From Neotamlana laminarinivorans (GTDB lineage Bacteria; Bacteroidota; Bacteroidia; Flavobacteriales; Flavobacteriaceae), in assembly GCF_020523925.1 (NCBI RefSeq), contig NZ_JAJAPW010000005.1, positions 62,001-126,000 of the forward strand: a stretch of DNA of 64,000 nt, written 5' to 3'. Positions within the stretch are counted from its first letter, which is position 1. Each line of letters starts with the position of its first letter. Both the position numbers and the translations under genes were made by a program. The notes below the pieces were generated by a model that worked only from the letters and a program-made list of their open reading frames with translations, was not told where the DNA came from and searched no databases. Positions 1 to 64,000 of this stretch are shown one piece after another.

Positions 1-105
1 CAAATAACACTGTACGAAACTCCACGAAATTTCGTTACCTATAGTGGTAAATAAAAAACTTTATAAGTTGTAAAAATAAAAAGAGTTTTATATTTATTTT
101 AAATG

Positions 106-113
106 TAATTTTG
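106..113 (+). promoter_or_regulatory. Vegetative -7 element for the 89-aa gene
   Basis: TAATTTTG matches the Bacteroidota -7 consensus TAnnTTTG. It lies 21 nt before the start codon at 135. A weak TTTTA at about 85-88 could serve as the -33 element. Confidence 0.5.
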
Positions 114-134
114 CATTAAATTAAAATTTATATT

Positions 135-404
135 ATGGCAAATGTTAGAGATTTAAAAAAAGACATAAATTATGTTCTAGGGGATATTATTGAAGCTGTT
201 TACGTATGGGAAATGGAAAATACAGATAAGGATACAAAAGAGAGCGAAGCAATAATTGATGAAGCTATTGAAACGTTTGATGTTTTAATAGCAAAAGTAA
301 ATGCAAAAGATGTAGAAACCCCAAAGGCTCATTTTAAGGCAATTAACCTTGAACTGGAAGAAAAAGGGAAGGCGTTAATAGAAAAGATTAATAAATTAAG
401 TTAA
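135..404 (+). CDS. Small conserved hypothetical protein (89 aa)
   Basis: An 89-residue acidic, helix-rich protein with no signal peptide, no cysteine and no membrane segment, so it is probably cytoplasmic. I do not recognise a named domain. It resembles short uncharacterised proteins that I recall from flavobacteria. Its ATG follows a consensus -7 promoter by 21 nt, which supports both the start and the reality of the gene. The tRNA-Thr gene follows at 465 with its own promoter, so the two are probably separate transcripts. No function is proposed. Confidence 0.75.
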   Translation: MANVRDLKKDINYVLGDIIEAVYVWEMENTDKDTKESEAIIDEAIETFDVLIAKVNAKDVETPKAHFKAINLELEEKGKALIEKINKLS

Positions 405-421
405 TTTTTTTTAGAAAGTGC

Positions 422-451
422 TTGCAAATTTAATTTTTGCGATTATATTTG
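422..451 (+). promoter_or_regulatory. Promoter of tRNA-Thr
   Basis: TATATTTG at 444-451 is a perfect -7 element. TTGC at 422-425 is a plausible -33 element 18 nt upstream. Transcription would start near 458, a few bases before the tRNA. Confidence 0.6.
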
Positions 452-464
452 CACCCGCAATTAC

Positions 465-538
465 GCCGATGTAGCTCAGCTGGCTAGAGCAGCTGATTTG
501 TAATCAGCAGGTCGTGGGTTCGAGTCCCTCCATCGGCT
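465..538 (+). tRNA. tRNA-Thr (anticodon TGT)
   Basis: A 74-nt cloverleaf. The acceptor stem GCCGATG pairs with CATCGGC, the D arm contains GCTCAGC, the anticodon stem CTGAT/ATCAG encloses a loop with TGT, and the T arm holds GTGGGTTCGAGTCCC. The CCA end is not encoded. An intrinsic terminator follows at 567. Confidence 0.97.
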
Positions 539-566
539 CAAAACACTTAAACGTGTTGCGAAAAAA

Positions 567-598
567 AACCTTTCAAATTTTAATTTGAAAGGTTTTTT
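567..598 (+). terminator. Intrinsic terminator, probably bidirectional
   Basis: A perfect 13-bp stem (567-579 with 582-594) is followed by a T run on the + strand and, on the other strand, by the complement of the A run at 561-568. It can end the tRNA-Thr transcript and the minus-strand DUF4369 gene. Confidence 0.85.
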
Positions 599-630
599 GT
601 TTTATAAGAGTTGTTTATGCACTATAGCAA

Positions 631-1326
631 TTACTCTTTTTCTTTTATTTCTTTAATAAATGCATCAAGCTCTTTTCCATATAAAGAGTTTTTTATCTCT
701 GGAGTTAGGCTTTGGTTAATAGTATCTAAATACTTTACTTGTGCATTGTAAATTTCAGAAAGTGCTAAATATGGAGCAACTTCGCTGTCTTTATGGTTAA
801 GTGCAAAATTTACAGTATATAGGTATTGCCTTTTTAATAATGAGTTAGATAATTTTATTAAAGAGTCATTGGCTATTGAATCTCCTCTGCGTTGCGCTTC
901 AAATTGTTCTTTAATAAGCTCTAAACGCTTGTTTTTTAATTTAGAAAGCATCGCTCTATATTCTTCGTATATTTCTTGTTGCTTAGAGCCTTTAATTTTA
1001 GCATCAAAAACAAAATTTTTAAGAGTTGTGTTAATTTCGGTAACTCCTTTATCAGCAAAAAACTGAATACGATCTTGTTCAGTACTTTTTTTATCTAAAT
1101 CTAAAATGAACATTTCAGGAGATTTTAAGCTTGCTTGCAGTTCAAAGTTAGAGGTACCATTTAATACAAGGCTATCTACTGTTATTAGTATTGTATCTTG
1201 TACTTTTTTTAGGTAAACGGTTCCTTTTTTTAAACCTTTTATATTTCCTTTTACAATTAAATCGTTTTCTGTTTTACCACAAGAAAATAGAAGAGCTGTT
1301 ACAGCTATTAACCAAATATGTTTCAT
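631..1326 (-). CDS. DUF4369-domain lipoprotein
   Basis: About 231 residues. The start chosen is the internal ATG at 1324-1326, because it gives a normal lipoprotein signal (MKHIWLIAVTALLFSCG, lipobox Cys) without an eight-residue N-terminal extension. The next ~90 residues (VKGNIKGLKKGTVYLKK...) match the DUF4369 domain, which in Bacteroidota usually precedes a thioredoxin/AhpC-TSA domain. Here no CxxC thioredoxin motif follows; the rest is a charged helical region ending in Lys/Glu repeats. It is therefore a DUF4369-only lipoprotein of unknown role, probably periplasmic or anchored in the outer membrane. Confidence 0.75.
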   Translation of the reverse strand: MKHIWLIAVTALLFSCGKTENDLIVKGNIKGLKKGTVYLKKVQDTILITVDSLVLNGTSNFELQASLKSPEMFILDLDKKSTEQDRIQFFADKGVTEINTTLKNFVFDAKIKGSKQQEIYEEYRAMLSKLKNKRLELIKEQFEAQRRGDSIANDSLIKLSNSLLKRQYLYTVNFALNHKDSEVAPYLALSEIYNAQVKYLDTINQSLTPEIKNSLYGKELDAFIKEIKEKE

Positions 1327-1454
1327 TAATTTTTGTTTTAAGGTTAGCAAATATCTTATAATTTAAATAATAATACTAATCGGTTTTTAATTAAATAACA
1401 CTAGGGGTTCTTTTTTTGTTAAATAAATACTAATGGAAAACAGGTTTTAAGTTT

Positions 1455-1471
1455 TTGGCACGAGAATTGAT
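1455..1471 (+). promoter_or_regulatory. Sigma-54 (RpoN)-type -24/-12 promoter
   Basis: TTGGCACGAGAATTGAT matches the sigma-54 consensus YTGGCACGrNNNTTGCW with correct spacing and one mismatch (A for C in the -12 element). Transcription would start near 1482. A 9-bp direct repeat AATACTAAT lies upstream at 1372-1380 and 1426-1434, 54 bp apart, and could be activator half-sites. No gene starts within 480 bp, but a terminator lies at 1568. Confidence 0.55.
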
Positions 1472-1481
1472 TACTAGTTAG

Positions 1482-1590
1482 TAATTACATTCAAATAATA
1501 GTTTATTGAGTGGTTACTTTAAACTTTAGATTGTAATTCAAATTTTGGTTAGTTAGTTAGATAAAAAACACCTTTTAATAAGGTGTTTTT
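1482..1590 (+). ncRNA. Candidate sigma-54-dependent small RNA
   Basis: Inferred from a sigma-54-type promoter at 1455-1471 and an intrinsic terminator at 1568-1590, with no credible coding frame between them. The predicted transcript is about 105-110 nt. The 5' end is an estimate. No known RNA family is recognised. Confidence 0.4.
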
Positions 1591-1592
1591 TT
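1568..1592 (+). terminator. Orphan intrinsic terminator
   Basis: ACACCTT at 1568-1574 pairs with AAGGTGT at 1580-1586 and is followed by a T run. The flanking A and T runs extend the stem. No protein gene ends upstream of it on either strand within 200 bp, so it implies a non-coding transcript. Confidence 0.75.
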
Positions 1593-1740
1593 ATTGGTTA
1601 GAATTAATTTTAGAGAAACATTTTAGCTTATAAATATGTTTTTTATCGATTAAATGCGTTTTTTTGATTTTAAATGTTAAAAAAAAGTACATTTCATCGA
1701 ATAACAATGTTTTTCGTCGTTATTCATGTTTTAAGAATTA

Positions 1741-1748
1741 TATATTTG
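1741..1748 (+). promoter_or_regulatory. Vegetative -7 element in an ORF-free gap
   Basis: TATATTTG is a perfect TAnnTTTG match. No clear -33 TTTG lies at the ideal distance. Transcription would start near 1755. The next coding start is 1968, after a terminator, so the product would be a short RNA. Confidence 0.45.
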
Positions 1749-1754
1749 TTGTGT

Positions 1755-1897
1755 ACTAAATAACACACTTTTTAGTTCAATGGATTAATTAATTAATATT
1801 TGCATTATGTTGTTGATGCGGTTATCCCCAAATCTAACCATCATAAGTAAAGAAGCAAATTGAGAAAAAACCGAGTTTGAGGGAACTCGGTTTTTTT
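1755..1897 (+). ncRNA. Candidate structured small RNA (~140 nt)
   Basis: The region runs from a perfect -7 element to a strong intrinsic terminator. Inside, TGAT/GGTTA (1814-1817, 1820-1824) pairs with TAACC/ATCA (1835-1843), giving a 9-bp stem with a 2-nt bulge and a 10-nt loop TCCCCAAATC. I see no credible reading frame. The RNA family is not recognised. Confidence 0.4.
1869..1897 (+). terminator. Intrinsic terminator of the second candidate sRNA
   Basis: AACCGAGTT pairs with AACTCGGTT around a TGAGGG loop and is followed by seven T residues. It lies 70 bp upstream of the VanX-like gene and so cannot belong to a protein gene on this strand. Confidence 0.85.
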
Positions 1898-1967
1898 ATG
1901 CAATAAAATCAAGTATACTAATAGGTTTATTGATTATGCCTTAATTAATTTTTAAATTAGCATTATT

Positions 1968-2633
1968 ATGACGTATAAGATTTTTATTTTAATATGTGTT
2001 TTAACTTTTAAAGGTTTTGCTCAACTTCCTGAAGGGTTTGTTTATGTAAAAGATATAATTCCTGATTTGGATGTTGAACTAAGGTATAATACAACTAATA
2101 ATTTTTTAGGAAAGCATGTTAACGGTTACTACGGTAACACTTTAATTCTTACTGAACAAGCGGCTGAAGCTTTAAAATTGGTGCAAGAAGAACTTCAAAA
2201 ACAAAATTTGTGTTTAAAGGTTTATGATGGTTACAGACCGCAGGAAGCCGTTAATCATTTTGTTAAATGGGCTAGAGTATTAGATGATACTATAAATAAA
2301 TCAACTTTTTATCCAAAGGAAAACAAAAAGAATTTGTTTAAAAACGGTTATATCGCTTCTAAGTCTGGACATAGTAGAGGAAGTACAGTCGATTTAACAA
2401 TAATTGATGCTAATACAGGAACACCTATCGATATGGGAAGTCCATTTGATTTTTTTGGACAACAATCGTGGGTTACGTTTGGCAAAATAACCAAAAAGCA
2501 GCATGATAATAGAATATTGCTTCAGCGTGTTATGCAAAAGCACGGATTTAGAAGTTACTCCAAAGAATGGTGGCATTTCACTTTACGCGGTGAGCCTTTT
2601 CCTAAAACCTATTTTAATTTCCCTATAAAATAA
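1968..2633 (+). CDS. D-alanyl-D-alanine dipeptidase, VanX/DdpX-like (peptidase M15D)
   Basis: A 221-residue zinc dipeptidase with a signal peptide (cleavage near residue 18-19, ...FKGFAQ), so it is exported to the periplasm. The zinc ligands and catalytic base are visible: H135 and D142 in SGHSRGSTVDLT, E200 and H203 in EWWHFT, with R90 in DGYRP. The spacings H-7-D-58-E-3-H are those I know from VanX (H116, D123, E181, H184, R71). The family hydrolyses D-Ala-D-Ala. Without vanH/vanA neighbours, a role in recycling cell-wall dipeptides is more likely than vancomycin resistance. It ends 3 bp from the stop of the convergent helicase gene. Confidence 0.9.
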   Translation: MTYKIFILICVLTFKGFAQLPEGFVYVKDIIPDLDVELRYNTTNNFLGKHVNGYYGNTLILTEQAAEALKLVQEELQKQNLCLKVYDGYRPQEAVNHFVKWARVLDDTINKSTFYPKENKKNLFKNGYIASKSGHSRGSTVDLTIIDANTGTPIDMGSPFDFFGQQSWVTFGKITKKQHDNRILLQRVMQKHGFRSYSKEWWHFTLRGEPFPKTYFNFPIK

Positions 2634-2636
2634 AGT

Positions 2637-3878
2637 TTAATACCAGCGCTTTTTCTTCTTTTTTGAAGCTGTACTTTTTCGTCCTTTTTTATGTTTACTA
2701 CCTGTTTTTTTAGATTTATGAACAAGAGGTTTAGCTTTTGGATCTAATGGATATGGATGTTCTGCTTCAATAGGAATTTCTAATTGAATAAGTTGTTGAA
2801 TAGTTTTAATGTAACTCTTTTCATCAGCAGAACATAGCGAATAAGCTGTTCCGGTTTTACCAGCGCGAGCAGTTCTACCAATGCGATGCACATAGGTTTC
2901 GGGTACGTTAGGTAAATCGAAATTTATAACAGCATCCAATTCATTAATATCTATACCACGTGCCGCAACATCTGTAGCAATAAGAATATTAACGTAGCCA
3001 TTTTTAAATTTATTTAAAGCATCTTGTCGTAAATTTTGTGTTTTATCGCCATGAATACTATCAACTTTATAACCGTTTTTAGTTAATGTTTGTTCAAGTT
3101 TGTTTACTCCAAATTTGGTTCGTCTAAAAATTATAATACTACCTTTAATAGTGTTTCGAAGTAAGTGTAAACATAATTCCATTTTATTACGTTTAGGTAC
3201 GTAATATAAAATTTGATTAATGTTTTTTGAAGTTGAAGAATTTGTAGCAACTTCAATACGTTCTGGAGTATTTAAAATGGTGTTGGCAAGTTGCTCAACT
3301 TTTGCAGGTATGGTTGCAGATAATAATAAAATTTGCTTTTCTTTTGTACAAAGGCGTTCAATTTTTTTAACATCATCAATAAAGCCCATGTCTAACATTA
3401 AGTCGGCTTCATCTAATACTAAAGTTTCGACATAGTCTAAATTTAGTAAATCTTGTTTGTGTAAATCGAGTAAACGACCTGGTGTTGCAATTAAAATATC
3501 GACACCTTTATTTAAAATATCTTTTTGAGGTTCTATAGATGTACCTCCAAAAATTACAGTAGATCTTAAGTTTGTATATTTTCCTAAAGTTTTAAAGTTA
3601 TCTTGAATTTGAGAGGCCAATTCTCGCGTTGGGCTAACAATTAAAGCTTTAACTTTTTTGCCTTTTTTAGGTGCATCTTGATAATCGAAAAACTTTTGAA
3701 GAATAGGTAAAGCAAAAGCAGCTGTTTTACCTGTACCTGTTTGTGCAGAAACAATAACATCTTTATTGTTTAAAACAGAAGGAATTGTTTTTTCTTGAAC
3801 CAATGTAGGGGCAAGGTAACCCGCTTCATCAATTGCTTTTAAAATAGGTTTGTTTAACTTAAAATTTGAAAATGACAT
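2637..3878 (-). CDS. DEAD-box ATP-dependent RNA helicase (RhlE-like)
   Basis: 413 residues with the full superfamily-2 helicase set: Q motif region near residue 25, Walker A AQTGTGKT, PTRELA, the DEAD box in VLDEADLMLDMGF, SAT, and HRIGRTARAG in the second RecA domain. The C-terminus is a very basic tail rich in Lys and Ser (about the last 30 residues), typical of RNA-binding extensions. It acts in the cytoplasm on RNA structure, in ribosome assembly or mRNA decay. A TATCTTTG -7 element (reverse strand, 3893-3900) lies just upstream of the ATG. Assignment to the RhlE branch rests on overall look, not on an alignment. Confidence 0.93.
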   Translation of the reverse strand: MSFSNFKLNKPILKAIDEAGYLAPTLVQEKTIPSVLNNKDVIVSAQTGTGKTAAFALPILQKFFDYQDAPKKGKKVKALIVSPTRELASQIQDNFKTLGKYTNLRSTVIFGGTSIEPQKDILNKGVDILIATPGRLLDLHKQDLLNLDYVETLVLDEADLMLDMGFIDDVKKIERLCTKEKQILLLSATIPAKVEQLANTILNTPERIEVATNSSTSKNINQILYYVPKRNKMELCLHLLRNTIKGSIIIFRRTKFGVNKLEQTLTKNGYKVDSIHGDKTQNLRQDALNKFKNGYVNILIATDVAARGIDINELDAVINFDLPNVPETYVHRIGRTARAGKTGTAYSLCSADEKSYIKTIQQLIQLEIPIEAEHPYPLDPKAKPLVHKSKKTGSKHKKGRKSTASKKKKKRWY

Positions 3879-3892
3879 ACAAGAATTTTAGG

Positions 3893-3900
3893 CAAAGATA
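3893..3900 (-). promoter_or_regulatory. -7 element of the DEAD-box helicase gene
   Basis: On the reverse strand this reads TATCTTTG, a perfect TAnnTTTG match, 14 nt upstream of the ATG. Confidence 0.5.
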
Positions 3901-3955
3901 CGGTAAAGAAAGTCAATTTGTTTTTAATTCAATTTAGGTTTTAAAATATCCAAAT

Positions 3956-3985
3956 AAAAAAAAGCCATCTTGAATAGATGGCCTT
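3956..3985 (-). terminator. Terminator of pruA
   Basis: GCCATCT (3964-3970) pairs with AGATGGC (3976-3982) around a 5-nt loop. On the reverse strand it is followed by a run of eight T. It lies just past the pruA stop. Confidence 0.85.
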
Positions 3986-4010
3986 TATATATAAAGATAA
4001 TTGTTATTAA

Positions 4011-5639
4011 TTATTCGCCTAAAAACGGGTAACGATAATCGGTTGGTGTTACAAATGTTTCTTTAATCATTCTTGGCGACACCCAACGTAATAAGTTTTG
4101 TGCGCTACCTGCTTTATCATTTGTTCCAGAAGCTCTAGCACCACCAAATGGCTGTTGACCAACAACGGCTCCGGTAGGTTTATCGTTTATATAAAAGTTA
4201 CCTGCACTGTTTTGTAAAGCTTCAGTAGCTTGTGTAATTGCATATCTATCGGTTGATAAAATGGCACCGGTTAAGGCATACTCGCTAGTTTCATCTACTA
4301 ATTTTAAAGTTTCCGCGTAAGCGTCATCTTCATAAACATAAATAGTAATTACAGGTCCAAAAAGTTCGGTACACATGGTTGTGTATTTTGGGTTTGTTGT
4401 TACTATTACCGTAGGTTCTATAAAATACCCTTTGCTTTTATCGTAATTTCCACCAGCTATAATTTCGGCATCGGTATCGTTTTTAGCACCATCAATATAT
4501 TTTGCTAATTTATTGAAAGAACCTTCGTGAATTACAGCAGTAATAAAGTTGCTCATATCTTCGGGAGAACCCATTTTAAAAGAAGCAATATCTTCTAAAA
4601 CAAAATGCTTAACATCTGCCCAAATGCTTTTTGGTATGTAAGCTCTAGAAGCTGCACTACATTTTTGCCCTTGAAACTCAAAAGCACCACGTGAAATAGC
4701 TGTTGCTACTTGTTTTGCATTAGCCGATTTATGTGCTACAATAAAATCTTTACCACCAGTTTCACCAACAATTCGTGGGTAAGTTTTGTAGTTGTGTATA
4801 TTGTTACCTATTTGTTTCCAAAGTTCTTTGAAAATAAAGGTAGAACCTGTAAAATGTAAACCTGAAAAATCTGGACTTGCAAGTACAGTTTCGGTAATCA
4901 TTGCTGGATCTCCAAATACCACGTTAATTACACCGGCAGGTACACCAGCTTCTTTAAATACATCCATTATAACTTTAGCTGAATATACTTGGCTATCACT
5001 TGGTTTCCAAACAACAACATTACCCATTAAAGCCATACATGCTGGTAAATTCCCTGCAATAGCAGTGAAATTAAATGGTGTAACAGCATAAGTGAAACCT
5101 TCTAGTGGTCTGTATTCAATACGGTTCCAAGCATCGCTTGTGCTTTCTGGTTGCTCCATGTAAATATCAGTCATAAACTGTACATTAAAACGTAAAAAGT
5201 CTATAAACTCGCAAGCCGCATCAATTTCGGCTTGGTGAATGGTTTTAGACTGAGCAATCATAGTTGCAGCATTAATTTTTGCACGGTAAGGACCGGCAAT
5301 TAACTCGGCAGCTTTTAAAAATATACCAGCGCGTTGTTCCCAAGGCATTAAACTCCACGTTTTTCTAGCTTCTAAAGCTGTAGAGATGGCGTTTTCAACA
5401 TGACTTTTTTCTGCTAAATGAAACGTTCCTACAATATGTTTATGGTCATGGGGAGGCGACATTTCTTTAGTGTTACCTGTTTCGATATTTTCACCATTAA
5501 TATATAGTGGTACATCAATTTTGCTATTAAACATGTCCTTGTATGCAGTAAGTACTTCTGCGCGTTCTGGTGTTCCAGGAGCATAAGATTTTACAGGTTC
5601 GTTTACGGCAATAGGTACGTTAAAAAAGCCTTTTCCCAT
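4011..5639 (-). CDS. pruA: L-glutamate gamma-semialdehyde (1-pyrroline-5-carboxylate) dehydrogenase
   Basis: A 542-residue aldehyde dehydrogenase that oxidises glutamate semialdehyde to glutamate with NAD+, the second step of proline breakdown. The catalytic Cys lies in FEFQGQKCSAASR, the ALDH glutamate in VGETGGKDF, and the cofactor region in VVWKPSDSQ. The length and the N-terminus (GFFNVPIAVNEPVKSYAPG) match stand-alone P5C dehydrogenases rather than the bifunctional PutA. It is monocistronic, with its own promoter (5682-5689) and terminator (3956-3985). No proline dehydrogenase gene is nearby. Confidence 0.95.
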   Translation of the reverse strand: MGKGFFNVPIAVNEPVKSYAPGTPERAEVLTAYKDMFNSKIDVPLYINGENIETGNTKEMSPPHDHKHIVGTFHLAEKSHVENAISTALEARKTWSLMPWEQRAGIFLKAAELIAGPYRAKINAATMIAQSKTIHQAEIDAACEFIDFLRFNVQFMTDIYMEQPESTSDAWNRIEYRPLEGFTYAVTPFNFTAIAGNLPACMALMGNVVVWKPSDSQVYSAKVIMDVFKEAGVPAGVINVVFGDPAMITETVLASPDFSGLHFTGSTFIFKELWKQIGNNIHNYKTYPRIVGETGGKDFIVAHKSANAKQVATAISRGAFEFQGQKCSAASRAYIPKSIWADVKHFVLEDIASFKMGSPEDMSNFITAVIHEGSFNKLAKYIDGAKNDTDAEIIAGGNYDKSKGYFIEPTVIVTTNPKYTTMCTELFGPVITIYVYEDDAYAETLKLVDETSEYALTGAILSTDRYAITQATEALQNSAGNFYINDKPTGAVVGQQPFGGARASGTNDKAGSAQNLLRWVSPRMIKETFVTPTDYRYPFLGE

Positions 5640-5681
5640 GATTTGTTGTTTTTTGTTATTGAAAATTCATTAATTGAGCCA

Positions 5682-5689
5682 CAAAATTA
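5682..5689 (-). promoter_or_regulatory. -7 element of pruA
   Basis: The reverse strand reads TAATTTTG, a perfect TAnnTTTG match about 42 nt upstream of the pruA ATG. Confidence 0.5.
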
Positions 5690-5748
5690 CGAATTTTTAA
5701 ATGAATAATGATGATTGTATTTCCCCAAAAATGTGTTAATATTTAGTT

Positions 5749-5756
5749 TATATTTG
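5749..5756 (+). promoter_or_regulatory. -7 element of the NRDE gene
   Basis: TATATTTG, a perfect TAnnTTTG match, lies 35 nt before the ATG at 5792. The -33 region is weak. Confidence 0.5.
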
Positions 5757-5791
5757 TAAACTGCTAACCTGTTTAAAAGCTTATTTGTAAC

Positions 5792-6517
5792 ATGTGTACA
5801 GTTTCTATATTTCCTAAAGGAGATAATGATTTTATTTTAACCTCCAACCGAGATGAGGCGCCTAGTAGAATATCTTTGCCTCCAAGTTTTTACGATTTTA
5901 ATGGAAAAAAAATGTTATATCCAAAGGATGAATTATCTGAGGGTACTTGGGTAGGTGTTAGTGAAAACAATCGGCTAATTTGTTTGCTTAATGGAGGTTT
6001 TAAACTCCATACACGACAACCTATATACAGGAAGAGTAGAGGTATAGTGGTTAAAGAGTTATTGGTAGCCCCACATATTATAAATATATTTAATGATTAC
6101 AATTTTTTAGGAATTGAACCATTTACTTTAGTGATTGCAGATTGGAACGATGGTTTACAATTTTATCAGTTTGTTTGGGATGGCTTAGAAAAGTACTTTG
6201 AAAAATTACCTTTAGAGCCTAAAATTTGGTCTTCGGCAACTTTATACACTACAAGTATGAAAGTTGAAAGATTAGAATGGTTTAAAGAATTTGTAGAAAC
6301 TAATGAAAATTCTGCAAACAATATTCTTGATTTTCATAAATACGCAGGAAAAGATAATAACGAATACGGTACGGTAATTAATCGTGGTTTTGTAAAAACC
6401 ACAAGTATTACTCAAGTTTGTAAAACAGGAACAACAGTAGAAATGAGGTACGAAAACGTTCGTAATAAATTTGTTTCTAAAGAACAGTTTAAATTTCCTG
6501 AGCCTATAAATGAATAA
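5792..6517 (+). CDS. NRDE/TANGO2 family protein
   Basis: 241 residues beginning MCTVSIFP, the invariant N-terminal Cys of the NRDE (TANGO2-like, Ntn-hydrolase fold) family, followed by the signature TSNRDEAPSR at about residues 20-29 and GTWVGVSENNRLICLLNGG. The family is widespread. The eukaryotic member TANGO2 has been linked to heme/lipid handling, but no bacterial reaction is firmly known. If Met1 is removed, Cys2 would be the Ntn nucleophile. The gene overlaps the next one by 8 bp, so the two are translationally coupled. Confidence 0.88.
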   Translation: MCTVSIFPKGDNDFILTSNRDEAPSRISLPPSFYDFNGKKMLYPKDELSEGTWVGVSENNRLICLLNGGFKLHTRQPIYRKSRGIVVKELLVAPHIINIFNDYNFLGIEPFTLVIADWNDGLQFYQFVWDGLEKYFEKLPLEPKIWSSATLYTTSMKVERLEWFKEFVETNENSANNILDFHKYAGKDNNEYGTVINRGFVKTTSITQVCKTGTTVEMRYENVRNKFVSKEQFKFPEPINE

Positions 6518-7502
6518 TACAGGAATTATTATAACCTTAGCTTATCCTGAAACTATTGTTATGGTTGCCGATGAGTGGTATTCTCCTTTTTTAAGGTTTA
6601 TTGGTATAGGTAAAAAAGATTATTTAAGAGCAGGACATGCCGCATTAGTTTTAATAAATAAGGAAACCGGAATTTTAGAGTATCATGATTTTGGTAGGTA
6701 TATTACTCCGGAACCAACAGGACGGGTTAGAGGTAAAGATACCGATAATGAATTACATTTTCCTATTCAAGCAATAATTCAAGAAAATCAAATAATTAAT
6801 TTAAATGAAATTTTAAAGTTTCTTGCTACTAAGCCAAAGTTAACTCATGGAGAAGGTAAACTTGTAGCGTCGGTGTGTACTAAAGTTAATTATTTAAAAG
6901 CACGTACGCACATTACCAAAATGCAAAACAAACATTTTATTAGATATGCCGCTTTTATAAAAAACGCTTGTAATTGTGCACGTTTTGTAACGGAAAGTTT
7001 AATAGCTTCGGTTACAGATGGTAATGTTAAAAAAGCTTTGAAAAAATCGTTATGGTTTACGCCAAGTACTGTTGGTAATGTGTTGTTAGCAAATACAGAA
7101 AGTGCAGTTTATGAAGTTGCAGAAACTGGTGAAATTTCAATATTTAAAGGTTCTCAAAAAAGTGAAAATTTACGATGTTTTTTAGATAGGTTAAAAAATC
7201 ACCAAGTTAATTTAGTGGGGTCTTTAAAACCAAAAATTGTTTCGGGTTTGCATGAAAATGCACAATGGTTATCCGGTATTGCAGCTGGTGCATGGTTTGA
7301 GTTGCATAATACTGAAAAAGATAGTAGGTACCGATTTAGACGAATTTCGCCTTATGGAAATATTGATGTTGATGCTGTTTTTGAGGTTGAAGATACTAGT
7401 TTTGATTTTGGGTTAAACTATAATTTTGTTCATTACTCCAATTGTAAATTTTTTAATATTGAACAAAACGGTAAGGTTTATAAATTTAATAGAATAGCCT
7501 AA
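6510..7502 (+). CDS. Uncharacterised protein with a possible permuted papain-like fold
   Basis: 330 residues, no signal peptide. I do not recognise it with certainty; it belongs to a family I know only as uncharacterised in flavobacteria. Two short motifs stand out: AGHAALVLI with H43, and NACNCARF with C154/C156. A His first and an Asn-Cys later is the order seen in circularly permuted papain-like (NlpC/P60, LRAT, DUF4105-type) enzymes, and TANGO2-like NRDE is also a hydrolase fold. A thiol hydrolase or acyltransferase role is therefore possible but inferred. The start overlaps the NRDE stop, giving a two-gene operon. A flavobacterial intergenic repeat follows it. Confidence 0.7.
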   Translation: MNNTGIIITLAYPETIVMVADEWYSPFLRFIGIGKKDYLRAGHAALVLINKETGILEYHDFGRYITPEPTGRVRGKDTDNELHFPIQAIIQENQIINLNEILKFLATKPKLTHGEGKLVASVCTKVNYLKARTHITKMQNKHFIRYAAFIKNACNCARFVTESLIASVTDGNVKKALKKSLWFTPSTVGNVLLANTESAVYEVAETGEISIFKGSQKSENLRCFLDRLKNHQVNLVGSLKPKIVSGLHENAQWLSGIAAGAWFELHNTEKDSRYRFRRISPYGNIDVDAVFEVEDTSFDFGLNYNFVHYSNCKFFNIEQNGKVYKFNRIA

Positions 7503-7512
7503 ACTTACTTAC

Positions 7513-7665
7513 GCGTTAGGGATTGAAGCGGCATCCTTTTTTGTAGTGTTATAATTTGCCAATATTACTTTTGTATTATTGTTTGCGCGTGGTTTGAAAA
7601 ATTTTAAAAGCTACTTTACAAAAAAGATATAGCGTAAAGCCCGCCCGAACGCCCAAATTAATTTA
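7513..7665. repeat. Flavobacterial intergenic repeat between convergent genes (copy 1)
   Basis: The region starts with GGGATTGAAGCGGCATCC and ends with CCCGCCCGAACGCCC. Its outer arms ATCCTTTTTTGTAG (7533 on) and CTACTTTACAAAAAAGAT (7611-7628) form an imperfect long hairpin. The last 17 bp (7649-7665) are identical to the end of a second copy at 28175-28191. It sits between convergent genes and overlaps the stop codon of apaG. I recall similar GC-rich elements in many flavobacterial genomes. A termination role is likely but inferred. Confidence 0.6.
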
Positions 7666-8044
7666 CTGCAAACGGAGCGCTTAATTTAAATGTTGGTATG
7701 GTAACATCAAATTTTTTAGTGGTTGTAAAGTTTACCATGCTGTAAAACCCTTGCATAGCTCCAAATGGAGATGATAATAAACAACCAGAGGTATATGTGT
7801 GCGACTCGCCTGGTTTTATTACTGGTTTTTTACCAATAACACCTTCACCAGATACAATTTCTATATTGTTTAAGGCATCAAAAATTTCCCAATGGCGTGC
7901 ATTAAGTTGCACAGAATCTTTACTTTGATTTTCAATTGTTACGGTATAACCAAAAGCATATTGAATTTTATAGTTTTTATAAAATGAGCCTTCGAAAGTT
8001 GTTTCGACCGAAATTTTAATGCCTTTTGTAACTTGTTGAACCAT
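7658..8044 (-). CDS. apaG: ApaG family protein
   Basis: A 128-residue single-domain ApaG protein (fibronectin-III-like beta sandwich). Visible family blocks are YTVTIENQSKDSVQLNARHW, GEGVIGKKPVIKPGE and YTSGCLLSSPFGAMQGFY. ApaG was named for cobalt/magnesium tolerance and links to diadenosine-polyphosphate metabolism in enterobacteria; its biochemical role remains unclear. It is monocistronic with a TATTTTTG promoter on the reverse strand at 8077-8084. Its last codon and stop lie inside the repeat at 7649-7665. Confidence 0.93.
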   Translation of the reverse strand: MVQQVTKGIKISVETTFEGSFYKNYKIQYAFGYTVTIENQSKDSVQLNARHWEIFDALNNIEIVSGEGVIGKKPVIKPGESHTYTSGCLLSSPFGAMQGFYSMVNFTTTKKFDVTIPTFKLSAPFAVN

Positions 8045-8076
8045 GTTAACTATTGATGAATCAATGTATTTAGTAG

Positions 8077-8084
8077 CAAAAATA
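8077..8084 (-). promoter_or_regulatory. -7 element of apaG
   Basis: The reverse strand reads TATTTTTG (TAnnTTTG), about 32 nt before the ATG. Confidence 0.5.
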
Positions 8085-8148
8085 CGAAATTTATTGTTGC
8101 TTGGATTATTATTTTAACGAATAGGCTTAAATATTAGTTAAACGGTAC

Positions 8149-9393
8149 TTAATTTGAGATGTTTACCGAGGTGCCTTCGCCTAATCCTATTATTTGATCG
8201 TAACGTGCACCCAAATTGCGATAATATACAATTACTTTGTAATTGTTTTCGGTTTGATAAAAATTGCCACTTACAATACCTTCGTTTAACGTAGTTTTTT
8301 CTTGCGAAACATATTTATAGTTGTAAAACCCTTGTTTTAATAATAGTGTTTTGTAAAAAATGTTTTGGTTTGCATCGTAATTCATTTTTGTATTATTATC
8401 AATAGAAAAATTATTAAAATTACCGTAAACATATATGGCTTTGTTTTTTAGGTTTTCGGTTGCTTTTAATGAAAAATGTACCCAAACATAATCAGCTTCA
8501 ATATCAGAATCTTTGGCATCTAAATTTAACACAGTGTAATTACCATTAATATCTGGGAAATAGGTGTAAGGTATATTATTACGAGGTGTGTTTGTGTATA
8601 AATAGCTGTGGTATAGGTTTTTTAACTCGATGTATTGAACACCAGTATTTGCTGCACGAGTATCTTTGTTTTCAAAATATAGGTATTCGTTGCCTGCCCA
8701 AAAGCTAGTTTCCTTATCGTAGCGGTACATAAGTTGGGTGCCAACGGTAAATTGCGGTTTTATGTTTGTTATAGCTGTTTTTAAATTGTTGTTTTTTATA
8801 ATTACAGCTTTTACGGTTTGCTTTGGGTTAGTTAATGTAATTTTTGGATCTATTAAAATTTCGACACGTTGTTTTTCGTTTATAAATGCCAGATCTCTAG
8901 ATCGTTTTAGGGTTACACCAACGTTTGCTTTGTTTTCATAAATCATGAATTTTCTTGAAAACACTAATTCATCATCATTATTAAAAATAGAAATAATATA
9001 GTTGCCAGTAACTTTAAGGCTTTTTGTAAATTGGTTAGGTATTGTAAGTGTGTAATGTGAATATATTTGGTAGGTGTTATATGAGTTTTCGTAATTTCTG
9101 ATGCGTTGATTATCAAAACCTTCAAGAAATTCAGGTTTCATAAGTTGAGATGGTGTCCAATCGTGATTAAAATGTTCTATTTTGTAATAGTAGTCCTCTT
9201 CATCTCCGTTTAAAGCATCAAAAGATATCTCAATGCTTTCTCCTAACTCTACGATAGGCAGCTGAGATAAATCGGTATTACCTTTAAAAATTATGGTTTT
9301 AATGTATTCTGGAGGGTTAACTTCATTTACTTGAGAAAAAGCAGCAAAAGAAACAAAGTAAAATGCTATGTAAAAACGGATTAAAAAAGTCAT
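8149..9393 (-). CDS. Type IX secretion system plug protein (DUF5103)
   Basis: About 414 residues from the ATG at 9391-9393, chosen because it puts a clean signal peptide (MTFLIRFYIAFYFVSFAAFSQ) at the N-terminus; the upstream in-frame ATG adds 11 residues. The sequence fits DUF5103: PPEYIKTIIFKGN, SFDALNGDEEDYYYKIEH and HDWTPSQLM near the start, and a carbohydrate-binding-like sandwich (AIYVYGNFNNFS...) near residue 320. In Flavobacterium johnsoniae the homologous Plug closes the periplasmic side of the SprA T9SS translocon. This matters here because several PUL enzymes downstream carry T9SS sorting signals. Confidence 0.85.
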   Translation of the reverse strand: MTFLIRFYIAFYFVSFAAFSQVNEVNPPEYIKTIIFKGNTDLSQLPIVELGESIEISFDALNGDEEDYYYKIEHFNHDWTPSQLMKPEFLEGFDNQRIRNYENSYNTYQIYSHYTLTIPNQFTKSLKVTGNYIISIFNNDDELVFSRKFMIYENKANVGVTLKRSRDLAFINEKQRVEILIDPKITLTNPKQTVKAVIIKNNNLKTAITNIKPQFTVGTQLMYRYDKETSFWAGNEYLYFENKDTRAANTGVQYIELKNLYHSYLYTNTPRNNIPYTYFPDINGNYTVLNLDAKDSDIEADYVWVHFSLKATENLKNKAIYVYGNFNNFSIDNNTKMNYDANQNIFYKTLLLKQGFYNYKYVSQEKTTLNEGIVSGNFYQTENNYKVIVYYRNLGARYDQIIGLGEGTSVNISN

Positions 9394-9515
9394 TTTATAA
9401 ATAAAAATTTTAGTAAAGATAATCAAAATCTATGCCCAAGACTAAAATGTTATTTAGAATAAATATAAATAAATTATTGATGTGATTATAAATAGAATTT
9501 ATATGAATTACTTCG

Positions 9516-9523
9516 TATTTTTG
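9516..9523 (+). promoter_or_regulatory. Promoter of the nqr operon
   Basis: TATTTTTG is a perfect -7 element, 39 nt before the nqrA ATG. Transcription would start near 9530. The -33 region is AT-rich without an exact TTTG. Confidence 0.5.
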
Positions 9524-9562
9524 CTGCGATTTTTATTAAAATAAATTCAACAAAAAAATAAT

Positions 9563-10918
9563 ATGTCAAACGACATTCGTATTAAAAAGGGTCTGGACAT
9601 TAAACTTAATGGTGAAGCTGAAAAAACTGTAGAACAAGCAGTTATTAGTAACTACTGCACCATAAGGCCAGAAGATTTCCACGGTGTTATTCCAAAACTT
9701 GTTGCAAAAGAAGGAACCTCTGTTAACGCAGGTGGTGTTTTGTTTTACAATAAAGCCAACGAAGCGATAAAGTTTTTATCGCCAGTTTCAGGTAAAGTTG
9801 TTGAGGTTGTACGTGGACCAAAAAGACGCATTGATGCTATTAAAATTGAAGCAAGCAAACCACAAACTTTTGAAGATTATGGTAAGTTTGATGTTGATGG
9901 CGCAACAGCGGAAAGTGTTAAATCGCATTTGCTACAAGCAGGTTGTTGGCCGTTTATTAAACAACGACCGTACGATGTAATTGCAAACCCAGCAAAGGCA
10001 CCAAAAGCCATTTTTATTTCGGGTTATGCTTCTGCACCGCTTGCTGCCGATTTGGATTTTACCTTACAGGGTAAAGAAGCCGAATTACAAGCAGCAGTTA
10101 CAGCCTTAGCAAAACTTACTGAAGGTAAAGTGCATGTGTCTGTTGGTAAAACATCAAACTCACCACTTGCAGGTTTATCTGGTATTACATTGCATAAGGT
10201 TTATGGGCCACACCCATCAGGTAATGTAGGGACTCAAATTAATAAAATCGATCCAATAAATAAAGGCGAAGTTGTGTGGACAGTAAATCCGCAAGACTTA
10301 GTTATTATTGGAGAGTTATTATTAACTGGTAAGTTTAATGCAGAGCGTATAGTTGCTTTGGTTGGTTCTTCAGTTCAGAAGCCAAGATACTTTAAAACTA
10401 TTATTGGTAGTGAAGTTTCTACAATGATTTATGATAAAGGTGTAGAGCAATCAGGAAACGATCGTATCATTTCAGGTAATGTGCTTTCAGGTAAAGAAAT
10501 TAAAGCCGATGGTGCTTTAGATTATTACAGTAATACAATTTCTGTAATTCCAGAAGGCGATGATTACGATTTTTTCGGTTGGAACAAACCAATATTTAAC
10601 AAAATATCTACTTCAAGAGCTTTAACTTTTTCTTGGTTAAGCCCTAATAAAAAGTACGATTTAAATACAAATACAAACGGTGAACATCGCGCATTTGTTG
10701 TAACTGGTAACTATGAGGAAGTTTTTCCTTTAGATATTTTTCCGATGCAAATTCTAAAAGCTTGTATGTATAAAGACTTAGATGAAATGGAAGCGTTAGG
10801 TATGTATGAAGTAGCTCCAGAAGATTTTGCACTTACCGAGTTTGTTTGTGTGTCTAAACAACCGCATCAAAAAATTATTAGAGAAGGTTTAGACTTAATG
10901 ATTAAAGAGATAGGATAA
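9563..10918 (+). CDS. nqrA: Na+-translocating NADH:quinone reductase subunit A
   Basis: 451 residues, the soluble cytoplasmic subunit of the sodium-pumping NADH:quinone oxidoreductase, associated with quinone binding. Family features are the N-terminal KKGLDIKLNGEAEKTV, the biotinyl/RnfC-like barrel segment LSPVSGKVVEVVRGPKRR, and LAGLSGITLHKVYGPHPSGNVGTQI. It is the first gene of a complete nqrABCDEF operon. Its stop overlaps the nqrB start by one base (TAATG), implying translational coupling. The complex couples NADH oxidation to Na+ export, typical of marine flavobacteria. Confidence 0.97.
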   Translation: MSNDIRIKKGLDIKLNGEAEKTVEQAVISNYCTIRPEDFHGVIPKLVAKEGTSVNAGGVLFYNKANEAIKFLSPVSGKVVEVVRGPKRRIDAIKIEASKPQTFEDYGKFDVDGATAESVKSHLLQAGCWPFIKQRPYDVIANPAKAPKAIFISGYASAPLAADLDFTLQGKEAELQAAVTALAKLTEGKVHVSVGKTSNSPLAGLSGITLHKVYGPHPSGNVGTQINKIDPINKGEVVWTVNPQDLVIIGELLLTGKFNAERIVALVGSSVQKPRYFKTIIGSEVSTMIYDKGVEQSGNDRIISGNVLSGKEIKADGALDYYSNTISVIPEGDDYDFFGWNKPIFNKISTSRALTFSWLSPNKKYDLNTNTNGEHRAFVVTGNYEEVFPLDIFPMQILKACMYKDLDEMEALGMYEVAPEDFALTEFVCVSKQPHQKIIREGLDLMIKEIG

Positions 10919-12117
10919 TGAGTTTAAAAAGTAATTTACATAACTTAAAAGAAAAGTATAAAGGAACCAAAATGGCTCCTGCTTTTAACGCATTACATAC
11001 GTTCTTATACTTGCCTAACGAAACTACTCATGGTGGTACGCATATTAAGGCAGCAGACGATTTAAAGCGAACAATGAACACCGTTATTATGGCATTAGTA
11101 CCATGTTTAATTTTTGGTATGTTTAATGCGGGTTATCAGCACTTTGCTGCAGTAGGAACTCCTGTAGAGTTCTTATCATGGGATGCCTTTTACATTGGTT
11201 TAATTAAAGTTTTGCCTTTAGTAATTGTATCTTATGGTGTTGGTTTAGCTATAGAATTTTTATTTGCGGTAATTAAAGGACACGAAGTAGAAGAGGGTTA
11301 CTTAGTAACAGGAATGCTAGTGCCATTAATTGTTCCTGTAGATTTACCACTTTGGATGCTTGCTGTAGCAGTTGCTTTTGGTGTTGTTATTGGTAAAGAA
11401 GTTTTTGGTGGTACTGGAATGAACATATTAAACCCAGCATTAACTATTCGTGCTTTTTTATTCTTTGCATATCCAACATGGATGTCTGGAGATAAAGTGT
11501 GGGTTCACGGTGCTGTAGAGCGTGCTCAAGAGGTTGCAAATGGTGCAAATGTAGATGTTATTTCAGGTGAAACTATTTTAGGTAGTTTAGCACAAAGCAA
11601 TGTAGCAGGTTATTCTGTAGCTGATATGTTCTTTGGATTTATACCTGGTTCGGTTGGAGAAACATCAACGTTATTAATATTATTGGGAGGATTATTTTTA
11701 ATCTTTACTAAAATAGGAAGCTGGAGAATTATGTTGTCATCTGTTGTTGGAGCCTTAGTAATGGGGTTAATATTCAATGGAGTAGTAAGTTCTGGTTGGA
11801 TAACAGAAAGTAGCAAGTTTTATGGATTAATGAGTGAAACTTTTTGGCATCATTTATTAATTGGTGGTTTTGCTTTTGGTACTGTTTTTATGGCTACCGA
11901 TCCAGTAACAGCGTCTCAAACAAATAAAGGAAAATGGATTTACGGATTTTTGGTAGGTTTCATTTCAATTTTAATTCGTGTGTTCAATCCAGCGTATCCA
12001 GAAGGTGTAATGTTAGCCATTCTATTAATGAATGTGTTTGCACCAACTATAGACCATTATGTGGTACAAGGAAACGTTAAGAAAAGAATGAAACGTTTAA
12101 AAGTTAAAACAGCTTAA
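10918..12117 (+). CDS. nqrB: Na+-translocating NADH:quinone reductase subunit B
   Basis: A 399-residue polytopic inner-membrane subunit. The covalent FMN site is recognisable: FMATDPVTASQT, where the last Thr (T335) matches the flavinylated Thr known in Vibrio NqrB. GGTGMNILNPALTIRAFLFFAYP is the conserved membrane loop. Flavinylation needs ApbE, which is encoded at 19515-20489. The length is close to Vibrio NqrB. It carries electrons towards quinone and forms part of the Na+ path. Confidence 0.97.
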   Translation: MSLKSNLHNLKEKYKGTKMAPAFNALHTFLYLPNETTHGGTHIKAADDLKRTMNTVIMALVPCLIFGMFNAGYQHFAAVGTPVEFLSWDAFYIGLIKVLPLVIVSYGVGLAIEFLFAVIKGHEVEEGYLVTGMLVPLIVPVDLPLWMLAVAVAFGVVIGKEVFGGTGMNILNPALTIRAFLFFAYPTWMSGDKVWVHGAVERAQEVANGANVDVISGETILGSLAQSNVAGYSVADMFFGFIPGSVGETSTLLILLGGLFLIFTKIGSWRIMLSSVVGALVMGLIFNGVVSSGWITESSKFYGLMSETFWHHLLIGGFAFGTVFMATDPVTASQTNKGKWIYGFLVGFISILIRVFNPAYPEGVMLAILLMNVFAPTIDHYVVQGNVKKRMKRLKVKTA

Positions 12118-12121
12118 AAAG

Positions 12122-12874
12122 ATGAGTAATAAAACAGATAGTAACGTATATACCATAATATTTGCCATTGCTATGGTAATTATTGTAGGAGCTTTATTAG
12201 CATTTACAGCTGCATCTTTAGCTCCAAAAATATCAGAAAACCAACGTATAGAAAAACAACAAAACATTCTATATGCCATGGGAGTAAATAATAATGATGA
12301 AGGTAGTGCTGTGTTTGTTGATGCAGGTGAAGCTCAAGAGTTATTTTCAAAATATATTACTAAGCAATTGGTAATGCAAAATGGAAATGTAACAGAAGAT
12401 GCTGAAGCTTACCTTATCGATATTAAAAAGCAAAAAACTATAGGAACAAATAATCCAGATGAAAGAAAGCTACCTATATTCTTAGGCGATAAAGATGGTA
12501 AAACATATTATGTTATTCCAATTTATGGTAAAGGTTTATGGGATGCCATTTGGGGATATGTTTCTGTAGATAAAAATATGGTTATTCAAGGTGCCTATTT
12601 CGATCACAAAGGAGAAACACCTGGTTTAGGAGCAAATATTAAAGAGCGCTTTTTTATGGATGACTTTATTGGAGAACATTTATTAGATAGCAACGGAAAC
12701 TTTAAAGGTGTAGATGTTGCAAAAGGTAATGCCGATCCAAAAAATGAAAACAAAACCGATAACGAGGTTGATGCAATTGCGGGAGCTACTATTACAGGTA
12801 ATGGAGTTACAGCAATGATAAAAAGCGATTTAAAGCTTTACAAACCTTATTTCGATAATCTTAAAAATAACTAA
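12122..12874 (+). CDS. nqrC: Na+-translocating NADH:quinone reductase subunit C
   Basis: 250 residues with one N-terminal membrane helix (VYTIIFAIAMVIIVGALLAFTAA) and a periplasmic FMN-binding domain. The flavinylation motif is VDAIAGATITGNGV, with T223 as the expected FMN-bearing residue. GETPGLGANIKERFF is a second conserved block. It starts 4 bp after nqrB. Maturation depends on export and on the periplasmic lipoprotein ApbE. Confidence 0.97.
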   Translation: MSNKTDSNVYTIIFAIAMVIIVGALLAFTAASLAPKISENQRIEKQQNILYAMGVNNNDEGSAVFVDAGEAQELFSKYITKQLVMQNGNVTEDAEAYLIDIKKQKTIGTNNPDERKLPIFLGDKDGKTYYVIPIYGKGLWDAIWGYVSVDKNMVIQGAYFDHKGETPGLGANIKERFFMDDFIGEHLLDSNGNFKGVDVAKGNADPKNENKTDNEVDAIAGATITGNGVTAMIKSDLKLYKPYFDNLKNN

Positions 12875-12879
12875 AACGT

Positions 12880-13524
12880 ATGGGACTTTTATCAAAAAAA
12901 GATGCCAAGTTAATCACCGATCCGTTAGCAGATAATAACCCAATTACTATACAGGTATTAGGTATTTGTTCGGCTTTAGCAATTACTGCTCAGTTAAAAG
13001 CATCAATTGTAATGGCTGTGTCTGTAATGGCTGTATTAGGTATAGGTAACGTGGTAATCTCGTTAATGCGAAACATTATTCCTTCAAAAATTAGAATTAT
13101 CGTTCAGCTAGTTGTAGTTGCCGCTTTGGTAATTATTGTAGATCAAGTTTTAAAAGCCTTCTCGTACGAGTTAAGTAAAACCCTATCTGTATTTGTAGGT
13201 TTAATTATTACCAATTGTATTATTATGGGACGTTTTGAAGCATTTGCTTTAGGTAATGGACCATGGCGTTCGTTTTTAGATGGTATTGGTAATGCTTTAG
13301 GTTACGGTGTAATTCTGGTTATAGTAGGTTTCTTTAGAGAATTATTAGGTTCTGGTACATTATTAGGATTTAAAGTTTTAGGAGATCCAATTGAAAAAAC
13401 AGGATTATATGCTATTGGTTACGAAAACAATGGTTTCATGTTATTATCGCCAATGGCGTTAATTGTTGTTGGAATTATTATTTGGGTACAACGTAGTAGA
13501 AATAAAGATTTAATCGAAGACTAA
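12880..13524 (+). CDS. nqrD: Na+-translocating NADH:quinone reductase subunit D
   Basis: 214 residues, six membrane helices by eye, with the conserved TNCIIMGRFEAFALGNGPWRSFLDGIGN segment (the half-membrane Cys that, with one in NqrE, binds an intramembrane 2Fe-2S centre). It begins 5 bp after nqrC. It is followed by a 50-bp gap holding a palindromic repeat, the only sizeable gap in the operon. Confidence 0.97.
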   Translation: MGLLSKKDAKLITDPLADNNPITIQVLGICSALAITAQLKASIVMAVSVMAVLGIGNVVISLMRNIIPSKIRIIVQLVVVAALVIIVDQVLKAFSYELSKTLSVFVGLIITNCIIMGRFEAFALGNGPWRSFLDGIGNALGYGVILVIVGFFRELLGSGTLLGFKVLGDPIEKTGLYAIGYENNGFMLLSPMALIVVGIIIWVQRSRNKDLIED

Positions 13525-13534
13525 TTGACTTGTT

Positions 13535-13556
13535 ATTCTGAACTTGTTTTCAGAAT
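13535..13556. repeat. Palindromic intergenic element inside the nqr operon
   Basis: ATTCTGAA (13535-13542) and TTCAGAAT (13549-13556) form a perfect 8-bp inverted repeat around CTTGTT. It occupies the nqrD-nqrE gap. The sequence resembles a short mobile REP-like element (ATTCTGAACTTGTTTCAGAATCT type) that I recall being scattered in flavobacterial genomes. There is no T run, so it is not an intrinsic terminator. Confidence 0.65.
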
Positions 13557-13574
13557 CTCATCAAAATAAAGAAT

Positions 13575-14294
13575 ATGGAACATATAGAATTATTTTTCAA
13601 ATCAATATTTATCGATAACATGGTATTTGCCACATTCCTTGGGATGTGTTCTTACCTTGCGGTATCTAAAAAAGTAAGTACAGCCGTTGGTTTAGGTGCT
13701 GCAGTAGTTTTCGTATTAGCAGTAACTGTGCCTGTAAACTGGTTGTTAGACCAGTATATTTTACAACCTGGTGCTTTAAAATGGTTAGGGGCAGAATATG
13801 CAGAGTACGATTTAAGTTTCCTTTCGTTTATCATGTTTATTGCAACTATTGCAACTATGGTACAATTAGTGGAAATTGTGGTGGAAAAGTTTTCACCATC
13901 TTTATACAACTCTTTAGGTATATTTTTACCACTTATTGCTGTTAACTGTGCGATTTTAGGAGGTTCGTTATTTATGCAATCTCGCGAAATTCAAACTATA
14001 GGCTTAGCATTTAATTATGGTATTTCTTCTGGAATAGGATGGTTTTTAGCCATTTTAGCGATTGCAGCAATACGAGAAAAAATACGTTACTCTAACGTAC
14101 CAGCTCCATTAAGAGGTTTAGGTATTACTTTTATTATTACTGGTTTAATGGCCATTGGTTTTATGAGTTTTGGAGGAATGCTTACAGGAGGTGATGAAGA
14201 AGCTCCAGCAGAAGAAAAAGCTGCCAAAATTGAGAAAAAGGAAGATTCAAAAAAAGACATTGAAGTCGCTAACAACATAAAAGTTATAAAGTAA
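13575..14294 (+). CDS. nqrE: Na+-translocating NADH:quinone reductase subunit E, with acidic/basic tail
   Basis: 239 residues. The first ~200 are a normal Nqr[30 protein letters not shown] and [20 protein letters not shown], with the Cys residues that share the intramembrane iron-sulfur centre with NqrD. The C-terminus carries an extra hydrophilic tail of ~35 residues ([20 protein letters not shown]... ) absent from the ~200-residue Vibrio protein as I recall it. The tail would lie on one face of the membrane. nqrF begins 1 bp after the stop. Confidence 0.95.
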
Positions 14295-14295
14295 T

Positions 14296-15606
14296 ATGAT
14301 TTTAGCAGCAGGAACATTAGGAACCGTTATTGCAACAGTAAGTGCTTTTTTAGTAATTACATTGTTGTTAGTGGCGTTATTATTATTTGTAAAACAAAAA
14401 TTATCGCCATCTGGTCCAGTAAAAATTACTATCAATGGTGAAAAAGAAATTGAAGTAGCTTCGGGTGGTAGTTTATTATCAACTTTAGGTAATCAAAAAA
14501 TATTCTTACCATCGGCTTGTGGTGGTGGTGGTACTTGTATACAATGTGAGTGTCATGTTTTAGAAGGTGGAGGAGAAGCTTTACCAACCGAAACCCCTCA
14601 CTTTACAAGAAAAGAATTACAACATGGTGCACGTTTGGCTTGTCAAGTAAAAGTTAAGCAAGACATGAACATTACAATTCCAGAAGAAGTATTTGGAATT
14701 AAGAAATGGGAAGCAGAAGTTGTACGTAACTACAATGTAGCATCATTTATTAAAGAATTTGTTGTTCGTATTCCAGAGGATATGAATTACAAAGCAGGTG
14801 GATATATTCAAATTGAAATTCCTAAATGCGAAATTAAATATGCTGATATAGATATTACAGCGCATCCAGAAGAGCATGAAACTCCAGATAAGTTTCAAGC
14901 AGAATGGGATAAGTTTGGTTTATGGCCTTTAGTAATGAAAAATGATGATATTGTAGAGCGTGCATATTCTATGGCTTCTTACCCTGCAGAAGGGCGTGAT
15001 ATTATGCTTAATGTACGTATTGCTACGCCACCATGGGATAGAAATAAAAACGGTTGGATGGATGTAAATCCAGGTGTAGCATCATCTTATATTTTCTCAA
15101 GAAAGCAAGGTGATAAAGTAACTATTTCTGGTCCTTATGGAGAGTTCTTTATTAACGAAAGTGATTCAGAAATGCTTTACGTTGGTGGAGGTGCTGGTAT
15201 GGCGCCAATGCGCTCGCACTTATATCACTTATTTAAAACATTAGAAACAGGAAGAACGGTTACTTATTGGTATGGTGGACGTTCTAAGCGTGAGTTGTTC
15301 TACTTAGAGCATTTTTATGAGTTAGAGCGTAAGTTCCCTAACTTTAAATTCTTCTTAGCATTATCTGAACCTTTACCAGAAGATAACTGGAAGGTTAAAA
15401 AAGATATTCATGATGAAGAAGGAGATGGTTTTGTTGGATTTATTCACAACTGTGTAATCGATAATTATTTAAGTATCCATGAGTCGCCAGAAGATATTGA
15501 ATTATATTTTTGTGGGCCACCATTAATGAACAAAGCAGTTCAAAAAATGGGTGAAGATTTTGGTATTCCAGATGAACATATCCGATTTGATGACTTTGGT
15601 GGTTAA
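14296..15606 (+). CDS. nqrF: Na+-translocating NADH:quinone reductase subunit F
   Basis: 436 residues, the NADH-oxidising entry subunit. After one N-terminal helix comes a 2Fe-2S ferredoxin domain (CGGGGTCIQCEC, then a fourth Cys in GARLACQVKV). It is followed by an FAD domain (ERAYSMASYP) and an NADH domain (LYVGGGAGMAPMRSHLYHL, YFCGPPLMNKAV). The length is slightly above the ~408 residues of Vibrio NqrF. It is the last gene of the operon and is followed by a strong terminator. Confidence 0.97.
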   Translation: MILAAGTLGTVIATVSAFLVITLLLVALLLFVKQKLSPSGPVKITINGEKEIEVASGGSLLSTLGNQKIFLPSACGGGGTCIQCECHVLEGGGEALPTETPHFTRKELQHGARLACQVKVKQDMNITIPEEVFGIKKWEAEVVRNYNVASFIKEFVVRIPEDMNYKAGGYIQIEIPKCEIKYADIDITAHPEEHETPDKFQAEWDKFGLWPLVMKNDDIVERAYSMASYPAEGRDIMLNVRIATPPWDRNKNGWMDVNPGVASSYIFSRKQGDKVTISGPYGEFFINESDSEMLYVGGGAGMAPMRSHLYHLFKTLETGRTVTYWYGGRSKRELFYLEHFYELERKFPNFKFFLALSEPLPEDNWKVKKDIHDEEGDGFVGFIHNCVIDNYLSIHESPEDIELYFCGPPLMNKAVQKMGEDFGIPDEHIRFDDFGG

Positions 15607-15627
15607 ACTAATTAATACATTATAATA

Positions 15628-15660
15628 AAAAAAACCAACTCTTTAGAGTTGGTTTTTTTT
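15628..15660 (+). terminator. Terminator of the nqr operon
   Basis: AACCAACTCT (15633-15642) pairs with AGAGTTGGTT (15645-15654), followed by a T run. It lies 22 bp past the nqrF stop. Confidence 0.9.
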
Positions 15661-15783
15661 ATGAATAAGATCAAGGCTTTTGTTTATAAACTTTGTTTTT
15701 AAATGTATTTAAAACTTTTTTTCAATGAAAATAGATATATTAATTAATGATATATTTATAATTTATTTTTTGGTCTAAAAAGT

Positions 15784-17283
15784 TTAATCTCTACTAGCTT
15801 TTTTTAAGTGAATTTTAAAAGTTGTTCCTACATTTACTTCACTTTCTATCTCAACTTTTCCACCAATTGCTTCTATTTGATTTTTTGTAATAAATAAACC
15901 AATGCCTTTTGAGTCTTTATTTCTATGGAAAGTTTTATACATACCAAAAAGTTTTTCACCATATCTCTCAAGGTCTAAACCTAGTCCAGAGTCTTTAATT
16001 GATATTATTACATAATCGTCAACTACATCTGTTTTAATTTCGATTTTTGGTGATTCGTTGGGTTTCTTATATTTTATAGCGTTTGTTAGGAAATTTAATA
16101 TTATACTATCTAAATATGCTGGAATTCCTAATATGTGTATTGTAGAATCTATATCTAGGCTTATATCTGCTTTTGAGGCAATTATTTGGGCTGATAAACT
16201 ATTCAGGATGGTATTAAACGCTTGCTTTAAATTTAAAGATTCTAGCTGAATATCTTTCTTAGTGTTAATTGACGCTACTGTGTTTAGGTTGTCTACTGTT
16301 TCACCTAAATGTTTTACAGCTTTTTTTAATAACGGATAAATTTGATTTTCTGAATCTTTAGGAGATTCCATTTGTTCTAAATCTAGAAGCATATCTAAAT
16401 TAGAAAAATGAGATCGTAAGTTATGTGAAACTATATGAGCAAAATTTAATAAACGTTTATTCTGGTTTTCTGTGGTATCTAGTAAATCAATTATTTTTTG
16501 AGTGCCTTTTTTTAGTTGAGTAATATCGTTTATTTGTGTTACTATATGAAGAGGAGTGCCATCGTTATCTCTAATTATAGTTCCAGAAATAGATGCCCAA
16601 ATAGTTTTTCCTGATTTATGATAATAGCGTTTTTCAGTTTTAAAACAGTTAATTTCACCATTAATAAGATCCATCACGGCTTTTCTTCCTTTTGCTATAT
16701 CATCAGGGTGTGTAATATCGTAAAAAGTAAATGTTTTTATTTCCTCTTTAGTATATCCAAATGTTTTACAAAAGCTATGATTTGCGTCTATAAATTTTCC
16801 GTTTAAATCTATTATAACAGTACCAACTAAAGCATGATCAAAGGTTTTTTGTAATACTTGTTCTCTGTATGCTAATTCTTTTTCATTTTTTGTCTTTTCA
16901 TCTATATCTTGAAAAAGCCCAATTATTTTTATACAATCGCCATTTTTAACAATAGGTTTACCAATGGCTCTAACCCATTTTTCTTTGCCTTTACTAGTAA
17001 TTATTTGTAAATCTACATCGTAGTTTTTATGGTTTTCTACACAGTTTTTAAAAGATTTTGCAATCATTGCTCGACTATAACCTTCTTTATAGAAGTTTAT
17101 AGCTTCCGTAATATTGGGTTTGTAGCTTAGGGGAAGTTCATGAATTTTATAAGTTTCTTCACTCCAAGAAACTGTTTGTTCTTCTATATTATATTCCCAC
17201 GTGCCTATTTTTGCACAATCTTGAATAAAATTTAAGAAAAATTCCATATCTGTTTCTGTAATAACATCACGTGGGATTTTCAT
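15784..17283 (-). CDS. PAS-domain sensor histidine kinase
   Basis: 499 residues without signal peptide or membrane segment, so probably cytoplasmic. Two PAS domains lie at about residues 15-130 (SWSEETYKIHELPL) and 140-260 (FDHALVGTVIIDLNGKFIDANHSFCKTFGYTKEE...). The phosphoacceptor region is FAHIVSHNLRSHFSNLD. The HATPase domain follows with LNFLTNAIKYKK (N box), DSGLGLDLERYG (G1) and SKGIGLFITKNQIEAIGG (G2). No receiver domain is attached and no response regulator gene is adjacent, so its partner is unknown. The signal sensed cannot be told from the sequence. Confidence 0.92.
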   Translation of the reverse strand: MKIPRDVITETDMEFFLNFIQDCAKIGTWEYNIEEQTVSWSEETYKIHELPLSYKPNITEAINFYKEGYSRAMIAKSFKNCVENHKNYDVDLQIITSKGKEKWVRAIGKPIVKNGDCIKIIGLFQDIDEKTKNEKELAYREQVLQKTFDHALVGTVIIDLNGKFIDANHSFCKTFGYTKEEIKTFTFYDITHPDDIAKGRKAVMDLINGEINCFKTEKRYYHKSGKTIWASISGTIIRDNDGTPLHIVTQINDITQLKKGTQKIIDLLDTTENQNKRLLNFAHIVSHNLRSHFSNLDMLLDLEQMESPKDSENQIYPLLKKAVKHLGETVDNLNTVASINTKKDIQLESLNLKQAFNTILNSLSAQIIASKADISLDIDSTIHILGIPAYLDSIILNFLTNAIKYKKPNESPKIEIKTDVVDDYVIISIKDSGLGLDLERYGEKLFGMYKTFHRNKDSKGIGLFITKNQIEAIGGKVEIESEVNVGTTFKIHLKKASRD

Positions 17284-17408
17284 GTCTTAGGGGCTTGTAA
17301 ATTTTAAGCTGCAATGTAATGAATTTTTATCAAAAAATAAGATGAAATACATAAAAAACCGCTAAAATGCATTTATGTATTTATTTTTCTTATTAATTAG
17401 TGATGAAT

Positions 17409-17876
17409 TTATGTGTGGTTTTTAGTGTTTATTTCTTTCTTTTCTTTTAAAACAGTTGCAGTTTTAAAGAGATTTGTATAATCTAATACATTTTTAATAT
17501 TATCTAAATCACATAAAAATTCAATTACTTCACAAAGTGCAGAAAATAAAATATGTGTATCGGTAGGGTTTTTAGGCTTTAGGTGGTTATGTTTAAATGG
17601 CAATTCATAGCCACATGCAGTTAAAAATATAACTTCAATTTTAAGTAGCTCTAAAGGTGTATACCCATTAAAAGTTTTTCCTAAGCGTTGGTTAACAGAT
17701 CCAATGTAATTTAAGTTTGTTGAGCCATGATTATCTGAAAAATGTTTCCAACTATCTGTATTATCTAAAATATTACCTACTGCGCATTGTTTGCAACATT
17801 CAGGATTTAAATTACTAGAATTAAATGCATTATATAATTTTATTATGGCCCTATCTAAACGAGAATTACTATACAT
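17409..17876 (-). CDS. Conserved cysteine-motif protein of unknown function (155 aa)
   Basis: 155 residues, cytoplasmic. The only notable motif is PECCKQCAVGNILDN, a cluster of three Cys close to the N-terminus that could bind metal, followed by conserved-looking blocks SWKHFSDNHGS and FNGYTPLELLKIEV. Similar short flavobacterial proteins have, as far as I recall, sometimes carried a misleading 'NQR subunit F' label in databases; nothing in the sequence (no ferredoxin CxxxxxCxxC, no FAD domain) supports that. The real nqrF is at 14296. Function unknown. Confidence 0.75.
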   Translation of the reverse strand: MYSNSRLDRAIIKLYNAFNSSNLNPECCKQCAVGNILDNTDSWKHFSDNHGSTNLNYIGSVNQRLGKTFNGYTPLELLKIEVIFLTACGYELPFKHNHLKPKNPTDTHILFSALCEVIEFLCDLDNIKNVLDYTNLFKTATVLKEKKEINTKNHT

Positions 17877-17916
17877 TTAATGTTTTTTACTAATATAACA
17901 AAAATTTAGTTTAATT

Positions 17917-18648
17917 TTAATTAGATAGTTTTGAAATTAATTTCTTACTATTTTCTGTGTTACTTTCGTTCAAGAATTGTTTGGCTAATTTAGTTTTTCC
18001 CTCTTTTAGGTAGGCTAATCCTAGATAATAATTAGCTTCACTTATTAAGGGAAATGTTTTTTTTGATTGCACGGTGCGTTCTAAAAAGGGTATTGCAGAA
18101 TCTGTATTTTTGTTAGCTAAATGTGCTACACCAATAAAATAGTTTAGGGTGTCGTTTGCTGGGTTTTTAAGAGCTAATTTTTGTAATGTTTTAATTGCAG
18201 CGTTATATTCACCTCGATTATATTTATCCATAGCATTAAAAAATTCTATATCGTCACTTTTTTTATTTTGGTTAGGTAAACTTTGTGCAGGTGTGTAATA
18301 TTTTGTGTAAAGTTTTTCGTTTTCTGGAAAACTAAAAAAATAAATGCTACCAAAACCAATTATAAATGCTGTAGCTAAGGCAAGTTGTTTGAATCTTAAA
18401 TGGATAAAATTGTAATTGTTTTTTTTAGCAGGTTGTGTTTCAACATTGTTTACTAAATTATTAAGCTCTTCTTTTTTTTCTTCAGTTTTACTTATAAATG
18501 CTTTTACTTCCTCTACATTGTTTTTAAATTCATCATCTAACTCAATCAATTGATTTATATCTTGAGATTCCTTAAGAGTCATATCTCCTTTAATATAACG
18601 CTCAATAATTTCAAATAATTCTTTTGATATGTATTCTTTCTTTTTCAA
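17917..18648 (-). CDS. Membrane-anchored TPR protein
   Basis: 243 residues. A cytoplasmic N-terminal segment (about 1-85, charged and helical, resembling the start of anti-sigma/regulatory membrane proteins) is followed by one membrane helix near residue 90-110 (LALATAFIIGFGSIYFFSF). The C-terminal ~120 residues contain tetratricopeptide repeats (AMDKYNRGEYNAAIKTLQKLALKNPAND, YYLGLAYLKEGKTKLAKQFL). It is a protein-interaction scaffold of unknown partner. The ~490-bp gap upstream separates it from the divergent 19137 gene. Confidence 0.8.
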   Translation of the reverse strand: MKKKEYISKELFEIIERYIKGDMTLKESQDINQLIELDDEFKNNVEEVKAFISKTEEKKEELNNLVNNVETQPAKKNNYNFIHLRFKQLALATAFIIGFGSIYFFSFPENEKLYTKYYTPAQSLPNQNKKSDDIEFFNAMDKYNRGEYNAAIKTLQKLALKNPANDTLNYFIGVAHLANKNTDSAIPFLERTVQSKKTFPLISEANYYLGLAYLKEGKTKLAKQFLNESNTENSKKLISKLSN

Positions 18649-19136
18649 TTTATAATTATTTAAATAGTAAAACTATTTGATACCTATTTTATTGCAAACA
18701 TTTTATAATACTTAAGTTATAGTATTTGTATTTGCATTTAATGTAAGTGTATGGTACTAAATAAATGAGGCAAATTATAAATCTTGCTAAAAAATAATAC
18801 CTTTTTTAAGGTAAATTATTAAAGCCATTGTAGGTTTATAATATAAATATAAGATTTATTGAGTTTTGATATTAACTTTTAATGTTAAGTAATTTATAAA
18901 TGTTTAGTTTTTATTAGAGCTAATTTTTTAATGTTTATAACTTAAAGATTATAAATAATAGAAGAAACAAAGCGTTTTATTGACATAATAATTAGAAATA
19001 ATTTCATGATAATGAAATTATTATAAATACAAGAATATTAAATTTTTATAATGTTTTAGTTGTTAAAATTTAATATTAATTAATAAATTTTTAAAAACAC
19101 TACATTATCATCAAAAAATATTTTTAATTTCGCAGC
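18649..19136. other. AT-rich divergent intergenic region with an inverted repeat
   Basis: The 488 bp hold no coding frame that I can support. A perfect 11-bp inverted repeat lies at 18997-19007 and 19012-19022 (AATAATTTCAT / ATGAAATTATT, 4-bp spacer), a possible operator. A weaker stem, TACCTT/AAGGTA, lies at 18798-18813. TAATTTCG at 19125-19132 is a near-consensus -7 element only 4 nt before the next ATG. Confidence 0.5.
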
Positions 19137-19514
19137 ATGAAAAAGCCTCTTAGTCAGCAAGAATTACATAATTTAGCAATGAATCATGTAGGTAAAGATT
19201 TAGAAAATCGTGGTTTTGAATTTGTTGCGATAAATAGTAAGCTTAAAAAACATCCTCAGTTTGTTTGCATAGATAAAAACAAGCAATATTATTTTGTAAT
19301 TGTTAGGGCAGTCATATTACCAGAAAACCCAAATAATTATGATGTTGTATGGATGGAGACTTTTAAAAAACATGCCCGACAAAATAACGCTAAAGTACTT
19401 TATGCAGGTGTAGGCTTAGGTAGTAAAACGGATACTAAAACACCTATTTATTTAAACGAAGAATATTTATTACAATACAATGGTATTCAAGTACTAGATA
19501 CCAATTTAAATTAA
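19137..19514 (+). CDS. Conserved hypothetical protein linked to apbE (125 aa)
   Basis: 125 residues, cytoplasmic, no recognised domain. Visible blocks are LSQQELHNLAMNHVGKDLE, NSKLKKHPQFVCID and LYAGVGLGS. It abuts apbE with no gap (stop and start are adjacent), so the two are co-transcribed and probably coupled. I recall relatives being labelled 'NADH-quinone reductase subunit F' in flavobacterial annotations, perhaps because of this linkage; the sequence shows no flavin, iron-sulfur or NADH motif. A part in NQR maturation is an inference from context only. Confidence 0.75.
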   Translation: MKKPLSQQELHNLAMNHVGKDLENRGFEFVAINSKLKKHPQFVCIDKNKQYYFVIVRAVILPENPNNYDVVWMETFKKHARQNNAKVLYAGVGLGSKTDTKTPIYLNEEYLLQYNGIQVLDTNLN

Positions 19515-20489
19515 ATGATAAAAAAAATACTTGTTTTAACTTGTTTGTTAATATTAGGTTGTAAAAATGAAAAGCCTAAAAATGTAAAACTTCGAGGATC
19601 AGTTTTTGGAACCACTTATTCCATTATTTATGATGCTAAAACAAATTATACAAGTCAGTTGGATAGTTTGTTTTCTGTAATCAACAATTCTTTGTCTAAT
19701 TATCAAGATAATTCAATAATTTCTAAAATAAACAGAGAAGAACTTGTTGAAACCGATGAGCATTTCGATAAGGTTTTTAAAACCTCAAAGGAAATATTTT
19801 ATAATACTGAAGGTGCTTTCGACCCTACTATAGGGGCTGTGGTTAATGCATGGAGTTTTGGTTCTGAACATAAAATTATTAGTGTTGATAGTTTAATTAT
19901 TGATAGCTTGATGCGGTCTGTAGGATTTGATAAGATTTTTAAAATTAACAAAAAAATAACCAAACCTAAAGATGCTTTTTTAGATTTTAATGCCATAGCG
20001 AAAGGATATGGGGTTGATGTTGTTGGTGAATTTTTAGAGTCTAAAAATATATTAAATTATCTTGTAGAAATTGGTGGAGAGGTAAGAGTTAAAGGAAAAA
20101 ACGTTGAAAAAAATGCTTCATGGCGCGTAGGTGTTGAAAATCCTAATTTTAACGGAGAGCAATCTATTTTAAAAGCTATAGAATTGCATAATGAAGTTAT
20201 GGCTACATCAGGTACTTACAGAAAGTTTAAAATAGATGATAATGGTAGTAGATATGCCCATATTATCAATACCGATACAGGATACCCTACTAAAACAAAT
20301 GTTTTGAGTGTATCTGTAATCGCAGATAGATGTATGGTTGCTGATGCATACGCAACCGCATTTCAAGCCATGGGTGTAAATAAAATTAAAGAGTTTTTAA
20401 AACATCACCCAGAATTAAAAGTGTTTTTAATTTTTGAAAATGAAAATAATGAAATAGAAACACTTGCTTTAAATGGTTTTCCTGAATAA
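19515..20489 (+). CDS. apbE: FAD:protein FMN transferase
   Basis: A 324-residue lipoprotein (MIKKILVLTCLLILGCK, lipobox Cys16). It matches ApbE: VFGTTYSIIYD, GAFDPTIGAVVNAWSFG, DFNAIAKGYGVDVV, IGGEVRVKG, and the metal-binding segment MVADAYATAFQAMG. The enzyme moves FMN from FAD onto Thr in D-x-x-(S/T)-G-A-T type motifs on the periplasmic side. NqrB T335 and NqrC T223 encoded upstream in this window are its expected substrates. It is convergent with the DUF423 gene, with only 8 bp between stops. Confidence 0.95.
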   Translation: MIKKILVLTCLLILGCKNEKPKNVKLRGSVFGTTYSIIYDAKTNYTSQLDSLFSVINNSLSNYQDNSIISKINREELVETDEHFDKVFKTSKEIFYNTEGAFDPTIGAVVNAWSFGSEHKIISVDSLIIDSLMRSVGFDKIFKINKKITKPKDAFLDFNAIAKGYGVDVVGEFLESKNILNYLVEIGGEVRVKGKNVEKNASWRVGVENPNFNGEQSILKAIELHNEVMATSGTYRKFKIDDNGSRYAHIINTDTGYPTKTNVLSVSVIADRCMVADAYATAFQAMGVNKIKEFLKHHPELKVFLIFENENNEIETLALNGFPE

Positions 20490-20497
20490 TTGTAAGC

Positions 20498-20866
20498 TTA
20501 AATAGCTTGCAAAATTATTAATAACCAACCAACAACAAAAAGTAAGCCTCCAATTGGAGTAATAGGCCCTAAAAATTTTAATTTCTTTTCTTTAGCATCA
20601 CTTATTACTAAGCCATAAATACTAAAGGAAAATAAAATAATTCCTATAGTAAAACATAAATACATTACTGTGGTTGAAAAATTATGGAAAAAGCCCAATA
20701 AAAGTAAAACTATCGCATGATACATTTGATATTTTACACCGGTTTCAAAACTTTTTAATTGATCTTCAGATAATAACTTTTTTAACGCGTGAGCACCAAA
20801 AGCTCCTAAAATTATAGCTAGCATACCAAAAGAGGCACCAGTTATTATAAATGTTTGTTGTGTCAT
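20498..20866 (-). CDS. DUF423 family membrane protein
   Basis: 122 residues with four hydrophobic helices. The opening TGASFGMLAIILGAFGAHALK is the DUF423 (YgdD/YwdK) signature, and ITPIGGLLFVVGWLLI is the usual ending. The family sits in the inner membrane; its function is unknown. It is the last gene of a likely six-gene minus-strand run starting at gpmI. Confidence 0.9.
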   Translation of the reverse strand: MTQQTFIITGASFGMLAIILGAFGAHALKKLLSEDQLKSFETGVKYQMYHAIVLLLLGFFHNFSTTVMYLCFTIGIILFSFSIYGLVISDAKEKKLKFLGPITPIGGLLFVVGWLLIILQAI

Positions 20867-20872
20867 TTTTAA

Positions 20873-21640
20873 TTAGTTTTTTCTAACCAAGGGAATTATT
20901 TCACCTTTTGCTAAACGATATTTATCTATGTCTTCTTTAGTTAGTTTAGCTGTATAATCTACTTCTTCAACAGTAAAACCAATACTTCTAAGTTTGTCAA
21001 AGTAATCTTTACCATAAACGCGAACATGGTCGTATTGTCCAAATATTTTAGCGCGTTCGGCTTTATCGGTTATAGTATTATCTTCAAAAGTAACGTCTCG
21101 GTTTAAATCTTGCGGTATTTGAAAAATGCCCCAACCACCGGGTTTCATTACGCGATAAAGTTCTTGCATGGCCTTTGTATCGTCTGGAATATGTTCTAAA
21201 ACATGATTACAGAAAATAATATCGTAACTATTATCTTTAAAAGGTAAATTGCAAATGTCTGCTTTTACATCGGCTATAGGTGAAAGTAAATCTGTTGTGG
21301 TATAATCTATATTTTTTAAAGCTTTAAAACGTTTTAAAAAGCATTGTTCTGGAGCAAAATGAAGTACTTTAAATTTATTAGAAAAAAACGATGTTTCACT
21401 TTTTAAATACAACCATAACAACCTATGTCTTTCTAAAGATAGGGTAGAGGGCGATAAAATATTTTCGCGCTGTTTTACATAACCGTAAGCTAAAAACGAT
21501 TTAAAACTTTTACCATCAATAGGATCAGTGTATCTATCTCCTTTTAACATTAAAGCTAAAAACGGTTTTGCTAAATAGCTTAACCTAATTAATAAAGGCC
21601 TAGGAATAAGGTTTAATATGAGCTTAAAAAGAGATTTCAA
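20873..21640 (-). CDS. Class I SAM-dependent methyltransferase
   Basis: 255 residues. The SAM-binding region is degenerate at motif I (VLHFAPEQCF) but later motifs are clear: DICNLPFKDNSYDIIFCNHVLEHIPDDTKAMQEL and RVMKPGGWGIFQIP. The methyl acceptor is unknown. It follows the DUF3050 gene by 11 bp and precedes DUF423 by 6 bp, which suggests co-transcription. Confidence 0.88.
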   Translation of the reverse strand: MKSLFKLILNLIPRPLLIRLSYLAKPFLALMLKGDRYTDPIDGKSFKSFLAYGYVKQRENILSPSTLSLERHRLLWLYLKSETSFFSNKFKVLHFAPEQCFLKRFKALKNIDYTTTDLLSPIADVKADICNLPFKDNSYDIIFCNHVLEHIPDDTKAMQELYRVMKPGGWGIFQIPQDLNRDVTFEDNTITDKAERAKIFGQYDHVRVYGKDYFDKLRSIGFTVEEVDYTAKLTKEDIDKYRLAKGEIIPLVRKN

Positions 21641-21651
21641 AAGGTAAATTA

Positions 21652-22434
21652 TTATGCTAAAATGGATTTATTAGCCTCTATTAAGTTTGCAATATTATCC
21701 CAAAGAGCAATACGTTGTTTAATCGCTTCAATAGCTATTTCTTTAGCTTCATCCCATTTTGTTTGGTCATTTCCACAAAGCTCTTCTATCATTTTTAATG
21801 ATAAAGGCCCGTGTTCATCACCATCTAATTCAATATGACGCTCTAAGTAATAAGTTAATTTGCTGTAAGATTTGTCTTTAGTTTCTGATTTGTTTATAAT
21901 TTGAAAAAACATATCAGGAATTAAATCTTCCCGCCCAAAAGTAAAAGCAGAAGCAATTAGGTGTGCTTTTTCTGATGCAATAACATTAAAAGTAAACTCA
22001 ACGAACTTTAAAGTTTTTAAGTTTACTTTGGTTTGTTTTGAAGCTTCTTTAATGCTTGTACCATTATAAATACTTTTTACAAAAGCTTCAATTTGGTTTG
22101 TGTTTGCATCAATTTGAGTCATGGCATCCAAGTACATTTCGTAATGGCTTTTAGGTTCACCAAGCTCGTTTACATCGGTTTCTTCACCCAAAACAATTTC
22201 GTTTATAAACCGTGCTGTTGATGGCGTTTTAACAGGTGTCCATGGCAATGTTATGCATGTTAATTTGTTTTGCAGGGCTTTTAATAAAGACATAAAATCC
22301 CAAACCGCAAAAACATGATGTTCCATGAAGATTTTAACATCATCAATGGTTTGTAAATTTTTATAAAGTTTATGATTGTTTAATTCTGATAATAAAGGTT
22401 CTAACTCTTTTTGTATATCTTGAATGTAAGTCAT
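21652..22434 (-). CDS. DUF3050 family protein
   Basis: 260 residues, all-helical by eye, with the family blocks MEHHVFAVWDFMSLLKALQ, ARFINEIVLGEETD and ASAFTFGREDLIPDMF. The histidines (HHVFAVWDFM, YYLERHIELDGDEHG) recall the heme-oxygenase/TenA-like helical fold, which often binds a metal or small molecule. The reaction is unknown. It starts 1 bp after the map stop, so it is in the same transcript. Confidence 0.85.
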   Translation of the reverse strand: MTYIQDIQKELEPLLSELNNHKLYKNLQTIDDVKIFMEHHVFAVWDFMSLLKALQNKLTCITLPWTPVKTPSTARFINEIVLGEETDVNELGEPKSHYEMYLDAMTQIDANTNQIEAFVKSIYNGTSIKEASKQTKVNLKTLKFVEFTFNVIASEKAHLIASAFTFGREDLIPDMFFQIINKSETKDKSYSKLTYYLERHIELDGDEHGPLSLKMIEELCGNDQTKWDEAKEIAIEAIKQRIALWDNIANLIEANKSILA

Positions 22435-22435
22435 G

Positions 22436-23254
22436 TTATAAAACTAATGCTTCTTGTCTAAATTCGTTTTCTTCGTCACTTTTTATTCCTAATGCATCAT
22501 ATATGTAAGCAAAGGTAGATAGTAATTCTGGCTTTCCATCAACTAAAGCAACGTCGTGCTCAAAATGCGCGCTTGGTTTATTGTCTCTGGTTGTAATAGT
22601 CCAACCATCGCTGTGTTGTTTTATGCGATGCGTTCCTAAATTAATCATAGGTTCTATTGCAACTACCATACCCTCAACAAATTTTTTGCCTCTACCACGT
22701 TTGCCGTAATTTGGCATTTCTGGGTCTTCATGCATTTTTTTACCTAAGCCGTGGCCCACAAGTTCACGAACTACGCCATAGCCATGGTCTTCGCAATATT
22801 TCTGGATGGCATAACCAACATCGCCAACACGATTATTGGCTTTAAATTCGCGAATACCAACATAAAGAGATTCTTTGGTTACTTGTAAAAGTTTTTCGGT
22901 TTCGGCATCAATCTCACCCACAGCAAAAGTGTAGGCATGATCGCCATAAAAATCATTTTTTAAAGCACCACAATCTATAGATATAATATCGCCTTCTTCT
23001 AAAGGTTTATCGTTAGGTATGCCATGAACCACTTGTTGGTTTGGACTCATGCATAAAGTGTTTGGGAAATCGTAGAGTCCTAAAAAACCAGGAATAGCAC
23101 CATGATCGCGTATATGCTCTTCTGCAATTTTATCTAATTGTAGGGTAGTAACCCCAGGTTTTATTTCTTTTGCCAAAACGCCTAAAGTTTTAGAAACTAT
23201 TAGGGCGCTTTCTCTCATTAACTCGATCTCTTCTTTTGTTTTTACTACTATCAT
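22436..23254 (-). CDS. map: Methionine aminopeptidase, type I
   Basis: About 272 residues from the ATG at 23252-23254 (MIVVKTKEEIELMRESA). An upstream in-frame ATG would add seven unconserved residues. The dinuclear metal ligands are in the expected blocks: SIDCGALKNDFYGDHAYTF (two Asp), LVGHGLGKKMHEDP (His), MVVAIEPMIN (Glu) and SAHFEHDVALV (Glu). It removes the initiator Met from nascent proteins. A perfect TATCTTTG -7 element lies upstream at 23273-23280. Confidence 0.96.
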   Translation of the reverse strand: MIVVKTKEEIELMRESALIVSKTLGVLAKEIKPGVTTLQLDKIAEEHIRDHGAIPGFLGLYDFPNTLCMSPNQQVVHGIPNDKPLEEGDIISIDCGALKNDFYGDHAYTFAVGEIDAETEKLLQVTKESLYVGIREFKANNRVGDVGYAIQKYCEDHGYGVVRELVGHGLGKKMHEDPEMPNYGKRGRGKKFVEGMVVAIEPMINLGTHRIKQHSDGWTITTRDNKPSAHFEHDVALVDGKPELLSTFAYIYDALGIKSDEENEFRQEALVL

Positions 23255-23272
23255 GGTTTTAAAAATAAAAGG

Positions 23273-23280
23273 CAAAGATA
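23273..23280 (-). promoter_or_regulatory. -7 element of map
   Basis: The reverse strand reads TATCTTTG, 18 nt before the chosen map ATG. It supports the shorter map start, because the longer start at 23275 would overlap it. Confidence 0.5.
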
Positions 23281-23299
23281 CAATATTGTTACGATTAGG

Positions 23300-23704
23300 C
23301 TATTTAAATAAACCTAAAAAGCCTTTTTTCTTTTCGGGAATATTGGGTGTTTCGTTGGTAATAATTTGATAAATTTTACCCCAACCTATAAAACCGCCAA
23401 TGTTTCTATCATCAATAAAAACATCGGCGTTTATTTTTCTACTAGCATCGTTGCTAAATTTTTCTTCTGGAAAACTATTGTTAATGGCATAGAAGAAAAT
23501 ACCATTATCTTCACAAAACTTTACGGCTTCGTTAAGTCGTTCACCATGTCTATAAGTCCATAAAATAAGACGATGCCCTTCACTTTGAAGCTTTTTTAAG
23601 GTTTCAAATGCAAAAATTTTTGGTTTTCCTATTTTTGGGTAGGCATCCTCTACAATAGTGCCGTCAAAATCGACAGCAATAATTAATTGTTTATTTAAAT
23701 TCAT
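23300..23704 (-). CDS. Small HAD-superfamily hydrolase (BT0820-like)
   Basis: 134 residues. The HAD motif I AVDFDGTIVED (nucleophile and acid/base Asp), motif II-like ILWTYRHGE and motif IV FIDDRNIGG are all present without a cap domain. Small capless members such as Bacteroides BT0820 are sugar or small-molecule phosphatases, but the substrate here is unknown. It lies 34 bp after gpmI on the same strand. Confidence 0.88.
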   Translation of the reverse strand: MNLNKQLIIAVDFDGTIVEDAYPKIGKPKIFAFETLKKLQSEGHRLILWTYRHGERLNEAVKFCEDNGIFFYAINNSFPEEKFSNDASRKINADVFIDDRNIGGFIGWGKIYQIITNETPNIPEKKKGFLGLFK

Positions 23705-23738
23705 TGAAATAGACTTAGGGTTAAGGTATTGTTATAAA

Positions 23739-25256
23739 TTATACAAGCGGATGTTGTGTCATAGCCTCTGGTTGTGGTACACCTATTAACTTTAAAATAG
23801 TTGGAGCTACATCACCTAAAATGCCATCTTTTATTTCCTTAATGTCTTTATCTACTAAAATAATTGGCACCGGATTTGTTGTGTGCGCAGTATTTGGTGA
23901 ACCATCTGGGTTTATCATGGTTTCACAGTTACCGTGGTCTGCAATTACAATAGTAGTGTAATTGTTGTCTAAAGCTGTTGTAATAACTTCTTTTACACAT
24001 TCATCTACAGCTTCACAAGCTTTTACGGCAGCTTCCATAACTCCAGTATGTCCTACCATATCGCCATTTGCAAAATTTAAACATACAAAATCGGTTTCCC
24101 CTTTTTGTAGTTCTGGTATTAAGGCATCTTTTAACTCGAAAGCACTCATTTCAGGTTTTAAATCGTAAGTTGCTACTTTTGGTGAGTTTCGTAAAATTCG
24201 GGATTCACCTTCAAATTCAGCTTCTTGACCTCCTGAAAAGAAAAAGGTTACGTGAGGGTACTTTTCGGTTTCTGCAATACGAATTTGTTTTTTTCCGTTT
24301 TTAGAAAGCACTTCACCTAAAGTTTCTTTTAAGTTTTCTTTATTAAAAATTACGTTTACATTTTTATATGTATCGTCATAATTTGTAAGCGTTACATAAT
24401 GCAGATCGAGTTTGTGCATGTTTTGCTCATGAAAATCTGTTTGCGACAAGGCTTCAGTTAATTCACGACCACGATCGGTTCTAAAGTTGAAGAAAATAAC
24501 CACATCTCCATCTTTAATTTTTGCAACGGGTTCATTTTTCTCATCAACCATAATTATAGGTTTTATAAACTCGTCTGTTACGTCATCATCATATTGCTTT
24601 TGAATAGAATTTGTAACGTTTTTAGATTTTTCACCAATACCTTTTACAACGGCGTCGTAAGCTAATTTAACACGCTCCCAACGTTTATCACGATCCATGG
24701 CGTAATAACGGCCTGTTACCGAAGCAATTTTTCCTTTACCTTTTTCTAGATGTTCTTCTAGTTCGGTTAAAAAACCGTATCCAGATTTTGGATCAACATC
24801 GCGACCATCTGTAAAAGCATGAACATATGTGTTTTCTAAACCAAAATCATCAGCTGCATCTAATAAGCCAAATAAATGATTGATATGTGAATGTACACCA
24901 CCGTCACTTAATAATCCTAAAAAGTGCACATCTTTATTGTTTGTTTTTGCATAATTAAAGGCATCAACTAAAACCTGTTCGTTATTTAGTGTTTTATTTT
25001 TAACAGCTAAGTTAACTTTTACTAAATCTTGATATACAATTCGTCCTGCTCCTAAATTCATGTGTCCTACTTCGCTGTTTCCCATTTGGCCTTCAGGTAA
25101 ACCTACGTGTAAGCCATCGGTACGAAGTGTTGCATAAGGGTAATTATTGTAAAGCGAATCTATAAATGGTGTGTTGGCATGGTCTATAGCAGAAACTTTT
25201 GGATCTGGAGAATTTCCCCAGCCATCAAGTATCATTAAGATAACTTTTTTGTTCAT
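23739..25256 (-). CDS. gpmI: 2,3-bisphosphoglycerate-independent phosphoglycerate mutase
   Basis: A 505-residue glycolytic enzyme interconverting 3- and 2-phosphoglycerate, Mn-dependent. MILDGWGNSPDP opens the alkaline-phosphatase-like domain, with the phosphoserine in MGNSEVGHMNLGAGR, and IVIADHGNCETM plus TAHTTNPVPI supply metal ligands. The length is standard. A perfect TATATTTG (reverse strand, 25280-25287) precedes it, so it probably heads the minus-strand gene run that ends at DUF423. Confidence 0.96.
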   Translation of the reverse strand: MNKKVILMILDGWGNSPDPKVSAIDHANTPFIDSLYNNYPYATLRTDGLHVGLPEGQMGNSEVGHMNLGAGRIVYQDLVKVNLAVKNKTLNNEQVLVDAFNYAKTNNKDVHFLGLLSDGGVHSHINHLFGLLDAADDFGLENTYVHAFTDGRDVDPKSGYGFLTELEEHLEKGKGKIASVTGRYYAMDRDKRWERVKLAYDAVVKGIGEKSKNVTNSIQKQYDDDVTDEFIKPIIMVDEKNEPVAKIKDGDVVIFFNFRTDRGRELTEALSQTDFHEQNMHKLDLHYVTLTNYDDTYKNVNVIFNKENLKETLGEVLSKNGKKQIRIAETEKYPHVTFFFSGGQEAEFEGESRILRNSPKVATYDLKPEMSAFELKDALIPELQKGETDFVCLNFANGDMVGHTGVMEAAVKACEAVDECVKEVITTALDNNYTTIVIADHGNCETMINPDGSPNTAHTTNPVPIILVDKDIKEIKDGILGDVAPTILKLIGVPQPEAMTQHPLV

Positions 25257-25279
25257 TTTTAATAAAATTTAATTTGAAA

Positions 25280-25287
25280 CAAATATA
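25280..25287 (-). promoter_or_regulatory. -7 element of gpmI
   Basis: The reverse strand reads TATATTTG, a perfect match, 23 nt upstream of the ATG. Confidence 0.55.
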
Positions 25288-25487
25288 ACTAAGTTTCGTA
25301 AAAAACACTTATAAAAGTCTTATAAATACTAAGGTGTGTGCGGGATTTGATGTTGTTGTAACTATTTGTAAATGTGTGAAATAATTGTTAAAAAATGAGT
25401 TTTTGATATTTTTTATGTAACAATAGAAAAAAAGAGGCGTCTATTAAGTAAATCAAAAAACAATCACAAATCATTAAATCTTTCATC

Positions 25488-25889
25488 ATGAAAAAAACAA
25501 TCATTATTTCCGCAATCGCATTAAGTTTAGGTGTAACCAGTGTTAATGCAAAAACAGTTTCTAAAGACCTTAACGTTGTTAATTACGAGTATTTTTTTAA
25601 AGTGAATTCTTTTTGTGTCTCTATTGCACATGGCGATTTAGAAACGGTACAAAAATTAATAGCAAGAGGAGCAGATGTTAACGAACGTTCAAACGGAATG
25701 ACTCCAGCCATGTACGCTGCAAAATTTAACAGAACTGAAATTTTAGAGTTACTTATAACTCACGGTGCCGATTTAAAAGCGAAATGTTCAAGTAAAAAAA
25801 TGACAGCATTACATTATGCTAAATTACACGGTGCCAAGGACACTGCCGATATTATTAAAGCAGAGTTATCTAAGAAAAAGAAAAAATAG
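25488..25889 (+). CDS. Exported ankyrin-repeat protein
   Basis: 133 residues with a signal peptide (MKKTIIISAIALSLGVTSVNA). Residues ~45-130 form about three ankyrin repeats: IAHGDLETVQKLIARGADVNERS, GMTPAMYAAKFNRTEILELLITHGADL and MTALHYAKLHGAKDTADIIK. The tail is poly-lysine. It is probably a periplasmic protein-binding module of unknown partner. It shares a bidirectional terminator with the convergent M48 gene. Confidence 0.85.
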   Translation: MKKTIIISAIALSLGVTSVNAKTVSKDLNVVNYEYFFKVNSFCVSIAHGDLETVQKLIARGADVNERSNGMTPAMYAAKFNRTEILELLITHGADLKAKCSSKKMTALHYAKLHGAKDTADIIKAELSKKKKK

Positions 25890-25934
25890 GAAATGGTATA
25901 CCGTTTTCTAGTTATTCGAGCTAGTCACTCAGAA

Positions 25935-25964
25935 AAAAGCCTTGCATTTGCAAGGCTTTTGTTT
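25935..25964. terminator. Bidirectional terminator
   Basis: AAAAGCCTTGC (25935-25945) pairs perfectly with GCAAGGCTTTT (25950-25960) around ATTT, with A and T runs on both sides. It separates the convergent ankyrin and M48 genes. Confidence 0.85.
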
Positions 25965-26731
25965 TATAAATTTTTGTATTTGTTTATAGACTCTTGTATT
26001 TTTTCAATACGATTATCGGGATCGGGATGTGTACTTTGAAACTCTGGTACACGGTTAGGTCCTGCTGCTGCTTTTAGTATTTCCATAACACCAATCATTT
26101 CTTGTGGGTTGTAACCCGCTTTTATCATAAATTTTACGCCTAAGTCGTCGCTTTCTAATTCGTCGTCACGCCCATTAGTTAATAAAGTGTTTTGTCCTAT
26201 ACCGCTTACAACACCACCCATGTCTGCACCAACAGATCCTGCTGTTGTTAATCCTTGCCAATATTCGCTTTCAGCAATACGTTCGGCACTGTGGCGGCCT
26301 AAAACATGGCCAATTTCATGGCCCAAAACCCCTGCCAATTGGTCTTCGTTTTCTAATTGAGAAAACAAAGCGTAAGTAATAAAAATTTGTCCGCCGGGTA
26401 AGGCAAAAGCATTTATGGTATTAGGGTCGCTAAGTAAATGAAATTCATATTTGTATGGTGTTTCTCTGGCAATACTACTATTTACTAGTTTGTTACCAAC
26501 ATTATCGACTAAAGCTTGGTATTGTGTATTCTCGTGTAAACCACCGTGTTGCTGAGCCATTTGCGGTGCACTTTGTAAACCAATGGCAATTTCCTCGTTT
26601 GGCTCCATAGATATGGTTTGCGTTCGTCCTGTATAAGGGTTTACTTCTTGTTGGCTACAACGCTTAAAAACAAAAAACAATGCAATGGCTGCTCCAATTA
26701 ATAACCTGAATTTTAAATTTCTTCCTCTCAT
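25964..26731 (-). CDS. M48 family zinc metallopeptidase
   Basis: 255 residues. The N-terminus is a hydrophobic anchor or signal (LLIGAAIALFFVFKRCSQQ; the Cys suggests a possible but atypical lipobox). The zinc site is H138-E-I-G-H142 (LGHEIGHVLGRHSAER) with the third ligand in ELESDDLGVKF. The C-terminus FQSTHPDPDNRIEKI is typical of BepA/Oma1-like M48 peptidases, which degrade misassembled envelope proteins. It is probably periplasmic or inner-membrane bound. Confidence 0.9.
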   Translation of the reverse strand: MRGRNLKFRLLIGAAIALFFVFKRCSQQEVNPYTGRTQTISMEPNEEIAIGLQSAPQMAQQHGGLHENTQYQALVDNVGNKLVNSSIARETPYKYEFHLLSDPNTINAFALPGGQIFITYALFSQLENEDQLAGVLGHEIGHVLGRHSAERIAESEYWQGLTTAGSVGADMGGVVSGIGQNTLLTNGRDDELESDDLGVKFMIKAGYNPQEMIGVMEILKAAAGPNRVPEFQSTHPDPDNRIEKIQESINKYKNL

Positions 26732-26809
26732 TATGTTGTTAAATAAGTTGCAATTAAATTACAAAATTTAGTTTATATAAATTTAGACTCAAACTAATAA
26801 TTAAAGTCA

Positions 26810-27241
26810 CTACTGTAAAGGTTTATACATAGCGTAATGTGTGCCTATTTTTTCTATTTCAAAAGGTTCTCCAAAAATTTCATAACCTAAATTAGTGTAA
26901 AATTTAGTGGCGACCTCTCGGGCATTACACCAAATGGTAGTTATTCCTTTAGCTTTGATAAAACTTTCGGCATAGTTTAAAACTAGTTTTCCAAGGCCTT
27001 TGCCTTGTTGTTCTGCTAACACTGCCATTCCGCGAAGTTGATATTGATGAGCGTCGCTAAGGTTTTTATGTTCGTTTTTAAATAATGAACAAATACCCAA
27101 TAATTGGTTATTTAAAAAAATACCAAAATGAAAGGTGGTTTCAAGTGTGTCGCCATCAAAAATACAAGTTTCAAAGGCACGACCTGGTCGTAAAACAGGA
27201 TGACGAACTTGATAACTTTCTTGTGCTGAAATTAATTTTAT
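26810..27241 (-). CDS. GNAT acetyltransferase without a canonical start codon (possible pseudogene)
   Basis: The reverse strand is open from the stop at 26810 to an in-frame stop at 27281-27283. The frame carries a complete-looking GNAT domain, with QLRGMAVLAEQQGKGLGKLVL as the acetyl-CoA motif. Homologous-looking sequence continues upstream of the first available canonical start (TTG at 27098-27100): SYQVRHPVLRPGRAFETC and DTLETTFHFGIF. None of these upstream codons is ATG, GTG or TTG. The likely original start is the ATA at 27239-27241 (IKLISAQESY, where family members would read MxLISA). Either a rare start is used or the start has been lost by an ATG-to-ATA change. The substrate is unknown. 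Confidence 0.6.
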   Translation of the reverse strand: MKLISAQESYQVRHPVLRPGRAFETCIFDGDTLETTFHFGIFLNNQLLGICSLFKNEHKNLSDAHQYQLRGMAVLAEQQGKGLGKLVLNYAESFIKAKGITTIWCNAREVATKFYTNLGYEIFGEPFEIEKIGTHYAMYKPLQ

Positions 27242-27337
27242 AATATATTTTGGAGTATTGATAGTATTTAGAATTAAAAGTTAATAGATCAAACATAAAA
27301 TATTTTGCTTAATTATTAACTTGCCACGAAAAAAAAG

Positions 27338-27763
27338 ATGAGTTTTGATTTTAAGATTATAGAAAAAGAAAATATTCTGAATATTTTACCTTTGGTTGAA
27401 AAATTGAATGATTTTAAAATTTCTAAAGAGGTTTTAAAAGAAAGAATTTTAGAGATGACTGAACAAAATTATGAGTGTGCTGGGGTGTTTTTTAAAGGTG
27501 AGTTAGTAGGTATTTGTGGTTTATGGTATTGCACGCGCCATTATTCTGGTAAAAGTACAGAGGTAGATCATGTTTTTATTGAAGAAAAATTTAGGGGACA
27601 GGGTATTGGTAAACAATTTTTCAAATGGATTTATAACTATTTGAAAACGAAAGGTTTTGAGGCTATAGAGTTGAATACTTATACCACAAATTACGCTTCG
27701 CATAAGTTTTATTACAATGAAGGTTTTAAAATTTTAGGGTATCATTTTTTAAAAAAGTTGTAA
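27338..27763 (+). CDS. GNAT family N-acetyltransferase
   Basis: 141 residues, a single GNAT domain: beta strands ECAGVFFKGELVGICGLWYC, the CoA-binding motif VFIEEKFRGQGIGKQFFKWIYNYLK, and SHKFYYNEGFKILGYHF at the end. The substrate is unknown. It diverges from the other GNAT gene at 26810-27241. Confidence 0.88.
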   Translation: MSFDFKIIEKENILNILPLVEKLNDFKISKEVLKERILEMTEQNYECAGVFFKGELVGICGLWYCTRHYSGKSTEVDHVFIEEKFRGQGIGKQFFKWIYNYLKTKGFEAIELNTYTTNYASHKFYYNEGFKILGYHFLKKL

Positions 27764-27766
27764 AAG

Positions 27767-27798
27767 TTTTGCAGAATTGTAAGGAGTTTTTATATTTG
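27767..27798 (+). promoter_or_regulatory. Promoter of tRNA-Gly
   Basis: TTTTG (27767-27771) and TATATTTG (27791-27798), 19 nt apart, give an almost ideal Bacteroidota promoter. It overlaps the 3' flank of the GNAT gene. Confidence 0.75.
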
Positions 27799-27813
27799 CA
27801 GCCACTTATAAAG

Positions 27814-27886
27814 GCGGGAGTAGCTCAGTTGGTAGAGCGTCAGCCTTCCAAGCTGAATGTCGCCGGTTCGAACCCGGTCTCCCGCT
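27814..27886 (+). tRNA. tRNA-Gly (anticodon TCC)
   Basis: A 73-nt cloverleaf. GCGGGAG pairs with CTCCCGC, the D arm has GCTCAGTTGGTAGAGC, the anticodon stem TCAGC/GCTGA encloses CTTCCAA (anticodon TCC), and the T arm has GCCGGTTCGAACCCGGT. The CCA end is not encoded. Confidence 0.97.
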
Positions 27887-27890
27887 CAAA

Positions 27891-27923
27891 AAAACTCTGT
27901 TGTTTTCAACAGAGTTTTTTTAT
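27891..27923 (+). terminator. Terminator of tRNA-Gly
   Basis: AAAACTCTGTTG (27891-27902) pairs with CAACAGAGTTTT (27907-27918) around TTTT, followed by a T run. Confidence 0.88.
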
Positions 27924-28091
27924 TTCTGATTGTTAAATACTATGTTTTTTTAGTAGTAATTTTTTGGCTGTAATATAACTGGCAAACTGTATTCCCTGCA
28001 TTTAAATACCCTTAATATTTATTTTTAGTGTGCTTATAACTAATTAATTAAAAGAGGTGTTTGATAAGATTAAGCTATTATACTACAAAAT

Positions 28092-28191
28092 GCCCGCCTG
28101 AGGGATAGTAGTGGAAAGCCCACAGCGAGTTACGAGCGCGGACTTGTAACGTATAGCCCGACCCTTTATGGGGCACGCCCAAATTAATTTA
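28092..28191. repeat. Flavobacterial intergenic repeat (copy 2)
   Basis: A GC-rich island in AT-rich surroundings, with GAGGGATAGTAGTGGAAAGCC near its start and GGGGCACGCCC at its end. It shares the pattern GGGATnGnAGyGGmA with copy 1 (7513-7665) and a 17-bp identical end (28175-28191). That end supplies the stop codon of the pepE gene, exactly as copy 1 does for apaG. The rest of the 27924-28183 gap shows nothing I can name. Confidence 0.6.
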
Positions 28192-28891
28192 AGTTGCTTA
28201 AGTTGGTTTCGGGATTTACTTCGTATGGTTTTTTGTTGTGTTCAAAAATTCTTGCTGTTAGTTCGCCTTTTAATGTTATGGCATTACCGCTTACTTGCAA
28301 CCAGCTGCCTTCACGAAGCCCTACTACTGGTGGTGTATTATAGTGGTGAAACTCATTTATTCGGGTTTCTCGGGTTTCTCCCATATGCTTACTACTTGTG
28401 TCAGGATCTAAATAATGAGGGTTTATATTAAAAGGTACCAAAGCCAAGGCATTGAAACTTGGCGGATATACTATAGGCATATCGTTTGTGGTTTTTATTG
28501 TAAGGCCACAAATATTACTTCCGGCACTTGTGCCTAAATATGGCGTGCCATTTTTTAACATCTCTTGTAATGGTGTTATAAGTTTATTTACATAAAGTTG
28601 ATTTGTAAGAACAAAAGTGTTGCCGCCACCTACAAAAATACCCTCGGCCTTGTTTATGGCTTCTACAGGGTTTTTAAAGGTATGTATGCCAACCACGTTT
28701 TTATTTATTTTTTTAAATGCTTTTGTTGCAATTGCTGTATACTCGTTATGCGAGATGCCTCCAGGGCGCGCATATGGTATAAATAATATGGTTTTAGCTG
28801 TTTTAAAGTGATTTGCAAGGGTTGGTAATATATAATCTAGGTAGCCACTGCCGTAAATTGTAGAGGTACTAGCAATTATTAAATTTTTCAT
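28184..28891 (-). CDS. pepE: Dipeptidase E (alpha-aspartyl dipeptidase, peptidase S51)
   Basis: 235 residues, cytoplasmic. The nucleophile elbow GTSAGSNICG is the S51 catalytic serine motif, preceded by GIFVGGGNTFVLTNQL. FNINPHYLDPDTSSKHMGETRETRI matches PepE, which cleaves N-terminal Asp from dipeptides. Cyanophycinase is the nearest alternative, but the length and this block favour PepE. Its last codon and stop lie inside the repeat at 28175-28191. Confidence 0.92.
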   Translation of the reverse strand: MKNLIIASTSTIYGSGYLDYILPTLANHFKTAKTILFIPYARPGGISHNEYTAIATKAFKKINKNVVGIHTFKNPVEAINKAEGIFVGGGNTFVLTNQLYVNKLITPLQEMLKNGTPYLGTSAGSNICGLTIKTTNDMPIVYPPSFNALALVPFNINPHYLDPDTSSKHMGETRETRINEFHHYNTPPVVGLREGSWLQVSGNAITLKGELTARIFEHNKKPYEVNPETNLSNLN

Positions 28892-29004
28892 GTGTTTTAT
28901 TTTTTGTAAACTTAATTATTTATTGGCTTTAACAAAATATTACCGTGATATTACCTTTTTTTTAAGATAAAAAAGACGTAATTTATGGTACAAAAAAAAT
29001 AGGC

Positions 29005-29808
29005 GTGAGAACAAAATTACTTTTATTACTAGTTGCTATTATACCAACAATTGTTTTATCTCAAACTGTAGAACGAGTTACAATTACTGGGGCAATTTTT
29101 TCTGAGTCTAACGATGTTGAGGCTGTTACAATTTACAATACATCGGCAAATCAAGGAACAATTACTGATGCTTTTGGCGTTTTTACTATTAACGTAGCTT
29201 TAAATGATATTATTGAAATTTCGGCCTTACAATTTCAGCCTGTTACGGTTGTTGTAGATGAGGATGTTGTTAAGACTAAAACTTTAAAAATTCAGTTAAT
29301 TGAGCAAGTAAATCAATTAAATGCAATTACTGTTAAATCTGGTTTAAGTGGAAATTTAGAAACCGATATTAGCGATGTAAAGATGGTGAAAATTGAGCAG
29401 TTAGATATGGGGAATATGGATGCACTTAGCATGAGTGAAGATAAATCTGTTGACCCCCAGGTAATTCGCGATCATTTAACAGCAACTTTAAACCCTAATG
29501 CTTTAAACTATTTGCCAAATTTTGTTGAGATTTTTGAACTATTTGTAAAAATTAAGCCTAAAAAAAAGAACAAAAAAGTTGTTGTTGATGACGATAATAA
29601 TGAGGAAATAGATGTTTTAGATATTTATACGGTTAGTTATTTAAATGAAAATTTTAATATTCCTGAAGATAAAATTCACGACTTTTTAAAGCATTTAGAA
29701 ACTGAAAATATAGATAGAGAACTTTTTAAACCTAAAAATGAAATATTCCTATTGGAATTTTTATTAGTTGAAAGTCAACGTTTTTTAAATACTGATGATA
29801 AGAATTAA
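29005..29808 (+). CDS. Carboxypeptidase-like regulatory domain protein, paralogue 1
   Basis: 267 residues, GTG start (the only start that leaves the signal peptide MRTKLLLLLVAIIPTIVLSQ intact). Residues ~22-110 resemble the CarboxypepD-regulatory/SusC-N-terminal beta sandwich (GAIFSESNDVEAVTIYNTSANQGTITDAFGVFTI). The C-terminal half is charged, with a KKKNKK/DDDNNEE stretch, and has no known domain. It overlaps the next gene by 14 bp; the two share domain order and wording (EQVNQLNAITVKSGLSGNLETD against EQVNELDEVLVGNVLTGDLLSD) and so are paralogues. Role in the envelope unknown. Confidence 0.8.
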   Translation: MRTKLLLLLVAIIPTIVLSQTVERVTITGAIFSESNDVEAVTIYNTSANQGTITDAFGVFTINVALNDIIEISALQFQPVTVVVDEDVVKTKTLKIQLIEQVNQLNAITVKSGLSGNLETDISDVKMVKIEQLDMGNMDALSMSEDKSVDPQVIRDHLTATLNPNALNYLPNFVEIFELFVKIKPKKKNKKVVVDDDNNEEIDVLDIYTVSYLNENFNIPEDKIHDFLKHLETENIDRELFKPKNEIFLLEFLLVESQRFLNTDDKN

Positions 29809-30595
29809 GCTATCTTTAATTATTATTTTGTGTTTTGGGGTAAAAAAAATGTTGGCTCAAAATGTTGAGTTATTAGGCACAGTTTATAGTAATGGTAATG
29901 TTGAAAATATACACGTTTTTAATAAAACTTCAAACCAATATACCATTACTAACCAACGTGGCGAATTTAAAGTTGTAGCCAAACTTAACGATACACTGCA
30001 GTTTTCTTCAATTCAACACACTCTTAAAGAGATAATAATAACTCCCAAAATTTTGAACTTAAAAAGTATAGTAATTACTCTAGAAGAGCAAGTAAACGAG
30101 CTAGACGAAGTTTTGGTAGGTAACGTTTTAACTGGCGACTTATTATCTGATGTGAAAAATGTAAAAGGTAAACCTCCAATAAATTTTTTTGACGTTGGAA
30201 TTCCTGGTTATAAAGGCAAAATAGCAACCCAAAGCGAACGCCGATTGGCCGAAGCAGGCGAGTTTAAGCCCATAATGTTAGTTGGATTAATTGGTGGTGG
30301 ATTGCCTTTAAATCCTATTATAAATGGAATTTCTGGGCGAACAAAAATGTTAAAAAATAGAGTTAAATTAGAACAGAAAGAAGCCTTAATGCAAAGTATT
30401 AAAGCTAGGTTAGGAACCTTGTTTTTTGATGCCTTTCCGTTAGATGATAATTTAAAAAATGATTTTTTTTACTTCTGTTCAGATGATCCACTTTTTACAC
30501 AGAGTTGTGCTAATAAGCCAGATTTTGAAATACTAAATTTTTTAAAAGAAAAGTACGAAGCTTACTTAAATAACCAAGCTATAAATGCTAAATAA
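29795..30595 (+). CDS. Carboxypeptidase-like regulatory domain protein, paralogue 2
   Basis: 266 residues with a signal peptide (LSLIIILCFGVKKMLAQ). The first ~110 residues form the same beta-sandwich module as the gene before it (VYSNGNVENIHVFNKTSNQYTITNQRGEFKV). The middle contains LVGLIGGGLPLNPIINGISGRTK, then a helical end. It overlaps paralogue 1 by 14 bp, so it is part of a coupled tandem pair. DUF6702 and an M1 peptidase follow at short distances. Confidence 0.8.
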   Translation: MIRIKLSLIIILCFGVKKMLAQNVELLGTVYSNGNVENIHVFNKTSNQYTITNQRGEFKVVAKLNDTLQFSSIQHTLKEIIITPKILNLKSIVITLEEQVNELDEVLVGNVLTGDLLSDVKNVKGKPPINFFDVGIPGYKGKIATQSERRLAEAGEFKPIMLVGLIGGGLPLNPIINGISGRTKMLKNRVKLEQKEALMQSIKARLGTLFFDAFPLDDNLKNDFFYFCSDDPLFTQSCANKPDFEILNFLKEKYEAYLNNQAINAK

Positions 30596-30653
30596 ATTTA
30601 ATATGGTACACATTTTGGTTATAAAATTTTACATTAGCAACAAATATTAATTC

Positions 30654-31157
30654 ATGAAAATAAAGCATATAATTTTTATGTTGTGTGTTGTGCCACTTCT
30701 AGCTTTTACTGCAGTACACAAATATTATATTAGCGTTACGCAAGTTAACTACATAAAAAAACAGGAAGCATTACAAATTACCTCAAGAGTATTTGTTGAT
30801 GATTTAGAAACAGCCCTTCGAAAAAAATATAGTGACACTATTACCTTAACAGGTTTAAATAAACCTGAAAAGGCCGATAGCTTTATTGAAACCTATCTTC
30901 GCGAAAACATAATTCTAAATATTAACACAGAAAAATCAAAATTCATCTTTATAGGTAAAGAATACGATGGTGATATAGTTAGGTGTTATTTAGAGGTTCC
31001 AGGTATCAAAAACATAAAATCTTTAAGTATTACCAACACTATTTTGTTTAATGTATATTCTGAACAACAAAATATTGTAAAAACTAAAATTAATGACCAA
31101 CAGAAAAGTAAAGTGCTTTCTAATTCAAATCGAAAATTCGTGTTAAATTTTAATTAA
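30654..31157 (+). CDS. DUF6702 family protein
   Basis: 167 residues with an N-terminal signal (IIFMLCVVPLLAFTAVHK). The block HKYYISVTQVNYIKKQEALQ and the overall length match a family I know as DUF6702, common next to an M1 aminopeptidase in flavobacteria, as it is here. It is probably periplasmic; function unknown. Confidence 0.75.
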   Translation: MKIKHIIFMLCVVPLLAFTAVHKYYISVTQVNYIKKQEALQITSRVFVDDLETALRKKYSDTITLTGLNKPEKADSFIETYLRENIILNINTEKSKFIFIGKEYDGDIVRCYLEVPGIKNIKSLSITNTILFNVYSEQQNIVKTKINDQQKSKVLSNSNRKFVLNFN

Positions 31158-31266
31158 AAAAGAGTGATAGCTCTTAAATTTTATTAATTTCGGGTGGTTT
31201 TGATAACAAAAAATTAACATAATTCATCATTTTATCAAAATTCTAAAATAACTCAAAAATCAAATA

Positions 31267-33516
31267 ATGAAAAAACTAACGTATTTAATGTTTTCGTTTG
31301 TTTTTGTGTGCACTACTTTAATGGCACAGGAGCAAGAGAAACCACAAGGTCATACAGACCAAAACAAATTTAGGCAAATGAAAGATTTGCTGGCCACACC
31401 AAACACCACAAGAACGGCTTCTGGAGCTCCGGGTTACGAATACACCCAACAAAAAGTGGATTATGTAATGGATATTCGTTTAGATGAAGAAAAGAATCAA
31501 ATTTTTGGTGAAGAAAAAATAACTTATCACAATAATTCTAAAGACCATTTAGAATATTTATGGCTTCAGTTAGATCAAAATATGAGAGCTAAAGACTCTA
31601 AAACTCCTGATGCTAATGAAGAAAGTTTTAGAACGCCATTTAACGGACCGCAATCTTTTACAAAAGCCAATTTAAAAGATAGATTTGATGGTGGTTTTAA
31701 TATTGAATATGTTAAAAACGAAAATGGATCTCCATTATCACACACTATTAATAGAACCATGATGCGTATTAACTTACCTAAGCCTTTGGCCCCTGGAGAA
31801 GTTTTTAAATTTAGCATAAAATGGTGGTATAATATTAACGACATTAATGTTGATGGCGGACGTTCTGGTTTAGAAACCTTTCCAGATGGAAACATAAATT
31901 ATACTATTGCTCAGTTTTTTCCAAGATTGTGTGTTTATAATAACGTAGAAGGATGGCAAAATATGCAATTTTGGGGGCGTAGCGAGTTTGCTTTAGAGTT
32001 TGGTCGTTATGATGTTAAAATTACAGCACCTGCAGATCATATATTAGAAGCTACAGGAAAATTACAAAACCCTAAAGATGTTTACACTAAAGAGCAACTT
32101 AAACGATTTGAACAAGCTAAAAAAGCCTTTAAAGATCCAGTTTTTATAGTAACTCAAGAAGAAGCAGAAGAAAACGAAAAGGGCAGAAGCAAAAAAACAA
32201 AAACATGGCATTTCATAGCCGATAATGTTCGCGATTACGCATTTGCATCATCCAGAAAATATATTTACGATGCTATGGCCGTAAATATTAACGGTAAAAC
32301 TGTAATGGCTATATCTTTATATCCAAAAGAAGGAAATCCATTATGGGAAGAACACTCAACTAGAGTGGTAGCAAATACTTTAGAGGAATACTCTAAATAC
32401 ACATTCGATTATCCATACAGCAAGGCTATTTCAGTACACTCTGAAAGACAAGGTATGGAGTACCCAATGATCTGTTTTAACTACGGTCGCCCTAATCCAG
32501 ATGGAACATATTCAGCAAGATTAAAACGCGGAATGATTGGGGTAATTACTCACGAAGTTGGTCATAACTTTTTCCCAATGATTGTAAACAGTGATGAGCG
32601 CCAATGGACTTGGATGGACGAAGGTATAAACTCGTTTGTTGAAACATTAGCCGAATTAGATTATGATCCTAATTACATTACAGGAAACTTACCTAAAGAT
32701 ATTGTGCCATACATGGGCGGCGATCAAAACTATATTTCTCCTATTATGTCTCAAGGAGACTATGTATATAAATTTGGTCCTAATGCATACACTAAACCAG
32801 CTGCTGGTTTATATATGTTGCGTCAAACCATAATGGGCCCAGAATTGTTCGATTATGCTTTTAGAACGTACTCACAACGTTGGATGTTTAAACACCCAAC
32901 TCCAGCAGATTTCTTTAGAACTATGGAAGATGCTTCTGGTATGGATTTAGATTGGTTCTGGAGAGGTTGGTTTTATACAACAGATTATACCGATATTGGG
33001 GTTAAAAAAGTTACTGAATATTATTTAACAGATCAGCCAACTGAAGAAGCAGAAGCTCAAGCGAAGCGTTATAATATGAATCTTGAAGAATATAAAGATA
33101 AATTAATTTATTATGCCGAAGCTAAAAATGGTGTTCCTGCTAATGCTAAATCGGCTTCAGATTTTTCAGTTTTAAATGAGTACATTGCTAGTTTATCTGA
33201 AGAAGAAAAAGCGCAATTAAAAGAAGCTCCAAAACATTTTTATCAAGTTACTTTTGAAAAACCAGGCGGATTAGTAATGCCAATTATTTTAGACATAACT
33301 TACGAAGATGGAACAAAGGAAAGAAAAACATTCCCAGCTCAAATTTGGAGATTTAACGATAAAGAAGTAACTAAGGTATTTAAAACAACAAAAGCCATTA
33401 CAAGCTTTGTTGTAGACCCAGATTTGGAAACTGCCGATGTTGATACTTCAAATAATACTTGGCCAAGAGATAACCAAAATGCTTTTGACAAGTTTAAGGA
33501 TAACGTAAAACAATAA
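31267..33516 (+). CDS. M1 family metallopeptidase (aminopeptidase N-like)
   Basis: 749 residues with a signal peptide ending near VCTTLMAQ. The gluzincin site is complete: H429-E430-V-G-H433, then 18 residues to E452 in WMDEGINSF. Substrate-side features such as the usual GxMEN are replaced by RQGMEYPMICF, as in several bacteroidete M1 enzymes. It would trim peptides in the periplasm or at the surface. A terminator follows at 33537. Confidence 0.92.
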   Translation: MKKLTYLMFSFVFVCTTLMAQEQEKPQGHTDQNKFRQMKDLLATPNTTRTASGAPGYEYTQQKVDYVMDIRLDEEKNQIFGEEKITYHNNSKDHLEYLWLQLDQNMRAKDSKTPDANEESFRTPFNGPQSFTKANLKDRFDGGFNIEYVKNENGSPLSHTINRTMMRINLPKPLAPGEVFKFSIKWWYNINDINVDGGRSGLETFPDGNINYTIAQFFPRLCVYNNVEGWQNMQFWGRSEFALEFGRYDVKITAPADHILEATGKLQNPKDVYTKEQLKRFEQAKKAFKDPVFIVTQEEAEENEKGRSKKTKTWHFIADNVRDYAFASSRKYIYDAMAVNINGKTVMAISLYPKEGNPLWEEHSTRVVANTLEEYSKYTFDYPYSKAISVHSERQGMEYPMICFNYGRPNPDGTYSARLKRGMIGVITHEVGHNFFPMIVNSDERQWTWMDEGINSFVETLAELDYDPNYITGNLPKDIVPYMGGDQNYISPIMSQGDYVYKFGPNAYTKPAAGLYMLRQTIMGPELFDYAFRTYSQRWMFKHPTPADFFRTMEDASGMDLDWFWRGWFYTTDYTDIGVKKVTEYYLTDQPTEEAEAQAKRYNMNLEEYKDKLIYYAEAKNGVPANAKSASDFSVLNEYIASLSEEEKAQLKEAPKHFYQVTFEKPGGLVMPIILDITYEDGTKERKTFPAQIWRFNDKEVTKVFKTTKAITSFVVDPDLETADVDTSNNTWPRDNQNAFDKFKDNVKQ

Positions 33517-33536
33517 AAAGTATTAAAAAATATTTA

Positions 33537-33567
33537 AAAGCCGATTTTTTATAATCGGCTTTTTTTA
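33537..33567 (+). terminator. Terminator after the M1 peptidase gene
   Basis: AAGCCGATT pairs with AATCGGCTT, followed by seven T. It separates the peptidase from the tatA promoter. Confidence 0.85.
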
Positions 33568-33585
33568 TTCTAACAAAACAACACC

Positions 33586-33593
33586 TATATTTG
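33586..33593 (+). promoter_or_regulatory. -7 element of tatA
   Basis: TATATTTG, a perfect match, ends only 4 nt before the GTG start at 33598. Transcription should begin at or next to the start codon, which points to a leaderless mRNA. Confidence 0.6.
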
Positions 33594-33597
33594 CATC

Positions 33598-33885
33598 GTG
33601 ATACAAAACCCTACATTATTATTTATAAGCGGTCCAGAAATAGCTTTTATCTTATTTATTGCTATAATGGTTTTTGGCGCAGATAAACTACCCGAAATAG
33701 CTCGAGGTTTAGGAAAAGGTATGCGCACACTTAAAGACGCTACTAACGATATTAAACATGAAATTACCAAAACAGCACAAAATAGTGGTATAGACACAAG
33801 TGTTGCTTCTGACGTAAAAAAAGAAATAGATAAAGTAAAAGATGATATCGAAGATTTCGCTGGTTCAGTAAAGCGTAAAATGTAA
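33598..33885 (+). CDS. tatA: Twin-arginine translocase subunit TatA/E
   Basis: 95 residues, GTG start (no ATG exists before the membrane helix). It has the short N-terminal helix LLFISGPEIAFILFIAIMVFGADKLPEIARGLGKGMRTLKDAT, with the hinge and amphipathic helix typical of TatA, and a charged tail. It builds the protein-conducting part of the Tat system in the inner membrane, exporting folded proteins. tatC is not in the window. Confidence 0.93.
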   Translation: MIQNPTLLFISGPEIAFILFIAIMVFGADKLPEIARGLGKGMRTLKDATNDIKHEITKTAQNSGIDTSVASDVKKEIDKVKDDIEDFAGSVKRKM

Positions 33886-33969
33886 TCTTTTCATTATTTT
33901 TTTAAGTTTATTTTAACATTTTACCAATTCTATTAGCCATTTACCGATTTTATTGAGTTGATTTATATG

Positions 33970-33996
33970 GATTTGGTATATTTGAAATACCAAATC
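33970..33996. promoter_or_regulatory. Operator-like palindrome overlapping the hybrid kinase promoter
   Basis: GATTTGGTAT (33970-33979) and ATACCAAATC (33987-33996) form a perfect 10-bp inverted repeat with a 7-bp spacer. The -7 element TATATTTG (33977-33984) lies inside it. A regulator bound here would block RNA polymerase. The gene starts at 34016. Confidence 0.6.
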
Positions 33997-34015
33997 GTAA
34001 AATACAACCTACTCA

Positions 34016-36304
34016 ATGAAAACTCTTCTACTTAGTTGTTTTCTTAGCTTTTCAATATTGGCGTTTGCCAATGATGAAAGGGAAATTATCAAGAAAATTG
34101 ATAATATAACTTCATCTGCTTCTCAATTTTTAGAAAATAAAAATATTGTAAAAGCTTTTCAAGAATTTGTTCAAGCCAAAACGTTATCCGATTCCATTCA
34201 AGATCACTATGGTAGTGCTATAGCCAATTTTAATATTGGAAATATTTATAATTTAATGGAAAACCACGACTCGGCAAAGTTGTATTATGGTATGGCATTA
34301 AAATCGTTAACAGATTTGGAGGATGATTATTTATATGCTAATATCAACTTAAATTTGGCAAAAATTTATACAAAAGAAATTAGTTATGTAAAAGCTACCC
34401 ATTATTTTAATGAGGCCTTAAAATATGCCGCAAACTACCCGAAACTTAATGGAAATGATTTGCATAAAACAAAACAGGTTTATTTTGAAGCAAGATTAAA
34501 TTTATGTGAATTGTTAATTTCTAAAGGTAATTTAGAAGATGCTTTATTAAGTTTATTAAAAATTAATGAATATGTAGAAGCAGATAAAATAAACAATTTT
34601 TATCAAGGTTATTACAATCATGTTTTTGGTTTATACTATGCAAAAAAAGAATTGTTTAATAATGCTACCAAACATTTTAGAAAGGCAATTCCATTACTTA
34701 GCGATACATCAGAGAGCTTAAATTTGCTTAGCAAAGTTTATATGCAATTATCAATGTCTTTAGCAAAATCTGGTAAAAGCACAGAGGCTTATTTAACCTT
34801 GTTAGAACATAACAAATTCAAAGAAATATTTGAGAATAAGAAAAAAAACCAACAAGATTTATTAATTAAATCAAAATTCTTAATCGAAGATTATAAAAAT
34901 AATGCAGAAAAAGCATATGCCGAAAAAAACGAGCAAATCCAAGTTGCAAACAAATTTAAAAAAATTAATAATGCGGTTATTATCACTTTAGTATTATTAT
35001 TACTATCCGTACTAATTGTTTACAGTAGTTATGTCTCAAAACGAAAATTAAATAAAACGCTCGAAATTAAAAATAATGAACTAGAAATAGCTAAAGATGA
35101 AGCCGTTAAATCGGCAGAATTAAAAAGTAAATTTATTTCTAATGTATCACACGAGTTAAGAACACCGCTTTATGGTGTAGTTGGAATTACTTCTCTTTTA
35201 TTAGAAAAAAACGATTTAAATGATAGTGATAAAAAATACCTAAATTCCTTAAAATATTCAGGTGATTATTTACTGAATTTAATTAACGATATATTACAAG
35301 TAGGTAAAATTGAAGCTGAAAAAGTTGAAATCAAAAATGTTTCAGTTAACCTTCCAGAAATGCTGCAGAATATAGTGAATACGTTTAATTATCGTTTAGA
35401 AGAAACTAATAATAAACTGTTACTATCTATTGATAATTATGTGCCACAATACATCTTTTGTGATAAAGTTAGATTATCTCAAATATTAATAAACTTAATA
35501 GGTAATAGTGTAAAGTTTACCACTAATGGTGTTATCAAATTAAATGTTAAATTATTAAGCAAGGAAGATGCTAAAGTAGGTTTACGCTTTGAGGTTGAAG
35601 ATAACGGTATAGGTATACCCAAAGAAAAGTTTGATACAATTTTTGAAAATTTTTCTCAAATAGAAGAAAGTAATTTAAATTATCAAGGTACAGGTTTGGG
35701 GCTTTCTATAACCAAAAACCTTATTAATTTGTTTGGAGGAGATATTAAGGTTAAGAGTGAAGTTAATGTAGGTACTATTATTAGTTTTGAGCTAGATTTT
35801 AATGTAGATACCCAGAACACAATAAATAAGCCTAAAACAAAATCCTTTGAAAAACAAGCTTTAAAAACTGGTGCTGAAATTAAAATTTTAGTAGCAGAAG
35901 ATAATAAAATAAACCAAGTAGTTACCAGAAGCTTATTAACTAAGCAAGGTTATACATGTTTTATAGTTGATAATGGTGAAAAAGCTCTAGAGGAAGTTCG
36001 AAATAATCATTACGATTTGGTATTGATGGATATAAACATGCCAGTAATGAATGGTAACGATGCAACTAAAGCTATTAGAAGATTTAATAATGAAATTCCT
36101 ATTATAGCTTTAACAGCAGCAGATATTGATGATGTTAGCAAAAATTGTAATGAAATCGGTTTTAACGACTATATAATTAAACCTTTTGATAATTATGAAT
36201 TTTTCCAAGTTATTTCAGAAAATCTTCAAAATTCAAATGTTAACAAAGAAGTGCACACACAAAAAGTTATGACTCCAAAATTAAAAGTAATCAAAGCATC
36301 ATAA
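34016..36304 (+). CDS. TPR-sensor hybrid histidine kinase/response regulator
   Basis: 762 residues. A signal peptide leads into a periplasmic TPR sensor (about 25-310; e.g. AIANFNIGNIYNLMENHDSAKLYYGMAL). One membrane helix follows (VIITLVLLLLSVLIVYSSYV, ~323-342), then a coiled linker, HisKA with H379 (FISNVSHELRTPLYG), HATPase (NLIGNSVKFT, DNGIGIPKEKF, GTGLGLSITKNLI), and a receiver domain (KILVAEDNKINQ) with phosphoacceptor D672 in LVLMDINMPVMNG. There is no DNA-binding domain, so it is not a PUL-type HTCS although it neighbours the PUL. Its partner is unknown. Its promoter carries an operator-like palindrome. Confidence 0.92.
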   Translation: MKTLLLSCFLSFSILAFANDEREIIKKIDNITSSASQFLENKNIVKAFQEFVQAKTLSDSIQDHYGSAIANFNIGNIYNLMENHDSAKLYYGMALKSLTDLEDDYLYANINLNLAKIYTKEISYVKATHYFNEALKYAANYPKLNGNDLHKTKQVYFEARLNLCELLISKGNLEDALLSLLKINEYVEADKINNFYQGYYNHVFGLYYAKKELFNNATKHFRKAIPLLSDTSESLNLLSKVYMQLSMSLAKSGKSTEAYLTLLEHNKFKEIFENKKKNQQDLLIKSKFLIEDYKNNAEKAYAEKNEQIQVANKFKKINNAVIITLVLLLLSVLIVYSSYVSKRKLNKTLEIKNNELEIAKDEAVKSAELKSKFISNVSHELRTPLYGVVGITSLLLEKNDLNDSDKKYLNSLKYSGDYLLNLINDILQVGKIEAEKVEIKNVSVNLPEMLQNIVNTFNYRLEETNNKLLLSIDNYVPQYIFCDKVRLSQILINLIGNSVKFTTNGVIKLNVKLLSKEDAKVGLRFEVEDNGIGIPKEKFDTIFENFSQIEESNLNYQGTGLGLSITKNLINLFGGDIKVKSEVNVGTIISFELDFNVDTQNTINKPKTKSFEKQALKTGAEIKILVAEDNKINQVVTRSLLTKQGYTCFIVDNGEKALEEVRNNHYDLVLMDINMPVMNGNDATKAIRRFNNEIPIIALTAADIDDVSKNCNEIGFNDYIIKPFDNYEFFQVISENLQNSNVNKEVHTQKVMTPKLKVIKAS

Positions 36305-36322
36305 ATTTATGAGTAGAAAATA

Positions 36323-36362
36323 GAAAAACCGAATGTATATTTTAATATTTCGGTTTTCTTGT
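36323..36362. terminator. Terminator between convergent genes
   Basis: GAAAAACCGAA pairs with TTCGGTTTTC (one-base bulge) around an AT-rich loop. It lies between the convergent hybrid kinase and beta-helix genes. Confidence 0.65.
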
Positions 36363-36376
36363 TTTATCATAATCAT

Positions 36377-39300
36377 TCAATTTTTTATTAGTTTTTTTAC
36401 CAAAGTTCCTTGAGTATTTTTAAACCTTAAAAAATGTATTCCTTTATTAAGTTGTTGCAATGATAAGTTATGCTCGTTTTTATTAATTATAAATTGCAAC
36501 TCTAATATTCCTTGTAAATTGTAAACTTCAACCTTAGTATTTATTGCATTCCCTATGGTTATAATATTTGTTGCTGGGTTAGGATAAAGTTTTATTTGGT
36601 TTAATGTTTTGCTATTAGTGCCTAAAGTATTGCTGCCGTAAACTTCTACTTCCGCAAGAGAAATAGCTCTATTCGAAGTTTTAGATATTTTTACAATTTT
36701 ACCAACTGTTGTTCCAACATCAATAGTTAATGGGCGGCTACTTGGGTAAGTGGCATAAAATTGAGAAAAAGTAACATCGCCGTTAGCATTGATAATTTCT
36801 ACAGTGAAATTATTTAAATCATCAATATAATTACTTCCTGTTCTGCCATATACTTTAATTTCATTAATGGTTTTGTCTGCTCCTAAATCTACTTGCCACC
36901 ATTTAAGGACACCGTCGGCACCGTGTTCTGTGTGAGTAACAGAATTTCCTCCAAAATTTCCATCCGTATTTCCATCGTTTGCTCTGCTTGCTTCACCTTC
37001 GTAAGCTGTACTCGATTGAGATGCAATACCACCATTTGAAGCCAATGCTAAATTAATTGACTCTTCGGTTTCTGCATGAAATTCAAACCAATCAATATTA
37101 AATTCGTTATTGCCAAAATAAATATAAACGTCGTGAATACCTGTTACTTCTTGGTTTAAAGGCACGGTTACTTCTTGCCAAACTTCCCAGCCACCAGTTT
37201 GTGGTACTGTAGCTGTGGCAATCATGGTACCATCGTACGGGTGACTTAACATAACGTTTATATAGCCTGAAGTGGTACTAAGTCCCGCAAGGTTTAATGT
37301 GATTTCTGCCGGACTTGTTGACGTAAAATCTACGTTGCTATAGCGAATCCAATCGCCATCATGAATACCACCAAGATATTCGTCGTTTATTGGTATAACA
37401 CCAAGCATACCGCAATAGCTTAATGCATCTATTTGAGTATAAGCATCATATGAAACACCAAAGCATTCGTCATTTTGAAAATAAAAATTATCGAACTTTA
37501 ACCATGTTCCTGTACCTTCAGTAAATACAAAATATATGTCGTGAATTCCTGTTAGTTCACTACTTGTATAGCTTTTAAATACATCGTATGTGTTCCAGTC
37601 GCCGGTGCTTTCTACAGATATTGTTGCAAGCAAAGTACCGTCTACAGCACCGCTTCTAACTTCTACTTTACCATTTGAAGTTGCTGAAGCCAGAATTTCT
37701 ATAGCATTATAAACATCGTCATACCCAAAATCGACATTCGAGAATTTTATGTAATCTGTGTTTTCTATATCGCTGACTACATCGTTAAAAATAGAAAGGT
37801 TTTCAATTGTAACACCATTACCATCACAATAATCTTCGGCGCTTAAACGGAAAAACGGATTATAACTTGTTGTACAAGGGTCTTCAACAAACTTAATGAC
37901 ATCAATATTAAAAAGCCATCCAGTATCTGAGGGCGAATTTGCAACAAAATATAAATCGGTTGTACCAGTAATAGTTTGGTTTAAATTAGCAGAATACTCT
38001 TGGTAAGTTAAATAATTACCAGTGCTTGAAATAGGAATTGTAGCCAAAAGCGTACCTGTTGCACTGCCTTGTCTAACCTGTAACGACACATTGTCTTTTG
38101 TACCAGAAGCTTTAACTGTTACCGACGCCATGTTTGTTAAATCGATGGAGCTAAAACTTATCCAATCGCCAGAATTTATACCATACACTTCACGTTCGTT
38201 GGTGTCGCCTGCTATATCTTGAGTGCCAATACTTAGCATGTTGTCGTAACATTCGGCCTGCAAATTGTCTGCACGGTTATCGCAAGGTCTAATATAATCA
38301 CAGGTTGTTAAGGTTGTAATTGTGTTTCCAGAACCATTATCGGTAACAGGGCCACAAGAATAAATATCGCAATTTGTTGCAGTTTCTAAAATAACAGGAT
38401 ATTTTGTGTTATTAGTAAATGTAATATTTTCGGCACTTCGAGATGGTGGCGGTTCAACAGATCCTGTTAAAAATCTATTCGCGTATCTATGGCCTCCTAA
38501 CACAATTTGGATATCCGGATTATAGTATGTTGTGCCATCGTGTATAGTAATATTGTGATTTGTTCCACCTGCAAAAAAGTAGGGAGTATTTCCAATTTTA
38601 GGTATGTAATTGTCTAAAATAGTAACCTCGTAAGTGGCGTTCGAGCGATGAATGTCTTCCGATAAAATAGGTCCAACAGAAGCATCTGCAAAACAATTAA
38701 TTACATCGCCGTCGTTACCAAGCCAGAAACCACCTTCGCAAGCTAGAGCGGTACAGTTTTCTATACGTTTATTATCGCCACCTTCTGCGCCGGTATTAAC
38801 ACCAACACGCATTTTTACGATGGTACAATCTATAACCGTAGTATTCAAGGTTTGTCTTGCAGTTTCATCGGTTGGGTTTCCTTCACTATCGTAAACCACA
38901 CCGTTTGAATATGCTCTAATTCCAGCTTCTTGTAAGCTAAAAGTATAATCGCTTGTATGATCTTTTAAATTGAAGTCCCAAACGGTTTCAAAATCGACAT
39001 TGTCGGCAGGAGAATCGGTACCTTCTTCTTGAAGCATTTCGCCTACTGTTCTTAATTCACCTTCAACATAACAGCCTTCAATAATAGCGTCGTGAGAGCC
39101 TTGTACAAAAATACCATGACCATAAGCACGCATAATAACTGTACAGTTTTTTAGATGATTTCTGTCTCCTCTAACTAACATGCCTGCATGTTTGTTATGA
39201 GCAATTACAGAGCCACCGCCTTTACCAAAAGTATCTCCGTAGCCATAAGGAAAAGAGCCTCTTGTGGTTGTTTTAAAGCCTTCTATTAAGTTGTCTGCCC

Positions 39301-39703
39301 CATCTAGGTGTAAAGTGCCTGCGCCTTTTGTAGGAACAGTCATGCCAATATCTTCAAGGGTTAAGTTTTTGTAAGTATTGTTGCTACCTACTGGCCAAAA
39401 TTCTATAATATCTACATTGCCATACAAGGTGAAAATTTCGGTATCAATTTCAAACTTAACGTCTGTAAAATCAAACGTTGAATTATTTCCTGTAAATAAT
39501 AATAGTCTAGGATCATCAAAAAGTTTGCCCTCACCACAGTTACTGGTATTGAAATAATAGGTTCCTGGCGTCATAACAAAATTGCCATTATCTTCGTCTA
39601 ACCTATCTTTTAATTCTGCAAGAGAATTAATTGTTGTTTGAGCTCCAGATTTGGCTGCAATAAGCAGCATCAAACACAAAATTAATTGAGTAATGTTTCT
39701 CAT
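36377..39703 (-). CDS. Secreted right-handed beta-helix protein with three CBM6, an F-type lectin domain and a T9SS signal
   Basis: 1108 residues. Order: signal peptide (to ~22); parallel beta-helix ~24-465, with many NLTLxD and NCxVxxC-type turns and the blocks GSFPYGYGDTFGKGGGSVIAH and YGHGIFVQGSHDAIIEGC; three CBM6-like modules near 480-615, 620-745 and 760-880; an F-type lectin/fucolectin domain ~885-1020 (VTHTEHGADGVLKWWQVDLG); and a T9SS type-A sorting domain from ~1033 (IKLYPNPATN). It is therefore secreted through T9SS and sugar-binding. The beta-helix is the fold of many polysaccharide lyases and some hydrolases, but I recognise no known family. It is homologous to the 477-residue protein at 44283. 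A lyase or hydrolase role on the PUL substrate is inferred. Confidence 0.85.
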   Translation of the reverse strand: MRNITQLILCLMLLIAAKSGAQTTINSLAELKDRLDEDNGNFVMTPGTYYFNTSNCGEGKLFDDPRLLLFTGNNSTFDFTDVKFEIDTEIFTLYGNVDIIEFWPVGSNNTYKNLTLEDIGMTVPTKGAGTLHLDGADNLIEGFKTTTRGSFPYGYGDTFGKGGGSVIAHNKHAGMLVRGDRNHLKNCTVIMRAYGHGIFVQGSHDAIIEGCYVEGELRTVGEMLQEEGTDSPADNVDFETVWDFNLKDHTSDYTFSLQEAGIRAYSNGVVYDSEGNPTDETARQTLNTTVIDCTIVKMRVGVNTGAEGGDNKRIENCTALACEGGFWLGNDGDVINCFADASVGPILSEDIHRSNATYEVTILDNYIPKIGNTPYFFAGGTNHNITIHDGTTYYNPDIQIVLGGHRYANRFLTGSVEPPPSRSAENITFTNNTKYPVILETATNCDIYSCGPVTDNGSGNTITTLTTCDYIRPCDNRADNLQAECYDNMLSIGTQDIAGDTNEREVYGINSGDWISFSSIDLTNMASVTVKASGTKDNVSLQVRQGSATGTLLATIPISSTGNYLTYQEYSANLNQTITGTTDLYFVANSPSDTGWLFNIDVIKFVEDPCTTSYNPFFRLSAEDYCDGNGVTIENLSIFNDVVSDIENTDYIKFSNVDFGYDDVYNAIEILASATSNGKVEVRSGAVDGTLLATISVESTGDWNTYDVFKSYTSSELTGIHDIYFVFTEGTGTWLKFDNFYFQNDECFGVSYDAYTQIDALSYCGMLGVIPINDEYLGGIHDGDWIRYSNVDFTSTSPAEITLNLAGLSTTSGYINVMLSHPYDGTMIATATVPQTGGWEVWQEVTVPLNQEVTGIHDVYIYFGNNEFNIDWFEFHAETEESINLALASNGGIASQSSTAYEGEASRANDGNTDGNFGGNSVTHTEHGADGVLKWWQVDLGADKTINEIKVYGRTGSNYIDDLNNFTVEIINANGDVTFSQFYATYPSSRPLTIDVGTTVGKIVKISKTSNRAISLAEVEVYGSNTLGTNSKTLNQIKLYPNPATNIITIGNAINTKVEVYNLQGILELQFIINKNEHNLSLQQLNKGIHFLRFKNTQGTLVKKLIKN

Positions 39704-40006
39704 AATAATTAGTTTTATTTGGTCTTATTTAGTTTTTATAAAAGAACAAATAAAGCTTATGTATGTTTTTTATTTATGACTCAATGGCTGTAAAATATAA
39801 CCCATTTAGTTAAACGAAAATCAATATTTATTAGAATTATATAGCGTTTATAGAGTTGTCTAAATTAAAATCAACATTATTTTATAGTTAATGCATCATG
39901 GTTTAAAGAGGAGAATGTTTTAAACGATTATTATTGTTATAAATTAAATAGGTTTACAGGAATGTAAAATGTTTTAATTATGACTAAACCAAACTAAATA
40001 TTATAC
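39704..40006. promoter_or_regulatory. Divergent regulatory region of the PUL
   Basis: 303 bp between the minus-strand beta-helix gene and the plus-strand GH31 gene. Both ends carry the same A-rich leader wording: GACCAAATAAAACTAATTATT just before the beta-helix start (reverse strand) and CTAAACCAAACTAAAT at 39983-39998. I saw no TAnnTTTG -7 element on either strand, unlike the housekeeping genes in the window. Confidence 0.5.
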
Positions 40007-42640
40007 ATGTTAAGTAAAATTTCAATTTTAAGTTTATTGTCAATGGTCGTTTTGTTTACAAGTTGCCATTCAAAATTTAAGCATCAATACACAACAACAG
40101 CTCACGGTGTAAGTATTGAAAATGATAGTGTAATTATTGATGTTGAAATAATAAATGAAGCCATTATTCATGTTAATAAAATGAAATTAGGGAGTGAGCC
40201 AACTTCAATTCCCGATTATGTAACAGTTTTAGAACCGCAAAATGTGGAATGGAGCATTACTGAGTCGACAGATAATTTAAGTATTGAAACTGAAGTATTA
40301 AAAATAGAAATTAGTACTGAAGGTGAAATAGTTTATAAAACTAAAAATAGCCAGAGTTTAGTTTCAGAAACAAACGAAAAAACGTTCATTAACTTAAATC
40401 CAGAAGTTTCTCATCCGGTTTCACAAGCATTTACAGCTGGCGACGAGGCGCTTTACGGTTTAGGGCAGTTTCAAAGTGGCATCATGAACTGGAAAAACGT
40501 GCCCATTCGTTTGCAACAATACAATCAAGAAATTGCTATTCCGTTTTTGGTTTCAACAAAAGGTTACGGTATTTATTGGCATAATTATAGTTTAACAGAT
40601 TTTAATATGCCTGAAAATGAAATTGAGTTCGCTTCCGCGGAAGTGTTGCCAGACGCTCCAAAGAATAAGGAAACAAAAATAGAAGGCGAGAAGGAAGATG
40701 TAGCATCGCATATATCAAAACAAAATATATCTAAAAATATTCGTGAAACCACCTTTACGCCAACACAAACCGGTGAATATACCTTTTTAGCTTTAAGTGA
40801 TAATAATGGACGAATGCGAGGCGAAATAAAAGTAACTATCGATGGTGACGACATCATCAACTACGAAACCATTTGGATGCCGCGTCGTTATTCTGGGAAA
40901 AAATATTTAGAAGCCGGTAAAACCTATAACGTCGTATTTCAAAATACAGGCGCTAAAATACCAGGGAAATTATTTTATAACACGCCCGATTTTAACAAAA
41001 CCGTGTTTAGCAGCACGCAAGGAAACGCCATCGATTATTATTTAATTCAAGGAGATAACCCAGAAAAGGTAATTTCAGAATATCAAAACCTTACAGGAAA
41101 AGCACCATTATTTCCTAAAACAGCTTATGGTTTTTGGCAATGTCGAGAGCGCTATCATAACCAAGAAGAATTGTTAGAAAATGCAAACGAAATGCGCAAG
41201 CGTCAAATTCCATTCGATAATATTGTGCAAGACTGGTTTTATTGGCCAAAAGGAACTAAGGGGCCAGAATGGGATCCTGCTAAATACCCAAACCCAGATG
41301 CCATGGTCGATGAGTTAAAAAAATTAAACTTAAAACTAATGGTTTCGGTTTGGCCGGAAGTAAAAAATAAAGCACTAGAAGAAAAATATAATCTAAAAAA
41401 AATAGAGAGTTCTAATTATGTAGATATTTATGATACAGGCGTAAGCGAGCGTTTTTATAAAATGATTAGCGACTCTATGTTTCAAAAAGGTGTGAGTTCT
41501 ATTTGGCTAGACGGCACAGAGCCAGAAGGTGTTACCGATGCAACTAAAATGACTGCTGTTGGTCGTTTTAATGAGGTTCAAAATCCATATTCCTTAGAGG
41601 TTACAAGAGCTATGTATGAAGGTCGCAGAAACGAATTCCCAAACGAGCGTGTGTTTAACTTAACACGTTCTGCCTATGCAGGACAGCAACGCTACGGTGC
41701 TACATCTTGGTCTGGCGATGTTGAAGCGTCTTGGGAACAATTAGAAGAGCAAATTTCTGCCGGACTTAACTTTACCATGGCAGGTATTCCATATTGGACC
41801 CACGATATTGGTGGCTTTTTTAGAGATTCAAAATCAATTAATCCACGTTTCGATAACCAATACACCAATCCAGAATTTATCGAGTTATTAACGCGTTGGT
41901 TTCAATTTGGGGCCTTTAGTCCTATTTTTAGAATTCATGGTTATAAATCGGAAACCGAAATCTGGCGATACAATCAAGAGTTTGAAGACATGGCTCGAAA
42001 ATTTATCGATATTCGTTACCAACTCATGCCATACATTTATTCTGATGCTTGGAAAGCCACTACCACCGGAAAATTAATAATGGCGCCATTGGCATATCAA
42101 TATCCAAACGATAAAAATGTTTGGGGTATAAAAGATCAGTTTTTATTTGGAGAATCTATTATGGTAGGTATTGTTACAGAATACAAACAACGCCAAAAAG
42201 CAATGTATTTGCCAGAAGGGACTTGGTACAACTTCTGGAACGATAAACAAGTTGAAGGAAACCAAAAAATAACGGTTAATGCCGAACTTGATGAAACACC
42301 AATTTTTGTAAAAGCTGGAAGTATTTTACCAATTGGGCCTAAAGTGCAAAATGTAACCGATAGTACTGAGAAACCAATTAATATAATGGTTTATCCTGGT
42401 GAAGATGCTAAATATACCATGTATTTAGATGATGGAGCATCTTATAATTACGAGGATGGTTCTTATTCTGAAATTGAATTTTCTTATTCAGAATCTACCA
42501 AAATCCTAACCGTAAAAAAGGGTGAAGGTGATTATCACGATTTTAAAAATACGCCAATAGAATTTACGTTTCAAATGATTGGAAAAAGTCGTGTCGACCA
42601 AAAATATTTTGTTGGAGAAGAACTTACAATTCAGTTTTAA
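40007..42640 (+). CDS. Glycoside hydrolase family 31 with PA14 insert (alpha-xylosidase/alpha-glucosidase-like)
   Basis: An 877-residue lipoprotein (LSMVVLFTSCH). An N-terminal beta-sandwich (~30-235) is followed by a PA14 module (~240-335; TFTPTQTGEYTFLALSDNNGR), the GH31 barrel (~340-730) and C-terminal beta domains. The nucleophile D501 is in SIWLDGTEPEG and the acid/base Asp (~570) in TSWSGDVEASWEQL. The layout matches PA14-containing GH31 alpha-xylosidases of Bacteroidota PULs; the exact alpha-linked sugar cannot be told. As a lipoprotein it may act in the periplasm or on the cell surface. Its stop is 2 bp before the sulfatase start, so the two are co-transcribed. Confidence 0.92.
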   Translation: MLSKISILSLLSMVVLFTSCHSKFKHQYTTTAHGVSIENDSVIIDVEIINEAIIHVNKMKLGSEPTSIPDYVTVLEPQNVEWSITESTDNLSIETEVLKIEISTEGEIVYKTKNSQSLVSETNEKTFINLNPEVSHPVSQAFTAGDEALYGLGQFQSGIMNWKNVPIRLQQYNQEIAIPFLVSTKGYGIYWHNYSLTDFNMPENEIEFASAEVLPDAPKNKETKIEGEKEDVASHISKQNISKNIRETTFTPTQTGEYTFLALSDNNGRMRGEIKVTIDGDDIINYETIWMPRRYSGKKYLEAGKTYNVVFQNTGAKIPGKLFYNTPDFNKTVFSSTQGNAIDYYLIQGDNPEKVISEYQNLTGKAPLFPKTAYGFWQCRERYHNQEELLENANEMRKRQIPFDNIVQDWFYWPKGTKGPEWDPAKYPNPDAMVDELKKLNLKLMVSVWPEVKNKALEEKYNLKKIESSNYVDIYDTGVSERFYKMISDSMFQKGVSSIWLDGTEPEGVTDATKMTAVGRFNEVQNPYSLEVTRAMYEGRRNEFPNERVFNLTRSAYAGQQRYGATSWSGDVEASWEQLEEQISAGLNFTMAGIPYWTHDIGGFFRDSKSINPRFDNQYTNPEFIELLTRWFQFGAFSPIFRIHGYKSETEIWRYNQEFEDMARKFIDIRYQLMPYIYSDAWKATTTGKLIMAPLAYQYPNDKNVWGIKDQFLFGESIMVGIVTEYKQRQKAMYLPEGTWYNFWNDKQVEGNQKITVNAELDETPIFVKAGSILPIGPKVQNVTDSTEKPINIMVYPGEDAKYTMYLDDGASYNYEDGSYSEIEFSYSESTKILTVKKGEGDYHDFKNTPIEFTFQMIGKSRVDQKYFVGEELTIQF

Positions 42641-42642
42641 AA

Positions 42643-44175
42643 ATGAAAAAATTAATCTTAATTCTTCTTTGTGTTTTTACGTGTTTTGGGGTAAACTTTA
42701 ATATTGAAGCTCAAAAATCCAAACAACCCAATATTATTTTTTTAATGACCGACGACCAGCGTTGGGATAATATGGGATGCTACGGAAGGTCTGAGTTTTA
42801 CACACCAAACCTCGATAGTTTGGCAGCAAAAAGTGTGGTTTTCGATAATGCATATTACGCCGTAGCTATTTGTATGCCAAGTCGAGTTACCATGATGACA
42901 GGGCGTTATAATTCCAATCATCGCGTAGGTTTTGTGGCTCCAGATAATTACACTTTGTCTCAAACCGATTTAGCTAAAACTTATCCTGCCATGCTAAAAA
43001 ATGCAGGATACAGAACTGGTTTTGTTGGTAAAGTAGGTTTTACAGTTACCGAAAATGGACAACGACCTAGTATTCCAAAAGAACATTTTTACAAAGAAAA
43101 TTTAGGGCAAACTTTCGATTTTTTTGCGGGTAGCGAAACACGCCCAACTAAAGGTTTAGTGTTATGGCCGGAAAACGATGAAGCGCTTAAAGAAATTTAC
43201 AAACCAGGAAGAACAAATACAGGTAGAACCTTAAAAACTGGCGAAGCCATGTTAAGGTTTATTGATACGCAACCAGAAGATCAGCCGTTTTGCTTATCGG
43301 TGAGTTTTTATGCGGTAAAGCATGATTCCGATAAACACATGTATATGTCTCATTTTGAGCAATTTAAAAATGAGGAGTTTTCGGTTCCTGAAAACTACGT
43401 TGAAGGCGATAATGAAAAATTGCCACAAGTTGTAAAAGAAAATGCTCGTGGTGTTTATTTGCATCGAAACAGGTCTTCAAAACCCGAGCAATATCAGCGA
43501 TTAGTGCGCCGATTTGCGACACAAGGTTACTCGGTAGACGACCAAGTGGGGAAACTAATTAAAAAACTAAAAGAGAAAAATTTACTCGATAACACTATAA
43601 TAATTTATACTAGCGATAACGGGCGTTTTCAAGGTTCGCATGGACTTTTTGATAAATGTTTGTTGTACGACGAGTCGGTTAAAGCACCACTAATTATTTA
43701 CGATGGTCGAAAATCAGCTTCAGCGCAAAGTAGGCGAGAAGATGCGTTGATTTCTTCAGTAGATATGGCGCCTACCATAGTTTCAATGGCTGGTTTAAAG
43801 CCGGCAAATATCATGCAAGGTCGAGATATTACAAAGGTTTTAAACCAAACTCAAGATTTGTCGCAATGGCGAGACACTGTGTTTATGGAAGATTTGTTTT
43901 TAGTAGATATGTTTAAAGCCAAAAACAGTAATAATCCAGAGGCATTAAATCAAGAATTAATTAAAAATAATAAATCGTATCGAGCAAGAGGTGTGCGCAC
44001 TAAAAAGTGGAAATATTTTGTGTATTACGAGCACGAACCTAAAATAGAAGAATTGTACGATGTAGAAAAGGATCCTTTAGAGCAAAATAATTTAGCTAAT
44101 AACATAGAGTATCAAAACACTCTAAAAAAATTAAGAGAAAAAACTAACGATTTATATTTACAAATAATCGAATAA
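42643..44175 (+). CDS. Sulfatase 1 (formylglycine-type, family S1)
   Basis: 510 residues with a signal peptide, no lipobox after it, so periplasmic. The metal site opens with NIIFLMTDDQRWDNMGCYG, and the formylglycine motif is C77-M-P-S-R with TMMTGR following (consensus CxPSRxxxxxGR). YTSDNGRFQGSHGLFDK holds further active-site residues. It removes sulfate esters from the PUL substrate or its oligosaccharides; the sub-specificity is unknown. A formylglycine-generating enzyme is required and must be encoded outside the window. Confidence 0.93.
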   Translation: MKKLILILLCVFTCFGVNFNIEAQKSKQPNIIFLMTDDQRWDNMGCYGRSEFYTPNLDSLAAKSVVFDNAYYAVAICMPSRVTMMTGRYNSNHRVGFVAPDNYTLSQTDLAKTYPAMLKNAGYRTGFVGKVGFTVTENGQRPSIPKEHFYKENLGQTFDFFAGSETRPTKGLVLWPENDEALKEIYKPGRTNTGRTLKTGEAMLRFIDTQPEDQPFCLSVSFYAVKHDSDKHMYMSHFEQFKNEEFSVPENYVEGDNEKLPQVVKENARGVYLHRNRSSKPEQYQRLVRRFATQGYSVDDQVGKLIKKLKEKNLLDNTIIIYTSDNGRFQGSHGLFDKCLLYDESVKAPLIIYDGRKSASAQSRREDALISSVDMAPTIVSMAGLKPANIMQGRDITKVLNQTQDLSQWRDTVFMEDLFLVDMFKAKNSNNPEALNQELIKNNKSYRARGVRTKKWKYFVYYEHEPKIEELYDVEKDPLEQNNLANNIEYQNTLKKLREKTNDLYLQIIE

Positions 44176-44282
44176 TATTTTAGAAGTTTTTGGAGTATAA
44201 TTGATAGCTTTTGAATAATAGTTTATATCTAAATATTACGCATAAATTAATTTTATCAACACTAAACAAAACTTAATTTTAT

Positions 44283-45716
44283 ATGATATTTTCAAATAAA
44301 CTAAATATGGTAAAGTCTACCTATTTGTATATATTACTTAGTGTTTTTCTGATTTTTTATTCAAAAGTATATGCTCAAATCAAAGTAAACTCTTTACAGG
44401 AATTATTACCGTATTTAGATGATGATAACGCTGAGGTGAAGTTAAATCCAGGGGTTTACACTATTACCGAAGAAGATGTAAAAAACGGACTTTACAACTA
44501 CGAAGTCAAACTAAAAAACACGAGTAAAGTATTGTTGCTTTTTAAAGGAAATAATAGTACTTACGATTTTTCAGGTGTAACTTTAAATATCGAGACAAAG
44601 GTGTTACAAGCTTTTGGAAAGCATCAAATACACGAATTGCGAATCATCGGTAATAACAATATTCTTAAAAATTTAACCATGGCCGATGTTGGTTCTGTGC
44701 ATGATGCACCAGCTAGACGAGCAGTTAATGTTGTTATGGATGGAAAACATAATTTAATTGAAGGTTTTAATGTTACAACAAAAGGTTCGTTTCCTTATGG
44801 CTATGGTGATGCATTTGGCAAAGGCGGTAAGGCAGTTATTCCGCACAGAAAACACAGCGCATGTTTAATTCGGGGAGAATCAAATCATTTAAAAAACTCT
44901 AATTTTATTCATAAAAGTTACGGGCATTGTATATTCATGCAAGCGGCTAATAATCCAATAATTGAAGGTTGCAATGTAGTTGGAGAAGTGCGTAAAACCG
45001 ATGATATGTTAGCCGAAACTTCGGGACCAGCTTTTGATGTAAATTTTATGACAGTTTGGGGTTATAAACTTCCAAAAGGCTATATGTTAAGTACTGGAGA
45101 AGCTGGGATTAGAGCTTATAACGCAGGTGAAACTATTATTGATGGTAAGGAAATTAGAAGAGGAACATCTAACCCAACCATAATTAATAATACTATAAAA
45201 TTCATGCGAACAGGTGTTACTATTGCACACGCTACTGGAAAAAAATATGTTGAGGGGTGTAAAGCTATTGCTTGCGAAAACGGATTTTCATTAGGATCAG
45301 GAATAGCAGTTAATTGTAGTGCAGATTGCGCTTATGGCCCGGTGTATTCAACAACCTACGAGAAAGACAAAAATTATCATGCTAATATTACTATTTTACC
45401 AGCCTCTGTTCCATATTATAATGGTTCAGGGTCTGTAGCTTATATTGGGGGGAGCGAGCATGATATAATATTTACAGCTTCTAAAGATGTATACTGTAAA
45501 GGCTTAGCCATTAAAATTGGTGGCGATAAAAATAATATACGCCTTAAAAATGGCAACTTTCCGCATCAAAACGATTTTAAAGCTTATAATTTTAAACTAA
45601 ATAATCAAACCTCTTTCCCTGTTTCTTTATCTAATAAAAGTACGGGAGTTAAAGTTAAATCTTTAGGAAAGGTAACCGATTTAGGAACTGGAAATAAAAT
45701 AGAACAAATAAATTAA
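44283..45716 (+). CDS. Short right-handed beta-helix protein, homologue of the 36377-39703 protein
   Basis: 477 residues with a signal sequence near residues 10-32 (TYLYILLSVFLIFYSKVYAQ), no CBM and no T9SS domain, so periplasmic. The whole mature protein is a beta-helix aligning with the catalytic half of the large protein: VNSLQELLPYLDDDNAEVKLNPG, GSFPYGYGDAFGKGGKAVIPH, YGHCIFMQAANNPIIEGC, GEAGIRAYNAGE. Conserved His, Lys, Arg and Asp in these blocks are candidate catalytic residues. It is followed, with a one-base overlap, by a sulfatase. It is probably an oligosaccharide-active enzyme of an unassigned family. Confidence 0.82.
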   Translation: MIFSNKLNMVKSTYLYILLSVFLIFYSKVYAQIKVNSLQELLPYLDDDNAEVKLNPGVYTITEEDVKNGLYNYEVKLKNTSKVLLLFKGNNSTYDFSGVTLNIETKVLQAFGKHQIHELRIIGNNNILKNLTMADVGSVHDAPARRAVNVVMDGKHNLIEGFNVTTKGSFPYGYGDAFGKGGKAVIPHRKHSACLIRGESNHLKNSNFIHKSYGHCIFMQAANNPIIEGCNVVGEVRKTDDMLAETSGPAFDVNFMTVWGYKLPKGYMLSTGEAGIRAYNAGETIIDGKEIRRGTSNPTIINNTIKFMRTGVTIAHATGKKYVEGCKAIACENGFSLGSGIAVNCSADCAYGPVYSTTYEKDKNYHANITILPASVPYYNGSGSVAYIGGSEHDIIFTASKDVYCKGLAIKIGGDKNNIRLKNGNFPHQNDFKAYNFKLNNQTSFPVSLSNKSTGVKVKSLGKVTDLGTGNKIEQIN

Positions 45717-47569
45717 TGATTATGAAGAATAGCAAAAAAAAACATTTATTTGCTAGATTAATTATAGTAACCATTTTCCTTGTTGTAAGCTGCAAACCCA
45801 ATAAAAAAGAATCAATCGAAATACTTAAAACAGATAAGCCAAATGTTATTGTGCTTATGGTAGACGATGTAGGGTACGGCGATATTGCAGCCCATGGTAA
45901 CGAATGGATTAAAACACCAAATATCGATAAATTACACAGTGAAAGCACGCGGTTAACCAACTTTCATGTTAGCCCAACGTGTGCGCCAACTCGTGCCGCA
46001 TTTATGACGGGGCATCATAATTACAGAACCGGTGTATTTTTTACCATTAAAGGGCGTTCGCTTATTCTTGAAAAAGAAAAAACAATGGCTCAAGTGTTTA
46101 AAGATAATGGCTATAATACCGCTATGTTTGGTAAATGGCATTTAGGCGATAATTATCCGTTTCGTCCACAAGATAAAGGTTTCGATGAGGTGTTAATGAA
46201 TAATGGCGGGGGCGTAGGACAAACTATGGATTACTGGAATAACGATTATTTTGACGACACCTATGTGCATAACGGAAAGTTAGAAAAGTTTGAAGGCTAT
46301 TGTACCGATGTTTGGTTCGAAAATGCTAAGAAATATATTGGTGAACATAAGGACGAACCGTTCTTTTGCTATTTAGCAACAAATGCAGCGCATTCACCGT
46401 ATTGGGTCGATAATAAATATTTAGATCCATATAAGGATAACGAAAATATTCCTAACGCCGCTTTTTATGGAATGATTACGAATATCGATGAAAACCTTGG
46501 TAAGTTAGTCGATTATTTAAAGTCGATTGACTTAATGGATAATACTATTTTAGTGTTTACTTCAGATAATGGTTCTGCTGCCGGAAATAAAATGGGAGAA
46601 GGGCAAGATCGTTTAGATGGTTTTATAGCCAAAGGAAATAACGCCGGTATGCGAGGTGTAAAAGCGAGTATGTACGAAGGTGGTCACCGCGTTCCATTTT
46701 ACATCCATTGGAAAAATGGAGGTATAAATGTAGGTAAAGATATTAATGATTTAACAGCGCATTATGACATATTTCCGACATTGGTAGAGCTTTGTGATTT
46801 AGAATTAAAAGAAGATTTAAAATTTGATGGTTCAAGTTTAGTGCCTTTAATGAATGGCGATAATTCTAATTTTGACGACCGTATAGTTTACGTAAACACA
46901 CAATTTTCTACAGACCCTGTGCCTTGGAAACGTACTGCATTAATGCATAAAAATTGGCGACTTGTTGAAGGAACAGAATTATACGATTTAAATATAGACC
47001 CAGAGCAGCGCACCAATTTAGCCGATAAATACCCAGAAAAAGTTGAATTATATAAAACGGAATATGATAAATGGTGGGCAGAAATAGAACCTACTTTTGT
47101 TGAGAAACCATTTTTTATTGTAGGTAACGAAGCCGAAAACCCAACCACCTTGTTTTGTCACGATTGGCATAGCGAAACCTTTACACCTTGGAAACAAGAC
47201 CACATTCGCACAGGGCAAATAAATAATGGCTTTTGGCGAGTAAAGGTTGAAGAAGCTGGAACTTACACTATAAAATTACGTCGCTGGCCAGAAGAAACAC
47301 ATTTGCCATTGGGCGCCAAAGCACCGCTTCGTCCGGCACTCGAAGGAACAAGTGTAACGGCAAGTAAAAAAAGCAAGGCTTTAAATATTAAAAATTCAAG
47401 AATAGAAATTCAAGATATTAAAAAGTCTAAATCAGTAAATCTTGATGAGGAATATGTTGAGTATAAAGTAGAATTAGAAAAAGGAGAAACACATTTAAAG
47501 ACCTGGTTTACTTTAGAAGATGGTGTGGAAATTGGAGCCTATTATGCCACTATAGAAAAGCAATCATAA
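45716..47569 (+). CDS. Sulfatase 2 (formylglycine-type, family S1) with C-terminal extension
   Basis: A 617-residue lipoprotein (IIVTIFLVVSCK). A second in-frame ATG at 45722 is equally plausible. The active site is NVIVLMVDDVGYGDIAAHG and C89-A-P-T-R (variant CxPTR) followed by AAFMTGHHNYR; VFTSDNGSAAG and GKWHLGD are also present. After the sulfatase fold (~455) a further ~160 residues, rich in beta strands, form an extra domain of unknown role (GTYTIKLRRWPEETHLP). It overlaps the beta-helix gene by one base. Confidence 0.92.
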   Translation: MIMKNSKKKHLFARLIIVTIFLVVSCKPNKKESIEILKTDKPNVIVLMVDDVGYGDIAAHGNEWIKTPNIDKLHSESTRLTNFHVSPTCAPTRAAFMTGHHNYRTGVFFTIKGRSLILEKEKTMAQVFKDNGYNTAMFGKWHLGDNYPFRPQDKGFDEVLMNNGGGVGQTMDYWNNDYFDDTYVHNGKLEKFEGYCTDVWFENAKKYIGEHKDEPFFCYLATNAAHSPYWVDNKYLDPYKDNENIPNAAFYGMITNIDENLGKLVDYLKSIDLMDNTILVFTSDNGSAAGNKMGEGQDRLDGFIAKGNNAGMRGVKASMYEGGHRVPFYIHWKNGGINVGKDINDLTAHYDIFPTLVELCDLELKEDLKFDGSSLVPLMNGDNSNFDDRIVYVNTQFSTDPVPWKRTALMHKNWRLVEGTELYDLNIDPEQRTNLADKYPEKVELYKTEYDKWWAEIEPTFVEKPFFIVGNEAENPTTLFCHDWHSETFTPWKQDHIRTGQINNGFWRVKVEEAGTYTIKLRRWPEETHLPLGAKAPLRPALEGTSVTASKKSKALNIKNSRIEIQDIKKSKSVNLDEEYVEYKVELEKGETHLKTWFTLEDGVEIGAYYATIEKQS

Positions 47570-47579
47570 ATTAAAACGA

Positions 47580-49070
47580 ATGAAAAAACATTATATATTT
47601 CAATCGGTTTTATTGTTTATGTTTTTAGGACTGCTAGGTTGTAAAAATAAAATTGAATTAAATGCTAACTTGAAAAAAGAAGCTAAAAGACCTAATTTTT
47701 TGTTTGTTTTAGTTGATGATCAATCACCTTTCGATTTACAAACCTATAATCCAGCGTCAATATTAGAAACGCCAACAATTAGTAAATTAGCCGAAGAAGG
47801 TATCGTGTTCGAAGAAGTTCGCCATATGGGCTCAATGAATGGCGCAGTTTGTACACCGTCGCGCCATATGATTATGTCTGGGCGCACACTTTGGCATTTA
47901 CCACCAAGTGCAGAATTTCAAAAACAAACCGATCCGCATGAAATCGATGAGCAAACTATTGGTGCCATTTTTAATCGTGCAGGTTATAAAACCATGCGTA
48001 CTTGTAAAAAAGGCAACTCGTATCCCGGAGCAAACAAGCAATTTACAGTATTTCATGATGCAACAAAACGTGGCGGAACCGATGAAACGGGAAGCCCTTG
48101 GCACGCCAAACAAGTATTAACTTACTTAAACCAAAGAGAAAAAACCAAAGAAGACGATCCGTTTTTTATTTACTTTGGGTTTTCACATCCACACGATAGG
48201 AGAGATGGGACACCAGAATTGCTAGAAAAATATGGTGCTGTAAATCATCGCGATAAAAATGCGTTACCAGCATTAAACGAAAAGCAACCACAATTACCAG
48301 AAAATTATTTAGAAAAACACCCGTTTCATCATGGACATCCTAATTTACGAGACGAAACGCGTGTAAGTGGCGTTTGGGAAAACCGAGACGAAAATACCAT
48401 TAGAAACGAGTTGGGTAGAGAATTTGCATGTTCAGAAAATATCGATATTCAACTTAATAAAGTTTTAGCCAAATTAGAAGCCATGGGCGAGTTGGATAAT
48501 ACTTATATTATTTACACTGCCGATCATGGAATGGCTATTGGTCGTCACGGACTTCAAGGAAAACAAAACTTATATGAACATACATGGCGCGTACCGTTTA
48601 TTGTAAAAGGACCTAATTTGCCTAAAGGAAAACGTGTAAAAGGAAGCGTTTATTTATTAGATGTGTTACCAACGTTATGCGATTTGGCAAATATTGAAAT
48701 ACCTGAAACTGTTGAGGGTAATAGTTTTACTTCGGTTTTAAATGGTGAAACAGAATCTATGCGCGAGGTTATGTACGGCGTATATTGTGGTGGTACCAAA
48801 CCAGGTATGCGAACCGTTAAAAAAGGAGATTGGAAACTAATTAAATACGATGTGTTAGAAGGGCAAGTAAAAGAAACACAGTTGTTTAATTTGGCTGAAA
48901 ATCCGCTTGAATATTTACCTGAGCATGGTAAAGACGGCGAGTTACTAACCAATTTAGCGAACAATCCTAAATATGCCGATAAGCTTGCAGAAATGGAAGC
49001 TTTGTTGCTAGAACAAATGGTACACTATGGCGATCCTTATCGCTTATGGAATCAGCCACAAATTAATTAG
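47580..49070 (+). CDS. Sulfatase 3 (formylglycine-type, family S1)
   Basis: A 496-residue lipoprotein (LLFMFLGLLGCK). Metal site NFLFVLVDDQSPFDLQ, formylglycine motif C91-T-P-S-R with HMIMSGR, and YTADHGMAIGRHGLQGKQNLYEH near residue 325. It is distinct from the two other sulfatases in sequence, which suggests three different sulfate positions or sugars in the substrate. It starts 10 bp after sulfatase 2 and is followed by a terminator at 49091. Confidence 0.93.
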   Translation: MKKHYIFQSVLLFMFLGLLGCKNKIELNANLKKEAKRPNFLFVLVDDQSPFDLQTYNPASILETPTISKLAEEGIVFEEVRHMGSMNGAVCTPSRHMIMSGRTLWHLPPSAEFQKQTDPHEIDEQTIGAIFNRAGYKTMRTCKKGNSYPGANKQFTVFHDATKRGGTDETGSPWHAKQVLTYLNQREKTKEDDPFFIYFGFSHPHDRRDGTPELLEKYGAVNHRDKNALPALNEKQPQLPENYLEKHPFHHGHPNLRDETRVSGVWENRDENTIRNELGREFACSENIDIQLNKVLAKLEAMGELDNTYIIYTADHGMAIGRHGLQGKQNLYEHTWRVPFIVKGPNLPKGKRVKGSVYLLDVLPTLCDLANIEIPETVEGNSFTSVLNGETESMREVMYGVYCGGTKPGMRTVKKGDWKLIKYDVLEGQVKETQLFNLAENPLEYLPEHGKDGELLTNLANNPKYADKLAEMEALLLEQMVHYGDPYRLWNQPQIN

Positions 49071-49090
49071 TTATTTATTATTAAAAATAG

Positions 49091-49127
49091 AATGCTGTAT
49101 TTCAATTAAGAGATACAGCATTTTTTA
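49091..49127 (+). terminator. Terminator after sulfatase 3
   Basis: AATGCTGTAT (49091-49100) pairs with ATACAGCATT (49113-49122), followed by six T. It ends the GH31-sulfatase-beta-helix transcript. Confidence 0.85.
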
Positions 49128-49240
49128 TGCGTTTTATTTTCTAAACGAACCATAATTTATACATAAAGAACTCTAGTTTAAAATATAAACTTTAATAATC
49201 TTATAATATTACGCTACCAACTAAACTAAATAATTTCATC

Positions 49241-51859
49241 ATGACTAATTTTAATAAGAAGCTATTAAGCATTCTGGCTTTAGCTTTGTGCATATTTAAT
49301 TTTTCTCAAGCTCAACTTGTTCATCCAGGGATTTCTCATAAATTATCAGATCTAGACCGCATGAAAGCTATGGTTGAAGCAGGTGTAGAACCTTGGGCAA
49401 CTACTTATCAAAATTTAAGTAATAACTCAAAAGCGCAATATAACTACTCTGTTAATGTCGATCCAGCAATAACCACCGAATATAACAGTACTAGCGATGG
49501 TTGGTTTATTAACGATGGTACCGCGGCATATTATAATGCTTTAATGTGGTATATAACTGGAGACTCAAGGCATGCCGAAAAAGCCATAGAAATTTTTAAT
49601 ACCTGGAAAGGCTTAAAAAGAAATACCATGACAGTACCACTAAGTTCTGGTCGTATTTGGCGCATTATTGAAGCGGCCGAAATTATACAACATACATATG
49701 ATGGATGGGTAGAAACCGATATTCAAGAGTTTAAAGATATGTTGGTATATCCTGGTTACTCAAATACTACAGTGCCTACGTCTGCGATAGCAAGTAACGA
49801 TATAACATTTTATTGGCGTGTTTATCAAGGTGATCCAGCAAGACACGGTAACCAAGGATTGTTTTGTATGAGAACTATGATGGCAATGGCGATATTTTTA
49901 GATAATGAGATTATGTACGATAGAGCATTACGTTATCTACAAGGCTACACACATAGGGTTGATGATGTAGCTTATCCATCTGGACCTCCAATAAACAATA
50001 ATCAGTTAGAAGGTTGCGAGTATTTTGATGAGTTTACTCAAAATGGATTTGAAACCACAATTACAGATTACGGCTATAACGAAGTAATTAGTAATTATAT
50101 TTATGAAAACGGCCAATGTCAAGAATCTTCAAGAGATCAAGCTCATGGGCTTGCAGGGGTTTCAACTATAGCAGTTATGGCAGAAATGGCTTGGAGTCAA
50201 GGCGATGATTTATATGGTCATTTGAATAATCGTCCGCTTCTGGGGTTAGAATTTTATTATCGCTATAATTTAAGTTACGATAATTCATATCCAGACCAAA
50301 GCACGCCATGGGAGCCAACAGTAGCTTCAGGAGAATATATTGAGAGAAGCGATCGTTCTGGTCGATGGACATCATTAAAAATAAACCCTTATTTAGTTTG
50401 TAATACAGGTGAAGAATATAGGGAACGCGCTAAGCACAATCTTCAGCCTGTTTACGAAATGAATTTAGCGCATTATCGTGATCGATTACAAACCTTACCA
50501 AGCGACGATTATAAATGGTTACAAAGAGGTTTCGAATATTTAACTACTCAAATTGGCGTAGAAGGAGAAGGTACAGTGACCGATCATCCAGGTTTTGGGG
50601 GCTTAAAATTTCGAAGAGTAAGTCCTGGAGACCCAATTAGTGGTTTCGATAGTAATGGTTTGCCAATGTATAAAATGAATGATTTGTCTACGGTTATTGA
50701 GGCAGAGAATTTTGATTATTTTGTATTAAATGGTCAAGATAGAACATATAGTGATAATTCGAATAGTAATGAAGGTGGCGAGTATCGAACCGATGAAGCT
50801 GTCGATTTAGAAGTATGTAGCGAAGGCGGTTATTGTGTAACTAACATAGAAGGTGGCGAATGGCTAACTTATACCATAAATGTACCAGCTAATGGCATTT
50901 ACAGTATAGGAATTCGTTATGCTTCAGAAAATTCCAACGGAAAAATAAAATTTAATTTAGATGGAGAAGATGTAACATCCGAAGTTGAAGTACCTTTTGG
51001 GGGTGCTAACTCTACAGGTTTAACCGACTGGAAAGATTATGAAGTAGCAAATCAGGTACATTTAAATCAAGGCGTTCAGGCTATGAAAGTTCTTTTTGGA
51101 GGTGCAAATAATGCTTTTCAATTAAACAATATCAATGTATCTCTTGTTGAGGCAGATCAAGATCCAGTTAATTTAGCTGTTTTATACGGTATTGCTTCAC
51201 AATCAATAGATTCCGATCCTTGTCCTTACGGTGGTTGTGCAGAATTAGCTATAGATGGTAATACTAATGGAAACTTTGGTGGTGGTTCTGTTTCACATTC
51301 TGCACATGGAACAACTGACTCTTTAAAATGGTGGAAAGTAGACTTACAGAACAATTATAATATAGAAACTATAAATATTTATAACAGAACAGGAGGTTAC
51401 GAAAGTAGACTTTCAGATATTACTTTAGAAATTAAAGATAGTAACAATAATGTGGTTTATAGCGAGTTTTTTGCTGGTTATCCTAACCCAATGTGGAGTA
51501 TAGATATTGGTGGTGTTAAAGGTAAAGAGGTAACTATATCAAAAACTACCGACACCGGAATTACCTTGGCCGAAGTTGAGGTTTATGGCGTAGATGCGCC
51601 AGTAACATTATCGAAAAATAATTTTGAGTTTAAAAACAATATAAAGCTGTATCCTAATCCAGCTAATAATTTGCTTTATGTTACAAATGCTGAAAACTCA
51701 AAAATATCGATTTATAATATTTTAGGTACCAAGGTTCGTCAAAAAGATGTGATTAAAAACAATGAATATATTGATTTGTCAGGCTTAAAAAACGGTATGT
51801 ATTTCGTGAAAATAAGTAAGGATGGTACTAATTCAACTCAAAGAATTATAAAGCAGTAA
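49241..51859 (+). CDS. Secreted alginate-lyase-superfamily polysaccharide lyase with CBM6, F-lectin and T9SS signal
   Basis: 872 residues. After a signal peptide (ALCIFNFSQAQ) comes an (alpha/alpha) toroid of the alginate-lyase superfamily, ~26-440. Key blocks are NDGTAAYYNALMWYITGDSRHAEKA, SGRIWRIIEAAEII, HGNQGLFCMRTMMAMAIF and QESSRDQAHGLAGVSTIA (~293-310), with His, Arg and Tyr candidates for catalysis. A CBM6 (~484-635), an F-type lectin (~644-786; GSVSHSAHG and NRTGGYESRL) and a T9SS sorting domain (~800-872; IKLYPNPANN) follow. Families with this fold cleave uronic-acid chains; glucuronan lyases such as PL38 are one possibility, not proven. It acts outside the cell. Confidence 0.85.
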   Translation: MTNFNKKLLSILALALCIFNFSQAQLVHPGISHKLSDLDRMKAMVEAGVEPWATTYQNLSNNSKAQYNYSVNVDPAITTEYNSTSDGWFINDGTAAYYNALMWYITGDSRHAEKAIEIFNTWKGLKRNTMTVPLSSGRIWRIIEAAEIIQHTYDGWVETDIQEFKDMLVYPGYSNTTVPTSAIASNDITFYWRVYQGDPARHGNQGLFCMRTMMAMAIFLDNEIMYDRALRYLQGYTHRVDDVAYPSGPPINNNQLEGCEYFDEFTQNGFETTITDYGYNEVISNYIYENGQCQESSRDQAHGLAGVSTIAVMAEMAWSQGDDLYGHLNNRPLLGLEFYYRYNLSYDNSYPDQSTPWEPTVASGEYIERSDRSGRWTSLKINPYLVCNTGEEYRERAKHNLQPVYEMNLAHYRDRLQTLPSDDYKWLQRGFEYLTTQIGVEGEGTVTDHPGFGGLKFRRVSPGDPISGFDSNGLPMYKMNDLSTVIEAENFDYFVLNGQDRTYSDNSNSNEGGEYRTDEAVDLEVCSEGGYCVTNIEGGEWLTYTINVPANGIYSIGIRYASENSNGKIKFNLDGEDVTSEVEVPFGGANSTGLTDWKDYEVANQVHLNQGVQAMKVLFGGANNAFQLNNINVSLVEADQDPVNLAVLYGIASQSIDSDPCPYGGCAELAIDGNTNGNFGGGSVSHSAHGTTDSLKWWKVDLQNNYNIETINIYNRTGGYESRLSDITLEIKDSNNNVVYSEFFAGYPNPMWSIDIGGVKGKEVTISKTTDTGITLAEVEVYGVDAPVTLSKNNFEFKNNIKLYPNPANNLLYVTNAENSKISIYNILGTKVRQKDVIKNNEYIDLSGLKNGMYFVKISKDGTNSTQRIIKQ

Positions 51860-51870
51860 CTCAATTTATT

Positions 51871-53211
51871 ATGAATAAGCAAATACTTAGTAAATATAAG
51901 TTTCAATTTAAAAAAGGATATTTTGTTATCCTTTTTTTTATTTCAATACAATCAATAAGTCAGTCCATAACAATAAATACAACAAATTACAAGCAAGTAA
52001 TAGACATGATTGGGGCAGATATTGAGCGTAGTTCAATAGCAATACAAAACGCGAAAAATAAAAATGAAATTATTAATTGGGGATTTAAAGATATAAATTT
52101 TAACTATTGTAGAGTGCAGTACGATAAGCATCAAGAGCTTACGCAAGGTCAAAAAAAAATGGGGTTTTATAAAAAGCAGCTACAAACCATGAAGCAAATA
52201 AAACAGTTAAACCCTAACATTAAGTTTTTTGCTACTATGCGAACCGATTACAATGGCTACGGAAATAAAAACAATATGCCAGATTGGATAGTGAATTATA
52301 AAACTAAAGCAGTAGATGTAAAAAAATATGCAACGTTTTTAGCCGACTATTTAGAGTTTATGGAGCACGAAAATTTAGCCATAAATACATTATCTATTAC
52401 AAAAGAATGGACTTCTTTTATTAAACCAAAAATTGGAAGTGAGATAATTGTCGAGCTGCAACAACAATGTAACCTTCGGGGAATAAAAATGCCAAAAATA
52501 TCAGATCAAGGGTTTTGGAGTATTTCACAGGGTATTAAATATCTAAATGCTATCAAGGCATTAAAAACAGAACACCTCTATAGTTCATTTTGTACACACG
52601 ATTATAAAAATGAAGGACAAGAAAAGTGGCAAACAATTATAGCCAATACAAATAGTTTAGATAAAAAGTTATATGATGACGAATCGAGCACAGGATCAGG
52701 TTCTCCAACCTATGGATCAGAGCGCCCTATAAAAAAACAATTACAAGAATATATAGATAAGTCCGAGGCTTATAAAGCTGGACTAAGCGGCGAAATATTT
52801 TTTGAAATATGGTCGCGTGGCATAAACAAAGAAACCAGAGCTATTTATTATCCAGCAAATGGAGAAGGAAAAAGGCTTCGAGGCTATTTTATAATGAAGC
52901 AATTTTCTAACAACATTTTAAATTACAGGTATCTAACATCCGTAGTTAATAATATGCCAGATGTATATACAATGGCCTTTCGGAAAGAAAACAAAATAGT
53001 GTTCTGGATTTTAAATAATTCAAAAAATAAGTACGAAGTTTCAGTTAATCTAGATAATTCAAAGTTTTTGAGTGAAATAAATATGCGTTACTGGACAGAT
53101 AGCACACCCTTAAATGGTGATTGTTTAATTTACAAAAGTAACCAATCAACTGTTAACTTAAGTTTAAAACCGGAAAGTATAAATTCTTATGTGTTTAGAG
53201 TTGTTAATTAA
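51871..53211 (+). CDS. Putative clan GH-A glycosidase, GH30-like
   Basis: 446 residues with a signal peptide (GYFVILFFISIQSISQS). VIDMIGADIERSSIAIQ at the start, an (alpha/beta) barrel through ~360, and a C-terminal beta domain ending INSYVFRVV are reminiscent of GH30. Candidate acid/base and nucleophile are the Glu in LSITKEWTSF and in GEIFFEIWSRG, but the usual Asn before the acid/base Glu is a Lys here, so this is a divergent member or another clan GH-A family. It is 12 bp downstream of the lyase gene, yet a terminator-like hairpin lies within its own signal-peptide codons. Confidence 0.65.
   Translation: MNKQILSKYKFQFKKGYFVILFFISIQSISQSITINTTNYKQVIDMIGADIERSSIAIQNAKNKNEIINWGFKDINFNYCRVQYDKHQELTQGQKKMGFYKKQLQTMKQIKQLNPNIKFFATMRTDYNGYGNKNNMPDWIVNYKTKAVDVKKYATFLADYLEFMEHENLAINTLSITKEWTSFIKPKIGSEIIVELQQQCNLRGIKMPKISDQGFWSISQGIKYLNAIKALKTEHLYSSFCTHDYKNEGQEKWQTIIANTNSLDKKLYDDESSTGSGSPTYGSERPIKKQLQEYIDKSEAYKAGLSGEIFFEIWSRGINKETRAIYYPANGEGKRLRGYFIMKQFSNNILNYRYLTSVVNNMPDVYTMAFRKENKIVFWILNNSKNKYEVSVNLDNSKFLSEINMRYWTDSTPLNGDCLIYKSNQSTVNLSLKPESINSYVFRVVN
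51910..51940 (+). terminator. Terminator-like hairpin inside the GH30-like coding sequence
   Basis: AAAAAAGGATA (51910-51920) pairs perfectly with TATCCTTTTTT (51927-51937) around TTTTGT, followed by more T. It lies at codons ~14-23 of the 51871 gene, just past the lyase gene, and could reduce read-through into it. Confidence 0.6.
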
Positions 53212-53344
53212 GTTTTAAGTATGCATAATGCACATTTTTAGGTGCTTATAAGGCGTTTGTAGCTATATAAGAATCATGATTTATATATTTTGAACTTAAA
53301 TTTATTAATGTTCATTTAGTTTTTAAAGAAGTTTGGAGTATTGG

Positions 53345-53363
53345 TTTGTTAACCATTTGTTAA
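53345..53363 (+). promoter_or_regulatory. Tandem TTTGTTAA boxes upstream of susC
   Basis: TTTGTTAA occurs at 53345-53352 and 53356-53363, 11 bp apart (one helical turn), ~100 bp before the susC start. The arrangement resembles a site for a dimeric or tandem-binding activator. It lies in the 250-bp gap 53212-53461, which has no ORF. Confidence 0.4.
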
Positions 53364-53461
53364 AAAATTATAAAATAAAATTTTAGAATATATGTAAAAA
53401 AAAAATAGAAAAACTAAAAATTAAGACTAGACCAATTAAACTAATTATTAAACCAAAAAGT

Positions 53462-56400
53462 ATGAATAAAATTTATTCTTTAATCTGTTCGATGAATACA
53501 CGATACAAATCGAGCAAAAAGATAATTAAGTCGGTTGCCGTATGTTCGTTGTTTGTAATAAACGGATATGCCACTACGGAAACCGCACTTAAAACTTCAG
53601 TAAATAATATCACAGATGAAAGTAAACAACAAGCTCAAGTAACAGGAACTGTTCTTGATGAAAGCGGAATACCTTTGCCAGGAGTAAATATTTTAGTTCA
53701 GGGTACAAATAGAGGGGTTCAAACCGATTTTGATGGTAATTTTACCTTACAAGCAACAAAAGGAGACGTGTTAGTGTTTTCTTATATAGGTTTTAAAACC
53801 CAAGAAGTTAAGGTAGGCAATTTCCCAACAGTAAATGTTACCATGATTGAAGATCTTACTGGGTTAGATGAGGTTGTTGTTGTGGGGTTTTCAACACAAA
53901 CTAAAGAGGCTGTAGTAGGAGCTATTACGCAAGTAAAACCAGAAGATTTAAAAATTCCTTCAAGTAATTTAACAACATCTTTTGCAGGTCGTGTTCCTGG
54001 GGTAATTGCTTTTCAAAGTTCAGGCGAACCTGGTCAAGGTTCAGACAATGCTCAATTTTTTATTCGTGGGGCTACAACCTTTGGGAATTATTCGTCACCA
54101 TTAATATTAATAGATAATATTGAATTAACAGCAGACGATTTAGCAAGAATATCTCCAGACGACATTGAAAGTTTTTCTGTGTTTAAAGATGCAACTGCAA
54201 CAGCAATTTATGGTGCACGTGGTGCCAATGGAGTTATTGCTGTAAAAACAAAATCTGGAGAATTGGGAAAACCTAGAGTATCTGTAAGATATGAAACCAC
54301 ATATTCTCAAGCAACACAAAATTTAGAAATAGCAGACCCTATTACCTATATGAGGTTACATATGGAGGCTGTTAATACCAGAAATGCTTCGCCTAACATT
54401 AATCTTCCGCTACCTTATTTACAAAATAAAATAGATAATACAATAGCTGGAACAAATCCTTATGTGTATCCTGTAACAGATTGGCAAGATGAGCTTCTTC
54501 AGGATTTTACCAGAAATCAACGCTTAAATTTTAGTGTTTCAGGAGGAGGTAAAATAGCAAGATATTACGTGTCTGGTTCTGTTGCTCAAGATAATGGTAT
54601 TCTAAAAGTAGATAATAAAGCAAATTTTAATAATAACATAGATAATAAAGTATATAACCTAAGGTCTAATGTTAATATCGATTTAACACCAAGTACAGAA
54701 CTTATTGTTCAATTAAACCAAACAGTTGATGATTACCGAGGTCCAGTTCCTACCGGAAATCAAGTTTACAACATGATTACAAGAACTAATCCAGTACGTT
54801 TTCCAGCATACTATGCACCAGATGAAGCACATGCCACCAGAGAACATTTGCTATTTGGTAATGTTGATACAGGAGATGGTACTTTGGCTTCTTATTTAAA
54901 CCCTTATGCCGAATTAGTACGTGGTTACAGAGATTATAGTAGAAATGTAAGTTTATTAAGTTTACAGTTAAAACAAGATTTATCTGGTATTACAGAAGGA
55001 TTACGTTGGAGAATTTTAGGAAACATAACAAATACATCTTCATATAATATTCGAAGACAGTATAATCCATATTATTATGCCATATCAGATAATAACTATG
55101 ATAGAGCAACAGATACTTATCAATTAACACCTTTAAACCCAGATAGCGGTACAGAGTATTTAGATTTTGTACAATTTCCAGATGATAGAGTTGTAAGCAG
55201 AAATATATATTTTGAAACAGCATTAAACTACGATAAAACATTTAAAGAAAAGCATACAATTAGTGGTTTGCTAGTGGGTATTGCAAGAGAAGCTGTAGAT
55301 GGTAATGCCGATAATTTACAAGAATCGTTACCTAGCAGGAACATAGGCGTTTCAGGGCGTTTTACTTACGATTACGATCGTCGTTATTTTATTGAAGGTA
55401 ACTTTGGTTATAACGGTTCAGAACGTTTTGCCGAAGAAAACAGATTTGGTTTTTTCCCTTCTGTTGGAGCGGCATGGGTAGTATCTAATGAAGATTTCTG
55501 GAATTGGGATTTTGTTAGTCGATTAAAACTTAGAGGATCGTATGGAGTTGTGGGTAACGCACAAATTGGAGACAGAAACGATAGATTCTTCTATTTATCA
55601 GAAATTAATTTTAATGGTACCGGAGCCACTTTTGGTACTTTTGGTGGCGATTCTGAAACTGGCGTTTCAATAGATAGATACGAAAACCCATATATTTCTT
55701 GGGAAAGAGCTTATAAGCAAAATTATGGTATAGAGGTGTATTTACTTAAAGACGCTATTCAATTACAAGCAGAATATTTTCAACAAAAAACCACCGATAT
55801 TTTACAAACACGTGCAGATATTCCAACATTTTTAGGTTTGCAATCTACACCTGTTGCCAATTTAGGCGAAGGTAAATCTGGAGGTTTCGAGTTAACATTA
55901 CTTGTTAATCATAATTTTAATAAAGATTGGTGGTTGCAAGCTACAGCAAACTTTGTAAAAACACATAGTAAATTTACTGTTTACGAAGAGCCAGATTTAT
56001 CTGCAACACCTTGGTTATCAAAATTGGGTAATCCTTTTAATCAAGCATATGGTTTAGTAGCAGAACGATTATTTATTGATGAGGCCGATGTAGCCAATTC
56101 TCCAGAACAGCAATTTGGTGAAGTTATGCCTGGAGATATTAAATATACCGACATTAATGGAGATGGCATAGTATCAACTCTAGATATTGTACCAATAGGC
56201 GAGCCAACTCAAGCAGAAATAAGCTACGGCTTTGGTTTTTCATTAGGGTATAAAAACTTCGATATTTCTGCGTTTTTTGCTGGTTTAGATAATGTCTCGT
56301 TTTTTATAGACTCCGAAGGTTTAACTCCTTTTGCCGATACCGATGGTTCTGGAGACTATTTACCCGATGCTATAGCCGAAAATCAAATTTTGCAGGCATT

Positions 56401-56728
56401 TGCCGATAACCATTGGTCTGAAGAAAATCAAGATATATATGCATTATGGCCCCGACTTTCCAGCTACTCAGTTCAAAACAATAACCAGACAAGCACATGG
56501 TGGATGCGAGATGGTGCTTTTATGAGACTAAAATCGGTAGAAATTGGCTATAATTTTACACCAGACCAAGGTGATATTTTTGGTCAAGCCAACGTGCGCT
56601 TATACCTAAGCGGAACAAATTTAGTTCACTGGAGTAAATTTAAACTATGGGATCCAGAATTAAGAGGTAACGGACTAAATTATCCATTACAAAGAACCTT
56701 AAATATTGGAGCAAGAGTTAATCTTTAA
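53462..56728 (+). CDS. susC: SusC/RagA-type TonB-dependent outer-membrane importer
   Basis: 1088 residues. A long leader (to ~37) is followed by a carboxypeptidase-like domain (~57-140; VTGTVLDESGIPLPGVNILVQG), the TonB-box region LDEVVVVGFSTQTKEAVVGAI, a plug domain (IRGATTFGNYSSPLILID, ATAIYGARGANGVIAVKTKSG) and a 22-strand barrel ending NIGARVNL. No STN domain is present, so it does not signal to an anti-sigma factor. With SusD it forms the lidded importer for the PUL oligosaccharides. susD begins 11 bp downstream. Confidence 0.96.
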   Translation: MNKIYSLICSMNTRYKSSKKIIKSVAVCSLFVINGYATTETALKTSVNNITDESKQQAQVTGTVLDESGIPLPGVNILVQGTNRGVQTDFDGNFTLQATKGDVLVFSYIGFKTQEVKVGNFPTVNVTMIEDLTGLDEVVVVGFSTQTKEAVVGAITQVKPEDLKIPSSNLTTSFAGRVPGVIAFQSSGEPGQGSDNAQFFIRGATTFGNYSSPLILIDNIELTADDLARISPDDIESFSVFKDATATAIYGARGANGVIAVKTKSGELGKPRVSVRYETTYSQATQNLEIADPITYMRLHMEAVNTRNASPNINLPLPYLQNKIDNTIAGTNPYVYPVTDWQDELLQDFTRNQRLNFSVSGGGKIARYYVSGSVAQDNGILKVDNKANFNNNIDNKVYNLRSNVNIDLTPSTELIVQLNQTVDDYRGPVPTGNQVYNMITRTNPVRFPAYYAPDEAHATREHLLFGNVDTGDGTLASYLNPYAELVRGYRDYSRNVSLLSLQLKQDLSGITEGLRWRILGNITNTSSYNIRRQYNPYYYAISDNNYDRATDTYQLTPLNPDSGTEYLDFVQFPDDRVVSRNIYFETALNYDKTFKEKHTISGLLVGIAREAVDGNADNLQESLPSRNIGVSGRFTYDYDRRYFIEGNFGYNGSERFAEENRFGFFPSVGAAWVVSNEDFWNWDFVSRLKLRGSYGVVGNAQIGDRNDRFFYLSEINFNGTGATFGTFGGDSETGVSIDRYENPYISWERAYKQNYGIEVYLLKDAIQLQAEYFQQKTTDILQTRADIPTFLGLQSTPVANLGEGKSGGFELTLLVNHNFNKDWWLQATANFVKTHSKFTVYEEPDLSATPWLSKLGNPFNQAYGLVAERLFIDEADVANSPEQQFGEVMPGDIKYTDINGDGIVSTLDIVPIGEPTQAEISYGFGFSLGYKNFDISAFFAGLDNVSFFIDSEGLTPFADTDGSGDYLPDAIAENQILQAFADNHWSEENQDIYALWPRLSSYSVQNNNQTSTWWMRDGAFMRLKSVEIGYNFTPDQGDIFGQANVRLYLSGTNLVHWSKFKLWDPELRGNGLNYPLQRTLNIGARVNL

Positions 56729-56739
56729 AAAAAAGAAAT

Positions 56740-58626
56740 ATGAAAAAAATACATAAAATAATATTTTCTATGGTGTTTTTGCTTGTGTTTTCATGCGAAG
56801 ACTATATAGATATCGTGCCAGACAATGTGGCAACCTTCGATTTGGTTTTTAATAACAGAACCAATGCAAAAAAGTTCTTTTTTACATTATATGGTTATTT
56901 ACCAGGTTTTTCAGATTATAATGATAATGTAGCTTTAGTTGGCGGAGATGAAATTTGGACACACCAAACCTGGACGGCAATGAGTTTTTCACAAGGTGAA
57001 CAATCTAAAGCATCTCCATTGTTCGATCACTGGGGAGATGGTAATCGCATTACACCTCATATTGCTTTACGAGATTGTAACATTTTTTTAAACAGAATAA
57101 ATGATGTGCCAGATATGACACAAGAAGAAAAGGACAGATGGATTGCAGAAGCCAAATTTTTAAAAGCATATTTCCATTTTCATCTTTTAAGAATGTATGG
57201 ACCAATACCTATTATTGATGAAAATATTGAAGTAAGTGAAGATATTATTTCTGTGCGAATAGGTAGAGATACCGTAGATGAAGTTGTGGATTATGTTGTA
57301 GAATTATTAGATGAGTCTATAGCAGGTTTACCATCGCAAATATTTTTAGAAGGCGACGAATTAGGAAGAGCAACACAGCCAATTGCAGCAATGCTAAAGG
57401 CTAAAGTATTAGCGCTAAGTGCTAGTCCTCAATTTAATGGAAATTCGGTTTATTCTACATGGACAGACGAAGAAGGTACACCCTATATCAATCAAACTTA
57501 CGATGAAAATAAATGGCAATTAGCGGCAGATGCTTGTAAAGAAGCTATAGACTACGCACATGCTGGAGGACACTATTTATATACTTTCAATTCATCTTAC
57601 GATTTATCAGATGAAACCATTTATAAAATGAATCTTAGAGGAGCCATTACAGATAGATGGAACGACGAAATTATCTGGGGTCAAGCCTATAATCCAACAA
57701 CAAGTAATATTCAAAATGTAGCATTCCCTAGAATAGATCCTGCATGGGTAGGGCAAACCGCAGGTCAAGTAAATTCTTATTACTCGGCACCTTTGCATAT
57801 AGCAGAACAATTTTATTCCATAAACGGAGTACCTATTGACGAGGATACTTCTTACGATTATGCTGGAAGATACAATTTAACAACTGGCGATGTAGAAAAT
57901 CAATTTTATGTTCAACAAGGTTACGAAACTATAGGTTTGCATTTAAATAGAGAGCCAAGATTTTATGCATCATTAGCAGCAGATGGGGTATTGTCTTACG
58001 ATGTTAATAATGAGGCAGATGATACCAGTTTGTTTGTTGTAAATGCTAAAAACGGAGGTGTTTCTGGTTATATAAACGAACGCCAATATAACCAAACAGG
58101 ATATTGGCCAAAAAAATTAGTACACTATAAATCTTTTATTGCTAACGATAGTTATACAGCCGAAAATTATTCGTGGCCAGTATACCGTTTAGCAGATTTA
58201 TATTTGTTATACGCAGAATGTTTAAACGAAGCCCAAGGCCCCTCAACAGAAGTGTATCAATACATAGATCAAGTTAGAGAGCGCTCTGGGCTAGAGGGCG
58301 TAGTAAGCTCATGGGCCTCATATTCAACTAATCCATCAAAACCAACAACTAAAGATGGGTTAAGAGATATTATTCACGACGAGCGCTTAATTGAGTTAGC
58401 TTTTGAGGGGCACCGTTTTTGGGATTTAAGACGATGGTATAAAGCACACGAATATTTAAATAGTACACCAATGAATGGTTGGGATTATTCTCAAGCTACA
58501 ACCGAAAGGTTTTATAATATTGAAAACTATGGATATACCGAGTTCTCAATTCGTGATTACTTCTGGCCAATATCAGAAGCAGATATTTTAGCAAACCCTA
58601 ATTTAGATCAGGCGTTTGGTTGGTAA
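56740..58626 (+). CDS. susD: SusD/RagB-type surface glycan-binding lipoprotein
   Basis: A 628-residue lipoprotein (FSMVFLLVFSCEDYID). The SusD fold is shown by WIAEAKFLKAYFHFHLLRMYGPIPI in the TPR-like N-terminal half and by the C-terminal ...YRLADLYLLYAECLNEAQG, LRDIIHDERLIELAFEGHRFWDLRRW. It caps the SusC barrel and selects the oligosaccharide. It is in the same operon as susC and the two lipoproteins that follow. Confidence 0.96.
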   Translation: MKKIHKIIFSMVFLLVFSCEDYIDIVPDNVATFDLVFNNRTNAKKFFFTLYGYLPGFSDYNDNVALVGGDEIWTHQTWTAMSFSQGEQSKASPLFDHWGDGNRITPHIALRDCNIFLNRINDVPDMTQEEKDRWIAEAKFLKAYFHFHLLRMYGPIPIIDENIEVSEDIISVRIGRDTVDEVVDYVVELLDESIAGLPSQIFLEGDELGRATQPIAAMLKAKVLALSASPQFNGNSVYSTWTDEEGTPYINQTYDENKWQLAADACKEAIDYAHAGGHYLYTFNSSYDLSDETIYKMNLRGAITDRWNDEIIWGQAYNPTTSNIQNVAFPRIDPAWVGQTAGQVNSYYSAPLHIAEQFYSINGVPIDEDTSYDYAGRYNLTTGDVENQFYVQQGYETIGLHLNREPRFYASLAADGVLSYDVNNEADDTSLFVVNAKNGGVSGYINERQYNQTGYWPKKLVHYKSFIANDSYTAENYSWPVYRLADLYLLYAECLNEAQGPSTEVYQYIDQVRERSGLEGVVSSWASYSTNPSKPTTKDGLRDIIHDERLIELAFEGHRFWDLRRWYKAHEYLNSTPMNGWDYSQATTERFYNIENYGYTEFSIRDYFWPISEADILANPNLDQAFGW

Positions 58627-58656
58627 AAACTAATAAGAAATACTAAATTAATTAAG

Positions 58657-59901
58657 ATGAAAAATTTAAAATTACTAACGTTATTTATGTCTTTTGCACT
58701 TATTTTAAGTTGTGAAGAGGACAATACCGAGTCACTTGTGGCTAATGATGGTGTAGCCCCAGGAATGGTAACTGTAGAGGCTAATGCAGTAGAAAATTTT
58801 TCCGGAGGATCTAAAATAACATACAATCTTCCTGATGATGATGATTTATTATATGTAGTCGCAGAGTATCAAAGGGCTAGTAATGGCGAAGTTGTAAGTG
58901 TAAAATCTTCAGCATTTAATAACTCTTTAACTGTCGAAGGTTTTGCCAATGCCGAGGAGTATAATGTAAATTTATATGCTGTAGATCAATCAGAAAATAG
59001 ATCTGCACCTACAATGGTAACTATTAGTCCAGAAGCCCCACCTTATACATTTGTATGCGAAACAGTTTACGCAGAAGCAACTTATGGGGGTATTCAGCTT
59101 TTTTGGGAAAATCCAGAAACAGGTCTAGTTACAATTGAAGTTTATATTGAAGATGCAAGTGGAAATTTAATTTTTAAAGATGCTATTTATACCGAAGGAC
59201 CAACAGGGCAACGTTTAGTTTTAGGGCTTGATGCCGTAGAAACAAATTTTGTAATTATTGTACGAGACAGATATAACAATAGATGTCCGGAAATTAGAAC
59301 AACATTAACCCCGCTTTATATTCAACTTTTTGATAGAGCAAATTATCAAGCTGTTTACCAAAAGCATGATACTCCAGATGCTTACGGATGGATCCTTCCT
59401 AATTTATATAATGGTTCATCAGGGGGTAATGGTTTTCATACACCACCAGGATGGGTAGATCCAGATGGAGAATTACCAGAATATGCAGATTGGTCATATG
59501 ATGGTATCGATATGTATCCAACTATGTTTACCATAGATATTGGTGAGTTAGTACAGTTATATCGTTTTAAATATTGGCCTAGGCTTAGTAATTATATGTG
59601 GCGTCATGGTAACCCTCATTTATTTGATTTATGGGGTACAGATGAATTGAATGCAGATGGAACATTTGACGGGTGGACATTACTATTAGAAAACGTGGGG
59701 CCAGTTAAACCTTCAGGAACTTTAAGTAATGACGATAATACTACGGAAGATGAAGAGGCAGCAACTGCAGGGTTTAATTTCGAAATTTCTCCAGATATGC
59801 CAAAGGTTCGTTACATCCGATTTGTTCAAAAAGTAAATCAAGATCGTAAAAGTACGTTATTACATTTAACTGAAGTTGAGTTTTATGGAGATAACAGATA
59901 A
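58657..59901 (+). CDS. PUL surface lipoprotein, DUF4959/DUF5126/DUF5000-type
   Basis: A 414-residue lipoprotein (LFMSFALILSCEED). Residues ~30-130 form an Fn3-like DUF4959 domain (VNLYAVDQSENRSAP), then a second beta domain, then a discoidin-like DUF5000 domain from ~245 (YPTMFTIDIGELVQLYRFKYWPRL, PKVRYIRFVQK, HLTEVEFYGD). Proteins of this layout follow susCD in many PULs and bind glycan at the surface (SGBP role). Ligand unknown. Confidence 0.87.
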   Translation: MKNLKLLTLFMSFALILSCEEDNTESLVANDGVAPGMVTVEANAVENFSGGSKITYNLPDDDDLLYVVAEYQRASNGEVVSVKSSAFNNSLTVEGFANAEEYNVNLYAVDQSENRSAPTMVTISPEAPPYTFVCETVYAEATYGGIQLFWENPETGLVTIEVYIEDASGNLIFKDAIYTEGPTGQRLVLGLDAVETNFVIIVRDRYNNRCPEIRTTLTPLYIQLFDRANYQAVYQKHDTPDAYGWILPNLYNGSSGGNGFHTPPGWVDPDGELPEYADWSYDGIDMYPTMFTIDIGELVQLYRFKYWPRLSNYMWRHGNPHLFDLWGTDELNADGTFDGWTLLLENVGPVKPSGTLSNDDNTTEDEEAATAGFNFEISPDMPKVRYIRFVQKVNQDRKSTLLHLTEVEFYGDNR

Positions 59902-59918
59902 CATTAAAATTAAAATTT

Positions 59919-60695
59919 ATGATTAATAATATAAAAAATAAGTTTATAAAAATCTTTGCAATTAGTACAGCAGGTGTTTCTGTGTTTTTTTCGTGCGATA
60001 ATACAGATTTAACAGAAACGTATAATGAATACATTCCAGAGGCAGTAGTAAGTGTTGCTAAACCAGACTCTGTAGCTATAGTTCAAACAGGCTATAATAA
60101 AATAGCATTTCAAGTTTTTGTAAACGCTGATCCTAAAATAAATAAAATTGTTATAGCGTTATTTGATGATGATCTTACAGATGATGATGATAAACAAGTA
60201 GCTTCAATAGATGTTAACAGAACATTATTTGCTCCAGAAATTTACGAAGCAGAAGTGGAGTTAGAAGAAGGTGGTGCAGAATATTTTGTACATATAGAAG
60301 ATGAATACGGTAATGAGTCTATTAAGTATGATGTATTTGGAACTGTTTTAGGAGCTTCTTATGTAGAAGGCTTAGCACCACGCTTATATTCAGATATTAG
60401 GTTATATTCTGAAACCGAAACAATCATTACATGGGAATCGAATAGAACCATAAATGACGATGATGAAGAGGAGGTAGTAAACCCTTTATTGGTAAAAAGT
60501 GTAATAACCTACACAAGCAGTGAAGATGGTACTGAGTTAACTATTGAAGTAGATGAATCTGAAGATTCAACCATAATCCCAGATTTTATATCAGAAGGTA
60601 CATTTACGTATACAACTTTTTATAAGGTTTCGGCAAACTCTGATTATACTTTTGAGAGCAACCCAACCGAAGGTACTTTTCCAACCAAAATTTAA
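59919..60695 (+). CDS. DUF4998-type surface lipoprotein
   Basis: A 258-residue lipoprotein (STAGVSVFFSCDN) with beta-rich repeats: VAIVQTGYNKIAFQVFVNADPKINKIVIALFDD, and a second segment from ~150. The block order resembles DUF4998 proteins that accompany DUF5000 lipoproteins after susCD. The protein is very acidic (DDDLTDDDDK, DDDEEEVV), suggesting Ca2+ binding or a salt-adapted surface. It is the last gene of the susCD operon; a terminator lies at 60728. Confidence 0.8.
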   Translation: MINNIKNKFIKIFAISTAGVSVFFSCDNTDLTETYNEYIPEAVVSVAKPDSVAIVQTGYNKIAFQVFVNADPKINKIVIALFDDDLTDDDDKQVASIDVNRTLFAPEIYEAEVELEEGGAEYFVHIEDEYGNESIKYDVFGTVLGASYVEGLAPRLYSDIRLYSETETIITWESNRTINDDDEEEVVNPLLVKSVITYTSSEDGTELTIEVDESEDSTIIPDFISEGTFTYTTFYKVSANSDYTFESNPTEGTFPTKI

Positions 60696-60727
60696 GTTTT
60701 TATTTTAAAACTTAAAACAGTTTGAAT

Positions 60728-60768
60728 CTCCCATAAAGCTAAAATTAATCTTTCTGGGAGGTTTTTTT
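60728..60768 (+). terminator. Terminator of the susCD operon
   Basis: CTCCCA-t-AAAG (60728-60738) pairs with CTTT-c-TGGGAG (60750-60760) with one mismatch, followed by seven T. Confidence 0.85.
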
Positions 60769-60898
60769 GTATTATATTGATTTGTATGTGTTTACTGTGT
60801 TTTATGGTTGTTTTGTTATATAGATTGAACAATAATTTATAGTGCGAATTACATCACTTTAAGATATTTATTCCAACTAAACTTTAAAACTAATTATA

Positions 60899-62641
60899 AT
60901 GAAAAAAACATTACTATTTGTGTTTGCTATAATGGTAACCACAACATTATGTGCTCAAACTGTTGGAGATACATTTACAGATGGAGATTTAAACTATGAG
61001 GTTCTTAGTGTAGGTACACCAAACACAGTAACATTAACAGGTGGTGGGGGAGCCGTGGTTACAGTTCCAACCACAGTAACAGATGGTACTTACACCTATG
61101 AAGTAGTTGAGGTAAATAATAATGCATTTAAAGATAATGCTACACTTACTAATATTACACTTCCAAGTACTGTTACTACACTTAAAAATGGTGCTTTTAG
61201 AAATGCCGATAACTTAGTGTCTACAAACTATTCAAGTGTTTTAGTAACAGAAGCAAATTCGTTAAGTAGAAATGCAAGTTTTGATGGGCTGTCAATAGAC
61301 TTGTCATCTGCAACAGAAATAAACGGTTATACCTTTTGGGAAAGTTACATTGCAGAAGTCGATATTGCTTCTGCAATAACCATCCACGATAACGCATTTA
61401 GAAGAACAGCACTTACATATATTAAAATACCGGAAACGGTAACTAGTATTGGAAGTGTAGCTTTTAGCGATACTAATATTGCAGCCGTTGAAGTTTACTG
61501 GAACGATGCAGGAAGTTTACCAACCATAGCAAACGATGCATTTTCTGGTTTAACCATTACATTATATGTGCCAGTAGGCACTACTAGTATTTACGAAAAT
61601 GCAGCTGTTTGGCAAGACTTTACAATTGTAGAAGGAACCATACCAGAAAATTTAGGTGTTACATTTACTGAGGGCGATTATAATTTTATAATAACAGGAG
61701 CCGATACAGCAACTTTAACAGGAACAAATAGTACTACAGAAACACTTCATATTATTCCAGGTAGTGCTGCTTATTCTGGCGATGCATATACAATAACAGC
61801 TATTGCAGATAAGGCATTTTATCAAAACCTTAGTGTTGCTTCAGTTTCATTACCAACTTCAGTTAAAATTATGGGTAACGAGGTGTTTTTTCAATGTTAC
61901 AGTTTAGCATCAATCAACACAGAAAACATTGAGTATATAGGCTCTAATGCATTCAGAGAAACAATTATTACATCTCTAGATTTGAGTGAGGTTAAAAGTA
62001 TAGCTTCTAACGGGTTAGGAAGAATGGCAAAACTAACAGGAAATTTAAATTTACCTAAAATTGAAATATTAGGGGCTTATGCTTTCGTGGGGCCTGATGC
62101 AGCAGATGGAACACATATTACAGGTTTAAATTTAGGAAGTTCACTTACAGAGGTAGATACTAATTCATTTTATAGATTACGAGATTTGTCGTTACTAACA
62201 GTGGGTACAGATACACCACCAGCTTTAGCCGCAGGAGCAACTGCTTTCGATTTAAATACCACGCCTAGTAGTGGTTTAGTTTCAGATATTTCTTTAGAAG
62301 TGCCTACACCTACTGGAGTTTCAAATTATAGTATGGCAGATGGATGGTCTCAGTTTACAAATATTTCAGATAATTCGTCTTTAAGTACTGATAATATCTA
62401 TGTAAATAGTTTAGGTTTTGCAATCTATCCAAATCCAGCAACACAAGTTATTTCAATTAAAAACACCGAAGGTTTAAACGCACAAATTAAAGTAAGCGAT
62501 TTAAATGGAAGAATTTTAATAAGTAAAAATATCAATAATGATTTGTCTAAAATAAATATATCTAGCTTAAATGCTGGTATGTATTTATTCAAAATTACAA
62601 CTCAAGGGAGAGAGTTTGTTATGCGTATAGTAAAACAATAA
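60899..62641 (+). CDS. BspA-type leucine-rich-repeat protein secreted by T9SS
   Basis: 580 residues with a signal peptide (FAIMVTTTLCAQ). Two tandem sections, each opening with a similar sheet (TFTDGDLNYEVLSVGTPNTVTL at ~24; TFTEGDYNFIITGADTATLTG at ~257), contain BspA/LRR_5 repeats such as AFKDNATLTNITLPSTVTTL and IPETVTSIGSVAFSDTN. A T9SS type-A sorting domain ends it (~510-580; LGFAIYPNPATQVISI). LRR_5 proteins are usually surface adhesins. Here, between susCD and GH39 and behind a PUL-like leader, an algal-surface or polysaccharide adhesion role is inferred. Confidence 0.85.
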   Translation: MKKTLLFVFAIMVTTTLCAQTVGDTFTDGDLNYEVLSVGTPNTVTLTGGGGAVVTVPTTVTDGTYTYEVVEVNNNAFKDNATLTNITLPSTVTTLKNGAFRNADNLVSTNYSSVLVTEANSLSRNASFDGLSIDLSSATEINGYTFWESYIAEVDIASAITIHDNAFRRTALTYIKIPETVTSIGSVAFSDTNIAAVEVYWNDAGSLPTIANDAFSGLTITLYVPVGTTSIYENAAVWQDFTIVEGTIPENLGVTFTEGDYNFIITGADTATLTGTNSTTETLHIIPGSAAYSGDAYTITAIADKAFYQNLSVASVSLPTSVKIMGNEVFFQCYSLASINTENIEYIGSNAFRETIITSLDLSEVKSIASNGLGRMAKLTGNLNLPKIEILGAYAFVGPDAADGTHITGLNLGSSLTEVDTNSFYRLRDLSLLTVGTDTPPALAAGATAFDLNTTPSSGLVSDISLEVPTPTGVSNYSMADGWSQFTNISDNSSLSTDNIYVNSLGFAIYPNPATQVISIKNTEGLNAQIKVSDLNGRILISKNINNDLSKINISSLNAGMYLFKITTQGREFVMRIVKQ

Positions 62642-62675
62642 ATTTACTGTAAGCAAGTATTTTAGTTTATTTAGA

Positions 62676-62713
62676 AAAAGCCGTTATCAATGCAAAATTG
62701 ATGCGGCTTTTTT
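62676..62713 (+). terminator. Terminator after the LRR gene
   Basis: AAAAGCCG pairs with CGGCTTTT, and the inner ATCAAT pairs with ATTGAT, followed by a T run. Confidence 0.8.
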
Positions 62714-62815
62714 GTAAGAAAAGATACATTATTTATAGTTTATGGTTCATTATTTATATCTAAAATTTAAAACTTTTGGCAAATTGCATAACAAAGAATT
62801 AAACTTTTATATGAA

Positions 62816-64000
62816 ATGAGTTTTTTAAAAAAAATAATTTTAAGCATTATTATAACAACAGCATTTTACCGTTTAAACGCACAAAATAATATTCAAATCG
62901 ATGCAACTAAGCAAGGAGAAATATTTAATCATTATTGGAGTAAAATGGTTGGAGCTGGTAGAGCAAACGAAGCTTTGCGAGCTGGTTGGCTAGAGCAAAT
63001 GCAACAAGTACAAGAAAATTGTGGTTTCCAGTATGTACGATTTCATGGGTTGTTTCACGATGATATGTTTCCGGTAATTATAGAAAATGGAAAAACCGTA
63101 TATAATTGGCAATATATTGATGATGTTTTTGATAGACTCTTAGATTTAAATGTAAAGCCTTTTGTAGAATTAGCTTTTTTACCAACTAGTATGGCTGCTA
63201 AAAATTCTAAAACTGTTTTCTGGTGGAAAGCTAAAGTAACTCCAAAAGAAGATACCTTTACACAATGGCACGAATTAATTAAAGCTTTTACGCTACATTG
63301 TGTAGATCGTTACGGTATAAATGAGGTGCTTACATGGTATTTTGAGGTCTGGAACGAACCCAATCTTTATCCTTTTTTTTGGCACGGAACAAAATCGCAA
63401 TATTTCGAGTTGTATAAGCAATCTGCTTTGGCTATAAAAAGTGTTGATGAGCGATTAAAAGTGGGAGGTCCCTCTACAAGTAATTTTGTTCCCGATGCTC
63501 GATTCGATAATGAAATTATAAACAATCATGTCTCAGAAGAAATATTTAAAATTGAAGATATAAATGCCCTAGAATGGCACGGCGTATGGATTGAAGATTT
63601 TTTAAAATACTGTAAAAAAGAAAATTTACCAGTAGATTTTGTGTCTACACATCCATATCCAACAGATTATGCTTTTAATCCAGAAACAGGTAAAGGTCGT
63701 GGGCTTACTCGCTACGTACACTCTTTAAAAGAAGATTTAGTATGGCTTAATAAAACTATAGCAAAAAGTGCATATCCAAATGCAGAAATACATTTAACAG
63801 AATGGAATACTAGCCCAAGCAGTCGAGATGCCATGCACGATCGTTTACCTGCTGCAGCATACATTGTAAAATCAAATTTAGACTGTATTGGCTTAACAAA
63901 CTCTTTAGCATTCTGGACTTTTACAGATATTTTTGAAGAAAAAGGAGGCGCATCCAGTATTTTTCATGGGGGTTTTGGTATGATAAATTATCAAGGCTTA
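62816..64000 (+). CDS. Glycoside hydrolase family 39 (partial, cut by the window edge)
   Basis: 395 codons from the ATG at 62816 to the window edge, still open. An ATG at 62811 is rejected because it meets a stop after two codons. A signal peptide (IILSIIITTAFYRLNAQ) is followed by the GH39 barrel: MVGAGRANEALRAGW, CGFQYVRFHGLFHDDM, the acid/base E181 in WYFEVWNEPNLYPFFW, and the nucleophile E329 in EIHLTEWNTSPSSRD. The family includes beta-xylosidases and alpha-L-iduronidases; marine PUL members act on sulfated or uronate-containing glycans. It has its own upstream region (174 bp after the LRR gene). Confidence 0.92.
   Translation, partial: MSFLKKIILSIIITTAFYRLNAQNNIQIDATKQGEIFNHYWSKMVGAGRANEALRAGWLEQMQQVQENCGFQYVRFHGLFHDDMFPVIIENGKTVYNWQYIDDVFDRLLDLNVKPFVELAFLPTSMAAKNSKTVFWWKAKVTPKEDTFTQWHELIKAFTLHCVDRYGINEVLTWYFEVWNEPNLYPFFWHGTKSQYFELYKQSALAIKSVDERLKVGGPSTSNFVPDARFDNEIINNHVSEEIFKIEDINALEWHGVWIEDFLKYCKKENLPVDFVSTHPYPTDYAFNPETGKGRGLTRYVHSLKEDLVWLNKTIAKSAYPNAEIHLTEWNTSPSSRDAMHDRLPAAAYIVKSNLDCIGLTNSLAFWTFTDIFEEKGGASSIFHGGFGMINYQGL

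Follow-up and report, generated by a model that had tools for sequence, protein, structure and literature searches.

Sigma-54 promoters carry GG at positions -25/-24 and GC at -13/-12, with ten bases between them. Small RNAs transcribed from such promoters are known from the Pseudomonadota, the Qrr RNAs of Vibrio, GlmY/GlmZ and CrcZ among them, while MicA, RybB and CpxQ are small RNAs of the envelope-stress response. The Flavobacteriaceae dominate marine polysaccharide turnover, and the regulatory RNAs of Bacteroidota outside the gut Bacteroides are almost uncharted. Within Bacteroides, the GibS/FopS family has an unpaired conserved seed and a terminator, and contains intergenic members and one member derived from a 3' end (PMC11697453). 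FopS, about 65–70 nt long, is induced by bile salts and has a housekeeping promoter and its seed (the unpaired seed R1 of that RNA) at the 5' end; GibS has a different, non-canonical promoter (PMC11697453). In Flavobacterium psychrophilum, where the sigma-54 regulon has been mapped, the putative regulatory RNA Rfp36 has a mapped start site of the sigma-54 type (SM4), and in strain OSU THC02/90 a sigma-54-type promoter of the remF operon was verified by mutation (PMC9723704). The view taken in a preliminary description of the present locus, that sigma-54 regulons of Bacteroidota are poorly mapped, is therefore partly out of date. Besides Rfp36, a literature search found no other sigma-54-driven RNA reported for the phylum.

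The sequence analysed here, called the window, is a stretch of 64,000 nucleotides from Neotamlana laminarinivorans (contig NZ_JAJAPW010000005.1, positions 62,001 to 126,000). Judging from sequence comparison, positions 1454–1592 very probably form the gene of a sigma-54-dependent, trans-acting small RNA (Table 1). Like Rfp36, this would be a putative regulatory RNA with a sigma-54-type promoter in the same bacterial family. Its stem-loops, unpaired conserved stretch and intrinsic terminator recall Qrr and the other sigma-54 small RNAs of Pseudomonadota, and as with Qrr-type RNAs some genomes contain several copies; however, these copies are in tandem instead of dispersed, the phylum is another one and no sequence relation is claimed. 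With GibS/FopS it has in common that it is a small RNA of Bacteroidota with an unpaired conserved stretch and a terminator, but its size and architecture set it apart. The likeness to MicA, RybB and CpxQ lies in a logic that we infer, a non-coding arm of an envelope-stress regulon made partly of mRNA 3' ends; the sigma factor is different and homology is absent.

Table 1. Coordinates of features in and around the predicted small RNA gene, numbered from the first nucleotide of the window.
Feature	Position	Strand	Basis or remark
Divergent lipoprotein gene (DUF4369)	631-1326	-	Pfam PF14289
Direct repeat AATACTAAT	1372-1380, 1426-1434	.	Chance-level
Sigma-54 -24/-12 element TTTGGCACGAGAATTGA	1454-1470	+	GG 1457-1458, TTG 1467-1469
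Small RNA, predicted, ~111 nt	1482-1592	+	R1/R2 models, fold z-score, covariation
Outer stem AATTACA 1483-1489 / TGTAATT 1532-1538	1483-1538	+	Two-sided changes
Hairpin AGTTTA-TT-GAGT-GGTT-ACTT-TAAACT, conserved GGTT loop	1500-1525	+	Helices 3-5 of covariation test
Unpaired U/G-rich linker AATTTTGGTTAGTTAGTTAG	1541-1560	+	Candidate pairing seed or protein site
Intrinsic terminator AAAAAACACC-TTTTAATAA-GGTGTTTTTT	1563-1591	+	Terminator search; covariation

The intergenic gap is 78–81% identical in three congeners. In their alignment, long parts of the RNA up to the terminator are unchanged, and the sequence separating the promoter from the divergent gene is variable. When 397 genomes sampled from the family were searched with R1, a covariance model built from the transcripts of four species (one sequence each) without the promoter, 111 genomes from 78 of 237 genera gave matches; the strong matches taken further comprise 79 copies from 71 genomes and 46 genera. 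A second model (R2), built from a 76-copy alignment, finds matches in 206 of the 397 genomes at an E-value of 0.001. Since chance terminators are among the weakest of them, we rely on the R1 set. Ten matches were obtained in a phylum-wide sample, all of them inside the Flavobacteriaceae, and the weaker ones are unreliable. L109 and L114, two weak matches that R1 had not given, are real, as judged from their sigma-54 site and linker, and differ in the 5' half. Matches in one large genus (g128), which are located at gene ends and are devoid of a sigma-54 site, were not established as members. In a search of window positions 1–4000 with E-values up to 5, Rfam 15 contained no match to residues 1454–1592.

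The predicted RNA consists of an outer stem enclosing a hairpin whose loop is exposed, followed by a single-stranded linker and the terminator hairpin, and has a fold z-score of -3.1. The outer stem is lengthened inwards by ATTC/GAAT in many species, and eight of its ten pairs show changes on both sides in the sequence-only alignment of 76 loci. In helices 3–5, which form the hairpin, some 92–97% of cells are paired, and the letters of GTGGTTAC are at least 90% conserved among the 76 copies. The linker, seen in the fold in the forms UUUUGGUUGGUUAGUUAG and TTTTTGGTTGGTTAGTTAG and containing the stretch UUUUGGUURGUUAGUUAG, is better conserved in the same alignment than any other unpaired portion of the RNA. 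The terminator has 97% of cells paired and two-sided changes in eight of 12 pairs; the region contains three terminator-like sites, with 0.9 expected. For the 76 copies together, 23 pairs have changed on both sides against 12 expected from shuffles, two-sided cells number 145 against 48, and the covariation score is 0.230 against 0.153. None of 500 shuffles reached the observed measures, and slid controls gave far lower values. An RNAalifold structure calculated from the first four sequences was partly wrong, with stem 1 paired to GTGGTTAC, and has been superseded by the 76-sequence fold.

The preliminary description had placed an intrinsic terminator about 100 nt beyond the promoter with no coding frame between, and on both points it holds: the terminator is where it was predicted and contains compensated base pairs, and residues 1482–1592 have no open reading frame of 30 or more amino acids on the plus strand. 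A coding function, with a short conserved peptide as the product, is barely credible; apart from the length of the stretch nothing speaks for it, and besides the lack of a reading frame, homologues frequently differ by insertions and deletions of one or two bases, and the base pairs covary.

At the promoter, the same description had seen a near-perfect RpoN element with correct spacing and one mismatch, and TTGGCACGAGAATTGAT is indeed present at residues 1455–1471, with the GG-N10-G pattern, exact spacing and A for C at -12; from this spacing, transcription is expected to start around residue 1482. By its letters the element is not beyond chance, because the window contains seven sites with up to two mismatches where 6.9 are expected, and the genome 13 strict sites where a reversed control has 14. 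The strict-site count was for this reason rejected as evidence, an excess being present only between genes: eight of the 13 strict sites are intergenic against about 1.4 expected (binomial P ~1e-5), an expectation based on an intergenic share of about 10%, estimated for the window. Most of the eight lie a short distance before genes for exported proteins or lipoproteins, and one precedes dnaK. What lifts the promoter above chance is this intergenic excess, together with its presence upstream of the homologues. In 76 of the 79 strong matches, TTTGGCA-N6-TTG, in the form TTTGGCA[CT][AG]-N4-TTG, is found within 60 nt upstream; one of the other copies has a mutated element and two, in the middle of tandem arrays, have none. 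The distance to the RNA is constant, most loci having the element some 25 nt ahead of the RNA as modelled. In the corrected congener alignment, TTTGGCAC..G.ATTG is identical letter for letter; a lack of conservation among close relatives, which the preliminary description had named as a refutation, was not observed. The base following TTG in the 76 homologues is T in 41%, A in 29% and C in 25%, and is also found as G, so that the supposed mismatch is no mismatch in Flavobacteriaceae. RpoN is encoded in the genome (PF04552, E 1.2e-52) and in 394 of the 397 family genomes; co-occurrence with a gene so nearly universal is uninformative and was dropped as evidence.

Upstream of the element, no conserved activator site was found; the only enriched words are AT-rich ones and the promoter block of the divergent gene. 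The block, GCAAATATCTTATAA (around 1347–1361), is conserved in the congener alignment and across genera and is probably the promoter of the lipoprotein gene. The direct repeat suggested as possible enhancer half-sites does exist, but the suggested role found no support and was dropped. Of simulated 93-nt sequences with the same composition, 34% contain a repeated 9-mer, the second copy of AATACTAAT is missing in one of the three congeners and in most other genera, and the first copy sits where an upstream promoter element of the divergent lipoprotein gene would be.

The genome of F. psychrophilum DSM 3660, picked out with a species-specific 16S primer, has the sigma-54 pattern before dnaK, skp and genes for lipoproteins or exported proteins, the base that follows TTG being A, T, G or C. 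At its dnaK and skp, too, the -12 C is absent, and in strain OSU THC02/90 both genes have mapped start sites of the sigma-54 type (PMC9723704). By their published start sites, groES and Rfp36 should lie 26,966 bp from each other (PMC9723704); in DSM 3660 the groES site TTGGCATAATTTCTG and TTTGGCATTACTTTTGC are separated by 26,959 bp, which locates Rfp36. The sequence following TTTGGCATTACTTTTGC contains none of the conserved RNA blocks and R2 gives no match there at E-values up to 10, so homology to Rfp36 was rejected. A sigma-54-driven small RNA, expected to be new to the phylum, is thus not strictly new in kind, since the unrelated Rfp36 had been reported, but the family is. Of the R2 matches in F. 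psychrophilum, the best one (L150, E 0.003) contains GTGGTT and, before a terminator, TTTTTTGGTTGGTTA; it has a sigma-A-type TACTTTTG box and no sigma-54 site, and is possibly a distant relative under another promoter. RNA-like stretches with GGGGTGGTTCCC, TTTGGTTGGTTA and a terminator were observed at residues ~1505–1640 of L150 and, in another genus, at ~1520–1650 of L113.

Such a more distant match with a sigma-A box, and the existence of tandem copies devoid of the element, would fit a real and conserved RNA transcribed by the housekeeping sigma factor, with TTTGGCA-N6-TTG being the site of another DNA-binding protein. We consider this unlikely: the window has no TAnnTTTG box at the right distance before residue 1482, the distance between element and RNA is constant, and the element is the same as that at dnaK and skp, with their mapped starts of the sigma-54 type. 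Comparison establishes the promoter class, by conservation and by identity with promoters of mapped starts, and also the fold and the terminator of the putative sigma-54-dependent small RNA; promoter element, fold and terminator are kept in at least 46 genera while the letters drift.

The locus is syntenic. The left neighbour is the DUF4369 lipoprotein gene in 38 of the 71 loci and a membrane-protein gene in 27, while the right neighbour is a D-Ala-D-Ala dipeptidase gene in 44, an AlkB-like gene in 24, or another gene. As 44 of the 71 loci have the dipeptidase gene downstream and in the orientation of the RNA, the stretch might be read as the 5' leader or a cis-regulatory element of this gene. 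This is very unlikely, given that a strong conserved terminator ends the RNA, that many loci contain, behind it, a second RNA closed by a terminator of its own and that in many loci the nearest right-hand gene is opposite in direction. Six genomes have two to four copies in tandem. In these (L072, L082, L083, L086, L088 and G348), the copies are arranged head to tail, about 165–235 bp apart, and most have their own -24/-12 element, which is lost in the middle copies of L082 and L088. Comparison of the loci shows that the predicted small RNA gene has been inherited vertically at one syntenic locus, with local tandem duplication.

A U/G-rich element the same as or similar to the linker is also located just before the terminators of protein genes. 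In the genome, four genes with a sigma-54 site had a readable 3' end (L093 to L096), and three of the four bear the element: the L094 gene, which has a strict site, ends with ATTTTGGTTGGTTAGTTT and a terminator, the L096 gene with ATTTTGGTTGGTTATTTAGTT and a terminator, and the L095 gene with a weaker version, TTGGTTTAAATTAGTTAGTT, while the L093 gene runs directly into the next gene. For the L094-type gene, the site TTTTTGGCACGCTGTTTGT and the 3' element are both kept in four species of two genera. A DUF2383 gene carries the module of the small RNA tail without a visible sigma-54 site. The link is suggestive and not proven, because the element had already been spotted when it was put to the test, and no more than four ends were readable. 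Sharing of the element between the small RNA and genes with sigma-54 sites hints at an RNA branch of the envelope-stress response. Among the side observations, an exported, R/N/S/T-rich protein of about 390 amino acids without a Pfam family (L197, L217, L233 and L245) is encoded, in four species belonging to two genera, by a gene that is preceded by an invariant TTTTTGGCACGCTGTTTGT and followed by ATTTTGGTTGGTTAGTT plus a terminator; in three species (residues 1455–1520 of the plus strand in L193, and L194 and L195), the DUF2383 gene has TATTTGGTTGGTTAGTTAGTTTGAAAAA plus a terminator at its end.

The element is rare: the genome contains 17 copies of the motif GGTTRGTTAG, most of them within genes. 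Its complement CTAACYAACC shows no excess over a control pattern in seven genomes, and the matches examined in four genomes are mostly inside genes, with none recurrent near start codons. Recurrent intergenic matches were rejected as targets, since they are copies of the linker element itself, read from the opposite strand at the 3' ends of genes.

With modest confidence, we favour the linker as the acting part of the RNA. In the proposed mechanism, RNA polymerase with RpoN, activated by an enhancer-binding activator, would start at about residue 1482 and stop at the intrinsic terminator, and the transcript would fold into the outer stem with its exposed-GGTT hairpin, the unpaired UUUUGGUURGUUAGUUAG and the terminator. 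As flavobacterial sigma-54 drives chaperones and envelope or exported proteins, the RNA may be made under protein-folding or envelope stress and may constitute the non-coding arm of this regulon. It would act through GGTTGGTTAG and the GTGGTT loop, candidate contact sites for pairing with mRNAs or for an RNA-binding protein. Since this stretch, or one resembling it, also precedes the terminator of three mRNAs with sigma-54 sites, the 3' ends of these mRNAs may act alike. We put forward tentatively, as possible but short of probable, that the RNA arm is regulon-wide, the small RNA and several sigma-54 mRNA 3' ends sharing an exposed UUUUGGUUGGUUAGUU module before their terminators and having common targets. 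If so, each sigma-54 burst would free an RNA family with one shared seed or protein site, suggesting how the flavobacterial response to protein-folding or envelope stress could down-regulate genes.

The occurrence of the element before terminators of protein genes and RNA alike, and the lack of a recurrent complementary target in the matches examined, would also be explained if the unpaired UUUUGGUUGGUUAGUU, instead of serving as a pairing seed, marked the 3' ends of the small RNA and of mRNAs alike, for instance the site of an RRM-type protein or of a nuclease-protection factor. This alternative deserves serious attention, though we consider it less likely than not: the GTGGTT loop is conserved independently and would not be needed by a pure mark, and only few gene ends bear the element. 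For the small RNA itself, which is easily detected and tied by its predicted promoter to a defined sigma factor, start, stimulus and targets are open to study in tractable relatives.

Directly downstream, a second RNA was observed on the plus strand at residues ~1755–1898, even better conserved than the first and without a match in Rfam. It has a TATATTTG box at ~1742–1749, and it contains GTACTAAATAACACACTTTTTAGTTCAATGGATTAATTAATTAATATTTGCATTATG and, further on, AAGCAAATTGA, followed by a ACCGAGTTTGAGGGAACTCGGT terminator at ~1868–1898. Among the loci with enough space for it, about 40 keep it nearly letter for letter. The block preceding it (~1672–1764) contains, in this order, AAATGTTAAAA, ATTTCATCGA, TTTTCGTCGTT and TATATTTG, and recurs in the genome at residues 1495–1590 of L014, where it precedes a transcript-like stretch in which AAATCTACC and TTAACCAAA are repeated several times and which is also present in three congeners.
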